Below are positions 1-64,000 of a DNA stretch of 64,000 nucleotides, in pieces (the stretch's first letter is position 1; the number at the start of each line of letters is the position of its first letter). The translations under genes were made by a program, and so were the position numbers. Location of the stretch: NCBI GenBank assembly GCA_002245135.1, contig NGBS01000591.1, forward strand, positions 62,001-126,000. The letters are read 5' to 3'. The stretch comes from Proteromonas lacertae. Its lineage: Eukaryota; Sar; Bigyra; Opalinata; Proteromonadidae. Below the pieces are notes generated by a model that ran no database searches, had not been told where the DNA came from, and saw only the letters and a program-made list of their open reading frames with translations.

Positions 1-1039
1 ATATAATGCTAAAGTAAATCCTAAAACTACTATCATTCTATCATAACTTATGTTATGTAAATAATTGATGTAATTAATGATTAAGTATTTATTGACTTTT
101 GAACTGTAGTAGTTATTTTCATCAACATTGTACATTAATAACTCTTTTTGCTTATATATTTTACCTCTTAAATATCTATTTATGCAATTGAAATGTAACA
201 TAACATTCTCTTTAGAATCTATCATAATAAAGATATATATTTAAATATATAATTACGCTTAATTTCATCATAAAACATATTACATTGTTTTAAAAAGTAA
301 AAACACCCTGAAGTGAATTGATTAATTGGTAATTCTTTTATGCTTAAAATGTTTTTATGTTGTTTAAGTTCTTTATTTATATAATCCTGATCATTATTAA
401 CACTTCCTTTTCTATATATTGAATTATTTAGAATATGATAGAAAAAGTATAAAGTTCTATTGTTTCTATATATAAAACTATCAAACTAGATTAGTGATTA
501 TACTAAAATCCACTGTTTATTACTCCAGGTATATCTATAGATGCAACTATATCTTCTTTTCTTTCTATAAGAAAAGGAATTGGATTTTTATATAAATAAA
601 TATCCAAATCGCAAAGTAATACAGAATAACCATAATATAGAATTTTGTAAATTATTTCTATTTTAGATACTATTATTTTTGAATAATCATTATTCATATA
701 TATTACGTCTTCGTATAGATTCTTTATTACTCTACCCATTAGAATATTTTTGGTAAACTTTTTACAATAACTATATATATATTTATCAGTTGAAATAATT
801 AGTATATTTGTTATATTATTTGCATATATTGATGTAATCCAATAATTTTCGAATTGAAGTTTATATTTTTTTGATACTACTGATAAAAATATAATATTGT
901 CTACTGCTATATTCTTTATAAAATTTTTAGAACATTGTTTGAATAAACTATCACAGATTATATTATTTGATATTGTAGTCCAAAGTAAATTAGAAATAAT
1001 GATTATAATGAACAAAATGTTAATATAAAGGCTAATCAT
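1..1039 (-). CDS. Nucleotide-diphospho-sugar transferase-like protein, partial
   Basis: A membrane-anchored or secreted glycosyltransferase of the Nucleotid_trans type, cut by the left edge of the window. The N-terminus is a hydrophobic signal/anchor. A DxD-like CDLD follows a helix of the form KIEIIYKILYYGY, as in this family, then INSGF, NDQDY and a QFTSG segment, and MLHFN near the end. I read three exons: 1039-504, 477-257 and 218 to beyond position 1. The introns at 478-503 (26 nt) and 219-256 (38 nt) have GT..AG ends and restore the frame exactly, with NSGF running straight into the next conserved block. It should transfer a sugar in the secretory pathway; donor and acceptor cannot be read from sequence. 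Family assignment is from motifs only. Confidence 0.72.
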
Positions 1040-1430
1040 TTGTAGTTTGTTAGAAGCATAAAATTACTTTTCTTTAAGTAATTAGAAGCATCTACTATAA
1101 GAGTTAGTAGAAACCATCAACAACTTATACCAAAAATGCTAATACAAGAAGTCTTGCAGATTTTCAGTATTTAGAATTATGAACAAATATATCGAATTTA
1201 TTAATGAAAAAATGTATATATAAAACAAAGAATTAAAGAAAAAAAGTGTGTAATATTTTTCAACGTTGCTATAAATTATATAAACAATCTTATAAAAACT
1301 CTATAGTTAACATCACATCATTATGCTTAGCAATAAGAATGAAATATTTATATTCTATTACAAACTCATCAATTTGAATTATTTATTCATACTCCCTTTA
1401 TAATTTAACAGATAATCATTATTTAATTAA

Positions 1431-1513
1431 TAATTATGGATAATAATTTTGGTTGAAATATTAATAAAAAGATCAATATGAATGATACAATTCTCTCCTA
1501 TTATCCATAATTA
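1431..1513. repeat. Short inverted repeat between two glycosyltransferase genes
   Basis: A 15-bp perfect inverted repeat (TAATTATGGATAATA and its complement at 1499-1513) encloses about 53 bp. ACTCCCTTT-like direct repeats lie outside both arms. It could be a small MITE or a transcription-end hairpin. The rest of 1040-1552 is AT-rich sequence in which I see no gene. Confidence 0.35.
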
Positions 1514-1552
1514 CTCCCTTTTATTTCATTAAAATACGTAAATTAAAAATTT

Positions 1553-2356
1553 TCAATATTTAACCGGATGATATATAATATTCTTAGTTAAATTATCTAT
1601 TAGTAATTTCTCTAATTCACCTTTAGTTTTAATTAATTTACCAAAGCCTTGATATTTATCATAATCATTTCTATCCATTTCTCTTACTGATAGTTTATAG
1701 TATAAAGCAGTTTCAATAATCATTTGTTCCACTTGAGCATGTCTTTTAAGTTTAAATTCCCTATTTAGTGCATTTCTCATTTTAGCTGACAGTCTATGAA
1801 TGTGAGTTGCAACATAATATGTTTTATTTGATCTACTGCGTTTATATTCGTTTGTAACGCAATTATTCCATACTGTAGAAAAGTAAGAAGTATAATGGTA
1901 TGTTATTAAATCATCCTTAAATTTATCATATTTATTTAAAAAATAATATATATTTCCAGTATATATAACATCCTGATCAAACACCCACAAATATTTATAA
2001 TATAATTTATAAATATTATCCCAAAGTAAATAATGTTCAGAATGCAGTATCCACATATAAAATGACTCTGATTTATTTTTACATTTTCCACCCATCCTCC
2101 TGACTTCTGGATATTTTTCTAGTACTAATTTTCTAGCAATACAATAAGTTGTTATACCATAAGTCACATTTTTGCATATATCTATTAGAATAATAACATC
2201 ATATATATTTGATAATTCTTTCCTATACTCTCTTATTCTTTTCAATTGATTAAGCGTCAATGAAGTAACTCTAAATAATAATATTGATTTTTGATTATTT
2301 GTTATAACGAAGATATATAATACTATAAATAAATATATAAAATTATTAACAACCAT
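1553..2356 (-). CDS. Putative secretory glycosyltransferase-like protein
   Basis: An uninterrupted 267-residue protein beginning with a strongly hydrophobic N-terminal segment (about residues 3-25), so it is probably a type II membrane or secreted protein. The core around residues 115-145 reads WVFDQDVIYTGNIYYFLNKYD, which has the layout of a nucleotide-sugar-binding DxD region followed by a short helix. The previous gene on the same strand is also glycosyltransferase-like, so the two may act in the same glycan pathway. I do not recognise the exact family, and no partner or substrate can be named. The ATG used is the only sensible start, because it places the hydrophobic segment at the extreme N-terminus. 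Length fits a compact Golgi enzyme. Confidence 0.5.
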   Translation of the reverse strand: MVVNNFIYLFIVLYIFVITNNQKSILLFRVTSLTLNQLKRIREYRKELSNIYDVIILIDICKNVTYGITTYCIARKLVLEKYPEVRRMGGKCKNKSESFYMWILHSEHYLLWDNIYKLYYKYLWVFDQDVIYTGNIYYFLNKYDKFKDDLITYHYTSYFSTVWNNCVTNEYKRSRSNKTYYVATHIHRLSAKMRNALNREFKLKRHAQVEQMIIETALYYKLSVREMDRNDYDKYQGFGKLIKTKGELEKLLIDNLTKNIIYHPVKY

Positions 2357-2719
2357 TAATATATAATCAACTAGGCTAATCCATAAAAATATTAAAATAG
2401 TTATAAAATTTCTATATAATTATTTTAAATCTTTATTAAGATATGTATTTTTTTTAGTTTCTTAAATATTATTGTAATTTTTAAAAGACCATATAATGTG
2501 TAGTATGTACACAAAATTTCATTGCATTTAATCTTTTCAGTATTTTATGGCGGATTATTTACATCAAATTCTCAAATTGTCATTCTTAATACATATTTGT
2601 AAATAACTCTCTTTGAGTAATAATAATATTTGTATATAAACAATTCCAAATTAATTTCTCTATACATTTAATATTCTTTACAATCTATACAAAATAACTG
2701 GATAGAGAATAAAAGAGAA

Positions 2720-3345
2720 AAAGAAATTATAAGTTTGATAAGAGCTTCAAAAATTTATTTTATGTTATTGGCTAAATAATTTAACAAAATCAATCAATTA
2801 TATGCTTCTTCATTATTTTTTGTTTTAAATGCTCCAGTTATAACACATCTATTTCCTAAACTATCTAAATATTCATATTCTTTAAGCTATCTCCATAATA
2901 ATTAAGTTCTTCTCTTTTTGGATTGTCATAAAGAGTCTGATTAAATACTCCCATTTCAATTCGATTTGAACTAAGTATGTAAACAGTATTTGGTTCTGAT
3001 AATATATTATCATTAATCACTTCTTTCACTCCTTCATATGATTCTATTTATCTTTGAATCACTTTATCATTGCTTATTGACATATTTGAACTAATATTAC
3101 ATGATTTTAATTCATCTTCATCATATATATGAACCATTAAATCATCAAATTTGGATATATTTAGATCTTACTTTGATTATATCAAATATGACAAATCTGA
3201 TATTTTATATTTATTTCTTTCATTAACTAGAGAAAGAGGTAATTATATAACATTGAAGAGGATAAATGGATTTCAACTTGAATATATTTATCAATATTGC
3301 TTCTGTTTTATATCAGAATCGAATTCTATGTTATATTTCTGCATT
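2720..3345 (-). pseudogene. Decayed coding remnant, unidentified
   Basis: On the minus strand a protein-like reading can be followed through several breaks. It contains FDDLMVHIYDEDELKSCNI, then a TAA, then SYEGVKEVINDN and EPNTVYILSSNRIEMGVF. A one-base shift near 2889 moves it to SLGNRCVITGAFKTKNNEE. The composition resembles the neighbouring BTB/SPRY and LRR genes, but I cannot name the family. At least two stops and one frameshift make it inactive unless assembly errors are responsible. The flanks (2357-2719 and 3346-3477) show nothing coding. Confidence 0.4.
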
Positions 3346-3477
3346 TAAAGAAAAATATGTAACGAATATATTTTTATTATTATAAAACTCAATATGCAGC
3401 ATATATATGTGCATTTTACTATTGATCTAGACACGCACTGATGACATACTAACAAATAAAAAATAGTAATGTTAATA

Positions 3478-5575
3478 TTAAAAGTGATATTTATTTTGAT
3501 GAGAAACTGATAATAATTCAATTGAAATATATCCACCTAACACCGCATATGAATATAATGGAGAAGGTAAATCTTTAACAAGTAAAACAGGAGATGAATC
3601 ATTATGACTTATCCACCATTCTCTTTTATTCATATCAACTATCACTTCATAAATTGAACCATCTCCATGATTTTTGAAATTTGGATTTTTATTAACAATT
3701 CTTCCAATATGACATCTTGAAGTAATATCTTGACTTTTACCATAAAATGCCCAATAATTACATGTTGTTGGTTGATTATGAATGTATTTACCAGAATATG
3801 TATTATCAGTTGATAATCCTAACATCATACCATCATAATAATTTCCATTTTGATGAAATTTATATTTGATATGATAAACTCCATTTTCCATTTTCTTATT
3901 TAAATAACAATGATTATGAAAACCATTTATATTTGTTATTGTTTTTCCATTATTTGAGATTGATATTCCATCACTTTTGTTTAATTTTGTGAATTTCACA
4001 TCAACAAATTCTAATGAAATTTTGAATTTCTTTTCATTTAGAATATTCTTACATATTATTTCATATTCTCTCTTTTCTATTTCTTTATTCACTTTTCCAT
4101 GAATTATTCCACTCTCTTTGTCTATCATTAAACCATCAACTAATGAAGGATTGATTGAAAATTCACATCGATTTCCATCAAATGATGGGATTATTGACAT
4201 TTCTTCATCTGATATAAATGAAAATTCTGATTGAGGATATGAAAATGATGTGATTTCTTTTGTTTTTAATTCACTCAATAATTCTTTATCTTTCATTATT
4301 ACAATCATTTCTTTTTCTTCTTTAAAACTCAATTTATTCTCTTTTATATATTCTATTAATAATTCTTTAGATTTGGAATTTAGATAATTATCCTCATTCA
4401 ATATTCTAAAAAGAATCTCTTTTCCACATACTTCTTCTATTATTGAAATATTCTTTCTATCATCAACAAACAAATATAAACATTTCATTGTTCGATTTCT
4501 TTTATTCTCATTATATTCTATACATAATCTATCCAATATAGTTCTCTTTTCGATATTTGAGATATATTCTATTTAAATATATTTTTGTATTTATACTTTC
4601 CATTTTCACATTCTTATATTTCATTATCATCAATGCTATTTCGGTCATTTTTATGTTATTCATTTCTAATATACACATTATTTCATCACTCAATTCTTCT
4701 TCTTTCATCTTTTCCAATATTCCTCTTTCTTCTTCATTAAATACTTCTTCTTCATTATCTTCATTGTATTTGTTGATTATTACTTTTTGAATTCTCTCAT
4801 CTTTTATTAAACATAATTCTATATGATTTTTACATTCATTTTTCTTTAATTCTATTTTCATTTCTTTCAACATTTCTTTATTCTCTTTTTCTATCTTTTT
4901 CTCTTTTATCTTTTCACCATCGATATCTTCTTCTATCAATTGTTTAAAATCATCTTCTATCTCTTCATTATCTTTCTCATTCTTTTGGAATTTATACCAT
5001 TTCAATAACCGATTTAATAACCAACTCTCACTTCGAATTATCACATCTTTCATATTTAATATCTCAATCAAATTATTCATTTCTAATCTCAACAAATATT
5101 CATTCTTATATAAATATTTATATCCTCGCTTTTCTATTTCCATATTTTTCAAGTCTTCTATTTCTCTCAAACATCCACCAAATATATTACATATATGAAT
5201 TAATTTCATTAATACTTCATCATCTATATAATTCTTCACAAATTCATAACAATCATTTATTATCTCTTTTTCACAATAACATAAACAAAACATCAACGCT
5301 TCACATACACTCTCTTTACAGATTATCAATTCACCACCACTGTAGTATTTCTCCATCTCATAATATCCAATTTCTTCGATTTCTTCATATAACTCTAAAA
5401 CTCCAACACACTCACGATCTAACAACAGTTTCTTTACAGTTTCATTTTTATTCACTAAAATTGACTTGATTGACATTATTCGGCTATCTCCAATCTTCAC
5501 TTCTATATCACCAAAACCACTTTCGACTAATTTTCGACATAATCTATCATAAAAATAAATACAAAATATACCCAT
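3478..5575 (-). CDS. BTB-BACK-type protein with C-terminal SPRY-like domain
   Basis: One gene of two exons, 5575-4597 and 4568-3478, joined by a 28-nt GTAT..ATAG intron (4569-4596) that puts both halves in one frame, about 689 residues. The N-terminal third has a BTB-like start (FGDIEVKIGDSRI, then KSILVNKN...LLLDRE) and a helical BACK-like region. The middle is acidic and lysine-rich. Then comes a short beta segment of the type GLMIDKESGIIHGKV, as found in putative-Ig repeats of protist proteins, and the end resembles a SPRY fold (GVYHIKYKF, YDGMMLGLS, YWAFYGKS, EWWISHND, YAVLGGYIS). BTB-BACK proteins commonly act as Cullin-3 substrate adaptors, with the C-terminal domain binding the target. 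That role is inferred. The BTB identification is weaker than the SPRY one. Confidence 0.6.
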
Positions 5576-5960
5576 CTTCTCTTATGCTTTTATTCACTTT
5601 TATTATCATCTTTATGTAAATATATAACAAAAATAACGAAATTTGATTTTTATCAAAATTTTGAATAACCTAAAAATTAAAAAGATGAAAAACATTCTAT
5701 ATATCAAATTTAAAGATTATATTTGTATATAAATTCCTTCATTATGCTCAATAAAATGGTAAAATGTGAATAATATAATGAAATGTGTTTACTTTTATAA
5801 AGTAGGTGTGTTAATATGTTTTTGGTATTTTATTAATATATATATGTGATTTTTTAATTATGTGAATATATAAAAGTATAATAATATTTGATAACTAGTG
5901 AAAATAACGCAAATGAGTGAAGTGAGTATTATTATTATTATACTCCAAACCTTATCTAAA
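5576..5960. other. Intergenic, no gene seen
   Basis: AT-rich spacer upstream of the BTB/SPRY gene. I find no ORF, RNA gene or clear repeat in it apart from short AT runs. The promoter of the BTB/SPRY gene must lie in its left part. Confidence 0.5.
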
Positions 5961-6400
5961 TCAGTTGCATTTTTCATCAAGCATGTCTATCATTTCTTTT
6001 TTTGTAAATGGAGGTATATACATCACCAATGGACATCTTTTGCTTTGAATATGTAAGTAATCCAAAATGTATTTCATCATGTCTTCTATTATAAAGTTAA
6101 TCTTATTTATACTTAATTCATATGCTATAACTTGCTTTAATGACATTCTTTTCACATATATATTAGTAAATGACTTATAATTCTTAACTGAATTGGAAAT
6201 ATATATTAATTCTTCTTCAGGTTTTAATATAAAATGTCCTAACTCATTACTCCATTTTGATTGAAACTGATATTTTAATATAATCTATTAAAGAGTTTTT
6301 ATGTTGATATGCATTTTTGTAACATTCTAATCTAACATATTTGCATAACTAATTCAAAAGAAGTCTATTAAATATATTTATTTTATTAAAAATGATTGAT
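5961..6400 (-). pseudogene. Unidentified coding remnant with one frameshift
   Basis: Two minus-strand readings join if a single base is skipped near 6275. The upstream part reads CKYVRLECYKNAYQHKNSLI. The downstream part includes QSKWSNELGHFILKPEEE, then residues ending YIPPFTKKEMIDMLDEKCN before a stop. The chemistry looks like a real soluble helical domain, but I cannot identify it. No start codon is visible upstream, so it is a fragment. It lies just downstream of the damaged tubulin-chaperone gene on the same strand. Confidence 0.35.
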
Positions 6401-6483
6401 TTCTATTCTTATGAATTATAAATATTTATCAAAGAGTAAATCATTATTTCATATCTCAAGACATTAATATAATTAACATGTGA

Positions 6484-8190
6484 TTATTTATTCATCCTGA
6501 AATTCAATTTCTTCTTCTCTTCCAATTGCTTTTCTAATTCTTCATCATATCCTTCAATCACTATCATTGCATCATCACTCATTCCGTAATATTCTAAATT
6601 CTTTTCCACATCATCAATCGGACTTAACATCATCTCATCTTTTACTTCATAGATAATGGTAAAGTTTTACTTATTCTTTGATCTCAGAAATTTCTTGAGA
6701 TCTCGATTTCTGAGTAGCAAATGGAATCATTTAAAAGTTGAGGATAATTCTTTACCACATTATTCTTAAATTCAGCTGAACAATTTACCCATTCATTGTA
6801 ATCTTTAAAGTTGTTTTCCTCCATTATATCAGTTATCCATTCTATGTACTCGTCTTATGTCACTTCCATTTAGTCTAGTTAATGTTGGAATTCGAGCGAT
6901 TATTTCTGGACGATATATCTCTGGACAAAAATCTTTTGTTAATGGAGTTTCTTTTAAACGTAAAGTTTTTTGTTGACAATTTACTTATATTACTGTTATG
7001 ACAATTTACTATTTCTACTGTTGTAAAAATTGGTAATTCTCTATATATATATTTTTTAATAATATACTCATTAATATCTCCTAATGGATTATATCCAAAT
7101 AATAATACTTCTAATTTTGGTAATTTGATTATTTCATTGAAATTATTCCATTTATCAATATCATTATGACATAAGTCAAATACTCGTAAATGACTAAATA
7201 CACCTTTAGGGATTCCAGAAGATAATTCTTTTATATGATTTCCTACTAAATATAATTCCATTAATTTTGGTAAATAAGGAGAAATTGTTACTATATTACA
7301 CCATAATACTTTGGTATATGATAATATTAAATCCTATTTATATTATTATAATTGTATAATGTTTATATTTATATATTAATACAGTTAAGTGATTAAAGGC
7401 ATTTTCCATTATTGATTTCATTGGTAATGTTTTTGTATTATTATTTTCATCACTTTCAGTTGTAGTTGGAGCTGGTGGAATATTTGATTCAGTTGTTATT
7501 GTTGTTGATGATGATGAAGTTGATAAGGCTGATTCAGTTAAAGCATGACCAATTTTAGATACATCATTCCATTCTATAAATATAAATAATTTAAATAATA
7601 CATACTAAAATCAAATTTTCATGAATATCTACTCTTTGAAGATTCTTAGCCATTACAGATAATACTTTTTCATCACCTATTTCACTCACACACTCATTGG
7701 GAGTTGAAGCTACCTAAATTTGATCTAATTTTTGATATTCTCTAGAGTATTACATTATTATCATTATTATAGAATAAATATATTATCTTTTTACCTCCTA
7801 CTAGTTTTGCCTCTACCGATTTACCCTTTTCAGTCTCTACAAACATATCTTCACCAACTCCACCCATTTCATCCTCTCATACTCTTGGGAGTATCTGTCT
7901 TGTAATGCCTGAATCAATGTCTTTCCAGTTTCTAACATCTTTGGTTTGACAAATGAGCCCATTTTCTCACCACATGTGAAATATCTTATCACATTTCCAT
8001 CAGAATCAGTAACTGAACCATCATACTTCCCTCTTCCTTCTAGATCTTACTCAACACCTATGAATGATTGGTCTTGATCCTTTGATATGCAAACAGGACC
8101 AATGTACCTTACAGTGCCTTTTATTTTGACATTTTCTTTATCTGCAACACGTTGTCCAAATAATAATGAATAATAAAGGGAAATGAGTAC
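6484..8190 (-). pseudogene. TBCE: Tubulin-specific chaperone E homologue, damaged
   Basis: The domain order is that of TBCE, the cofactor that takes beta-tubulin-bound alpha-tubulin through heterodimer assembly. A CAP-Gly domain lies at about 8150-7960 (KGTVRYIG, GRGKYDGSV, RYFTCGEK, GSFVKP). Leucine-rich repeats follow at about 7700-6890 (LMELYLVGNHIKEL, HLRVFDLCHNDID, LPKLEVLLFGYNPLGDI). An ubiquitin-like tail ends at 6484. Short introns fall at about 7799-7718, 7607-7578 and 7370-7325. Damage: the conserved Trp of the CAP-Gly core is a TAA (about 8050), there is a frameshift near 7880 and at least two more near 6860-6670, and no in-frame ATG is visible at the 5' end, which abuts the transposon block. 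The gene is probably dead here. If assembly errors explain the shifts, the TAA still needs explaining. Confidence 0.72.
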
Positions 8191-8262
8191 AGTTTGAAAC
8201 CCCTATTTTTTGGGGTTTTTGTATTCGAAACCCTATATGGTTTTTTTATTCGTTACTTTTTG
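8190..8262. repeat. Hairpin pair at the gene/transposon boundary
   Basis: AAACCCC, six T-rich bases, then GGGGTTT forms a 7-bp stem, followed by a second weaker hairpin (AAACCCTATATGGTTT). These sit exactly where TBCE similarity stops and the Polinton-like genes begin. They may mark an element end, but no matching inverted copy was found on the right side. Confidence 0.3.
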
Positions 8263-8403
8263 TTTTCGAAAATATAGTCGTTATGCTTCAAATCTAATTT
8301 GCAAAAAATACTCAATTATGTTATTATGCATTGAAAACATCACCAATCATTTTTTTATTATGCATATACACACCCCCAACACATAGATAATTGATTGAGT
8401 TGA

Positions 8404-8777
8404 TTAGTCAAAAACATTAGATCTAATGATTAGTGATTCTTCTTCAGCTTCTTTAATGACTTCACTCAGTCTATTTCTGTAGAACTCTATTTTCGGTGGA
8501 TTGACTGATGAAGGGAAATTGTAGTATATATTTATACATTGACCTACTACATTTTGATGCTTGAAAATATCATCAACAAGGAATGTATGGAGCTTACTTC
8601 TGACTGCTGCTGTCTGGTCTCCATAAAATTTCATTACATCATGCCATTTGCAACCATTATCTCTAATGAACTCCAATTCTCTCTGAAATGTTAATCTTCC
8701 TTTTCTATTATTGTAAATGGCTGAATGATTGATCGAATGTCTCTTACTTTCTTAATTAGGTCTGGGACAACTATCAT
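8404..8777 (-). pseudogene. Small Polinton-region protein, frameshifted
   Basis: The ATG at 8777 overlaps the TGA of the preceding large gene as ATGA, so this belongs to the same compact gene set. The first frame gives MIVVPDLIKKVRDIRSI and then goes out of frame. The reading resumes as NNRKGRLTFQRELEFIRDNG and continues to a stop at 8404 (GCKWHDVMKFYGDQ, HTFLVDDIFKHQN). Without the frameshift near 8715 it would encode about 120 residues, mostly helical. I do not recognise it. The single shift may be a mutation or a sequencing error. There is no transmembrane segment. Confidence 0.45.
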
Positions 8778-10272
8778 CTTAAAATCACTATAGTTTTTGC
8801 CATTGATGGCATAGCTTTTGATAATTCACTAATACCTTTAACTGCAGCAGCAGTTGTTGCATCACCTCCATTTGCAGCTGCAGCTACAGTTGCTGCTGTT
8901 TTTAATGTATCACCTACATTTTTTGCATCTATATTTCCAATATTAGAAAATTTGTAGAAGAATGGAACTAATTGAAATAAGTATCGAACATATGGATGAG
9001 TATTGAACATAAATGAAACACCAAAGTTATACAACAAGTCTACAGGTAACATTGATTTAACTTTTTCTGAATTACCATAATACAAGTCAGTGATAGCAGG
9101 TAATCTACCACCTGACAGCATACGAATTATTTCATAGTAGTCGAAAATGAAGTACCACATTACATACAAGAACCCTGATGTTGGTAGTTTAGATTTTTTC
9201 CATAACCAATAAGCCAAACATGTCATTACTATTGCACGAACATATATCATTGCATGATCTACTTCAAACATTTGAGGAGTAACTCCACCTACCAAATATG
9301 ACTTCATTGTATAGTATATTTGTGGAAATATCCTAAATACATTCTCTACACACAGGAACAAATTACCAGCAAAACCCATAAAATCAGATTCACGTAATGA
9401 ATCGAGTGCTTTTTGAAATTGTGAATTTTCAAATTGTGCCCATGAACTACAAGCAGTTTTCACTAAACCAATAGCTATTTCATATTTTTGTTTATTATCT
9501 GCATTCACCCACTCTTGAGGAAGTGAGTGACCTAACTTCTCTCTGTTATAATCAAAGTTAATGAAATCTCTACTATTCTGTGATGCTATTTCATTCAGTT
9601 CTCTATATTTATCTTCATTAATCCATGTATGCGGTTCTTTATCTATATCTATAGCACTATTCACCAGTTCTTGATTTTTTGGATCTAATGCCCATCTATA
9701 AAATTTTGATCTTTCTAATATCTCTTGATCATCCATATATCTTTGTGCCTTTTGATTATTCATTGCAATATATTCTTTTACTTTTTCAGCTCGATTCGGA
9801 TCAAAATTATATGGATCTGAATATTGATTGATCTTACTTACTCCATCAACTAATTCATTCTGCAAATACTCCTGCTGTAATAATAGTTTGTTATAATATT
9901 CTATTGCATCTTTATCATTACCTGTTAATTTATCCCAAGTTGAGGTCAACCAATCTTGTCTATAATTTTTATAGGCTGCTAATTGAGGATTCTTTTCTAT
10001 AATCTCTTGTAATGATTTATAATTTTGTAATTTAGGAAATTTTTGTAACAAAGGATATGTAACTCTATTCATTCCATTATCATATGCCTGAACATCTGCT
10101 TCTGTAACATATTCAGGCCAATTCAAAAGATAGCTTCTTGGATTAGATGTATCTAATTCTGCTAATGGATATGTTCCTCTTAAATGTCCTGTTTTATGTT
10201 CACGATCTAGCATATCATAAAAATTAATATGATAATTGTTAGGCAACATTGAAGCATAATTATCTGTAATGT
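8774..10272 (-). pseudogene. Polinton-region large protein, copy A, C-terminal part
   Basis: An open 490-residue stretch without a natural start, because homology to copy B (14820-16634) extends upstream to 10272 and then stops abruptly at foreign DNA. The two copies share HLRGTYP/NLRGTPA-type, LLLQQEYLQNELxDGVSKI and SQNSRDFINFDYNREK blocks. They also share a hydrophobic segment around FLYVMWYF.DYYEIIRMLSGG, and both end in an Ala-rich tail. It probably continues from the fragment at 11895-12437 and perhaps from 12365-13609, giving a protein of 700-1000 residues with several membrane segments. The family is unknown to me; a structural or membrane role in the virus-like element is inferred from size, position and duplication. 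It is inactive here because the insertion removed about 70 codons seen in copy B. Confidence 0.55.
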
Positions 10273-10660
10273 TGGTGGGATGAGAGTAAAGAGAAATTAA
10301 TTCAAAGATTAGGTATTTCTGATGTAGATGAGACTGTGCGCATTACACCTAATATGTTCCTTGAGTGTGTTAACAAGATTAAGGAGAAAAGAAACCCATC
10401 TTTTGAAAAAAACTCATCAATTATTAGAAAGTATTATTATGATGAATCATGAAGCTAATATATTACCTCCTCCTCCTCCTAATGATAATAGTAATAAAGA
10501 AATAGAAGAAATACAAGTCAAGCTTGAAAATGACAATGACAATGTCAATCTCACAGATTATGACTTATCTCCAATATCACCAAGATCCATTAAGGATGAA
10601 TATATTAATAATAACCAATGTCTTGTAAGTTAGTTTATTGATAATAAATACATTACTTTG
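10273..10660 (+). pseudogene. Unidentified coding fragment inserted in copy A
   Basis: A plus-strand reading starts abruptly with WWDESKEKLIQRLGISDVDE, continues through VRITPNMFLECVNKIKEK, shifts by one near 10440, then gives a proline run and LTDYDLSPISPRSIKDEY. It ends at a GTAAGT that could be a splice donor (about 10626). Its left limit is the exact point where copy A homology ends, so it arrived with or before the neighbouring hAT remnant. The family is not recognised; the charged, helical look suggests a captured host exon or part of a transposon gene. Confidence 0.35.
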
Positions 10661-10808
10661 ATTAATTTTGTTTTCTTATATAAGATTCTCATAAACACAC
10701 ATGGACTTTGATGTAATAACTGTTTTGCTTTCAGTTCTCGTATTTGTATTGTATATGATAGCTTTGGCTCTTTTCAAATACTTAAAGGCACACAATTGTA
10801 TTCCAAAC

Positions 10809-11894
10809 CAGGGTTGTATAAATCGGTCATGACCGACGGAGAAAACCGATCGGTCGTAGGTCAATAAATAAATGTTGACCGACACCAGGCTGTAGTAACT
10901 ATTAGCTGACCTCCTCCTAAACATGTGATATTAATAATATTATCTAACTGTACATATTGAATTCAAGCTCTATATATCATTCTATAAAATACCCAATTAA
11001 CCGTCGGTCGATGTGCTTTTTTCTTTCTTCATAATTGAATCTAACCTTACCAATGAGTTATTCTATTGTGTTATATATGTAATATAAAGTATAGAATGAT
11101 TATAAAAATTTGAAAGAAAAAATGGCAAACTTTTAGCTTGACATTAATCATTTCTTAAAATTATCATAAATGTATCTAATATAATCTATCATTATATATT
11201 CTAGGAGTATAGTTTTACCAATTGGAGCGGCTCGTGAAGTTATTGCCTTAAAAGAGGCAAATATGCTTAAACATCTTAATTTTAACTTTTACAAAACCTT
11301 TTGGTATAATATGTTAAAGATAAAAAGCCTTGATAAATGCATTTGCAGTAAAAAGAAAGAGATTAATTATGCCAAATGAAGTACAAGAATATTTTCAATA
11401 TGATATTCATTACAGCACCTCTGAAACCATTGGAAATATCTGGCTATCATTAAAGTCCAAGTTTCCTAGGGTATACATACTTGCCAATAACAGTTTAAAC
11501 AGTCTAGCAACATCTTCAGAGCCAGAAAGAATATTTTCAGAGGCTGGACAAATAAGTAACTTATCCAAATCAAATTTATCATGTGATAGATTACAAATGA
11601 AACTGATGATTAGTAGAAATAAATAAGAACATAATTATATAAAATACCTAATTATTGTTGAGTATTAAATTGTAATTCTTTATAAAAAGTTAAAAATTAT
11701 TTAATTGAATTGAAAATATATGAATCAAGTATTAAAATATATTATAAGATAGTTTTTATGAAGGGAAAATTAGTATATAATGAATTAAAATAGATTTTAT
11801 AATATACGGCTTGTATGGCTTGACCGACCGACGGTCAAGGCAAAACCTATAGGTTTTGACCTATCTCCGTCGGTAACAGATAAATACAACCCTG
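10809..11894 (+). mobile_element. hAT-family transposon remnant
   Basis: The ends are an imperfect terminal inverted repeat: CAGGGTTGTAT at 10809 and its complement ending at 11894. Repeated GACCGACGG-type subterminal motifs lie at both ends. The 1086-bp interior holds only the C-terminal dimerisation part of a hAT transposase, so it is a deletion derivative. The 8-bp flanks (TTCCAAAC and TATAATAC) do not match, so the expected 8-bp target duplication is absent. The left junction must have been rearranged together with the fragment at 10273-10660. Confidence 0.6.
11205..11626 (+). pseudogene. hAT transposase C-terminal fragment
   Basis: The last 98 codons carry the hAT dimerisation signature: SLATSSEPERIFSEAGQI with SCDRLQMKLMI following, the region that lets hAT transposases pair. 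A further reading upstream (11205-11370, LKEANMLKHLNFNFYKTFW) is in another frame, so the gene is broken as well as truncated. The catalytic RNase H-like part and BED zinc finger are missing. It lies in the plus orientation inside the CAGGG terminal repeats. It cannot encode an active transposase. Confidence 0.65.
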
Positions 11895-12377
11895 TATAAT
11901 ACCACTATTACAACCTAATTTCTTAGTAGCCAAGAGATGCCTCCGTGGGATACTCTCTAATTTTAGTTTATTTCTTCTGTGATGTTTCTTATGATTGAAA
12001 TGAACATGTTTTCTTCTACCTGAACCTGTCTTTGGATATCCATCTAAAGACATACCAAATAAACCATAATTTACTTTTGGCCATAAATGATATTCACTAC
12101 CCATACCATTAATTAAATTACACACATCTGATCGTGCTTCTGGAACACTACGACCACATTGATATTTGAAATAATGTAAGTAATCTACTAATTGATCTAT
12201 TGTTCCTCCATAGCTGGAATACTTTGATATAATATCTAATGGCAATCCTACATTTTTACATACATTTTCTAAATCTTGTTTTGTATTATTCATAACCATT
12301 TGCTTAACTGATTCATAATCATATTGATTAATCAAAAATGGTTGTATTTTTTCCATAATAGCATCTACATTATATCT

Positions 12378-12414
<37 letters not shown>

Positions 12415-12437
12415 ATTGGTTGTGTGTTATTTTGCAA
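11895..12437 (-). pseudogene. Polinton-region large protein, copy A, central part
   Basis: It begins with a glutamine run encoded by a (CAA)n tract, followed by a helical domain (YDYESVKQMVMNNTKQDLEN, ending in a GMGSEYHLWPKV segment) and a basic patch KHVHFNHKKHHRRNK. The basic patch and the following SIP(R/H)RH..LAT are also found just upstream of copy B (14850-14975), which shows that this segment and 8774-10272 were one gene. The hAT right end cuts it at 11894. The upstream Asn-rich ORF (12365-13609) overlaps it in another frame at the same repeat. A one-base change in the CCCC run near 12455 would fuse the two, so the original protein may have been continuous. Confidence 0.5.
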
Positions 12438-13609
12438 TGTTGGCTGGGCTGCTGCCGCCGGGGCGCAGCAGCACCTGCCATCATTCCGGCGTAGTTTGCA
12501 ACATTTGAACTTTGATTATTATAACCTGCACCAGTTGCAGGTATTGAAGTTGTAACATTAGAACTGGGGGCAGTTGTAGTACTATTAGTTGTATTATTAG
12601 AACTGGCCCCAGTTGTAACATTCGATGCTTGAATATTTGAAGTGGCCGGCGCACTCGTCGAATTTGTTGTTGCAGGAGTAGCACCAAATATACCTCTGAA
12701 CCAATTGTATATATTACTTAGTGATGTAGTAAAGAAACCCATTATACTATCTAACTTAAAATGAATCCATTGTGACATATCCATTGGAGGAACTTGTTTC
12801 CAACGATTATATACCAAACTGACAAAATTAGGAGTTAACATTGACACAAAAGATGCTGCATTAACCCATGCTGGGGATAAACCAAATATCCATTGCATAA
12901 CACCACTATATCCTATTCCTGCATTTACTAAATACTTTAATATTGCACCAACAGTATTATCAGGAAATAGTATTTCAAACACTTGTGAAATAGAACCTAA
13001 TGTCATAGTACATAAGCAGAACTTCACACCAAATTTCAACCAATTGTATGTTGTATTACCTGAGAAATATTTATCAATTTTTGAAATTAATGATTGTTTT
13101 TTTCTTTCTTCCATTGTTGCTATCTTTCTCTGATATTCTTCATTCCTTGCTTTCACTATTTCATTTTCTTGTTGTAATTTATACTCGTGATCTTTTTGTG
13201 TTGTACCAGCATTATTATTCCATCTTGGATTGGATTGATATGAATTTACATTGTACTGTGATCCCCATTGTTGTAATGGTTTTCCTTCAATTTGAGATAA
13301 AAATGGATTTTGCCATTGATATGTTAAATTCTCTGGTTGAGCATAATAATCTGAGTATGGCTTGTTATACTTACCTATGTTCCTATAATATCGTCCAAAC
13401 TGGTCTGTGATGCCTGACATATATAATTTGTATTTCATCTCATCAGTCATAAAATTGTTTTTTGTTGCGTTTATATTTGGATTAACAGGCTTTGATAATT
13501 CCTCTATATCATCATCCTCATCTCCTATAGTATCATAAAATTTATTGAAACTAGATTTAGGATCATAGACGTCTAATCCATATGTACCATTCATTGCCTT
13601 TGTCAACAT
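12365..13609 (-). CDS. Polinton-region membrane protein, unidentified
   Basis: A 414-residue reading. The N-terminal half is polar and Asn/Gln/Tyr-rich, and the middle is a charged coiled coil (YQRKIATMEERKKQS). Then come two to three hydrophobic segments (about residues 205-290: FCLCTMTLGSISQVFEILF, YLVNAGIGYSGVMQWIFGL) and a Ser/Thr/Ala-rich low-complexity tail. The tail ends in an Asn run that is the same DNA repeat read as Gln in the next ORF. The C-terminal tail is GC-richer than anything nearby. It overlaps the small basic gene upstream by about 47 bp. The function is unknown; its position between small structural-type genes and the large protein suggests a virion or membrane component. 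It may be the N-terminal half of the copy A protein. Confidence 0.5.
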
Positions 13610-13790
13610 TGGCTGTTGGGTTAGCCATGTGACTGAGATCTAGTTTTATTTTCTTGTTATCTTTCACTTTGTTATAGATGATCTTTTTCAATTTTCTCTT
13701 AAGTGCATTATGATACACAGAAGGATTCTCAAAATCAATTGCTTCTTCTTTTGGTGATGATTGTTGCTTATGCTTTCGTTTAACAACCAT
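13563..13790 (-). CDS. Small basic protein of the Polinton region
   Basis: 75 residues with two lysine/arginine clusters (VVKRKHKQQ at the start and ALKRKLKKIIYNKVKDNKK in the middle), so it probably binds nucleic acid or carries a nuclear localisation signal. It overlaps the next gene by about 47 bp, typical of the compact gene packing here. Comparable small basic proteins accompany virus-like transposons as DNA-condensing factors, but nothing in the sequence fixes that role. I do not recognise a family. Confidence 0.45.
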   Translation of the reverse strand: MVVKRKHKQQSSPKEEAIDFENPSVYHNALKRKLKKIIYNKVKDNKKIKLDLSHMANPTANVDKGNEWYIWIRRL

Positions 13791-13868
13791 AAAATATATA
13801 AAACAATATAAAAAAAAAGAGAAACAATACTATTAGAAATATAGCCGTTATTGATATTATAGATGATA

Positions 13869-14195
13869 TTAACTCTTCTTTCGTTCTACAGATTGCCATC
13901 CATCATCATCAAAATCAGATTCAAATTCATCATCTTCTTGTTCTTGTTTTTGTTCTTGTTGTTGTTCTTCTTCTTCAAAATCAGATTTGAATTCATCATC
14001 ATCATCATCATCATCATTTTTAGGATTGTTTGCTTCTCTCCAATCCTCTCTTATTTTCTTTTGTTCTTCTGGTGTTATATATTGCATTATCTTATCAAGT
14101 TCATCTTTTGTTAATTCTGAAATATCATGTTTAATATCAGTAAATGGCTGTACTTTAATATCTGTTTCTGCTTTAGGAGTAATCAATTTATTCAA
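13869..14195 (-). CDS. Acidic protein of the Polinton region
   Basis: 108 residues. The first half is ordinary and ends in a helix (ELTKDELDKIMQYITPEEQK). The second half is a chain of Asp and Glu/Gln runs encoded by (GAT)n and (GAA/CAA)n tracts, with the pattern (E/K)F(E/K)SDF(D/E) occurring about three times. The terminal charged segment EFESDFDDDGWQSVERK resembles a short linear peptide for partner binding. It sits between the basic small gene and the 177-residue gene on the same strand, with gaps under 80 bp. The function is unknown; a chaperone for basic DNA-binding proteins is one possibility. Confidence 0.42.
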   Translation of the reverse strand: MNKLITPKAETDIKVQPFTDIKHDISELTKDELDKIMQYITPEEQKKIREDWREANNPKNDDDDDDDEFKSDFEEEEQQQEQKQEQEDDEFESDFDDDGWQSVERKKS

Positions 14196-14227
14196 CTTCT
14201 ACTATTATATATAAATTAACATGAATT

Positions 14228-14761
14228 TTATACCATTTGTTGCATTTGTGACATCTTGATTTGGTTAATTGGATTACTCATATATTCACCCATCTGCATC
14301 CTAGTCTTTGCACTTGCTTGAGCCATTTCATTGTAATTAGGTCTATTCATATTCACATACATGTTAGGACCAAACAAATGCTGATCATCAATCTCTCTTA
14401 AACTATTAGCAAGTGGTATAGCCATTGCATTACCTTCATGTAATGATGTGGATAACATAGAATCGATTGCATTCTGTCTCTCTAAAAATTTTTGCTCATC
14501 ATTCAATTTACGAATATCACTTTCATTAGGAAGAGTGTCTTTAGAATTCAACTTAGTAATCTCATCTTTTATTTCTTTTAAACGACTGTTTCTCATATCC
14601 ACTAAATCTTTTGCATTCTCTCTATAAAAATTATTATATAAACGCTGATAATATTTGTCATGTCCTTTATACCCTTCACCTCTCCGTATCTTCTTCCTTT
14701 TGCCTTTGCCTCTCATCCGAGCAAACACAGCAAGTAGTATTTTCTTATTCAGTTTTTTCAT
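14228..14761 (-). CDS. 177-residue basic-N-terminus protein of the Polinton region
   Basis: It starts with a short hydrophobic stretch and then a very basic patch RMRGKGKRKKIRRGEGYKG, followed by long helices (DMRNSRLKEIKDEITKLNSK, FLERQNAIDSMLS) and a Met/Gln-rich tail ending MSQMQQMV. The arginine/lysine patch close to the N-terminus resembles a nucleic-acid-binding or core-protein peptide, and the gene is next to other small virus-like genes in one direction. It ends 60 bp upstream of copy B, which runs the other way, so the inverted duplication boundary lies between them. No family recognised. Confidence 0.45.
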   Translation of the reverse strand: MKKLNKKILLAVFARMRGKGKRKKIRRGEGYKGHDKYYQRLYNNFYRENAKDLVDMRNSRLKEIKDEITKLNSKDTLPNESDIRKLNDEQKFLERQNAIDSMLSTSLHEGNAMAIPLANSLREIDDQHLFGPNMYVNMNRPNYNEMAQASAKTRMQMGEYMSNPINQIKMSQMQQMV

Positions 14762-14819
14762 AATAACTTAATAGAAAATAAAAAGAAACAATTTAATTAT
14801 CATATATAACTGAATTAGG

Positions 14820-16634
14820 TAATGATCCAAATAGTGTAATTGATGAACTACCTAAGAAAGGATTCTTTGGTTATGGAAGATAACATAAAAAACATGTTCA
14901 TTTTCAAAAAACATAGAAAACATAATAGGAAGAGTAAATTGTAATTAAAATCAATTCCACATAGGCATTGTTTGGCTACTAACGTTTTAGGAGGTGTTGT
15001 ACAACTAAATATGGGAACAACAGTAAAACTTAATGAACACTTTGTTGTTCCCAATCCAAGACAAAGTGTAGATGAAGGTAAAATACCAATCTATATACCA
15101 ACTCAATTACCAACTAATGTACAACGATATATACCAGAACAGCCTGTTGGATACAATTATAATTGGAATTATAATAAATTGTTTGGACCTGGTTTAAGTA
15201 GACAAGCTAGAAGAGAGATTCAATATCTAATCACAAATAACTATGCTCAACACTTATCTAATAATTGTCACATTGATTTATATGATATGAGAGATCCAGC
15301 ACATAAGAAAGGTAATTTAAGAGGTACTCCAGCATTAGCTCAATTAGATACATCAATGCCAAGAGAATATATTTTAAATTGGCCTAAAGGTGTTACAGAA
15401 CAAGATGATATGGCATATGATAATGGAGTGAATAAAATAACAGATGATTTATATAAAAGATTTCCTCAATTACATGGTTATAAGTCGTTACAGCAAGCAA
15501 TTGAAATGAATCCTGAACTACAAGCATACAAAAACTATAAAAATAATATATTATCTAAAGGATGGGACTATATTATGGGAAATAATAAGGAAATGAATGA
15601 ATATTATAATAAGCTATTACTGCAACAAGAGTACTTGCAAAATGAATTAGCAGATGGTGTTAGTAAAATACATACTTATTCTGATCCATCTAATCTCGAT
15701 GCTGAAAAAGTTAAAGAATATATTGCATTAAATAGTCAAAAAATGGGTAGAGTAATGAATGATGATCAAATAAAAGACCAATCACTCTTTTTTAAATTTG
15801 CTACTGAGAATCCAGACATTATGTCAAAAGTTCCAGATATAGGTCAAGGTGAATGTTCACCAATAAATGAAGATTATTATAGAATGCTTAATGAAGTAGC
15901 TTCACAAAATAGTAGAGATTTCATTAATTTTGATTATAATAGAGAGAAATTTGCTCATGAACTTCCTGAAGATTGGATGGCAGCTTCTAATCCAGAAAAA
16001 GTATCGATAGCATTTGGTTTGCTGAAAACAGCATGTTCATCATGGGCAAAATTTGAAAATTCACAATTTCAGAAGGTATCGGACTCTTTGAAGGAAACTG
16101 ATTAACAGGTTTTGTAAGTAACTTATTGTTGTGTGTAGAAAATTTGTTTAGGATATTTCCTCAGATATATTATACATTCAAAGATTATTTAGTTGGTGGA
16201 GTGACTCTTCAAATGTTTGAAGTAGATCATGTAATGAAATATGTACGTACAATATTACTTTCATGTTTGGCTTTTGGTTATGGAAGAAGGCAAAGTTGCC
16301 AATGACAGCCTTTCTGTATGTAATGTGGTACTTCGTGTATGATTATTACGAAATTATTCGTATGTTGTCAGGTGGTCGTTTACCTGCTATCACTGACTTA
16401 TATTATGGTAATTCAGATAAAGAGAAGGCTATATTACCAAAAGCATTACAAAACTCTTGGTTACCGATAGATTTAATTTATAATTTTGGTGCATCATTTT
16501 TGTTCAATAAACATCCCTATATCAGACATTTGTTTCAAGCAGTGCCATTTTTGTTTAGGTTTACTGGTATGTCACCTCCTAATTTAAGTAATGATAGTTC
16601 AGGATCGATATTGAAAGCTGCTTCAGAAGTGTAG
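14820..16634 (+). pseudogene. Polinton-region large protein, copy B, truncated and broken
   Basis: The inverted partner of copy A. The first 140 bp match the basic-patch region of copy A but contain two stops. A long open stretch follows (14972-16105) with LGGVVQLNMGTTVKLNEH, PGLSRQARREIQYL, LLLQQEYLQNELADGVSKI and SQNSRDFINFDYNREK. A frameshift and stop at about 16105 interrupt it, then the hydrophobic part resumes at 16263 (FLYVMWYFVYDYYEIIR, MLSGGRLPAITDLYYGNS) and is lost again near 16634. It preserves about 70 codons missing from copy A. Its downstream neighbour is the adenain-like protease in the same direction. Divergence from copy A is considerable, so the duplication is old or the two came from separate elements. 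Confidence 0.55.
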
Positions 16635-16759
16635 CAACAGTGATAACAGCACTTACTGAAGCCAGAAGGACATAAACATAAGAATAGAATGCAATTTCCA
16701 ACTACGTTCCAAAACAACAACAATCAATTCCAAGTTCATTCACTAATTTTGGTAGAGCA

Positions 16760-17248
16760 ATGAGTAACTTAGATCAATTAAAACAAGTTAATCAAGCTTT
16801 AAATTGGTTTCAAAGAGGTAATGGAAATAATAAAAAAGTAAAGAAATTAATTTCACGTAGGAAGATTTTATATAACAATATCACTTCAGATGCCTTATCG
16901 AACTTTGATATAGAGTTAATTGTGAAAAATGAGTTCAATAATTTTCACGGAAAGTTCATGGGAGTGTTCTGCTGGGACGAGCTTGTACTTCCTACACCCA
17001 AAAAGAAGAATCAATGGGGAATCATAATCAATACACTCACCACACAAGCTAGCCCTGATTCTATAGGTCATTGGGTGGCCTTAGTAGTTGACAATATCAA
17101 GAAGCAATTCCTGTACTATGATTCATTTGGTGAAGATCCTCAACACTTAGAAAAATTCAAAAAAAGTTTGAAAAAATTAAAGAAGTATCATAATGAAAAG
17201 TATGAACTTAAAATCAATGGAGTACAGAACCAAAATTCAAATACTACC
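16760..17248 (+). pseudogene. Adenain-like cysteine protease, N-terminal part (interrupted)
   Basis: The Polinton-type C5/Ulp1-related protease, which in such elements matures structural proteins. The catalytic histidine block IGHWVALVVDN is followed by the acid block YYDSFGEDP. Next comes the glutamine-containing stretch NGVQNQNSN that precedes the catalytic cysteine in adenovirus-like proteases. At 17248 the gene is cut by a 10.18-kb transposon. The rest, starting with NCGYF, lies at 27431 on the other side. Removing the insert and one CTACC copy leaves the reading frame unbroken, so the gene was intact when the transposon landed. Length would be about 210 residues, normal for the family. 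The inserted DNA gives a stop after about 11 extra codons. Confidence 0.8.
17244..17248. repeat. Target-site duplication, left copy (CTACC)
   Basis: CTACC immediately precedes the terminal TGTTG of the transposon and recurs directly after its terminal CAACA at 27426-27430. A 5-bp duplication fits integration by a retroviral-type integrase. Confidence 0.85.
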
Positions 17249-17370
17249 TGTTGTTCCCCGTTGAGTACAACTCCCCGTTGAGCGATTAGAAACTTTAGAA
17301 ACAAACTAATTATATAATGTTATTACTCATAATGAGTTATGAAGGGATATAATGTTACCTTGTCATATAA
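17249..17370 (+). repeat. Left terminal inverted repeat
   Basis: It matches the complement of 27305-27425 at roughly nine bases in ten over the first 105 bp, with the outer ~42 bp nearly identical. CCCCGTTGAG occurs twice about 21 bp apart, which looks like a pair of integrase-binding sites. Confidence 0.85.
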
Positions 17371-18200
17371 GCTACTTTTGTGAGTAAAAAAATAGTGTCA
17401 TAATATTGAGAAAAAACTACATAAATGAGTGTTAGAATTAATTTATATTTCATATTTTATGTTTTTATTTTAATATGATGTCTAAATAAAAAGTGACAAA
17501 ATTTAAGGATTTAAGAATTATACCCCTTCTGACGTCAGTGTTTTCACACAAACTTTCTCAAACTACATTCATTTCATTTTTTTGATTTTAAAACTATTAA
17601 AATAGTTAATATTATTGTAATTTAAATAATTAGCATAAATGGATTTTTATCATACAAAATTTGCTGTTTTTATATCACCAATATAGATATAAACAAAAAA
17701 TGTGTAATTGTGGAAATATATTTATAGAAAAAGTGTCTTTTTATTTACTATAATATATATAATGAGTGTATAATGAGTATAGTTAATATATTGTATCAGA
17801 TCTTAAAATCACTTGCAAATCAGAATACACTCTTTTGTTTTCTTAATACAAATTAAATAATGTTTATTATTTTATATAAAATACAGCTAATTAACCAAAT
17901 CACACTTCTCGCATTACATTCTTATACATTCAACTCTTCTGGACTTATGAAACATATACCATTTATTTTTATATGCTTTTCTTTTCTAAGTGTTTATTAA
18001 TATGTTTTTCATACAACTTAAAAAACTATTGTAAAACAAAGAAAATAACACAAACCTCAAGCCTATGATAATATTTGAATTTTGATATCAAAAATGTAAG
18101 TGTTATATATATATATATTATTATTATTATATTATTATATATTATATATTATTTATCAATTTATTTATATATATATATATTTTGCGTTAAAGGTAGATAT
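17371..18200. other. Left interior of the transposon, no gene seen
   Basis: AT-rich, without an ORF I trust. A short stretch around 17500-17535 resembles the complement of the right interior near 27130-27165 (a run of Cs flanked by A/T, with AAATTTAAGGATTT-like sequence), so weak inverted similarity extends past the terminal repeats. Confidence 0.45.
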
Positions 18201-18202
18201 AG

Positions 18203-19640
18203 ATGAATATAGTCATTGGTAAGAAGAATGAATATTATGTATAGTTAGTAAAATATTTTTCTCAATTTGGTAGTCAATCATTATATTCATTTATCGATAA
18301 TTATGATAAAGAAATTTTTAATGCTCATTTGGAAACTGTTTTGGAATTGTATGTATATATTTTGTTATAATTGTTGTTTATAGATAAAAGGTGATAATGC
18401 GAATAGAATGAAGATGAACATAAAGTTGAATCCTCTAATACTAAAGAAGATGAGATAAGTCAATTGAAAGAAGAGTTGAATGAAATGAAGAAAGAAAAGA
18501 ACGAATTAGAAAGTCAATTGAAAGAGATGAAAGAAGAATCTAAACCATATACTGATGAAATTGAATCATCAAATAGTTAAAAAAAGAATAAAGAATAAAT
18601 AGAGAAAGAGTTGAATGAATTGAAAAATAAAATCAAAGATAATAATAAGATAGAAAATGATGTAATTTACAAAAGTGAAAAACTTGGAATAAGTGAAATA
18701 GAAGAAATAGAAAATGAATTGAAAGAAGAATGAGATAAATCTAATCAATAGAATGTAGAATTACAGAAGAACAAAGATGAATTAGAGAAAGAAATAACTC
18801 AATTAAAAGAACATCAATCTAAATCTCAGAATGAATTAGAGAATGAATTAAATGGATTGAAAGAACAACTAGATAAATCCAAAGAAGAGAAAGAAGAAAT
18901 GAAAAAGAACAAAAAAGATTTAGAGAATGAGTTGAAGAAAATGAATGATGAAGTAATAAAATGTTAAACCATTTTAAGATAATTCAAGTATTTATTTTAT
19001 TCCCATAATCAGTACTTCAGTTTAGTTATATCAACATGATGACATGATAATGAAGAAATGATTGAATAAGTGGGTAATGATCCTGAAGTGTTAGCTTTTA
19101 TTGGAACTTCTACTAATGAAGAAAGATAAGCAATTCATCCATATTTGTCAGAATATAATAAATAATTATTCTCATTTTATGTTGTAGAAGTTTAAAAAAG
19201 TTTACAAGAATGTAATACAGTTTGGAAGAATGCCTCATCATTATATGATTAAAGTATTTAATTATCACTATATTAATAGAAGATTATAATATAACATTGA
19301 ATAATGAGAATGGTATAATAAGTGGATTTCCAACTAATGAATTGAATAATATGTTGAGAATAAAAATAACAGGTAATAATGATAAAGAAGGAATAGAAAT
19401 AGAAAATTCAGTTATTAAACACATTCAGTTGCAAACCTATCTCACATATTATGAAACAAAATATATATTTTGTAAGTGAAGAAGATAAGAAAAAATATAG
19501 AATAGAATAATATGAAGGCAAATGAAATTGACAGATAAAACAAAAGGAGTGTTTGTAAGAATAAATGTGAATAAGTGTATTTAGATAATGTATTACTTTA
19601 GGTGATTTTACATTAGTTGGTATGAATTTATTGTTTTTTG
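18203..19640 (+). pseudogene. Coiled-coil protein relic with many in-frame stops
   Basis: A single frame can be followed for most of about 1.3 kb. It runs through an N-terminal part (SQFGSQSLYSFIDNYDKE), a long coiled coil (repeated ELKKE/KELE-type heptads, LKEHQSKSQNELENELNGLK) and a C-terminal part (NDPEVLAFIGTSTNEE, then FPTNELNNMLRIKITGNN). About ten TAA, three TAG and at least four TGA codons interrupt it. Intron-like segments with GTAT..TAG ends (about 18350-18384 and 19250-19275, the latter 26 nt) keep the frame, so this was a spliced gene. The stops fall where Gln or Arg codons would fit, each one C-to-T change away. The family is unknown. It is probably a captured gene that has decayed by C-to-T change; alternatives are discussed in the findings. 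Confidence 0.5.
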
Positions 19641-19786
19641 AGGTTTTATTTCAGCAATACATAATTAGAATTCAATGATTTATATAAAAAATAACAGTAA
19701 AAACATTAGCTATATATATTTATTACTATAACTATATATATACATATAATTCTCATTTATTTCATAATATATATCATAATATATAG

Positions 19787-21465
19787 GTTTTCTGAAGTAT
19801 TACACCTTGATCAAGTACTTGAGGACGATCACAAACCTCTTTATTATCAAGCACTTGATAAGTTGTTTAAAGAAAAAGCCTCTTCCAGCGGCGATAAAAA
19901 GAGAAAAGAACACAGAAGAAGTCATTCTGTAGGTATCGAAAAGAGAAAGAAAGGAAACAAAAGAAGCCGTTCTACTAGTAGTAATGAAGTAGAAGAAGAT
20001 AATTATCGTTGTAGAAGCTTTACCAAAAAGAAATACGATGATTATGTAAAAGATATAAACTTCTATTCCAACAAAGGTTATTCTTACGATGAAGAGACAA
20101 AGCAGTTATTGTTTAAAGGAAAGAAGGTTATTAAAATTGAAGAATCGTTTGATGTACTAAAAGAATTACACGAAGGTAATGGTCACATTACAATTGAACC
20201 TTTGTATTACTTGGTAAATGAAAAGAAGTACTATGGTATTACCAGAGAAATGGTAGATGTATTCGTAAAAACATGTTCTGGATGTAAAGAATTGAAGAAA
20301 GTTCATGTTGAACAACCGTTAAAACCGATACTATCAAGCTATCCACGCGAAAGAGTGTTATGCGATCTAATTAATATGAGTAAAATCAATGAGAAATTTA
20401 CAGTTACTGAAGAAGAACAGTTTAATTACATTCTTACAGTGATTGATCATTACAGTAATTTTACAATTATATATCCATTAAAGAGAAAAACAAAAGAAGA
20501 AACAGTGAAGAATATGCGAAATTATATCAGAATTTTTGGTGCTCCTCAGATTCTTCAAATGGATAATGGTACTGAATTCAAGAATGATTTGATGAGAAGT
20601 TTATGCAATGAATATGGAATTGAAGAAGTTCATAGTGCACCATATAGGCCTCAAACGAATGGAAAGGTAGAAAGGTACAATCGAGTTGTGAAAAACACTT
20701 TAAAAGGATTTATGATGTCGAATAAAGGCATTTATTGGACTGAATTTGTTGATAAAATTATTGAAACAATAAACAATCACAAGTGCAGAAGAACACATTC
20801 TAAGCCTAGATCTTTATTCTATATGGATATTGAACAATTAAAGAAGGAAAACCCAAAGTTATTTATAAAAGAAAATGGCGAAGAAGATGGTGATAATGGT
20901 GGTAATAATGGTACAGTTGATGGTGATGATGATGGTAATGTTTGTCATGATGAATTATGTGATTGTTCTAAAGAAGATGATAAAGAATATTTTAATGATG
21001 ATGAATACGATGAAGTTGAAGTAATAGAAATAGCAAAAGAAAAATATGATGAGAAGAAAAACATAGAAAACATCAGAAAAGATATTTTGAAAAATGAACA
21101 TAAACTCCAACAAGTAAAAGATTACATTAATAAAAGAAGAGATGAATACAATGATAAAATGCATGATGAATCAGAAAAAAAGCTGAAGAAAACTATTATC
21201 AATCCTAAACATGGTGATATAATTGTCTATACCGACAAGAAGAAGAATTACGCAGATAACAACAAGAAAGGAATAATTAAAGAAGATAAAAAAACTAAAG
21301 ATTTATATGGATTGTATACTATTAATATTTAAATTAATATAATTATATAGGATTGATGACCAAGCAATTAAACTTACTACATCTTCAGCATTTACAATAA
21401 TACCTGTTACAAAAGAAGTAAATGAAAAAATGAAAAGAAAAGCTGATGAATTATATGTATTATAA
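19787..21465 (+). CDS. Retroviral-type integrase/transposase (DD35E)
   Basis: The enzyme that cuts and joins the transposon ends. A basic, Ser-rich N-terminus (possible nuclear signal) precedes an HHCC zinc module (LHEGNGH ... CSGCKELKK). The catalytic core has DHYSNF, QMDNGTEF and NGKVERYNR; exactly 35 residues separate the second Asp from the Glu. YRPQTNGKVERYN is the usual rve signature. After an acidic region the C-terminus contains HGDIIVYTDKKK, perhaps an SH3-like end. A 37-nt host-style intron (21314-21350) replaces a premature stop and adds about 38 residues, ending at 21465. The visible coding begins after a splice-acceptor-like TATATAG at 19786. The first exon and ATG were not located with certainty, so the start is provisional. 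The open frame suggests it is functional. Confidence 0.85.
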
Positions 21466-21488
21466 AGTTTATTATTATTATATAATAG

Positions 21489-22934
21489 ATGAATCCTCAA
21501 TCAAAGAAAAGACTATTAGATCCTGATTATAAGAAACAATTACATGAAATAGTTCATAGGCCAAAGTTAAATGCAGTCTATGGAACTATAGCTATAGGAG
21601 CAATTGATATTAAATTAGATTCATCATCACCATTAGAAGAAAGTCGATTAGAATATGTTAAATCTGTTAGAAATAAAATTGGAACAATGCAGTTGGATAT
21701 TATAGATGTAAGATTTATATTGGATTTATATACTTATGGAAGTCAATTTGATCTATTATTAGAGAATGATGAATGTTTAGGTACTTATATAACAACTAAA
21801 AATAGGGATATTTATATAATTAAGTCGGATAGTAGGTATTATACAACGTATCAGACATTAGTAAAAGGTATAAAGTATATTCATGTCATTGACTCATCTA
21901 ATAAAGGTAATTATAAAACAGATTTAGAGAAACTCAGAATTAAAGTTGGTAAAGATAAAGATCAATTCAGATTATTAGTTGATAAGGTGGAAACAAATCA
22001 TCCAGAAGCTACAGATATAGTTTCATTGGTAGTATTTATGATGAAATGTAAGGGTGCAAATATTATTAGTGTTGACACAAGGTTATTAGGAGATTTGTTT
22101 AAAGAATATATAGATACATTAATCAATACCAATTCATGTTTATTGAACTTGGCATTTTTTAAATCATATTGTTCAAAAATATCAACATCATCAATTACTT
22201 ATGAAGAAGAACAAGAAAGCCATGGTTTAAGCTTTGTAAAAAAGATAAGAAAAGTATTTCAGTATGATGATAAGATTGTTTGTTACAAAGGTAAAGAAAG
22301 GGCTGGAAACATCAGTAAATGTGAAAAATTAATATGTGATATGAATACTAATTATGAGTTAAATACAGACGAGTTCACACTTCTACTACATTTCATCAAC
22401 AATGACAATAGTGATGTTATAGATCCATTGGTACTATATCAGAGTGAAGCTCCCAATCACCCCATTCATCATAGTGGTACTTATTTCATTCCAGTATGCA
22501 GAGAACATCATTGGACAGTATGGGAGGTGGAATATGTAAAGAATGAATCAATTACATGTTATATCCATGATTCAATGAAAGAATATACTCATGACTCTCA
22601 AGATAGAAGGTATTTATACTCTGATATTACATCATTATTTGACACAGAAAACATCGATATCTCTTATAAATGCAGTAAAATAATACCATTAGATTATGAG
22701 TTAAAGAACTTAAAACAAAAAGGTGATAAGAGCTGCGGTTATTTTGCATTGTTCTTTTTAGGTATAAGAAAGATGAATATGGAAATTGAAGATGTGGAAC
22801 ATATAGAATCTTTCAATATATCGTACTTTATAATGGATTTAAAAAGGGTTTTAGCATCATTGGATAATAATGATAAAGCAAAGTTATATTGGTATAAAAA
22901 GCATAAACCATCATTCTATAAATTCAAATGCTAA
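21489..22934 (+). CDS. Ulp1/C48-like cysteine protease of the transposon
   Basis: 481 residues starting 23 bp after the integrase stop, in the same direction. The C-terminal third is a SUMO-protease-like peptidase: the histidine block REHHWTVWEVEY, the acid block CYIHDSMKE, and the glutamine/cysteine block LKQKGDKSCGYFALFFLG give the full His-Asp-Gln-Cys set. The N-terminal 300 residues are unlike anything I recognise (DPDYKKQLHEIVHR, LVVFMMKCKGANI). Ulp1-like domains are known from several large eukaryotic DNA transposons; whether they process the transposase or host SUMO conjugates is unsettled. No frame damage is visible. The element thus brings its own cysteine protease into a host element whose protease it destroyed. 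Confidence 0.8.
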   Translation: MNPQSKKRLLDPDYKKQLHEIVHRPKLNAVYGTIAIGAIDIKLDSSSPLEESRLEYVKSVRNKIGTMQLDIIDVRFILDLYTYGSQFDLLLENDECLGTYITTKNRDIYIIKSDSRYYTTYQTLVKGIKYIHVIDSSNKGNYKTDLEKLRIKVGKDKDQFRLLVDKVETNHPEATDIVSLVVFMMKCKGANIISVDTRLLGDLFKEYIDTLINTNSCLLNLAFFKSYCSKISTSSITYEEEQESHGLSFVKKIRKVFQYDDKIVCYKGKERAGNISKCEKLICDMNTNYELNTDEFTLLLHFINNDNSDVIDPLVLYQSEAPNHPIHHSGTYFIPVCREHHWTVWEVEYVKNESITCYIHDSMKEYTHDSQDRRYLYSDITSLFDTENIDISYKCSKIIPLDYELKNLKQKGDKSCGYFALFFLGIRKMNMEIEDVEHIESFNISYFIMDLKRVLASLDNNDKAKLYWYKKHKPSFYKFKC

Positions 22935-23059
22935 CATCTATATTAATTAATTATAATAATGTTTTATTGTAACTTGTTTGTTTTACAAATTTAACTTTTA
23001 AATAACAAATAATTAAAAGTATATAAATTCATATTCACTATTCCTATTAAGATTAAAAT

Positions 23060-26000
23060 ATGTGTATGTAATACACATACTATAATACATCTATCTATAT
23101 ATTAATATCAAAAATTACTCAAAATTTGACTGAATCTAGTTTCAGATTCAGTCAAATTTTAAGTAATTTTTGATATTAATATATATTTATATACAATTAA
23201 TAGTATCTAACATATACAGAGAGTATCAAGTTAATACTGTGTGTCTGTACTCAACAGGGAGAAAAGAGTAAATTTCATCCCATTGAGTACAGACAAACAG
23301 TATTAAGCTTATAGTATGTGTATGTAATACACATACTATAATACATCTATCTATATATTAATATCAAAAATTACTCAAAATTTGACTGAATCTAGTTTCA
23401 GATTCAGTCAAATTTTAAGTAATTTTTGATATTAATATATATTTATATACAATTAATAGTATCTAACATATACAGAGAGTATCAAGTTAATACTGTGTGT
23501 CTGTACTCAACAGGGAGAAAAGAGTAAATTTCATCCCATTGAGTACAGACAAACAGTATTAAGCTTATAATATGTGTATGTAATACACATACTATAATAC
23601 ATCTATCTATATATTAATATCAAAAATTACTCAAAATTTGACTGAATCTAGTTTCAGATTCAGTCAAATTTTAAGTAATTTTTGATATTAATATATATTT
23701 ATATACAATTAATAGTATCTAACATATACAGAGAGTATCAAGTTAATACTGTGTGTCTGTACTCAACAGGGAGAAAAGAGTAAATTTCATCCCATTGAGT
23801 ACAGACAAACAGTATTAAGCTTATAATATGTGTATGTAATACACATACTATAATACATCTATCTATATATTAATATCAAAAATTACTCAAAATTTGACTG
23901 AATCTAGTTTCAGATTCAGTCAAATTTTAAGTAATTTTTGATATTAATATATATTTATATACAATTAATAGTATCTAACATATACAGAGAGTATCAAGTT
24001 AATACTGTGTGTCTGTACTCAACAGGGAGAAAAGAGTAAATTTCATCCCATTGAGTACAGACAAACAGTATTAAGCTTATAATATGTGTATGTAATACAC
24101 ATACTATAATACATCTATCTATATATTAATATCAAAAATTACTCAAAATTTGACTGAATCTAGTTTCAGATTCAGTCAAATTTTAAGTAATTTTTGATAT
24201 TAATATATATTTATATACAATTAATAGTATCTAACATATACAGAGAGTATCAAGTTAATACTGTGTGTCTGTACTCAACAGGGAGAAAAGAGTAAATTTC
24301 ATCCCATTGAGTACAGACAAACAGTATTAAGCTTATAGTATGTGTATGTAATACACATACTATAATACATCTATCTATATATTAATATCAAAAATTACTC
24401 AAAATTTGACTGAATCTAGTTTCAGATTCAGTCAAATTTTAAGTAATTTTTGATATTAATATATATTTATATACAATTAATAGTATCTAACATATACAGA
24501 GAGTATCAAGTTAATACTGTGTGTCTGTACTCAACAGGGAGAAAAGAGTAAATTTCATCCCATTGAGTACAGACAAACAGTATTAAGCTTATAATATGTG
24601 TATGTAATACACATACTATAATACATCTATCTATATATTAATATCAAAAATTACTCAAAATTTGACTGAATCTAGTTTCAGATTCAGTCAAATTTTAAGT
24701 AATTTTTGATATTAATATATATTTATATACAATTAATAGTATCTAACATATACAGAGAGTATCAAGTTAATACTGTGTGTCTGTACTCAACAGGGAGAAA
24801 AGAGTAAATTTCATCCCATTGAGTACAGACAAACAGTATTAAGCTTATAGTATGTGTATGTAATACACATACTATAATACATCTATCTATATATTAATAT
24901 CAAAAATTACTCAAAATTTGACTGAATCTAGTTTCAGATTCAGTCAAATTTTAAGTAATTTTTGATATTAATATATATTTATATACAATTAATAGTATCT
25001 AACATATACAGAGAGTATCAAGTTAATACTGTGTGTCTGTACTCAACAGGGAGAAAAGAGTAAATTTCATCCCATTGAGTACAGACAAACAGTATTAAGC
25101 TTATAATATGTGTATGTAATACACATACTATAATACATCTATCTATATATTAATATCAAAAATTACTCAAAATTTGACTGAATCTAGTTTCAGATTCAGT
25201 CAAATTTTAAGTAATTTTTGATATTAATATATATTTATATACAATTAATAGTATCTAACATATACAGAGAGTATCAAGTTAATACTGTGTGTCTGTACTC
25301 AACAGGGAGAAAAGAGTAAATTTCATCCCATTGAGTACAGACAAACAGTATTAAGCTTATAGTATGTGTATGTAATACACATACTATAATACATCTATCT
25401 ATATATTAATATCAAAAATTACTCAAAATTTGACTGAATCTAGTTTCAGATTCAGTCAAATTTTAAGTAATTTTTGATATTAATATATATTTATATACAA
25501 TTAATAGTATCTAACATATACAGAGAGTATCAAGTTAATACTGTGTGTCTGTACTCAACAGGGAGAAAAGAGTAAATTTCATCCCATTGAGTACAGACAA
25601 ACAGTATTAAGCTTATAATATGTGTATGTAATACACATACTATAATACATCTATCTATATATTAATATCAAAAATTACTCAAAATTTGACTGAATCTAGT
25701 TTCAGATTCAGTCAAATTTTAAGTAATTTTTGATATTAATATATATTTATATACAATTAATAGTATCTAACATATACAGAGAGTATCAAGTTAATACTGT
25801 GTGTCTGTACTCAACAGGGAGAAAAGAGTAAATTTCATCCCATTGAGTACAGACAAACAGTATTAAGCTTATAATATGTGTATGTAATACACATACTATA
25901 ATACATCTATCTATATATTAATATCAAAAATTACTCAAAATTTGACTGAATCTAGTTTCAGATTCAGTCAAATTTTAAGTAATTTTTGATATTAATATAT

Positions 26001-27042
26001 ATTTATATACAATTAATAGTATCTAACATATACAGAGAGTATCAAGTTAATACTGTGTGTCTGTACTCAACAGGGAGAAAAGAGTAAATTTCATCCCATT
26101 GAGTACAGACAAACAGTATTAAGCTTATAATATGTGTATGTAATACACATACTATAATACATCTATCTATATATTAATATCAAAAATTACTCAAAATTTG
26201 ACTGAATCTAGTTTCAGATTCAGTCAAATTTTAAGTAATTTTTGATATTAATATATATTTATATACAATTAATAGTATCTAACATATACAGAGAGTATCA
26301 AGTTAATACTGTGTGTCTGTACTCAACAGGGAGAAAAGAGTAAATTTCATCCCATTGAGTACAGACAAACAGTATTAAGCTTATAGTATGTGTATGTAAT
26401 ACACATACTATAATACATCTATCTATATATTAATATCAAAAATTACTCAAAATTTGACTGAATCTAGTTTCAGATTCAGTCAAATTTTAAGTAATTTTTG
26501 ATATTAATATATATTTATATACAATTAATAGTATCTAACATATACAGAGAGTATCAAGTTAATACTGTGTGTCTGTACTCAACAGGGAGAAAAGAGTAAA
26601 TTTCATCCCATTGAGTACAGACAAACAGTATTAAGCTTATAATATGTGTATGTAATACACATACTATAATACATCTATCTATATATTAATATCAAAAATT
26701 ACTCAAAATTTGACTGAATCTAGTTTCAGATTCAGTCAAATTTTAAGTAATTTTTGATATTAATATATATTTATATACAATTAATAGTATCTAACATATA
26801 CAGAGAGTATCAAGTTAATACTGTGTGTCTGTACTCAACAGGGAGAAAAGAGTAAATTTCATCCCATTGAGTACAGACAAACAGTATTAAGCTTATAGTA
26901 TGTGTATGTAATACACATACTATAATACATCTATCTATATATTAATATCAAAAATTACTCAAAATTTGACTGAATCTAGTTTCAGATTCAGTCAAATTTT
27001 AAGTAATTTTTGATATTAATATATATTTATATACAATTAATA
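23060..27042. repeat. Tandem array of 256-bp units (about 15.6 copies)
   Basis: Unit starts fall at 23060, 23316, 23572 and every 256 bp to 26900, and the last unit is partial. Copies are almost identical; the one difference I see is A or G two bases before the unit start. Each unit has three inverted repeats: GTATGTGTAT/ATACACATAC around 3 bp, an AT-rich pair with ~40-bp arms centred on CTAGTTTCAG, and a 22-bp pair containing TCTGTACTCAAC and GTTGAGTACAGA-like arms. The last pair resembles the transposon termini (TTGAGTACAAC, TACTCAACGGGGA). There is no ORF. It lies between the protease stop and the right end of the transposon, so it may be an amplified internal non-autonomous copy or binding-site array. 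Confidence 0.9.
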
Positions 27043-27304
27043 ATTAAGTTTAATATTTTTAATTACGAAAAAATTTAAAAAGATGTACAAAAATATAAAC
27101 AATTACATATGAAATTAACGATAAAAAAATAATTAAGGGGGTAAAAAAATTCAGGATTTACAACACATTTTTTTGTTTATCTCATCATCCAATTGAAAAT
27201 TTTTGAAAATAATTTATATTATTAATAAGCATAATATGTACATATATAATATGAAATAAAAGTGAACTAGTTGGTGTAATAGATGATATCGCGACATGTT
27301 GTAT
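27043..27304. other. Right interior of the transposon, no gene
   Basis: AT-rich, non-coding. It contains AAGGGGGTAAAAAAATTCAGG at about 27134, a block that recurs at 28499 in the diverged related end. Confidence 0.5.
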
Positions 27305-27425
27305 ATGTTATATGACCACCTATATATCCCTTCATAACTCATTATGTGTAATAACATTAAGTAGTTAGTTTGTTTCTAAAGTCTCTTATCGCTCAACGGG
27401 GAGTTGTACTCAACGGGGAACAACA
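27305..27425 (-). repeat. Right terminal inverted repeat
   Basis: Complement of the left terminal repeat, ending ...CAACGGGGAACAACA at 27425, followed directly by the second CTACC copy (27426-27430). The paired CTCAACGGGGA motifs mirror those on the left. Confidence 0.85.
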
Positions 27426-27569
27426 CTACCAACTGCGGTTTTTTTGCTATTAATTTTTTGAAAAATATTTTAAGAGATCAGTGTAATTTCAAAAAGGCTA
27501 CTGACTATAATACAATAGTGGGTGAAGCAAAAATTAGGTTAATGAAAAAACAATTTGGATTAATATAAA
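27426..27569 (+). pseudogene. Adenain-like cysteine protease, C-terminal part
   Basis: The other side of the split Polinton protease. After the duplicated CTACC, the frame opens with NCGYFAINFL, the catalytic cysteine block, and runs about 45 codons to a TAA at 27567-27569. The frame matches that of 16760-17248 once the transposon and one CTACC are set aside. On its own it has no start codon and cannot be active. Confidence 0.8.
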
Positions 27570-27589
27570 AAGAAATATTCGTTTTATTT

Positions 27590-27890
27590 TTTGGTGTTAT
27601 TCTATTGATTTATCATTTTTTCTAATTCTGGGTCTTTGTAATATTTTTCTGAACCAAGTATCTCGTGCTTCATCTTTTTTCGCTAGCTGCAGCTTATAGT
27701 GCTTAAAATGAATAAGTGAAAAATCTGGTATCTCTCTGCCATCTTGATCTCCAAAACAATACGAATATCATTTTACGTCTTCGCTCCTTAAATCTCACCA
27801 AGTCACCAACTTCGAAATTTTGGTCATTTTTTTCAAGTTTTTCAAAATTTTTCAAATTATAGTTTATTGACTTCATTATTTAAAAAAATA
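27590..27890 (-). pseudogene. Small Polinton-region protein, one frameshift
   Basis: From an ATG near 27877 the minus strand reads MKSINYNLKNFEKLEKND and FEVGDLVRFKERRRK. A shift near 27770 leads to CFGDQDGREIPDFSLIHFKH and a basic tail ending before a TAA near 27591. About 100 residues. VGDLVRF followed by two beta-like stretches suggests a small barrel of the SH3/chromo kind, as found at the ends of integrases, but this is weak. It converges on the protease and probably belonged to the Polinton-like element. Confidence 0.4.
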
Positions 27891-27899
27891 AACCTTCAT

Positions 27900-28265
27900 C
27901 CAAACAAAAACATCTCATTATTAACCAGTTTAGTATTGCGTATTTTCTGTAACCTAACTGCATACTAAAATCAAATAATCTAAATCAAATATACCAGTTT
28001 GAATGATTGATTTAGATAATATACCTTGTAAAATGCGAGAAAATTCTATCATATCAAAGTAATAATGAAACATTGCTAGTATTGCTAATAACTTCTTCTT
28101 TTCTGCATTCTATAATATAATTGTTGATGTTGGTAATATATAGACTACTTCAAAGCATGATTCACTGAAATATTAATCATGGGATCTACCTTGTAACATT
28201 TGACCATAAAAATTATTAATAGAGGTAATTGTACAAAAATAACAACCATAAACAATAATTCATTT
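27900..28265 (-). pseudogene. Decayed spliced-gene fragment, unidentified
   Basis: The minus strand contains NFYGQMLQGRSHD, an in-frame TAA, YFSESCFEVVYI, a GT..AG intron-like gap, NAEKKKLLAILAMFHYYFDM, a second gap of about 60 nt, and YAVRLQKIRNTKL. The intron ends look like those of host genes, so this is more likely a captured or duplicated host fragment than Polinton DNA. No start codon, family or intact frame is evident. From 28266 to 28489 I see nothing. Confidence 0.35.
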
Positions 28266-28489
28266 TTCACAGTATTATAATTTGTTACATAAACCACTAC
28301 TATACATTTCCAACACACATTCTACTCTTTATTACTTAGATTAATATTTATTTATCCAATGTTCATTTAAATGAACTATATGCTCAGATAAAAATATGTA
28401 TATATGAATTAAACTAAATTTAATTAATAAATAGTAAGAAATTTAAATAAAAATGCAAAAAAGAAAAAACAACTAAATGTTTGAATAAC

Positions 28490-28787
28490 AAGCTCGTAAG
28501 GGGGTAAAAATATTCAGGAATAGAATTTTATTTTTGTTAATATCTTCATAATATAATAGAATTGGTATAAAATATTTTATATATGAAATGAGTATAATTC
28601 ATACATACATTTTATATAGTAAAATTTAATATGATAGTCTATTTGTTGATATTAACATGTCTAGTATACATTATAAAACTAAACATATATTTGAACATAA
28701 CTCATCTTCAACATCATAAATATGATATTAGTTTTGAAAAAGTCTTCTTAACGCCCAACGGCGCATTTAGCTCAACGGCGCACAACA
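28490..28787 (+). repeat. Diverged right end of a second related transposon
   Basis: It ends CTCAACGGCGCACAACA at 28787 and has a second CCCAACGGCGC 20 bp inside, the same double-motif layout as the 10.18-kb transposon (CTCAACGGGGA twice, then ACAACA). Further in, CATAACTCAT and, near 28499, AAGGGGGTAAAAATATTCAGG also align with the intact element. No matching left end was found, so it is a truncated copy of a related family. The 63-codon ORF inside it is not a gene. Confidence 0.6.
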
Positions 28788-29114
28788 AAATAGTTTTAAT
28801 ATTTGTGGCATTTGTATTCTAGAAATTTTTGAAGCAAACTAAATGCATATTTAGCTAATATAGACTAAAATACATTAGCTGAAATGATTAGAACAACTTA
28901 ATGTTGATCATAAGACATTTAAAATGAAAAAAGAAAATATAGAATCAAGCCTCACTCAAGCCTATATTCTACATTTTTTTTATATAGAAAGATTTAATAA
29001 TTATTATATTCTAATCATTTCAGCTAATGTATTTTAGTCTATATTAGCTAAATATGCATTTAGTTTGCCGCAAAAATTTCTAGAAAACAAACGGCGCAAA
29101 TATTTAAACTATTT
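28788..29114. mobile_element. MITE-like element with ~100-bp terminal inverted repeats
   Basis: AAATAGTTTTAATATTTG at 28788 is mirrored by CAAATATTTAAACTATTT ending at 29114. The arms remain near-complementary for about 100 bp (28788-28890 and 29012-29114) around a 120-bp non-coding centre. It starts exactly where the diverged transposon end stops. No target duplication is evident. Typical size for a non-autonomous hitchhiker of an unknown DNA transposon. Confidence 0.6.
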
Positions 29115-29149
29115 ATATTAACAAAAAAGTATACTGCAGAGGTAGGTCA

Positions 29150-29267
29150 TATAACAAAGTAAGTATAAAAGTAACAATTTTTCATCAAGACAAGTAAGAA
29201 TATGTATTTTGTTTGTTTTAAAAGTGTCTGGTAGACAAACGACCAACTATGACAAACAGCGCGCAAC
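29150..29267 (+). repeat. Possible third, highly diverged transposon end
   Basis: TTTAAAAGTGTCTGGTAGAC, then a spaced pair of ACAAACG/ACAAACAGCG motifs and a final GCGCAACA, follow the spacing of the two better-preserved right ends upstream. The similarity is weak and could be chance. Confidence 0.3.
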
Positions 29268-29363
29268 ATTACTGATTAACCAGAACAATATGATATTCAG
29301 CCAACGTAACTTTTTTGAAAAACTAAGTGTATATCCTTCATTCATAATCTGGACTTGAAATTG

Positions 29364-29457
29364 TGTTATCTAATTTTTGATATTCTCTAGAGTATTACAT
29401 TATTATCATTATTATAGAATAAATACATTATATTTTAACCTCCTAATAGTATTACCT
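29364..29457 (-). repeat. Duplicate of TBCE intron/exon edge
   Basis: About 95 bp match 7727-7820 at roughly nine bases in ten: the intron after the TBCE CAP-Gly region and the few exon codons beside it (LLGG in place of LVGG). It is a direct repeat in the same orientation, so the transposon block is bracketed by two pieces of the same host gene. Confidence 0.65.
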
Positions 29458-29653
29458 CATAAATAAATCCATTTTTAAAAAATAAAAAAAACATTCAAGT
29501 ATGATTAATTTAGCCAATCAAAGACTTAATACTTATATACTATATTTTCATCTATATTCTTATCTAAAAAATATAAAGAAATTGATATTCATAATATAAA
29601 TCAACAAATATCTCATTTATAAATTAAATAAATATATTAAATAAAAAATCTAT

Positions 29654-32600
29654 TTAAGAGGAACTACCAAATATTGAATTAAATCTTGAATTATTTAAAT
29701 TCACATTATTATTATTATTCTTGACTTCTTTCACACTTTCACTATAATCTTCAAAATTATTCTCATCGTCATTATCTTCACCATCAAAATTACTAAATAA
29801 TACTCGATTTATCCTTTCTTGCTATTTAAAAACAATAATAATAAATGAATAATATATATACCTGAAGAGAAACATTTGTATTGGATAATTGTTTCTTTGA
29901 AGAAAATAATGCATTTTGTAATGCATTACTTCTGATCTTCACTTTCTCATTCTCTTTTTTTATGCTATTCAACTCATTCTCTAATTCAGTTTTCTATTCA
30001 ATTATAATTCATATTATATACTTCTCTAAATAAGTTATCTACATCTATCTCATATTGTCTATTTGCATTCTCTATTTCATTTATATTTCTTTCTAATTCT
30101 TTTATTTTATTTTCCATTTCAAATGATTGGCTTTTATTATATTCATTTAATTCTCTTAATCTACTTTCCAATATTTCATTTTCATTTTGTTTTGATTCAA
30201 TTTCCATTTCATAACTATTTATTTTCATTTCTTTTTCTTTCAATTCTTCTTCCAAACTTCTTTCTCTTGATTCTAATTTATTAACCATCTCTTTATATTG
30301 CCTTTTTTCTTTTCGGTTCTTCTTTTCTGATTCATTCTGTATTTCTTTTATTATATCATTTATATGTTCAGAATATTCTTTCTCTAATAATGGAATTTTC
30401 TCTCTTATTGACTTTAGATCTTTTAATAGTATTTGATATTCATTTTCTTTTTTGGTTAACTTATCTTTTAATATATTTCTTTCATTTTCTAACTTTATAT
30501 AATCTTCTTTAACATTAGCTAAAGAATCATATGCACTTTTATATTTCATCAATTCTTCAGATAAATGTATAATGGATGAATCGTTATTAACAGTTTTTGA
30601 CATTTCTGTTTCATATTCTTTCAGTTTCAAGTAGATTTCTTCATTTTCTTTCTTAGAATTTTCCATTATTATCTTCATTTGTCTATTCTCATTAACTATT
30701 ATTTCGTAACTATTTGAATATTCTTTCATCTTATTCTCATTTGATTCTAATAACAGTTTATACTGTAATATTTGATTGTTCAATTGATCTGTCTGTAATT
30801 TAGAAGATGATAATTTCTCTTTATACTTTCGAATTTCATTCTGAAGATCATTTATTATTGATTCTTTTTCTATTATTTGTTTATTCTGTAATTTCAAACT
30901 ATCAATTTCAGTCTGATGTTGAATTTCGATAATTTTTTGGCTATTTTTCAATTGTTCAACCTCTCTTTGGCTTTCTTCATAGTTTTCTTTGTATTGTTTA
31001 TATTTTTCTTTCTTTTTCATATACTTCTTTATATCTTCATTGAGTGTATTATTATCAGATTCTAATTCACTTATTTTCTTCTCAAGTTTAGTTTGATTTA
31101 ACTTCATGGTTTGTAGTTCACTTATATTATCATTATATTCACTTTCTTTTTTCTTTATTTGGTTCTTTAGTGATGTTATTTCTATTTCACTATTTGTTAG
31201 TTTTGATTTTAATTCTATATTCTGATTTAATGTTAAAGACTGATCAGATATGGATTGATTTAAATTTCTTTTCTCTTTTTCTAATTCATTTATTGTATTT
31301 TTGTATTTTTCATTCTCTAATGTCATTTCATCCATCTTAGTTTTCATATTACTTATTTCAGTTATATATATACTTAGATCAGGCATTGAAGATGGAATAA
31401 AACTAGAAACATTATTGTTACTGCTGTTTATATTACTGTTGTTGTTATTTTTCATAAGTGTTAATTCATATTCTGATTGTTTTAACTTTAAACTAGTATT
31501 CTCTAGTTGATTCTGTAATTCATTTATTTTCTCTTTAGATAATTTCAACTCTTGACCTAATGAAGATTCATTCTGATTATAATGATGAATTTCATTTGAA
31601 GTGTTATTCAGTATAAGTTTTAATTGTTGATTCTCTATATTCAATTGGTTTATTTGTTGTATTTGGTTTTTAATTGTCTTTTCATATTCATTTACTCTTT
31701 TCTTCATTGGTTTACTACTAATACTACTATTTAACATTTCTTTATATTCTTTTATAGTTTTATTCTGGTCTTTCACTATTTCTTCATATTCATCTATTTG
31801 TTTCGTCAGTTTCTTTATTTCCTTGTTGTTACTACCATTCTTATTATCAAGTGATTTTATTTTCTTATATTCCAATATTGATTTACTCTTTGAATATTCA
31901 GTTGAAGAATTATTATCACTTATTTCATTATTATTATTATTATTATTATTTCTACTTAATTCTTGTATTTGTTTATGTGCTTCATCTAATGATTTACTTA
32001 ATTGTTCATTCTCCTCCATATATTTTTCTATTGTCTTTTTTTGATTAATTACTACTCCTTCATAACCATCAAGCTTCTTTTTAAGATTTTTCATTTCTTC
32101 ATTTACTTCATTCACTTTTTCGTTGAATTTTTCATTGTCGTTCTTATATTTTTGAATTGTCTTTCTTTGATTGGCTAATAAATCTTCAATTCCACTTAAA
32201 TGAATATTGCTATTATTACCAATTTTACTAGTATTATTATTATCATCATCAAAATCAAGACTGTATAAATAATCTTTACTCATAATATTACTACCATTTA
32301 ATGATCTTAATCTATTATTCTCTTGTTTATATTGATTTATCATTAACTTCATTTTCTCTATTTTTTCTTCATATTCTTTTATTTGTTGTGAAAGTCTTGA
32401 TATTGTATTTTTGTCTATTTCTGTTAAATCATAATTCTGATGTTGTAATCTTAGACTTTCTTCTAAATCCAATTTTAATTTCTTATTCTCAATGGTTAAT
32501 TTGTGGTTCTTTTCCTCTAATTCAGTATTTGCTTTTAATAGTTTTTGATTTTCATCACTAAGATGTTCATGATCTTTTTGAAGTGAATTATAGTGTTGTT

Positions 32601-33075
32601 CAAGTAATGTATATTCTACATAATAATAAAAACAATATAAATATATACGATAATGAAGATCTTCATATTTTGAGTTTAAATCTTGATTATTCTTTATTAT
32701 TTTCTGTTTTTCTTCTAATTCATTTGTAAGTTGTCTTGATAACTCAAACTGTGAAACAAGTCCTTTCTTTATCTCTTTTGGTTTTAATGGTCCTGGTGGC
32801 TTCCATGGTTTAGACTAAATAAAATGAAATAAAAACAAAATACCTTTAATAGACTTTTAGTCTTGGAAACTCTTGTTAAAGATGTGTTCTACATACAAAT
32901 ATATTTTCATATTATACTCTTGGTGGTGTATACAATGAAGAGGAAGAATTAAAAGCATTTGGTGGAACTTGACTATGACAAGTAGAATCTAAAAATGAAT
33001 TTGATTGATTATAACTATAATTGTTGTATTATATAAGCAAATATACACTGTATTAAAATGATCTGTCGCAGACAT
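29654..33075 (-). CDS. Long coiled-coil protein
   Basis: About 1,000 residues in eight exons. Five short introns lie upstream of the main exon (32472-30020) and two downstream. Each has GTAT..TAG ends and restores the frame; the first is 32 nt after MSATDHFNTV. The short N-terminal region has a proline-rich patch SKPWKPPGPLKPKEIKKG. After that nearly the whole chain is heptad coiled coil interrupted by Asn/Ser runs. It ends in an acidic tail with an Asn run, stopping at 29654. No motor, kinase or membrane segment. It looks like a scaffold or centrosome/Golgi-tether type protein, but composition alone cannot choose. It is divergent from uL15m with 163 bp between start codons. Confidence 0.75.
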
Positions 33076-33238
33076 ATTTATTCTATTTTCTATTTACAAA
33101 ATTGGTTGTAATATTGCTGAAATATATTAACAGTATTATTAATATGACTATTATAAATCTATGACACGATAAAATTACAAAAATAGTATTAATAACAGCT
33201 AGTTTTTTCAAGCTTTTGCTTGATTATTTTAATTTTGA

Positions 33239-34205
33239 ATGTTTTGTCTTTTAAAAGGATTTAAGTCATCCCAGAACTTATTTTTGAAGTGTTCTATTTT
33301 AATACCCAATATTAGATCAATTACAGAAATAGCATTAAATACAATAGCGTATTACCAGTTTTCTATTGTTAGAGATAATAAAGGAGCTAGAGCCAATGGT
33401 ATAAGAGTTGGTAGAGGAACAAGTGGTCGAAGAGGTAAGACATGCGGAAGGGGACACAAGGGAACAAGAGCTAGAGGTGGAGGTAGTGTTAGACTAGGAT
33501 TTGAAGGTGGTCAGACTCCCATTTATCGTAAAATTCCAAAAATTGGCTTTAAAGCACCGTATTTGTTGTAATTATAAACTTATAGATTTGCTGATGATTT
33601 TAAACCGTTAAATCTAGGTAAATTGCAGGAATGGATAGATCAAGGCAGAATACCACTAAATAAAATAATAACTATGAGAGTACTACAAGATTGCAATATT
33701 GTTGGAAAAATAGACACTGGTGTTAAACTATTAGCAGGAGTATAATATGTTATTTACATATCATGTGAATATAGGATGCAGATAAATTTCATACACCAAT
33801 AACAATAGATGTTAGTAAAGCTTCAAAGGATGCTATAAAGAGAGTTGAAGAATTAGGTGGAACAGTATAGAATCATATTATTTATAATTTTTAATGATAT
33901 AGATATGCTGTAGTTATTATGATAGAATAGCATTGAGAGTATTACTAAAACCTCACAAATTCTTATTACCATTTCCACGCAGAGCACGTCCAAAGCCTAA
34001 AGATATGGAATATTATACATCTGATGATAATAGAGGATATCTGAGTGTATTAATGCAAGATAAATACAAAGAGATGTGGAAGAAGATACAAATGCAAGAA
34101 TTAGAAGATAGAAAATCATATTTTGAGAAATATCCATTAAAGCATGTTGTAACATTATATGAAAAACAATTACCTCAAGAATTACAATGTAGTGTAAAAA
34201 TGTAA
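33239..34205 (+). CDS. MRPL15: Mitochondrial large ribosomal subunit protein uL15m
   Basis: Exon 1 begins with a basic, Ser-containing presequence ([18 protein letters not shown]), then the L15 signature: [36 protein letters not shown] and [18 protein letters not shown]. Three short introns (starting about 33559, 33739 and 33870) join further exons carrying [29 protein letters not shown] and VEELGG. The last exon has the mitochondrial-type extension [20 protein letters not shown] and RGYLSVLM, seen in animal and fungal uL15m. It assembles into the peptidyl-transferase side of the mitoribosome. The complete gene has no frame damage. Transcribed divergently from the coiled-coil gene. Confidence 0.92.
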
Positions 34206-34315
34206 AATGTTGTTATTTTATTATTATTATGTTGTTTATCTTACAATAATATATACATAAATAAAACAAAAGGAAAGTAATAATAGAAAAAATGTGGAAA
34301 TTACTAAATTCTCAT

Positions 34316-37300
34316 TTACTTCCAACTAATTTTATCATTAGGTTGAATTGGTTTGTCATAAATATTTTTATATTCACTAAACCCTCCATCTAATATCATT
34401 TTCATTGTTGATGTGTTACGATTCAGAATCTCAATGAAAGATGGCATTTCCTTCTTAATATCATGTCTTAATAAATCATCTTTACTACAATACTTTACAT
34501 ATTCACTATAAGTACCTAAATATTTTATTTGTAAGTCTTTAATAATATTCAATTCCTTTAAATATAAATCACATCCACTTGGAACAATATATTCATCATT
34601 TAATCCTTGTATAAAATGGAATAATTCTTTTTGATCTAAACCCCATTTCTTATCATAAATAAGTGACTTTGGTATATTGAATTCTTCATAATTAATATGA
34701 ATATGATTAACCTTATCAATTGAAGAGAGATAGTCTTTAAATGTCTGTTTAATTTGATTTAGTGTTTCATCATCTATTCTATCATTTATTTTATCATTGT
34801 TATTGTGATAATTATTATTGCTATTATTGTGTAACTGAGCTGGTGGTATATTTGATAATTCATTTTTTTCTTTCATTTCTGAATCAGATAATATTTCATC
34901 ATCCTCTGAACTATTGTTATTCACATTCTTTGGTAAATATTTAGTATCTGATTGATGTTCATGCATATTCAATGATTTATTACTCATATTATTATCTGCT
35001 TCTACTTCTTTATTTTCTGTTTGTTTTTCTTCTTTATCTTTTATTTGGTTTTTATTCTCCATCACTTCAATCGATTTCTTATGAATATCAGATATAAAGT
35101 GAGGATGTTGTTTTACTACTTTACCATCATTATCTTTCACTAGTTTATATTCTAATGGAGGAATCATTTGTAAATTATTCACTTTATACAACTCTCTATT
35201 CTCTTTACTACCATATACACTGCCATAATGAGTAATATATCTCAAATGTCGATTATGCCAAAGTTGACATTTCTCATTCATATATATCTTCTCTAATTCA
35301 TCTAATATTGATATGTGTTTAGGTATTTGTAATGATTGTCTCTTTAACTCCAACTCTAAATCATATTTTGTAGCATTCTCTTGTAGTTTATTGTCATGTC
35401 CTGGTAAGAACCTATTGCCAATCATTTTCAATATCTTTTCATCTATTGGATAAGTTGAAATACTAACTGCACTAGTATGAGGATGATATTCACCACTTAA
35501 CATAAAACCAGGATGTGGACCAGGCCAATTGGTCATTTTTGTCCTTACAGAACCCATAAAACCAGGTATATCTTCATATTCTTCTTTATAATGAGGATTA
35601 ATGATCATTTGTTGAATTAATGCTTGTTTTCTTAATTTAGACATTCTTTTCATTATATATTCTAATTCTGACTGTGTGAATTTACTTAAATCAACTCCAT
35701 AACTATCATATAAATGGAATAATATCATATCACCCACACTTTCTTCATCTGTTTGTTGTAAATCTATTTCATCCATATCCTTTAATTCTTTCTTCTGTTT
35801 CTCTTTTTCTTCTTTTAATTCTTTCTTCATTAATCTTATATTGAAATTACTCCAGTTTTCATATGGCATTCCATCATTATCTGTTGGTTGGTAGAAGTCT
35901 TCTATTTCTGATTCACTGTACATGAATTGTTCAGGTAATGGATCTCCTTTCTTCCATGTCTTTCTTATTTCTCTTAATGATGGTATGTTTCCTTTTGAAG
36001 TATTATTATTATTATTGGATTTTCCGCTATCTTTCTTATTGACATTATTCTTTCCACCTTTTCCAGTAGATTGTTGTTGTTGTTGTTGTTGTTGTTGAGA
36101 TTCTTTTCCACCTTTATTCTTCTTATCTTTTTTACTTTTCTTATTCTCAGTTTGTAGAGCTACTTTATCATCTTTCTTTTTCTCTTCATTTGGTTTACCT
36201 GTTACTTCAGCTGCTGGTGTTTCATCTTCAGTTTTCTTTACTTTCTTTGTATTAACAATATTCTTATCATGTCTTTCATGTGTTTTATTATAATCTTTCT
36301 CTTGTTTTATTGATAATATAGTTGGTTCTAAATCAACAACAGGTTTTTGAGGTTTATCATAATCCATTTGTTTATTTATCTTCTTCATTTCTTTACCATA
36401 TTCTCTCAACATCTTTATATCACCATCTGCTTCTTGTATTTCATCAATTAATTGTTGGTTGAAATTATTGTTCAATATTAACTTACCTTTACTAAATAAC
36501 ATTTGATCTAATAATTGATCTGCATTTTTATTCTTAATATCATCTATTTTGAAGGTTTCTGGATGGTTTTGGTATTTTTCTATCTCTTTCCAAACTGGAT
36601 TATTCTCTAATTCATTCTCATTAACATCATTACCATATAACTGTTTAGATAAATCTTTATTGGATTTATCAATAGCACCTAATTTCACTTCATTGTTACC
36701 ATTCATACCATTACTTAAATTATATTGTTGTTTGTGTTTGTTGATTATATCAATAGCATTCTTTGGATTAAATACCAACTTAGATGATAATCTCAATACT
36801 TCATTTTCTGCTAATATTTTTGGTATTCCTTTATCTCTACTATTTCTCTGGATTAAATCTTCTTCTTTATCATCTAATAACTTGTTCTTCAATTGTACTC
36901 TTCCACTATTTCCTTTTGCTTCTCCTCCTTCCACTCCTCCTTCTTCACCAAATATTTCAGCCTTTAACATTGATGATTCTAATCCTAATTCACTATTAGA
37001 TATCATTTCTTTCTCTGAATAAGGTGATAAACTTTCTTTTATATCTAGATCAGATGTTTCTACTTCAATCATACTACTTTCTTCATCTTCTTTATTGTTG
37101 TTATATTCATCATCATAATCATCTTTATACTTATTATTGAACTTTTTCTTATTATCATATTCATCAGAATCATCATGGACCATTCTCAATCATCTCTTTT
37201 ATTTCTTTTTTCACTTCTTTTTCCACTCTTTTTTCTACATTATGTAATATTTTACTCTGTAATACTTCAATTCCTGGGTTACTCTCTTTATCAGCTTTAA

Positions 37301-40300
37301 TAGTGTCATAATATTGAATTCTTCTAAACTTCTCAATATGTTTAGGATCATCAATATCTTCATACTTCTCATCTTTAATATTACCATGTTGTGGATATAA
37401 AGAGAAAGGTAGATTCTTTACCATATTCATTTCTATTAAATATATAATCTTCCCAAGTCAACATCTGGTGTTAATAATCTCTCATGTAAAGGTGTATGAT
37501 ATTTTCTCATTGTACCACCACTAGCATATCGTATAGCTAATAATCTACCTTCTTGAGACTTTGTACCATGGAATGCACTCATTATATAATTAGGATATCT
37601 TCCTCTTCTTGGTTCACCATTATCAAAGGCTTGGAAATCTCTTTTCTGCAGGCTTGTAGAGCAGATCCAACCCCTTGCCAATTCTTAGGAACGGGTGGTA
37701 ATGATTCTGTATAGTGTAACATACCAAATCTTCTTAGTATTAACTTCTGTGAGTAAGATAATTGATCTATAGGGAAATTACCTATTCTATTGATCATTTT
37801 GACAAATGAACTGAATCTATCCACTATTCTACTAGTATCAACTCCTTCATCATCTAATTTCTGTAGTTCTTCTGGTGATAAGAATGAAGATTGTGATTTA
37901 ATATCATTCAACATTTCATCTACTTGTCTGATTGGTTGTGTAATACCTTGTTGGTTATATTCATCAATAACTGATTTAATTAATGTGTTTTGCTTGACTA
38001 TTTCATCTTGTTGTTCTGGATGTTAATGATAATGATGATTGCTGTTGTGCTTGTACTAATTGATCTTTAGTTGGAGTTGTAATTACTGGTAGTTGTGTAT
38101 TATTTATTATTATTAACAGCATCTCCAGATTTTGTGATTATTTCCAAACATTCTGTTAATTGCTTCATTGTTTCATCTGTCTTTTCAGGATGTTCAAAAT
38201 TCATAAATGATAATAAATCACTTGGTCCACTATTGGAATCTAAAAATATCTTCTTAATATCAGGATGTTCTTCAAATATCTTTGATAAAGTATTCAAAGC
38301 TTGATTGAGGTTTGAGTAGTATTGATCATTCTCTTTATCAATACCTTCACTGATTGTTTTATTCACTCCTAATGGATCAGGATGTACTAAATCATTAATA
38401 ATAGTATCATTAAAAGTTGAAACATTATTATTATTATTATTATTATTATTATCAAAATTAACATCATATATACCATGTTGATGATATATATATTTACCAC
38501 CATTATTATACAACTTATCCTCTTTATCTAAACCAGTTAATCTTCGTTCTAATGTTCTAGCAACATTACTTTCAGCTTCTAGTTGTGGCGCATCATGTAA
38601 TAATGGAGGTCCTCTTCCTTCAAAAGCATTATTTAATTCTTCTTCTTTCAATGACCAATATAATTTCTTCTTTAAGATTCTTCGTGGTACATAATCCATA
38701 TAATCAGTAGTAGCTGATTCTATTACAGGATGTTCAGGATCTTTCTGTGTAAAATAGATTGAATCTTTAGTTAGTCTTAACTCTGTAGGTATTTCAGCAT
38801 TATCTAGTTTATGAATTTCATATAACTCTTTAGCTTCATCTTTAGTAATATAATTGCCATTCTCCAAGAAATCTACGAATGATAATGCTAATAATTTCTG
38901 TGCTTTTGTTAATGGTATTTCTTTTATCTTTGAATAATCATCTTGATTGGAAGATATCTCTTTAACTATCTTTTCAATCTCTTTGAAATCATTTTGAATG
39001 CTTCTTTTACACTCTTCTGGAGTAATATTGATGTTATAATCTAATGGATTTGAATCAATTAATGCTTTTAAAATAGCTGGTTGAGATTTCTTTATTTCTT
39101 TCACTTCTTTCATTATTGCATTATCTTCTTCATCTGGCCAATCATCTTTCGTCAATATTTCATAACAATTATCATCATACACCTTTCTGTCTTAATTCAT
39201 TTAATCTTTTTACTATTTCTTCTCTCTTATTTACTAACATCTCCTTTGATTTTTCTTTATCTTCTAGTAATGTTGTATGTTCATTCATAAATCGATTGTT
39301 ATTCTGTCGCATTGTATCATCAGTTGGATCTTCTGAGTCAACTATATCATTATTATCATCATTACCATTCACTATTACCTTGTTATTAGTATTACCTTTA
39401 TTATTAGAGTCTGAAGCTACAGCTTGATCTCCTTCTTCATTATCTATTATATCATCTTGAATATCATCCTCTTCTTCATTTACTACTACTCCTTTCTTAT
39501 TCTTGTTTGTAGAAGCTACTTTCTTAGTAATATCAGGTATTATTTCATCTATTTCATTTCCATCACCACTCTTTTTATCATTCATATTATCAATACTATC
39601 ATTACTATCAACTTCAACTTCAAAATATCCTTTAGGTGCTTCATAATTCATATATTTCTTCATATTCTCCTTCATCTGTTTATTCACTTTATCATATCCT
39701 TCTATCTTGATCTGCATTCTTCTAGCATCATCCATCTCATCACGATTCTTTAAATAATTCAATTTATTTACAGCCCAATGCACTCTATCTGACACTTTAG
39801 GAATTCCTTCAGTAAATTCCCTTCGCATATAATCAATAGCTGTTGGTAAAGTATCCATATGTATTGCATTATACACTGGTTTAGATGGATCTACTGGTTG
39901 TGAGAGTATTTCTTGTTGTTTATTTGGATCTGTATATATTTCAGGATGATCTGCTGGATCTAGATTGGTCAATACTTTGTTATTTATATCTTTACCTATT
40001 GTACGGTAATATGGTAATGTTTTTACAAAGTCTATTATTTCATTATAACCTTTTAAGATTGTATGTTTATTGTTATTATTATTATTATTAGTGGATAATG
40101 TAGCAATATATTCATCATATAATCTCTTTATAATTGGTAATATATCATTATTCTCATAGGTAGCTAATGATAAAAAGTTATATAAATATAATAATTCAGT
40201 TGAATTAGACACAATCTTTGTTAATCTACAGAACTTACATATTCCTTGAATATGAGTCAATATTAATGGATTATCTTCTTTCAATTCCCTTCTAAACTTC

Positions 40301-41186
40301 GAATAATCAATTCTAGATTCAGAACCAGGTGGATTAGCATATTCTGGGAATAATAACCTAAAGTTAAACTTCTTTAATAACTTTGTTTCTCTTATTACAC
40401 TTTCAGGTAAGTAATCTTTGTTTAATACTGGCATATGAAAATCATCTTCTACTAGATCTTGCTCATTAGGGAATTCCTCTGAATCTGTATGGTAATATTC
40501 CACTTTTTCTCTTTCATTACTCATCTCTTGGATTTCTTTAAATGGTCTTTCGTATTTTCGTAAGAATTCTATATCTTTTTCTGTTATTTTTTTCTCTAGT
40601 AATGCTAAGGCACGACATTCGATGATGTGATATAGTTTCCATGACACTTCTGCATCGTGACTAGCCAATCTCATTGCTACTGGTTTGGGTAGGTAGATTT
40701 TTGATAATTCTTTTTTGAAATAATGAGCAGCTAACCAGTTTTCTGTTCCACTTTTGAGAGGACTGTTTCCTGAGAGACGCTTATTGTACCATTTTGATCT
40801 TTTTCTTACCCATTCTTCGTCTAGCTTTCTTAAATCAGGATGACCGTTTCTTTGCAAAGCATAATATGCTGTTGAAGATTTCACATCAGATTTAGCAGAA
40901 GATATTGAATAATAGGATGTAACACCATTATATGCTAACATTCTGTTTGCATAGGTAAAAGGATCTTCTGAACGGGAATACCACATCTCAATCAATGAAG
41001 GTGGATAATATGATGCTATTTTTATGCCTTTTGGCCTGTTTCTTAGATATTTAGTACCACTTCTGCCTTGACCTGTTGGTAGGTTATCAAATATCCTGCG
41101 TCCCAATTCCTATTTGCATAAAGAATTATAAAATATCATACCTGTATTTCTCTAGGCGTTTTAACTCTCACACGACGCAATTTCAT
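34316..41186 (-). CDS. Giant Asn/Lys-rich protein with N-terminal mitoribosomal mS33-like domain
   Basis: Start ATG at 41186 (MKLRRVRVKTPREIQ), then a 31-nt intron and GRRIFDNLPTG, RSGTKYLRNRPKGIKIASYY, PPSLIEMW. This matches the mS33/Rsm27 pattern (Arg-x-Gly-x-Lys-x-Leu-Arg ... Tyr-Tyr-Pro). The remaining ~2,200 residues are charged, with Asn, Gln and Lys runs. A block near 35500-35330 (HTSAVSISTYPIDEKILKMI, NRFLPG) weakly recalls mS35. The reading passes through at least seven places where the zero frame reaches a stop and the +1 frame continues (about 39180, 38100, 38025, two near 37640, 37440, 37385 and 37175), with no convincing introns. It is therefore either one giant gene with frame problems or two to three neighbouring genes. 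A role in the mitochondrial small subunit is inferred from the first 60 residues only. Confidence 0.5.
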
Positions 41187-41289
41187 TCTTAAGCCAAAAA
41201 CTATTTTTTAGGGGATTTTTTTCGTTCCCTGAATGATTTAGTTTTTGAAAATTTCCCAGTCCTTATAGAACAATAAGAAAAACTTAGCA
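41187..41289. promoter_or_regulatory. Divergent promoter, giant mS33-like gene and COG4
   Basis: Only 103 bp separate the two start codons, so both promoters lie here. Runs of A/T including TTTTTTAGGGGATTTTTTTC are present; no named element is recognisable. Confidence 0.5.
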
Positions 41290-43792
41290 ATGCAGCCTCT
41301 GACAATAGAAGAGATAACACGAATGGAAGATGAATTATACCATGATATAAACGAGTTTATGAAATTTCTAACAGGGACATCTTCGAAAAGTGTTACTGCT
41401 ACATCAAATAAATTAATAGCTGCTCATCAAAAATTATTAGCACAACAAGTTGCAATAACGGACAATCCTGTTGATGTTGCTAGTATGATAAATATAAATA
41501 ATATAAATAGAATTAACTGAAACGGCAGAGAATCTAGAAACAGAAATCGAAGCATCAGAAGTATTAGCTAGTAAATTAAATTCTGGTGTAAGGAAACTGA
41601 ATAATACATTAGTATTTAAAATCATATATAATTGTTGATAGACAAATACAGCATCAGCATTAAACCACGTTCAATCCCTAATTAAACTAAATGAATCAAT
41701 AGTGGGTGTTCAAAAGGCAATTCAAAATGAAGATTTCGCATCAGCAGCACGATATATGAATTGGTACTACGAAATAGGGGATAAACTACCAATTAGAGAT
41801 GAAGATAAAAAAACAATGAAAAATGCAGAAGTTGAATTATTGCAAATTATGGAGTCTAAACTGGAAGAATCAATACAGAAGCATCATACTGAGGATGTAT
41901 TAACCTATTCAGTATTATTTGAAACCTATGGCAGAGGTAAAGAAGGTTTAGTTCGATTTATTAATTATATAACATCAGAATTTAGTAGTCAATGTAAAGG
42001 ATTTGTATATTTTTTTTTTACATTCTTATTATTATTTATATAGGTTGATGAATTAGCCTTGACAATACAAAAGGATTCTTCTACATCGTTATATTGGGAT
42101 CAACTATCAACAATATTACAAATGTGTTCTGATAATTTATTACAATATATTTCAATAAAAGATAAATTCAAATCAGTATCAGATGCATATCCTCAATTAA
42201 TGAAGAATATTTATTTAATATGTGATAAATATATATCTATCATATTAGATTATTATATTAAAGGAAAGAACTTAGCTACAATATTGAATCATTTGAAGAA
42301 TAACATGACTGAAAAGAAATGTATAGTTTTTATTCACTTATTATTAAAATAGATTTAACAATTCATACCAATGAAGATATTACAAGAATAACTGATGAAA
42401 TTGCCTTGTTATCTCAGCATATTGAGAATTATCACAGATATATGGTAGCTGAAGAAGATCAATATTGTAATTTAATAAATGAACAAATCCAACAACAACA
42501 ACAACAAAACAATAGCCAATCAAATAGTGTTCAATCTACACCAATCAAAACCATTACTAAATCAATCAGCTAAACAGACGTCTAGTTATTTACCAATTGA
42601 TACTCCTGGTAATAAGAAATTAATAGAATTATTACACCATTATGTATTTCTAGAAGATGTTATTATCACAAGGGGAATAGTAAAAGCAAATGAAATTGAT
42701 TCATTGGATAAAGAATATAAAATCACCTCATTTGTAGACAATATTTTCTATATAATCCAATGTTCAGTATTAAAAGCAATTAATCAAGGTAATATTCAAT
42801 GTTTTAAGGATATAATGACTGTTGTAATTGAATCATTTCACACACGATATATATAATATAATGAGTGATAGAATATCTCAAATATTAGATAATAGAAGAG
42901 TAACTTTGAATTTAGATTATGCTCCAATTGTGATTGAAGTTACATTGAAATCATTACCTGTTACATTGAACGATATTGAGATGATATTGAAGAATATAAG
43001 AAAGTTTATTAAGAGAATAGAAGATGAGTCAAATGGTGTATATGATAATGATGAAGATAATAAAGAATGTGAAGAGTATTGCGGCAAATTGGGAAACTTG
43101 GAGGAATTATATCAGAAACTATTAGATAAAGGATTTCAAGATATCATTTTTTTTATTGTTTTTATTATATATTATTATATATTCCTTAATATATTGTAAG
43201 ATTATTACATTCAATTGAATCAAAGTTAAAATCTTCATTAGATTCAACATTGAATAATTGTTCATTTACACCAGAGTATTGATTCAGATTAATATTTTAT
43301 AAATATATAGTGATATGCAATATCAAAAGTATTTAAATTCCTCTCCTATACAAGAATTCATCAACACAATTGGTCCAGAAATGTTATTATATATGAATTC
43401 ATTATCACAATCAAACTTCCACTTTTTCCTTCCACTTCTAATATCATATATGTCTTCAACAATAGAAAATATAATAATGAAAAAGAAATTCAACCATTTA
43501 GGAGGATTATTTATTGATAAAGAGATTAGATCTTTAGTTTCTTATTTTACTTCTATTTCTTCACCTATTATTAGATCCAGTTTCTCCAGAATTACACAAA
43601 TCATTTCATTTTTATCTATTGAAAGAGTATATATTATATTTATTATCTAAATAGCTTGATGAGGCTGTTGATATTTGGAAAGAAGGTCATTCTACTGTGT
43701 CATGGAAATTATCAGATAGTTATATCCACAAAATATTATTACTTAGAAATGATTTTGATCCAAAGAAAGTTGATTCACTACATTTCAATTAG
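41290..43792 (+). CDS. COG4: Conserved oligomeric Golgi complex subunit 4
   Basis: A subunit of the COG tether that holds retrograde vesicles at the Golgi. The N-terminus MQPLTIEEITRMEDELYHDI leads into helical coiled coil (CHQKLLAQQ-like, LTETAENLETEIEAS, NHVQSLIKLNESI, AARYMNWYYEI). The middle has SSYLPIDTPGNKKLIELLHH and FLEDVIITRG. The end has EAVDIWKEGHSTVSWKLSDS followed by ILLLRNDF, the COG4 C-terminal form. Introns at 41483-41510, 41612-41641, 42005-42043 and 42321-42352 (28-39 nt) restore frame; others lie near 43140-43200 and 43281-43315. Two breaks, near 42572 (AGC TAA) and 42854 (ATA TAA), need a +1 shift. For the first, a 43-nt GTG..CAG intron is an alternative. Length fits the family. 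Confidence 0.8.
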
Positions 43793-43902
43793 ATTTAAAT
43801 TTATTATTAAAAATAATATACATAAAAAACAATATTATGTGTTTTTGATGTAATATCAAAGAAATACAAAATTCCATATTCAAAAAAAAGCAATGATGAT
43901 AA

Positions 43903-45547
43903 TTATAAGTATTTCTTTCCACATTTACTCACTTCATCACATTTGCAATCACTTGGACAACTTGTAACACCTCTTGCATTTAATTTCTCATTTTGATACT
44001 TTATATTCTCTTTGAATTCTTCACTATATTCATCATATGATTGATCAAATCTCCAGAATGAACCAGCAGCAGTGATTGATCTTGGGTAAATGATTGACAA
44101 TATTGACTCATCAAATGCTTTATCATTTTTTCTATCATATAGCTCATGTCCAACTGGTTCCCGTCCAGAAGCAGCACCACATTGATTTTTATATAAGAAA
44201 CTATCAGTCCACATCGACACTTCACCACCAAAGAATCTACCATTTTCATTTCTTCTTAAACTTGGTGATTTTTCAAATCCCTTTATATTTAACCAGAAAT
44301 TGTTATAATCAGTATGATCTAAATAGAATTTAGCTTCACGACTTTCAATAGCATCATATCCTTCACGGTTTATCTAAACAAAAATAATGAAAAATAATAC
44401 TTTTGTTGCTTGATGATTTTTCCATCCATTTATTACACAATATGGTTTAGCTGATTTTGTGCCATATAATATCTCTTCCCAACCTACTGGTCTTTTACCT
44501 TTTGAATGTAAAAATTCAAATACTTGTTCTTCTAATCTCTTAAAACTGTCAGAATCACATCTTCCTTTTACATTAACTTCATCTGCTCCAATATGGAAAT
44601 ATGGTTCAGGGAATATATCAACGAGTTCTTGTAAGTAATTGGTTAAAATATTTAATGTTTTATTCTATACAATATTAATATAATTAATATACTTCTGGAT
44701 CAGCATACATTTGAACATTATCATTATTGCAGAATTGCATTCCTACTTCACTCAATGCTGAAAATCCTAAACTATGTCCAGGTATATCAACTTCAGGAAT
44801 AATTCTAACACATCTCTCTTTAGCATATTCTATTATCTCTTTTACTGTTGAATGATTGTATGATCCTTCATGCATTCCTGTTAATTTACTGGTTAGAATT
44901 GGATATGTTTCAGATTCAAATGAAGCTCGACAATAATCAGTCAGATGCCAATGTAATACATTCAATTTTGAGTATAACATACCATCAATTGTCTTTTTAA
45001 TTGTTTCTACAGGCCAATATCTTCTACCAGTGTCTATCATTACTCCACGATGTAAATATTCACTTTCATCATACACTTCTATTGAACTACCAACTAAACT
45101 ACCATTTCTGGCTAATTGTGAGAAAGATTCAATTCCATATATTGCACCAAATGGTGTACTACTATGAATTACCGCTTCTTTACTGTTTATTCTGATTGTA
45201 TAGTTGGTTAATGTGAATTCATTCAAATCTTGAGAATCATTATCACAGATTACATTGACTGATGATAAACCATTTGAGTATTTTCCTTGTTGAATGAATT
45301 TAGAATATCTCTCAATTGTATTTTTTATGTACTGTGATTTTGAGCTTGTAGTAATTTTAAAATCAGACTAAAATAAATATTTATTACAAAAAATATATAC
45401 AGATAAAGCTAATGGTTCACCTTCGATAATTTGTTGAGAAGGTAAAGGCCAGATAACTAAACCACCCAAAGCATTAGGTCTACATAATTATATTTAAATT
45501 TAATACACAACAAGTGCCATAATTAAAGCAATACAATAAAAATTCAT
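43903..45547 (-). CDS. Beta-hexosaminidase, GH20
   Basis: A lysosomal or secreted enzyme removing terminal N-acetylhexosamine. The signal peptide MNFYCIALIMALVV is split by a short intron and followed by PNALGGLVIWPLPSQQ, the usual mature start. The N-terminal GH20 domain has GIESFSQL. The barrel has MIDTGRRYWPVETIKKTIDG, LNVLHWHLTD, IPEVDIPGHS and, in the next exon, FHIGADEVNVKG with the catalytic Asp-Glu pair, then GGEVSMWTD. Several 30-40-nt introns join the exons (for example near 45490 and 45390). The C-terminal segment holds an extra Cys cluster (CPSDCKCDEVSKCGKK) not needed for catalysis. Length is normal for the family and no break was noticed. COG4 converges on it with a 110-bp gap. 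Confidence 0.9.
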
Positions 45548-45665
45548 CTTTAATTAAAATAGATTTACGAAACGAATATATTATTTGTAATTGTGTTTCT
45601 GCATTATTGAATCTTAATAAAAATACCAAAAAACATATCATCACTATATAATGTTATATATATAT

Positions 45666-46784
45666 TTATAACTTATTATTATTTAGCTTATTCCTATTTT
45701 TAAAATAATTAGTTAAAAAGAACTCTCCTGCTTTATAACTTGACCTAACTAAAGGTCCACTAGCAACAAACACAAATCCCATCTCTTCTCCCAACTTCCT
45801 CCATTCTTCAAATTTCTCAGGTTTCACATACCTACTAACAGGTATATGTTGTTTAGATGGTCTTAAATACTGTCCAAATGTACAAATATCCACTTTATTC
45901 TCCAATAAATCTTTCATACATTGAATTACTTCATCATCGTTTTCTCCTACACCTAACATAATTGATGACTTGGTAATTACATTGGGATTATATAATTTAG
46001 CTTTTCTTAATACTTCTAGTGATTGTCTATAAGAAGCTCTTCTATCTCTCACACGAGGAGTAACTCTTTCAACACACTCTATATTATGAGCAAATACATC
46101 CAATCCACAATTCGCTACATTCTTAATAAAGTCATCTTTACCTTGAAAATCGGGGGTTAAACATTCTATCAAAATTTTCGGTGCTTTTTGTTTCAATAGT
46201 TTTACTGTTTTAATAATATGATTACTTCCTAAATCCTCTAAATCATCTCTATCTACTGATGTTAAAACAACATAATTCAATCCCCAGTCTGCTATTGCTT
46301 GAGATACATTCTCTGGTTCATCTTCATTCAAAGGAGGTGGATGTCTTGATGTTTTTACAGCACAAAACCTACATCCTCTTGTACAAGTGTCTCCCATTAA
46401 CATGATTGTTGCTGTGGCTGTACCTTCTTTACCACCCCAACATTCACCAATGTTTGGACAATGGGCTTCTTGACATACTGTTGATAAATGAAGATCTTTG
46501 ACTGTACTTTTCAAATGATCATATTTTTCACCTTGTGGCATTTCTGCTCGAATCCATTCTGGTTTCGATTCAAATTTTGGTTTTCTCTTTGTTGTTGACG
46601 AAGTTGTTGTGCCTTTTATAAAATCATTCAAATTTGGTCCATCTTTCAGTTCATTCTATTCGTAATTAGCATTACTATGACAATACTTTTAATTTTTCTA
46701 CTCTGGAAGCAGTATTTGAGTTGATTGTATCACTAGACACAAAGCATCTATTGAAATGAATATTTCCTATTTATGTAAACGCAT
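45666..46784 (-). CDS. LIAS: Lipoyl synthase, mitochondrial
   Basis: A radical-SAM enzyme inserting two sulfurs into octanoyl groups to make lipoate. It carries the auxiliary cluster motif TVCQEAHCPNIGECW and the radical-SAM motif CTRGCRFC, followed by AVKTSRHPPPLNEDEPENV, DVFAHNIECVERVTPRVRDR, SSIMLGVGE and the C-terminal GPLVRSSYKAGEFF with the conserved serine. The main exon is 46631 downward. A 46-nt intron (about 46656-46701) joins it to an upstream exon reading HFNRCFVSSDTINSNTASR, a good mitochondrial targeting peptide. The start is uncertain: the nearest ATG (46784) would need either a 14-nt GT..AG intron (46767-46780) or another exon. It implies pyruvate/2-oxoglutarate dehydrogenase-type metabolism in a real mitochondrion. 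Confidence 0.92.
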
Positions 46785-46989
46785 TTATAGTAATACTTAA
46801 TCTTAAATTGCGGCCAATCACACGAAACATAAAAAAAGATTTCTAAAATTGGTGTGTGAAAATTCTCAAACCCCAATTTCAATTTCTATTAATTTTGCTT
46901 TTATTATGGTTTTGAGAAAGTATTTTGAAGAAAAAATATAAAGAAAACATGTTTAATAGAATAATAGAATTAAAAAAAATTGTATTCCA

Positions 46990-48009
46990 CTATTCAGCCT
47001 TAGATTTTGATGATTTCTTTGGACTTCCTGCTTTACCAGTTGGATTTACTAAAGTCTCACTTAACCAATCTTCTGGCTTAGATTGGTCAGATGTCTTTTT
47101 ACTCTTTGAATGTCCTTTCTTATTTCCAAATATTAAATATATAATACCACCAATAATTACAAATAGTAAAACAAATGAGGAAATTCTATATATATATATA
47201 TTAATAAATATATATATATACGTTTGGAAGTCATAGTTAGATCTTTCTTCATATAATCTGATTGTTTGGTTGAAGAATGTTGAAGCATATTCATCAGTAA
47301 CAGTTTCATAAAATACAGATAAAGCTAAAGTATAGTCAGTTGGTTCAAGATCAATGTATGTCATAAATCGATAAGCTAAAGTAATCTCAGAATAAGGCGG
47401 TAATGTTGTATTGAAGTCTCTCTTGGTGAAATTTTGAACATAATGATCAAATTGCATTGGATTGTTTAATGATCCCATAGCGAAACTTAAGTTAAGTTCT
47501 TCTGGTCCATTATTGACAAATCCGACAAGAACAGCAATTGGTTTACCAATTGGGAAATCTATTGTTAATAAATAAAAACTATTATACCATTGCCATGAAT
47601 ATCAGGGAATAAAACTGTGGTTGTAACATCAGGAGATGGTTCAGGTATATCCGTTAATGGGTGAGGTCTTTGAATAAATTCACGTGGAATAGCATCTTCT
47701 TCTTGAACTGGTGGTTCTTCATTCACTTCTTCACTAATATCTACGGTATCGTCAAGGGGATCATCTTGTACTTCATCATCTTGTGCTCTTACAGGAACTA
47801 TAATATATAATGCAATGTCCAATGATAATATAATTTTTCAGATAATTTATATCATTATATAAATAATTCTCCAATCAATAGAGTATAAATGGATAGTATA
47901 TAGGATTTTATCAGTTATATAGATAGTAAAATGGTAACATACTTGCACAAAATGAAAAAAGTAGTAATCCAGCAAAGAGAAAAGCTAGGGCTGTTCTTGT
48001 TTCTTTCAT
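46990..48009 (-). CDS. SSR1: Translocon-associated protein subunit alpha
   Basis: A type I ER membrane protein beside the Sec61 channel. The signal peptide MKETRTALAFLFAGLLLFSF is followed by a long acidic lumenal stretch (DDEVQDDPLDDTVDISEE). The conserved domain has DFPIGKPIAVLVGFVNNG, MGSLNNPMQFDHYVQNFTKR, ITLAYRFMTY and DYTLALSVFYET. Then a transmembrane segment (SSFVLLFVIIGGIIYLIF) and a basic cytosolic tail rich in Lys/Ser. Three introns: the first, after the signal peptide, is unusually long here (about 150 nt); the others are about 30 and 36 nt. The gene is complete. It shares a 109-bp divergent promoter region with the Elp5-like gene. Confidence 0.88.
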
Positions 48010-48118
48010 GAAAAATATTGATGTTAACGTTCAGTTAGGAACTTTTTTTGATTATCAAGAATAGTGGGTCATCCAAAATTTTTGAATCTTCAAAATACCA
48101 AATTTTACTTCAACAAAT
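48010..48118. promoter_or_regulatory. Divergent promoter, TRAP-alpha and Elp5-like genes
   Basis: 109 bp between the two chosen start codons. No upstream reading continues either gene, so both promoters must lie here. Confidence 0.4.
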
Positions 48119-49018
48119 AATGTCACTTACAGAAGGTAAACTAGTTAATATAATAGCTAATGATACAAACAAACTTGAAAAGATCATGATAAAAAACGAT
48201 TTTCCTTTTATAGCCTTCACCAGAGTATTTTTAAGAAAATGTCTGCAGGATGTATGAATAAAAACATTTATCATAGATTTTACCACTTCACAAAGATAAA
48301 TCATATAAATTAATATATATTTATACAGTATGAGAATTGTTCTTACTCTATTTTAGAGAAATCGTTTAGAAGAACTAGTTGATAGTGTCGATGATATATC
48401 AAATTTTGAAATTATTAATGCAACAGATCAAATTGTTATTAATTATCCAAATCAACAAATATGTAATCTGAGTCTAACATCGATTTATGAAACACTCAAA
48501 TCATGCCTTGAAGTTAATCAACAAAAAGCTGTTATTATCTTTGATACTCTTGATACATTGTGTATTAAACAGTCATTGTCAGAGTTTGTTGATATGAATG
48601 TTTATTTTTCTGAATACCCTCAAAATCTTCGTGTTATTTATCCATTTACATTGTCAATTACATCTCCTTTTTTAGTGTCATTTTTAGATGTATATATATT
48701 TTTTCTTTTATTTTTGTATAGAATTTATCTACTTCAATTGTATCATTTTCACAGATTAGTAACACTTTCAATATCAATTTATTAACCAAATTCAAAAGTG
48801 GAAATGTAAGTGAATATACTTCTCAATGTGAAATAAAGAACAATATGTTAATTCTTATTTCTGATTCTACTAGTTTAGTGGATAAAACAAAGGAAACCAT
48901 CGATTCTATTAATAGTAATGATATAGAATCTAATACTGCTGTCCTTGGTGTAGGAAAAGATATGGAAGATGAAGATGACGATGATTTTGAAGATAATGAT
49001 GACGATATCGATATATAA
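48119..49018 (+). CDS. ELP5: Elongator complex protein 5-like
   Basis: Starts at MSLTEGKLVNIIANDTNKLE, a RecA-fold-like first strand. A 105-nt intron (48252-48356) follows, then NRLEELVDSVDDISNFE, LSLTSIYETLKSCLEVNQ, KAVIIFDTLDTLCIKQSLS and LRVIYPFTLSITSPFLVS. A short intron near 48690-48721 leads to LLTKFKSGNVSEYTSQCEIK. The protein ends in a run of Asp/Glu (EDEDDDDFEDNDDDIDI). The mixture of an IIFD strand, a Lys-x-Lys-x-Gly-Asn/Lys-Val turn and an acidic C-terminus fits Elp5 of the Elp4-5-6 ring, which supports wobble-uridine tRNA modification. The similarity is moderate; Elp6 or another RecA-like protein remains possible. Divergent from TRAP-alpha. Confidence 0.5.
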
Positions 49019-49115
49019 CGACTTTTGTATTTGTTTTTAAATAAGTATAAGTTATATTATGTTATGAAATATTCCTCTAACAATAAAAAAATACAAAATA
49101 TTATGAAAAAAAGAA

Positions 49116-52100
49116 TCACTCATGTGATTCACTATTTATTTCACTATTATAGTAATGAATCATACCTTCTAAAATATCTGTCATAGTTTTTACTATATAA
49201 TAATATATATTAGTTAATTATACAATTTAAATGATCTCTAGAAATCTTTTTCAATAATTTACATGATAATATTTCAGGTAATACATCATCTTCATCTGGT
49301 AACACAGCTCCTGGGCTATAATAAATCTCAATCGGATATCTATCAGGATCATCTAACGTATAAGAACCATTTTCAAATCTATTAAGCAATAAATAATTCT
49401 TATTATACAATTTTATGACTATATGAGTTAAATAATCATTTTCAGTACATTCACTCAAATATTCCTTTCCTTCTTCACTCAGTATACTGTCCATACAATT
49501 CAAATCACAATATCTCAATGAATTGATTAATCCATGAATATGAGATTCACTGGTGAAATATAATCTAGTTCTTAATTTCTTTTGATTGTATTCTTCTCCA
49601 CCCATTTCTTCTTTATTTATATATTGTCTATCTAATGAATATGTTTGCTCCTGTGTCATTCCATTCAATAGAGTTGGATTGATCTCTGAATTAATAGCAC
49701 TTTGTAAATCTAAAGCGATTTTTTGAAGTAGAAAATGACATATTTTTATTCCACAATCCATTTTTTCTCTAGGTGTAATACCATATTCTTCTGGAATAAT
49801 TATATCTGCCATTTGTTTGGATACATTAAATAATGATTTGATCTCTGAAGACACAGGCAATTCTTTGTTATGAATTAAATCAAATTTTGCACAATCATAA
49901 ATATCAGGTATTTTTGATAAATCAAATTTACTCTTCTTTTGGTTATATAAATCATTTTCTAACTTCTTCCATCTTCTTCTAATTAGAATAATACCTTCAT
50001 TATCATAAAAACGATTTCCACCAACTATTCAATAAAATAATAATAATATATTGTACCTTTTGCATTTGTTAATTCTTCTGCAATATTACTCACATAATGA
50101 TATCTATAAAATGATTATTAGATAATTTAAAACTAATAAATAATAAATATATACATTGATGTTAAAGCTTGTCTTGGATTATTAATCTTTTTCAAAGCAT
50201 TAATAAAACTCTTAGACATTGTAGGAGCAATCTGTTTTATATCATCATCAGTCAAAAATATGTCTCTATCCAACAACACATGTAACTTCTTCTTTATATC
50301 ACTCAATAATTCTGTAGCAGCAGTTGTATCATCTAACATTATATTAGATTGAACATGGCATCTTACTAAACTAACCATAATTGGAGTTAAATGTTCACTT
50401 TCTAAATTCAAAAATCCTTTTGCAAATGCAGCAGCTGTTGTTCCTAACTCTTCCTTCTTCACTGGAATATATCTTCAAATCATGACGATAACTACTGTGT
50501 AATCTTAATAATCCCATTCCTTCATCTCCTTCTATACCTTGATACATTGTTAATCTGAAGTTTTCTCCTAATGTTTCTGCTTGTGCTCTTCCTGCTGTTG
50601 TTAATACACCTCCCCATTTCACTATTAATTGTGCTTCTATTACTCTTTCTTGGATCTGATTGTCCCAACTGTGAGATGAACTAGTTGTCTCTATTACACC
50701 TTTTTCCATTTGGTAATACTGTTTTCTTTTTAGGTTCTGAAGTTCTAATACATTCGTTGTATGAACATCTTCTACAAGATTTCTCTAATATAATAATAAC
50801 GTTTATATACTCTTTCAATGTTAGCTCTATATCTTTCTAATTCTTCTTCTCCTTCTCTTATTCCTGAAACTGTGCTTGTTGATTTCTCAACTGCTACAGG
50901 ACTTTCTACATCTTCAGCTGCTATTTCTTCTTCTCCAACAATATCTTCTTGTAATAAGAAGTTAATTTCTCTTGTATCAACTCCATCACTAATAAAAACA
51001 ATAAAATAAACATAAATACTCTGTTTTATCACTCATTGAACTAGAAATTCTTCTTACTTGAGGTAACTATTATTATAAATGTAAATAATAATATTATATA
51101 ATACTTCCGTATTATGAACTACATGTGGAGATGAAATAGGAGTATCAAACTTCAATGGTTTTAATTGTACTTTTCTATTAAAACCTTTAATACCACTTCC
51201 TGATTCTAATACTTGTTTCATTTGTTGTAGTGCTTTTATTGTAGCTATTGTTTTATCATCATTTTTCTTTTCACTTATCATTTTAGATAACACTTTTCTA
51301 GTTACAACCAGTAATTCTTCCAACTGATGAGTTGCTTTTAATACAACTTCTTTATGAATATCATCTCCATATTTGTATATAAATTCTAATATTTCTGGTA
51401 TTTGAATTGCTATTTTTAACTTCTGTTTTGGTGTTCTATCTCCATGTCTACATACTGCAACTACACATCTTAACGTGTTTTTATTCTCATAAGGATTATA
51501 AGCAACACTATTTCTACGTCTATGAGCATTATTTGGAGTATATAAATAATCAGAAGTCTATAATAATAATAAAAATAAAGTATTTATATATATACTTTTA
51601 ATCTATGTGGTGCTAATGCATTCAATATCAACATCTTCAACAAATGACAAGTATCATCAAAATATCTCAAACTACTCTTCACAAAACTTGTTCCATTTAC
51701 ATCACATACATATGATTTGTTATTCACTCTCAACATATCAAATCCTAATATCTTTTGGCAAAAGGTTTGACTAACTTTCCTTGCTATTTCTTTTTCTTCA
51801 GCATTTAGTAGGATAGGAAATCTGATTTCTTTACCTGTACTATCTCTTTGTACTTTACCATCTAGTGTCTAAACATACAATAAATAAGAAAAACTTATAC
51901 TGGACTTTTCCTTGCTTCTGCATGTGCATAATCCAAACCAACAGTATATACTTTAATATCTGTACCATCAGTAGCTAAAAATTGTTCATAAATATAACTT
52001 CCATCTTTTCTAACTTCATTCACAGATGGATCAAATTTACTAGATTCATTACCAATCTTTCTGAACAGTTTCTTGCATCCTCCACCTGCATTTCTTGGGT

Positions 52101-52649
52101 AATATATCCATATATTATGATCGTCTGCTTTCACTGGTTTTTCTACAAATGGTTTCTTCAATTCTATACCATCTACAATTATACTATTTTCTGTTTCACT
52201 GAATGAACATGTTGGATGATTATTTTCATCTCTTGTTACAATAACATGACTTGGTACGGGTATATTGTTCTTTATTAATTCTTGATATACACTTCTACGA
52301 TCTAAAAATAAAAATTGTGGCTCTATTTCGTTTATCATTAGAGGATTAATCAGATCTGCATATGCTTTCGCTTTCTCAAGAGGAAAACCTAATTGAATAT
52401 TATTGATACAAACAATAAAATACCATCAGAATAGAACGCCATTAATACATCACACTTTGGCCATTCTTCCACTGGTTTATTGAGGATTGTGTCATTCCCA
52501 AAATATACAATATCAAATGTGTCTTTGTCTAGTCTTGTTATTAAGTTTTGCATGGGTGTACCTTTAACCTATAAATGAAAATATAATAAATCTACTTTTT
52601 TGTCCATTGCACATATTCCGAACTTTATTTTGTCCACATTATTGAGCAT
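49116..52649 (-). CDS. PPIP5K: Inositol hexakisphosphate/diphosphoinositol-pentakisphosphate kinase
   Basis: A Vip1/PPIP5K bifunctional enzyme making inositol pyrophosphates. Exon 1 ([18 protein letters not shown]) starts at 52649. The ATP-grasp kinase domain follows: [109 protein letters not shown] and [14 protein letters not shown]. The histidine-acid-phosphatase-like domain starts with [14 protein letters not shown] near 51460. Many introns of 30-50 nt separate the exons, and the last joins a short exon ending SESHE at 49116. All junctions I checked keep frame. It is slightly shorter than animal forms because it lacks long C-terminal tails. Cytosolic; expected in phosphate and energy signalling. 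Confidence 0.92.
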
Positions 52650-52869
52650 TTTCGTCCTTATGTTGAAAACTCTTTTATTTTGAGGAGATAAAGACATTTC
52701 TTTTTTATCACATTTCAAGCTTTATTTGGTTAATAAAGAGTCCGTTTCACTTTATTGAATATTCATTTTTTCAATCTTCATATATTCTAATTGCAATGTG
52801 GATGGTATATTGAAAAATAAAATGCATATAATAAATTAAATTATTTGTTTTTTGTCTTATAGTATATCT

Positions 52870-53907
52870 CTAATTTGTAATTCCAGCAAACCATCTCGCT
52901 TTGTTACACAAGTATTTCTTTTTCTTCACTTCTCTTGACCAAAGCCAATTATAGAAAGACAAAGCAGGTATAATAATTGGCATTAACAAAATATCTGCAA
53001 CCATGTTATCTCTCTGATTTATTCCTATCACAGCTCTGATTAACATATTACATCCAAAATCTCCACAAGATAAATGATTTTCACCTCTTTTAATACCTTT
53101 TATTATAGCTTTTGCACAATCATCAGCTTCATATGTTTTTTCATGAGATTCAATTGCTTTTCCTTCATCAGGCTTAGTCTTTTGCTCTGCTTCAAACCCT
53201 TGAGTATTCATATTAGGAGGATAAGCACAATGTATCTTGATATTATATCCACTCAACTCATTCCTCATTACATCAACTAATCCTCTAATTGCGAATTTGG
53301 TTGGACAATAATGAGCATAACCAATAAAACCACAAAGTGATAATTCAGAAGTAATAGATAGAATTTCACCTTGATTTCTCTTCATCATTAAGGGTACTAC
53401 AGCTCTAAATGTGTTTAATGTACCAAAATAATTAATATTCATTACTTTCATAATTTCCTCTTCTGTTGTTTCAAATATATATTTTGGTATAGATAATCCA
53501 TGTGATGTTATTAAAAAGTCTATTGGGCCAAAATTATGCTCTGATTCTTCCACAGCTTTTCTTAATTGTTCTTCTTTTGTTACATCAGCACAAAAATATT
53601 GTACTCTAACATCTAATTCATCTGCTTCTTGTGCATAATGTTCTATATCTTTCTTAGCATCTTTCAAAATTGACTCACGTCTTGCAATTATAGTGATTTT
53701 CGCTCCTTCTCTGGCTAAACGACATGCTAAACACTTTCCTAATCCTAAAGAACCTCCAGTAATGAATACATGCTGTCCTCTGAACTTATACTTCTTTGAA
53801 TACATCCATCTTTTGAAATGAAAGTAGATCTGTTGTACTATTATAGCACAAATGATCATAATAATCACAAATAAGAAAATCTTAGCAGCATTATCGAAAA
53901 ACCACAT
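52870..53907 (-). CDS. KDSR: 3-ketodihydrosphingosine reductase
   Basis: A short-chain dehydrogenase catalysing the second step of sphingolipid synthesis at the ER. The start MWFFDNAAKIFLFVIIMII gives a membrane anchor. Earlier in-frame codons up to 54033 belong to the opposite gene and were not used. NADPH-binding GGSLGLGKCLACRLAREG, ITIIARRESILKDAK, ADVTKEEQL, the NNAG-equivalent ITSHGLSIP, the catalytic Ser in ITSELSLCGFIGY, and YCPTKFAIRGLVDVMRNEL with the Tyr-x-x-x-Lys pair are all present. The C-terminus has further hydrophobic segments and a basic KKKKY end. Single exon of 345 codons, the usual family length. It shares a 91-bp divergent promoter with the Tom40-like gene. Confidence 0.88.
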   Translation of the reverse strand: MWFFDNAAKIFLFVIIMIICAIIVQQIYFHFKRWMYSKKYKFRGQHVFITGGSLGLGKCLACRLAREGAKITIIARRESILKDAKKDIEHYAQEADELDVRVQYFCADVTKEEQLRKAVEESEHNFGPIDFLITSHGLSIPKYIFETTEEEIMKVMNINYFGTLNTFRAVVPLMMKRNQGEILSITSELSLCGFIGYAHYCPTKFAIRGLVDVMRNELSGYNIKIHCAYPPNMNTQGFEAEQKTKPDEGKAIESHEKTYEADDCAKAIIKGIKRGENHLSCGDFGCNMLIRAVIGINQRDNMVADILLMPIIIPALSFYNWLWSREVKKKKYLCNKARWFAGITN

Positions 53908-53998
53908 TTTTATAAACGAAGAATCAAAGAAATTCTGGTTTTTATGTTCTGTATAAACTCGATTCTGTGTTTGACTCAATCTCAAAAATATTAAAAAA
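53908..53998. promoter_or_regulatory. Divergent promoter, KDSR and Tom40-like genes
   Basis: 91 bp separate the start codons at 53907 (minus) and 53999 (plus). AT-rich with an A run just before the plus-strand ATG. Confidence 0.5.
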
Positions 53999-55257
53999 AT
54001 GGCATTACCAAATGTACCACTCAATATACCCATTCCAAAAGTTCCTTCGAATATAGTGGTATAAATTATCTATTTTATTTACAGGCACCACCGGCTTCTC
54101 TACAAAAGAAACCAATTCAAACCAAACCTGTAACAGATGATATAAAAATTGCACCAACTCCGCAAGTTTTGGAAAGTATAGTTGATAGTTATACAAGAAT
54201 AAGTAAAATGATTGACGTATCACCAAATCAATAATTTCTTTGAATAGTATACTTATTGTACTGTCCCTAACCTTTATGTATCATACCGATATCCTATAAA
54301 TCCCAATTTTGCAATTATACCAACTATAACATTTGCTTCAAAATCTGTTCGTTGTTACTTGGATTATGTCAAACCAAAAGTATTTCTGATAATTTTTATT
54401 TCCTATATGTCTAATAGTATCATTGCGAAGCAGTTGTTACATCAGCATATAATTTTGCATTACATTTGAAGGGTAAATTAGCAGAGAATTTTGATGCAAG
54501 AGTTGGTTTAACCTATCAAAATAAACAGACATTACCACTCACTACTAAATTATTATTAACATACAGACATAACAAATTTGCTACTGATTTTATTGTATAT
54601 ATATATATATATTATAATTATTATATTCTATTGATTATATTAGTATCGAAATCCATCCTATTTTTCAACCACATTTCTTTATAGACTAACTGAAGTATTT
54701 GCCGCAGGTGGAGAATTTGTAATATCCCATGACAAAGTAACAACACAAGGTAAAACAGGAGAAACTGTCAGTTCATTTTCAAAAGAATTATATAATAGTT
54801 TTGCACTTTTTGGAAGGTATTCAGACGAAGCAAATACATTACAGTCTGCAATATGTCATACTCATAAAGATTATGGAATAAAATTGCACTATTTAAGAGT
54901 ATTATTTGTTTAATACTATTATTTTAGACTGTAAATGATAATACTAAGATGATATGTACTTATGGTTTTACTGTTGATAAACAAACAAAATCACTAACTA
55001 GTGATGCAAGAATTGGATATGATTTCCATTTACCACATCAAAATACATCAATAAAAGGATTTTATTCAATGAATGGTACTTGTATCACTAAAGTAATTGA
55101 AGATATTGGTAATAATAGCTTCTTGTCATTTGAAGCACTTGCTAATCCAATTCGTGATGCTTATGCATTTCAAGTTAGATTGTCTGTTAATGGAATGCCA
55201 CCTCAACCTTCTTCTTTCTATTCTCCATCGTTGCACGAGAATTCTATGATGTATTAA
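53999..55257 (+). CDS. TOMM40: Tom40-like mitochondrial outer-membrane beta-barrel
   Basis: The protein-import pore. The N-terminus MALPNVPLNIPIPKVPSNI is Pro-rich. After five short introns (54056-54084, then about 54211, 54381, 54592 and 54901) the exons give amphipathic beta-strands: EAVVTSAYNFALHLKGKLAE, DARVGLTYQNKQTLPLTTKL, TEVFAAGGEFVIS, then ARIGYDFHLPHQNTSIKGF and YAFQVRLSVNGMPPQP. The GY(D/Q)xxLP ... (I/F)KGxx(S/D)xNxxxxxxxE order and the final hydrophobic strand match Tom40. VDAC is the alternative, but the AAGGEF turn favours Tom40. Every intron keeps the frame. It could be slightly truncated at the C-terminal side compared with the family. Confidence 0.68.
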
Positions 55258-55368
55258 AATTTGTTTAACATATTATTATTATTATTATTTGTTGATGTTA
55301 ATGAATTGTTTTAATATATTTGTTAAATTTAAATAAATAAAGAATAATAATAACAATTATTAAAGCAG

Positions 55369-58300
55369 TTATTCTACATTCAAATACTGTTTTGATAATT
55401 CTTTCTTTTCTTTTTCAGATATTCCATATAAGTTGATAATTGTTGTTGAAAACGTTTTTAGAAATGATTCTAATTCTGATTTATCTATATTTTCTTTCAC
55501 TGTTATAGATAATTCACATAAAAATTCAAATACTTCTTCATTTTCTTTCATTAATCTTAATTCTCTTTCATCTAATTCATTTCCTGATATATCTATCTCT
55601 CTTAATAGTTGATAATCTTTTAATTTTTCTATTAACATTTTCAATCCTTTTTCATTCATTCCAGTTTCTATTCAATTGATATTATTATATTTTATTCATA
55701 TAATACTTGACAGATTTAATGAGTCATAACTGTAAATGAATTTTTCTAAGTTTTTACAAATAATCTCCATTCCTTCATCTCCAATTTCATTATTATGAAA
55801 TAATATATCTTTATGAAAATCTTAATCCAATAATATTGTTGGATATATCAAGTATTCTATAATTTATCTGTTTTATTAATGATATATGGCTATCATTCAG
55901 ATTTGTATCTATTTCATTAGAAATATAGATTGTATACTAGAAAAATCATATTCTTTAGAATCCTTTTCTCTCTCTTTCATGTAAAAGTCTATATAATACT
56001 TCCATTCTTCATTTGTCCAAGATGGATTTTTTACCTAAACAAATGGATTATCTTCATTTTCTAATGATTTTGAACAAATTGATTTTAATCCATTCATTTT
56101 TATATTATTATCATTTAAATTAACTCTCCTATAACATCCAATTGATTCAATTCTATCTGTTAATAATACTACGCTTGCATCATCTATTGAGGTTTTACTT
56201 AGATTGATTATCCCATCTTTTACTATCATATCTAAACTATCTTTCAATAATTTAAATCCATCATTACCAATTGGATTGTCTATTAAGAAAAAAAGAGCAT
56301 AAACATCCTTAATTAAAATAATACCATGAATAAACAACTTCTTAATACAATAGTTCTCTTTAATATATTTCAACAAATAATCTATTCCATCTGAATCTAT
56401 ATTATTTCCACTAATATTCAGTTCTTTGACATTTTTATTAGTATTTCTTAAACCATCAACTAATAATTTCAATCCAATTGATGATAATCCCATTTCTATT
56501 ACATATTAAAAACAAACTATAATAATTATACTTGAATAATTACCATCTATAAAATGTAAATGAGGAGATAACATTTGCATCCCTAAATCTTCCAATATTA
56601 TTTCCAGATAATTGTAGTTGTAGAAGATTTGGAAATGAAGATAAATTGTCAATCAGTATTTTTATACTTTCTGAAGTTAGTTTATTATCTACATGAAAGA
56701 AAAATATCAAATTTATACTATTCAAGTTAAGATATTCTATTTCTTTTAATTCATTCGATCTTATAGAAATGAATTCTTTGAAGTAATCATCATCAATTTC
56801 TAAATTCATTAGATTAACACATTTTATTTGATTGATTATTACTGGAATATCTTTGTCAATCAACAATTCTTTGTCACCCTTGTTGGTATCAAATATCATT
56901 TTTGATATTGGAAATTTAGAAAATAATTCTTTCAATCCTTTTGAGTGAATATTTCTATTATTTGAAATCTTTATTTTCTGCAGATTTGGATATTTATATA
57001 ACTCTCTTGACAATAATATCAATGATTCATCATTTAGATTCATTCCTCTAAGATTTAATACATTTTCTTTGTCAATCAATAAACGTAGATATGGAAGTAA
57101 TAATTCTAACTTTTTTGCACCAATTTGATTGTCTATTAAATTATTAAAAGAATAAATTCATATACGTTCAAGATTTACATACTGTAATTTTGTGAATGGA
57201 ATAGATTTAATGAATGATTTTATAAAACCGAAACTGAATTTGTATTGTAATAAATCTAATTCTTGAAGATTAGATAATTGAGAAAATAATGATCCGAATA
57301 ATGATTGGTATTGGAATTGAATATTAACAACTATATATATATAAGATAAATATTATACTTAATCTGAGTTTTGTTGGATTGATTAGCTTCAATATTCTGA
57401 AAAAGTAATTCATTCCTTCTTCACATAAACAAATAGACTTTGGATCAAATCCAATTATATCTTTATAATAATTACAAGTATTAATATTAAATGTCATTCT
57501 ATCTAAACAATACATCTTTTCATTTTTACATTGATGATATATTTGAAATTTCAGTTTATCTTCTATTGAATCATCATCCTCTTTGTATAATTTCATCATT
57601 AATAGTATAGATAATATTCTTTTGTTTGATTTATAATTGTATGATTGTATTAAATAATCTCTAATATCTTTCCAATTTTTCCTTTCAAGATAGTATTCTG
57701 ATGCATATGCTATTGGAAATACTATGATTGTTTTATCATAACTAAATAATATTTTTTTTCTTTCATCAAGTATCATCAAATCATTATCTTCATCCCTCAA
57801 TATTTCACTCATTTTCATCATTTCTTTTTTCAACTCTTTTAAACTCAATCTATCTTCACTCTTCACTTTCAACATTCTTTCTATCATTTCTTCCATCATA
57901 TTATCACATTCTATATCTAAAATATTATTACATCTAATTATATTCTCATTGGTTTTATTCATATTATCATCTTCATTAAATGGTAATCTTTTGTTTTTCA
58001 TCTCATAAAATATACAACCAATTGACCAGATCACACTTCTTTCATTACATTCTAAGCCACCTAACTCTTCTGGGCTTCTAAAACAAATGTCAGATATTCT
58101 CAATTCTTCTTCTTTTCTTAGAGTATTTAAGAATAAATCACATAACTTTACATCATCTTCTTTTTTAAATATTACATTACTACTCTTCAAATTACCTATT
58201 ATTATATTATATTCAATCAAAATCATCAAAGCATTACATACTGGAGATATGATACTACATATATCACTTGCAGAAAGAGATTTACATTTAATTATATGTT

Positions 58301-58553
58301 CTAAATCAACACTATAATATTCCCTTTCCAATATCATATATTCACTATAGCCGTTTATTTGAAATACTTTAAAAGGGCGTGAAAATGAAACACAACTTTC
58401 AAATATGATATAATTAGTCTCATAGAATGTTAATATCTTTTTTTCTTTTATTCCAAATATATTTAGTATTTTCACTACATTGATATCTCTTTTCAGTTGA
58501 ACTACCAAGTCTATTTCGCTATTACACTTTTCTATTCTTTCTTTTATCTACAA
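55369..58553 (-). CDS. Pseudokinase-LRR protein
   Basis: The kinase-like region comes first (about 58550-57380), leucine-rich repeats after (57300-55369), separated by short introns. The kinase lacks catalytic residues: the HRDLKxxN loop reads IIIGNLKSSNVIF, the DFG position reads LCDLF, and no glycine loop precedes it. Later landmarks survive (FRSPEELGG, VIWSIGCIFYEM, SEDRLSLKELKKEM). The LRR part repeats LKELNISGNNIDSDG-like units (LVDGLRNTNKNVKELNISG, LREIDISGNELDERELRLM). It should therefore be a scaffold or decoy rather than an active kinase. The first exon is uncertain; reading begins after an acceptor-like TAG near 58553. Some junctions in 55700-56035 are unclear. Protist genomes often have large families of such proteins. 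Confidence 0.6.
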
Positions 58554-58743
58554 AAAGTAAAACTACAAAAATGCTTTTGTTTTGCATGGTAATATTGAAC
58601 ATAGCATATCATCTACAAAAGATTTCATCTTTTTTTGTTTATATAAAAATTAGAGTCGTTTTGAAGAAAATATTTAATTGCTTTTTACAAGATTAAACTA
58701 ATATATTCCAAAACAAAACTGCAAACATAAATTAAATACTTAT

Positions 58744-60486
58744 TTAGTATGGTTTGATGTTATTTTCAAACACAGATAATGGATGAGCTTCAGTATTATA
58801 CACCCTTTTTGATAAATCGATAATCTCATTATTATTAGGTGTGAAGATTAAATACAAATACTTCAAAGTCTCAGCAGGGAAAAAGGATTCCATAACATCA
58901 CTAATACCAGCATTTACATCATATACATTCTTATATTTACCGTATCCATAAGTGGTTTTACAATACTTTTTAATTGAAGTAAATATATTATAAGCCCATT
59001 CTTTATATATAGGATCATGAGTGTAATAATTCAAAATATATAGACTTTCAATTGTTTCAGGTCTTAACAAATAGAATTTATCTTTTTCAGTGGCATACAT
59101 ATCTGATTCATCATTAAATTTACCAATTTCAGGCGCTAATCCAGTAGCAGATGAATTAAAATAATTATAACATGTATACATTAGACTTTTAGCTGTTTTT
59201 AAGTTTCTTGGACTGTTTATATTATTTGGATCCTGATAACTACCTAATGTCAATAATCCAGGCATAAAACATACTAACTCATCCATTTTCTTATTAATAA
59301 GATTTCTCTCCTTCTCCACTAAATATAATAAATTCGATTTCTTCGTTCTGACTAATAATTCATCATGAACACCATCCATTGCTTTATCATACATTTCTTT
59401 TAAGTAATTTTCAGTTTTACCAGTTTGTAACCATAATTTTAATTCATATTCGTAGAAACTATCACCTAAAGCACCAAATTTATAAGGTCCATTTCTTATT
59501 CTACCATTTTTCTTATCTAAATATATTGCATATAATCCATTGTAAGGTAATTGTTGGTATAATATTTCATACATTCTCATTGATATATTCTCCATTAATG
59601 AGTTGTTTATTTTTCTTGCTAAATATCTGAATTCCATTTGTAAAGTTGCTGTTTCAGCTAAGGCGACACTTTCTCTTTGATTCTTTCTTCGTTTTCCTAC
59701 AATATTTATTTCAGGCTATATATATATATAAATAAATAAATAAATAAAAATATACTTGTGGAATACTATTTTCATCAAATGCTAATATTAATAAGTTACC
59801 TAATTCTAGTGCTTTATCTAGTAGTATGGTATTACCACTTAAATCATAGGAACTTAATAAACCTCCTAATATTCGAATGGTTGTTTCAAATACAGAAATA
59901 TATTCACTTTTACTATATTGAGGTTTAAAATGATCTTTTAACTATTTAATAATAATAATAATAATAATAACGAAATATAAATATATATACATAATTTACA
60001 GCATCTTCAAACTCTTTTTTCATATCCATTATATATAATGTATCTAATGAATCAATTAAGAATATTTGTAATGAATAAGAACCACATCGACCTGAAATTG
60101 GATCTATTCCATCACTACCATAACATCTGCTTCTATAATTACCCCATACAAATTGCATTTCAGCTTTTACTTCTTCTGCTTTTGATTTCCAATAATTATC
60201 ATCTGGTTGGGTCTTAGGATCAGGCTAAATAGAGATAATCACCTTCTATTAATGTCTCTCTGCTTGGCATCTCCATTACTGGTGGTTTTTTATGAAGCTA
60301 ATAAGAATATAGGATTGCTATAGATTTATACTCTTTCAGTGATTGGATCTAAAATTGGATAATATGGCTTAGGAATATCAGTGGTAGGAAAAACTTCAGG
60401 CATATTTGTGTTTATTAGGTGTGTTGGAATTAGTCCACCTCTTAACTACAATAATAGAAATAAATAGAATACTGCAGGGTTTTCAT
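58744..60486 (-). CDS. Class I alpha-1,2-mannosidase, GH47
   Basis: A secretory-pathway glycosidase trimming mannose from N-glycans. The start of the catalytic domain reads MQFVWGNYRSRCYGSDGIDP, then IFLIDSLDTLYIMDMKKEF, the GH47 IVDSLDTL form. The C-terminal exon carries FRYLARKINNSLM, GLYAIYLDKKNGR, KFGALGDSFYEYELKLWLQT, HLACFMPG-equivalent LVCFMPGLLTLGSYQD, FYLLRPETIESLYILNYYTH and the final ETLKYLYLIF. The usual calcium-binding Thr-Glu-Ala-His is present as YNTEAHPLSV. Short introns connect the exons. One, near 60235, does not keep phase cleanly with the exons I chose. The 5' end is uncertain: MKTLQ at 60486, or an upstream membrane-anchor exon (MPIICLVIFIFITYM from 60688). Confidence 0.85.
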
Positions 60487-60766
60487 GACGAAAATTGAGT
60501 AATATCGAGTTACTATATTAACATAATGAATTTGCCATACTTCTTTCCGACAATATGAATTGGGTTGTGTTGAATTACTTCATTTTTCGAAGGCTGGAGT
60601 GAAGAAAAATCTGTAGTGAAGAAAGAAATAAATTCCAGTTATCCATATAAGTGATGAATATAAAGATAACTAAGCAAATTATTGGCATTTTATTCTCACT
60701 CACTATATTTTTTAGAACAAAGAAGAAACGAAAAAAAAATGTTATATTATATTATTTGAACTATCC

Positions 60767-61840
60767 TTATATCCCCTTAATATCATCATAATCTACTAAA
60801 TCAACTGTGGTAGGAAGAAGAAAAGTTAAGTTAAAATGATCATTTCCAAAAACTTCTCTATTATATAAATAAATAAAAACAACAATAAACATACCTTATA
60901 GCAGCAGTTTTTGGCTTTCTTTCCAAAATTCGAGACTGCAAACGATCAATTTCTAAAATTCATTAAATAAATACAACATATACGATTATATCCAGTCATA
61001 ATATTTATCATCTGTGCAATAACAACATTTGACATAAATCCTATGTAGAACACAAATACAGCACCAACAACTACAATAAACATCAAATCTATTGAAATAA
61101 CATTATTAATTAAATTACCTCTTGGTTTTTCTGCACAAGGATATTGATCTGAACAATTACACAATCTTATAATAGTAATAACTAAACAAAACAGACAATA
61201 TAATCCAATATAAAATGATAATAAAATGAAATGTTTTTGATTTCTAATTGCTACACAATTATTAACCCATAGGACAATGATGATCCATCTTAACAATACA
61301 TCTACCACATTGTCTACAATGATGAGCTCGAGGAGGTTTGAACATAATACCACATTTCACACATCCTTCATGAATTGCTGTTTCATCAACTGGAGAAGCT
61401 TGCACAGGAACTATACCAGGATCAACAAACGATGCTATATATTTTTTAGTAATATTGTTTATACTGCGAATAAAAGAGAGGGAAATCATTACAGTAAAGA
61501 AAATGAAGAATAATCGCAATATTGTCATACCAGTAGAACCAATTCCCCATGGATTAATGATATAACTCTATATTCGTAGAAAATATCAACTACTTATACA
61601 AAAACGAATTTAATCGATATTAGATATACAATCCATTGGCCAACTATCATCATTATCCCATTTGTATCCCATAGAAAGTAGATTGGACCGTAGAACTTCC
61701 CTCTTCCACTTTTTATCAGAATTATTATAATCAAACATGTTTGATAATTCTTTTTGATTAATGATTGATAGCGTCATAACTATATTAGAACCAGTGAAGC
61801 TATGCTGTGTATTGTTATATGTACTATGCATTGAATTCAT
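60767..61840 (-). CDS. DHHC palmitoyltransferase
   Basis: A multi-pass enzyme S-acylating proteins. A transmembrane segment ([17 protein letters not shown]), a DPG motif ([10 protein letters not shown]) and the cysteine-rich domain [32 protein letters not shown] are followed by NNCVAIRN, two more membrane segments and a C-terminal exon ([15 protein letters not shown]) ending at 60767. Short introns near 60956-60984 and 60861-60897 keep frame. In the middle of DHHCP-WVNNC one extra base (61270) pushes the zero frame into a TAA, and the +1 frame continues perfectly. The N-terminal exon is unsettled; a 76-codon reading at 61610-61840 may belong to it, although it overlaps Get1 exon 1 on the other strand. 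An assembly error or a real frameshift are both possible. Confidence 0.75.
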
Positions 61841-62300
61841 ACCAAAAATTATATTATCACTAAAAGTATAATTTGTTATTATTTACTGAATAGAGTGAAT
61901 CTGCAAATCAAAAAGCATTGAAAATTCAAATAAAACATTTGCAAGAAATTGCAAAAGAAGTATTGTTATTATAATGTTTGAGGAATAGAATAACACAACT
62001 GATCGTTTTGTAGAGCATTCAAAAACACTCAGAAGCATTGATTACTTAAAGTCACAATTGAAAGGAGAAACAAAATCTACAGTTATATCTCAATTAATCA
62101 AATTCTTTGCCTTTGCGTTAAGATATATTCCAATACCATTTTTATTTTATTTTTTCTACGGAAAAAATCTAATTGAATTACCAGTCCAATGGTGTTACGG
62201 TTTAAGGTTTTTCTTGTCATCTCCAGGATGTAGAATTGGATTTGTTGGTATTAGTTTCTGGTTTATGTCCTGTAAGTATGTCACAAGCTTATATAAGTAA
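61762..62300 (+). CDS. GET1: Get1/WRB tail-anchored protein insertion receptor
   Basis: An ER receptor subunit for tail-anchored proteins. Exon 1 ([20 protein letters not shown]) gives the first membrane segment, ending before a 28-nt intron at about 61868. The cytosolic coiled coil NQKALKIQIKHLQEIAKE continues across a second 29-nt intron into VEHSKTLRSIDYLKSQLKGE. Two further membrane segments then follow: FFAFALRYIPIPFLFYFFYG and GIRFFLSSPGCRIGFVGIS-like sequence ending FWFMSC, with the family's Leu-Pro-x-x-Trp pattern between them (ELPVQWCYGL). About 160 residues, normal for the family. All three exons are in frame. Its first exon lies opposite the possible N-terminal exon of the DHHC gene. 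Confidence 0.75.
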
Positions 62301-62412
62301 ATTATAATTCTTTATTGTTTTTTATGCCAAAATCAAAAAGAGATTTAATAAAAGTTAGAATATTCTATATTCATATTACTTTATCAATATTAAAATTAAA
62401 TGTATAAATAAT

Positions 62413-63029
62413 TTACATATTTTGACGTGCTAAGAAGTATAGGTAAAATGGTGCATCGCTGTTACATAATATACAACCATTACAGTGAGATCTATGCAAC
62501 TCAACAACTTTTACTATAAAATTACAATATCTACAGTCCACAGCTATAGATAAAATTAATAAAGACATTTATACTAGGAGTTTGACAATATCTAAAATGG
62601 CAAAACAGATCTTGGAATGCTTTACATAGACGAGTATTAGGCTGTCTATTATCTAATGCTTTTTTCAATACACATAATATGAAATGGTGGTTTGTTCTAG
62701 CTATGGCACAGAGAGAAGTGAATAAATGAGTTGGGATATGGTTCTATTGAAAATATAAGTAAATAATTATTATACAAGACTACCAGCTGGACAAGGAATG
62801 ACTAGCTCGAGAGTAGAGTTCTTCAATGAAGATATATTTGTCTCTGGACTAATTATATGAACGCCGTTAGTTAAATAAAAGACATCAGTAGGGATATTTG
62901 TACTTCTACTTATTGTTTCTTTCAACGAAATATATGAATCTATTTCTTTAATTGTATAAGCTTGTATCTAGTCATTATAATCAGTAGAATAGTGTATACA
63001 TTACCATAAGATTTAATAAAAATAGACAT
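62413..63029 (-). CDS. Ubiquitin-like domain protein with C-terminal Cys cluster
   Basis: Exon 1 MSIFIKSYGN, a 32-nt intron (62968-62999), then TIKEIDSYISLKETISRSTN, IPTDVFYLTNGVHII and STLELVIPCPAG reproduce a ubiquitin fold in order (beta1, helix, IP turn, beta strands, final Gly). A second intron (about 40 nt) leads to a helical part (FILCVLKKALDNRQPNTRLC, KAFQDLFCHFRYCQTP), and after a third 31-nt intron come DCRYCNFIV and HCNGCILCNSDAP, which look zinc-binding. Between exon 3's first codons and the helix the zero frame hits AGC TAG and the +1 frame continues. It resembles ubiquitin-ribosomal or ubiquitin-like zinc proteins in layout, but I cannot assign a family. No Gly-Gly processing site is evident. 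Confidence 0.5.
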
Positions 63030-63479
63030 AACTCTTGTAGATGACTAAATCAAGGCAAAGAAACAATAGAATAAAAACAATTAAAGTTTGACTCAGATCG
63101 TGAAACAAAAATGACGAATCAGCTTTAATTTGATTTACCTTTTGTTTGATGTGATTTTTAATTGTGTAGAACTCATTATTTTTATGCTTCAATATACTAT
63201 AATGTAATTAAACAATTTATGTTGATGTAAATGAATATCTTTCTTGCTGTTATTAAGACATATCAATAGTAGAATGGAAATAAATTAAAGCAGTATTCGG
63301 ATAGAATATTGATAATAAATAAAGAAAATTAGACTTCTTCGAATAAATCAAAACAGTGCCATGTACTCGTAATATACATGACTTGAATAATAGTTTGATA
63401 CTGTTTTCACACCTCAATATTTGCACTATGATGATGAATTTAATTAAAATAAATATAGTCGTTTTTTAGTTTTTTCGTT
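63030..63479. other. Intergenic between divergent genes, no gene seen
   Basis: 450 bp of AT-rich sequence between the ubiquitin-like gene and the acidic gene. No RNA gene, repeat or ORF is supported. It must hold both promoters. Confidence 0.45.
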
Positions 63480-64000
63480 ATGAGTTTTTCAGATGATGAC
63501 TTTGACGATACATTCGTATATTCATTAATCCTAACTTCTTCATAGGGTGATGATACTGAAGGAAGAACTGAAGAAGAGACAAACAATAATAAATCAAGTT
63601 CTAAAGATAATGACACAGATGATTTTTTGAAAGATAATCCCAGTGAGATACAATTGAATGCAGAATACGCTAATATGGATCATAATCAACAAAATAATTC
63701 TACTGATCCTTCCACATCTGTAACTGACATTCCATCTCATTTATTGTCAGACAATTTTAATCAAAGTGATGTTAAAAATGAACCTTCTAACTCTAATCCT
63801 TTTTCAACCTCAGACGAGTTTGCTGAATCAAATAAAGAAAAATCTGATTTATCAAAACCATCACAACAAGATAATAACACTGAAGATGGCGAATTTGCTG
63901 ATGAGTCACAAACTCAATCCAATGCAACAGGAACAGAAAAGAGCAATACAGATGAGTTTGGAAGTAATGAGAATGAAAAGAAACAAGAAAGTAAAGAAGA
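63480..64000 (+). CDS. Acidic, Asn/Ser-rich protein, N-terminal part (partial)
   Basis: The ATG at 63480 starts MSFSDDDFDDTF. A 30-nt intron (about 63517-63546) follows, then GDDTEGRTEEETNNNKSS and a continuous open frame to the window edge. The chain is disordered and acidic, with repeated Asp-Glu-Phe/Asp-Asp-Phe motifs (DTDDF, TSDEFAES, EDGEFADES, NTDEFGSNE) and one Asn-Pro-Phe. Such short motifs bind clathrin-adaptor ear domains and EH domains, so an endocytic or trafficking accessory protein is possible. No folded domain has appeared before the sequence ends. The assignment rests on motifs only. Confidence 0.5.

Follow-up and report, generated by a model that had tools for sequence, protein, structure and literature searches.

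The 10,177-bp segment at 17249-27425 of the window, the 64,000-nucleotide stretch of Proteromonas lacertae contig NGBS01000591.1 that was analyzed, is probably a Ginger-type DNA transposon driven by an integrase, a recent copy that lies in the protease gene of a Polinton fragment already in decay. The evidence presented below supports a clean insertion of a DNA transposon with a DD35E integrase and a Ulp1-like protease into a Polinton-type, adenain-like protease gene.

The insertion site and its empty counterparts

The element has the termini TGTTGTTCCCC...GGGGAACAACA and is bordered on both sides by CTACC (Table 1). Comparison of the left terminal inverted repeat (17249-17370) with the right one (27425-27308) resulted in 89.3% identity over 122 columns. 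For the mapping of empty sites, 400 bp of left flank and 140 bp of right flank were each mapped alone, without being joined. At all 22 loci where both flanks were found (20 distinct contigs) they are contiguous with a 5-bp overlap, the alignments extending to the very ends in 20 of these, with the last 3 and first 5 bases extrapolated in the other two (L040 and L041). The initial annotation had described a cleanly resolved insertion (CTACC, TGTTG, ~120-bp inverted repeats, CAACA, CTACC), and its coordinates are exact. The 22 related Polinton loci represent the empty protease gene with both flanks joined, and the two protease halves form one gene at other loci rather than occurring separately as full genes. 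No recurrent insertion at the Polinton protease gene was recognized among the 151 matches listed (best 150 of 314 candidates scored).

Table 1. Features of the insert and of the interrupted Polinton (positions in the window)
Feature	Position	Strand	Basis or remark
Polinton structural-type gene, broken	14972..16634	+	no Pfam match; one lesion common to four empty relatives
Polinton adenain/Ulp1-like protease gene, upstream part	16760..17248	+	domain search, empty loci
Left target-site duplication CTACC	17244..17248	.	sequence; 5-bp overlap at 22/22 empty loci having both flanks
Left terminal inverted repeat	17249..17370	+	begins TGTTGTTCCCCGTTGAG; 10-bp motif CCCCGTTGAG twice
5' cargo region with remnant of a decayed coiled-coil gene	18203..19560	+	common to family-1 copies; candidate donor-like loci C158/C390
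Integrase exon (HHCC, DD35E)	19787..21313	+	start inferred from 3' splice site; listed ORF 19863-21332
Predicted intron A, 37 nt, GTATAC...ATATAG	21314..21350	+	intron signals
Predicted linker exon	21351..21456	+	similar across four families
Predicted intron B, 32 nt, phase 0	21457..21488	+	each of the four families has a counterpart of 25-32 nt
Ulp1-like protease exon, 481 aa	21489..22934	+	H341, D361, Q410, C416
Tandem array, 256-bp unit, ~15.6 copies	23045..27042	+	repeat analysis
First of 15 internal inverted end-motif pairs (CTGTACTCAACAGGGAG ... CCCATTGAGTACAG)	23245..23292	+	recurring every 256 bp as far as 26876
Conserved block containing GGGGGTAAAAAAATTCAGGA	27129..27162	+	289 bp from right end
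Right terminal inverted repeat	27308..27425	-	ends ...GGGGAACAACA
Right target-site duplication CTACC	27426..27430	.	sequence, empty loci
Polinton protease gene, downstream part, catalytic NCG block	27426..27568	+	empty loci
C-terminal remnant of convergent Polinton gene, integrase-like by eye	27603..27879	-	no Pfam or PDB sequence match

State of the interrupted Polinton

An intact paralogue of the interrupted protease (L034) matches Peptidase_C48 with 34.4 bits (cut-off 20.7) and Peptidase_C5 with 24.1 bits (cut-off 21.3). As the initial annotation stated, the window protease frame is unbroken once the insert is set aside, with no further stop on either side. The accompanying claim that the Polinton was disabled by the insertion is not borne out, and the insertion as demonstrated cause of its inactivity was rejected on three observations. 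The structural gene contains a one-base frameshift that is also present in four empty relatives and is therefore probably older than the insertion. The convergent 433-aa gene retains only residues 323-432; the L146 copy of this gene has no match in Pfam, PHROGs or PDB, so that its designation as an integrase is a reading by eye. The protease gene is kept in the window copy, with no DNA_pol_B_2 on its contig (C31) among 109 matches (best 91 of 260 candidates scored), whereas Polinton relatives carry the adenain-like protease and DNA_pol_B_2 on one contig (e.g. C445, C256, C1076, and C235). The window Polinton copy was probably already defective before the insertion, as judged from the shared frameshift, a cut gene identified by eye only, and the absent polymerase match.

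Integrase and protease of the insert

The window integrase matches rve with E = 2.3e-14 and contains both the D-D35-E triad and HHCC, in agreement with the DD35E integrase originally assigned to the insert. Matches to rve were obtained in families 1-4, and in the alignment of eight integrases HHCC is present in seven (the eighth begins past that region) and DD35E in all eight. At the DNA level the window integrase is 99.5, 99.1, and 98.6% identical to the copies on C340, C685, and C863, respectively, and the gene order, integrase followed by protease, is the same in the copies studied.

The insert protease had also been called Ulp1-like, an assignment that is weak for the window copy and stronger for its family-3 homologue. 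In the domain search the window protease gave no C48 match reaching the cut-off and the family 2 and family 4 homologues gave no C48 match, whereas the family-3 homologue scores above the cut-off with 31.0 bits; the H, D, Q, and C residues of the insert proteases align, family 4 having Q-x7-C in place of Q-x5-C. The N-terminal half of the 481-aa exon possibly represents a degenerate additional protease domain. The AlphaFold models are both poor (mean pLDDT 55.7 and 49.0), and Foldseek with a predicted model placed Ulp1, NEDP1, SseL, OtDUB, and AvrA among ranks 1-17, all weak, with no match at E ≤ 0.001 and many unrelated metallo-beta-lactamases below rank 17. A database search with the protease exon and a PHROGs search with seven proteins returned no match; among viral-contig searches, one gave two relatives at 27% identity and another none. 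The description of the insert and Polinton proteases as unrelated-looking stands with respect to their direct similarity, which is weak (hhalign probability 27%, E = 7e-4), but not with respect to their kind, both being Ulp1/adenain-like.

Families and target-site duplications

The element belongs to one of at least four families in the genome, the integrases of the others being 42-43% identical to that of the window. Common to the four families are a DD35E/HHCC integrase and a Ulp1-like exon downstream. A target-site duplication is found in 28 of 36 end pairs of families 1-4, the window included, 25 being exactly 5 bp and three matching over 6 bp, so that the ends recur elsewhere with the duplications expected under the initial interpretation; the remaining eight pairs have none. 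The family-1 copy on C685 has no duplication as judged by eye. The duplications follow a weak RNWNY pattern, with A or T at the center in 28 of 29. The window element begins with TGTTG and family 4 with TGTCG.

Relation to known transposons

The following comparisons draw on excerpts of the cited papers. Ginger1 elements, reported from four animal species, have 4-bp CCGG or CCGT duplications and GPY/F and YPYY motifs (Bao, Kapitonov and Jurka 2010, PMC2836005). The insert resembles them in its TG...CA termini, its long terminal inverted repeats, and an integrase of Gypsy-like type that combines a zinc finger with a DDE core (PMC2836005). A Ulp1 or OTU domain C-terminal to the integrase is a membership feature of Ginger1; in all four insert families a Ulp1-like exon lies directly downstream of the integrase, to which predicted splicing would join it. 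The insert differs in the 5-bp duplications with their weak RNWNY pattern, none of the 29 containing CCG or CGG. No GPY/F or YPYY motif was recognized by eye in the integrase alignment. The duplications of Ginger2/TDD elements are 4 or 5 bp, and the 5-bp length in the insert families is that of TDD-4 and TDD-5 of Dictyostelium (PMC2836005, PMC10045372). Further likenesses to Ginger2/TDD are the TGTNR ends with inverted repeats of ~50-300 bp (TGTTG and ~120 bp in the insert) and the H2C2 zinc finger with DDE core, to which HHCC and DD35E of the insert integrases correspond (PMC2836005). In contrast to Ginger2/TDD, for which the excerpted text describes no protease, the insert has a Ulp1-like exon, cargo, and repeat units, and the preferred Ginger2/TDD target RTATAY is not seen in the 29 insert duplications (PMC2836005), none of which contains TATA. 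The IS481EU and IS3EU/GingerRoot groups are described as having no HHCC and duplications of ~4, 15 or 25 bp, or of 6 bp with mostly TA..TA ends (PMC10045372); the insert differs from both in HHCC, the 5-bp duplication, and TG..CA ends. The insert lineage is rated a variant of Ginger-type transposons. No published description of the family was noticed in open PMC texts, and one may exist in other print.

Polintons/Mavericks likewise have an adenain/Ulp1-type cysteine protease and generally an rve integrase, and a review cites a proposed origin of the Polinton integrase and protease in a transposon related to Ginger1 (PMC10175614). Both points would fit an insert that is a stripped-down Polinton derivative, one that retained integrase and protease but lost the capsid and polymerase genes, in which case one Polinton-type element would be nested in another. 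This origin is nevertheless very unlikely, given that the duplication is 5 bp rather than the 6 bp of Polintons, that HHCC, reportedly absent from Polinton integrases (PMC10045372), is present, that the protease similarity is weak, and that the gene layout is different. Unlike in Polintons, no polymerase or capsid gene was recognized among the insert ORFs of ≥120 aa. In addition, hhalign against the local Polinton integrase-like gene aligned only the C-terminal tail with a probability of 1%, a weak test because that gene has no Pfam or PDB match. Also highly improbable is a preference of the element for Polintons, with the insertion selected for silencing an active virus-like element. The interrupted gene does belong to an abundant Polinton family, its frame is otherwise free of stops, and nesting of retrotransposons in Cafeteria virophage elements is known (PMC8547959), but the Polinton copy was probably defective already, and among the flanks of 32 family-1 ends (best match each, against a limited reference set comprising window 7-17 kb and the Polinton protease loci) the window insertion is the single one directly adjoining the protease gene. 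The C340 copy and the near-identical C716 copy lie >750 bp from recognizable Polinton sequence, and the remaining eight flank matches of family-1 ends fall at 28.7-29.2 kb of the window, again within a limited reference set. A second Polinton insertion on C863 was not supported; a polymerase gene lies nearby, but no family-1 left end was found in C863:5900-7300.

Nesting of mobile elements is in itself ordinary, and its initial characterization as unusual was overstated. In Cafeteria, retrotransposons interrupt approximately one in four virophage-like elements (PMC8547959). Ngaro elements in EMALEs (PMC8547959) and retroelements in Polinton-like viruses (PMC12220804) are likewise nested in virus-like elements, sometimes in genes; these are retrotransposons, whereas the window case involves an integrase-type DNA transposon. 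Few features separate Ginger1, Ginger2/TDD, and Polintons from one another. The genome contains >100 Polinton gene matches beside the intruder families, and a predicted Ginger1-like integrase-Ulp1 layout combined with TDD-like 5-bp integration in such a setting provides testable material for the Ginger1-to-Polinton scenario (PMC10175614).

Predicted gene structure, internal end motifs, and proposed mechanism

In each of the four families the protease exon is preceded by a phase-0 GTA...TAG gap of 25-32 nt. A hexosaminidase-like host gene has introns read as 27 and 28 nt, similar to these gaps. The phase-0 gap with intron signals suggests a single integrase-Ulp1 protein of Ginger1-like arrangement. 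The gaps could instead separate two genes, with the protease starting at an internal codon, as the ATG opening and own stop of the window protease frame and the lack of a clear intron-A acceptor in family 2 might indicate. We consider two genes unlikely, in view of the intron-like gaps and of the first residue of the exon, which varies among the families (M, I, V or I(D)) and thus leaves no conserved start codon for the protease. In three of the four families (families 1-3) the 3' internal units repeat the end motif of their own family. The internal motif follows the family's own diverged end, with 0 of 300 shuffles reaching the own-end match, and shows no comparable match to the ends of the other families, which argues against a by-product. 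The chance that the motif pairs arose incidentally, for example as RNA hairpins or as leftovers of nested ends, and are not integrase-binding sites is nonetheless considerable, falling only a little short of even: family 4 has no such motif, and in family-1 copies that have no full array units the part of the unit holding it is missing as well, and thus the motif is not essential. The 256-bp unit occurs in 21 full copies plus a partial one on C685 and about once on C340 and C942, with no full unit in C863, C1130, or C485.

In the mechanism that we propose, the insert gene would most likely be expressed as one spliced protein comprising an HHCC zinc-binding DD35E integrase and a C-terminal Ulp1-like protease. 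The integrase would bind the doubled end motif of each terminal inverted repeat and join the TG...CA ends to the target with a 5-bp stagger, leaving the CTACC duplication, whereas the protease may strip SUMO or ubiquitin from host proteins involved in repair or chromatin. The variable 3' units, with their inverted pair of the element's own end motif, are possibly extra integrase-binding sites, and the arrays make integrase-DNA recognition directly accessible to study.

In some families the 5' region holds fragments copied from host genes. Family 2 contains a HYDIN fragment that is 97.5% identical to the presumed host gene, indicating that such elements are able to amplify pieces of host genes. 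Turmoil-1 of C. elegans likewise holds copied coding fragments (transduplication, PMC2572040); in the window lineage the HYDIN fragment is found in an integrase-Ulp1 family. We tentatively envisage, at rather less than even odds, a wider picture of a lineage of gene-carrying integrase-Ulp1 transposons, with Ginger1 layout and TDD-like 5-bp integration, that repeatedly loads host fragments (HYDIN in family 2, coiled-coil in family 1) and whose internal inverted end-motif arrays would evolve in step with the ends as integrase-binding regulators. A GGGGGT block near the right end was rejected as a needed cis signal, since none of the 31 short non-autonomous copies inspected contains it; in five families it lies 288-300 bp from the end.

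Insertion site and target-site duplications

The evidence makes it quite likely that the window carries a recent Ginger-type, integrase-driven transposon inside the protease gene of an already decaying Polinton fragment. Flanking stretches of the insert, 400 bp on the left and 140 bp on the right, were placed independently on 82 loci, and loci with both flanks were counted, one-flank loci being left out. The flanks are contiguous with a 5-bp overlap in 22/22 such loci (20 distinct contigs, with C293 and C436 represented twice each), including L040 and L041, where the last bases were extrapolated. Contiguous flanks in related loci thus show the empty site directly and confirm the clean insertion into the protease gene described in the initial annotation. 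The terminal inverted repeats align over 122 columns with 89.3% identity.

Coordinates and members of the features discussed
Feature	Location	Description
Insert	17249-27425	10,177 bp; begins TGTTGTTCCCCGTTGAG and finishes with the complement of TGTTGTTCCCCGTTGAG; CTACC at both sides
Polinton structural-type gene	14972-16634	Upstream of the split protease
Second Polinton structural-gene copy	8774-10249	Other sub-lineage (97% to L034); inverted relative to 14972-16634
Right end of further related element	28399-28787	TGTTGTGCGCCGTTGAGC...; GGGGGT block 288 bp from end
Short copy L136	C154:122844-123523	Flanks are inverted complements of each other; no direct repeat
L126 and L101	C254:85713-87022	Family-4 short copy nested in a family-3 short copy
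Family-2 cargo, L152	C18:59000-62850	HYDIN stretch
HYDIN match L153	C172:123339-124013	Within a 4,892-codon open frame
Family-3 cargo, L151	C58:206000-209700	Multi-exon, different
Family 1	Window insert, C340, C685, C863, C1130, C485, C117, C942, C716	
Family 2	C326, C18, C190, others	
Family 3	C490, C58, C752, others	
Family 4	C848, C1147, C502, others	

Duplications were compared in 36 end pairs: the window copy, five long copies, 20 of the roughly 25 short pairs listed from the family 2 + 3-type scan, and 10 of the 18 short pairs of family 4. The 5-bp duplication recurs at other copies, with exactly 5 bp in 25 pairs, a match over 6 bp in 3 and none in 8; counted by distinct flank pair (34, among which L133 reverse-complements another pair), the values are 24, 3 and 7. 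By eye, the C340 copy has ATACC, a C865 short copy AGACA and the C685 copy none. The pattern of 29 duplications, with one repeat dropped, is a weakly palindromic RNWNY with A/T at the centre in 28/29.

State of the interrupted Polinton

An intact paralogue of the split gene (L034) matches both Peptidase_C48 and adenain Peptidase_C5 over cut-off, and searching with it returned at least 151 matches (150 of 314 candidates scored). The top 29 listed cover residues 1-245 in a single stretch, 27 of them stop-free. The question of recurrent insertion at this gene finds no positive answer: of the matches listed, only the window copy was recognised as interrupted by a long insert. DNA_pol_B_2 on the contigs that carry close relatives (e.g. 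C445, C256, C1076 and C235) supports the identification of the interrupted element as a Polinton.

The proposal that the insert disabled this Polinton is unsupported. In the upstream structural-type gene, the window has a one-base frameshift that recurs in four empty relatives (L046-L049) and is absent from L050 and the L034 type. The convergent gene, a 433-aa gene of local Polintons, is represented only by residues 323-432, with DNA similarity ending near 27,874, and the window's contig (C31) carries none of the 109 matches to DNA_pol_B_2 obtained by scoring 91 of 260 candidates. Counting against an already broken Polinton, the protease frame is open at both sides of the insert. In DNA, the integrase genes of the window and C340 copies are 99.5% identical, whereas the Polinton diverges by 3-9% from its nearest relatives (aligned pieces). 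The probable course of events is therefore that a young transposon inserted into a Polinton that was older and already broken, a relative order rather than a date.

Placement and families of the insert

The insert families resemble Ginger1 in their predicted integrase-Ulp1 layout and TDD in their duplication. Neither the 4-bp CCGG targets of Ginger1 nor the RTATAY target of Ginger2/TDD was seen here, and no GPY/F motif, also described for Ginger1, was recognised by eye. Placed by these features, the element is filed as a variant Ginger-type transposon, assigned to neither Ginger1 nor Ginger2. That it is instead a Polinton derivative is improbable. The convergent gene looks integrase-like by eye, and comparison with Pfam and PDB sequences lends this identity no support from either; with the local Polinton integrase label lacking database support, the Polinton-derivative reading gains slightly and the Ginger-type reading loses slightly.

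Genome-wide, the integrase query gave at least 104 matches and the protease query at least 94. The window proteins share 42-43% (integrase) and 34-37% (protease) identity with those of families 2-4, and the closest integrases in the protein database, five unnamed proteins that share one source, are 42-59% identical over the matched part. Exact-pattern scans found 320 ends of family 2 + 3 types and 73 of family 4, with 0 matches for reversed control patterns. C716 (L002) and C340 (L005) are 99.7% identical across a shared family-1 insertion with its flank, which suggests allelic or duplicated contigs, and copy counts may be inflated.

Integrase, linker and protease

DD35E is present in 8/8 aligned integrases and HHCC in 7/8, the eighth beginning beyond the HHCC region. 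Downstream of the integrase lie a predicted linker exon and then a protease exon. Directly 5' of the latter, all four families have a phase-0 GTA...TAG gap of 25-32 nt; intron A fits families 1, 3 and 4 and is unclear in family 2. Across families, the protease exon opens with M, I, V or I(D); it thus has no conserved start codon of its own. From these intron-like gaps, the unconserved start codon and the similar 27- and 28-nt introns read in the window's hexosaminidase-like gene, we infer that predicted splicing would fuse integrase and Ulp1-like protease.

The protease assignment is based on the family-3 match to Peptidase_C48 (31.0 bits, cut-off 20.7; families 1, 2 and 4 gave none), on H, D, Q and C residues aligned among the element proteases, and on weak profile matches to ChlaDub2 and XopD (E 0.017-0.17). 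Weak Foldseek neighbours at ranks 1-17 include Ulp1, NEDP1, SseL, OtDUB and AvrA, with many unrelated metallo-beta-lactamases at lower ranks and no match at E<=0.001. The N-terminal half of the exon weakly matches a ChlaDub2 chain, hinting at a degenerate second domain.

Cargo, end motifs and internal arrays

The 5' regions of families 1, 2 and 3, the three compared, share end blocks and contain different genes. Three pieces of the family-2 stretch match Hydin (7sqc; 1e-38, 1.5e-22 and 5e-14), collinear with the chain; host HYDIN is a cilia gene. This stretch has 80 genome matches, and the C172 frame that contains one is presumably the host HYDIN gene (97.5% identity over 673 bp, gapless; 9 synonymous and 8 non-synonymous codon differences). 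Of the longer matches, 20/33 have an integrase or protease match no more than 5 kb away, judged against those listed (33 of the 104 integrase rows, and 25 stretches taken from the 94 protease rows). Judging by these sequences, a HYDIN fragment is amplified in family-2 elements. The window's family-1 cargo resembles C158 and C390 (three collinear pieces, 84-91%), a candidate donor, and four tested pieces of the family-3 cargo gave no Pfam match over cut-off.

A doubled motif is present at the end of each family (CCCCGTTGAG, for example, in family 1), and families 1-3 have an inverted pair of the family's own motif inside the element, past the protease exon and short of the right end. Its score was reached by 0/300 mononucleotide shuffles in each of the three, with nothing comparable for other families' ends; family 4 has no such internal motif (63/300 shuffles). 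The family-1 pair is housed in a 256-bp unit. The window has 15 pairs in 15.6 units; C685 has 21 complete units and part of another, C340 and C942 have about one each, and C863, C1130 and C485 lack a complete unit. Family-3 copies L030, L031 and L032 also vary by such units (by eye). Five families have a GGGGGT-containing block 288-300 bp in from the right end; as a requirement for movement this block was rejected, being absent from 31/31 short copies. The further related element whose right end lies in the window has no left end found within it. In the nested pair on C254, the inner copy is 626 bp long and each copy has its own 5-bp duplication.
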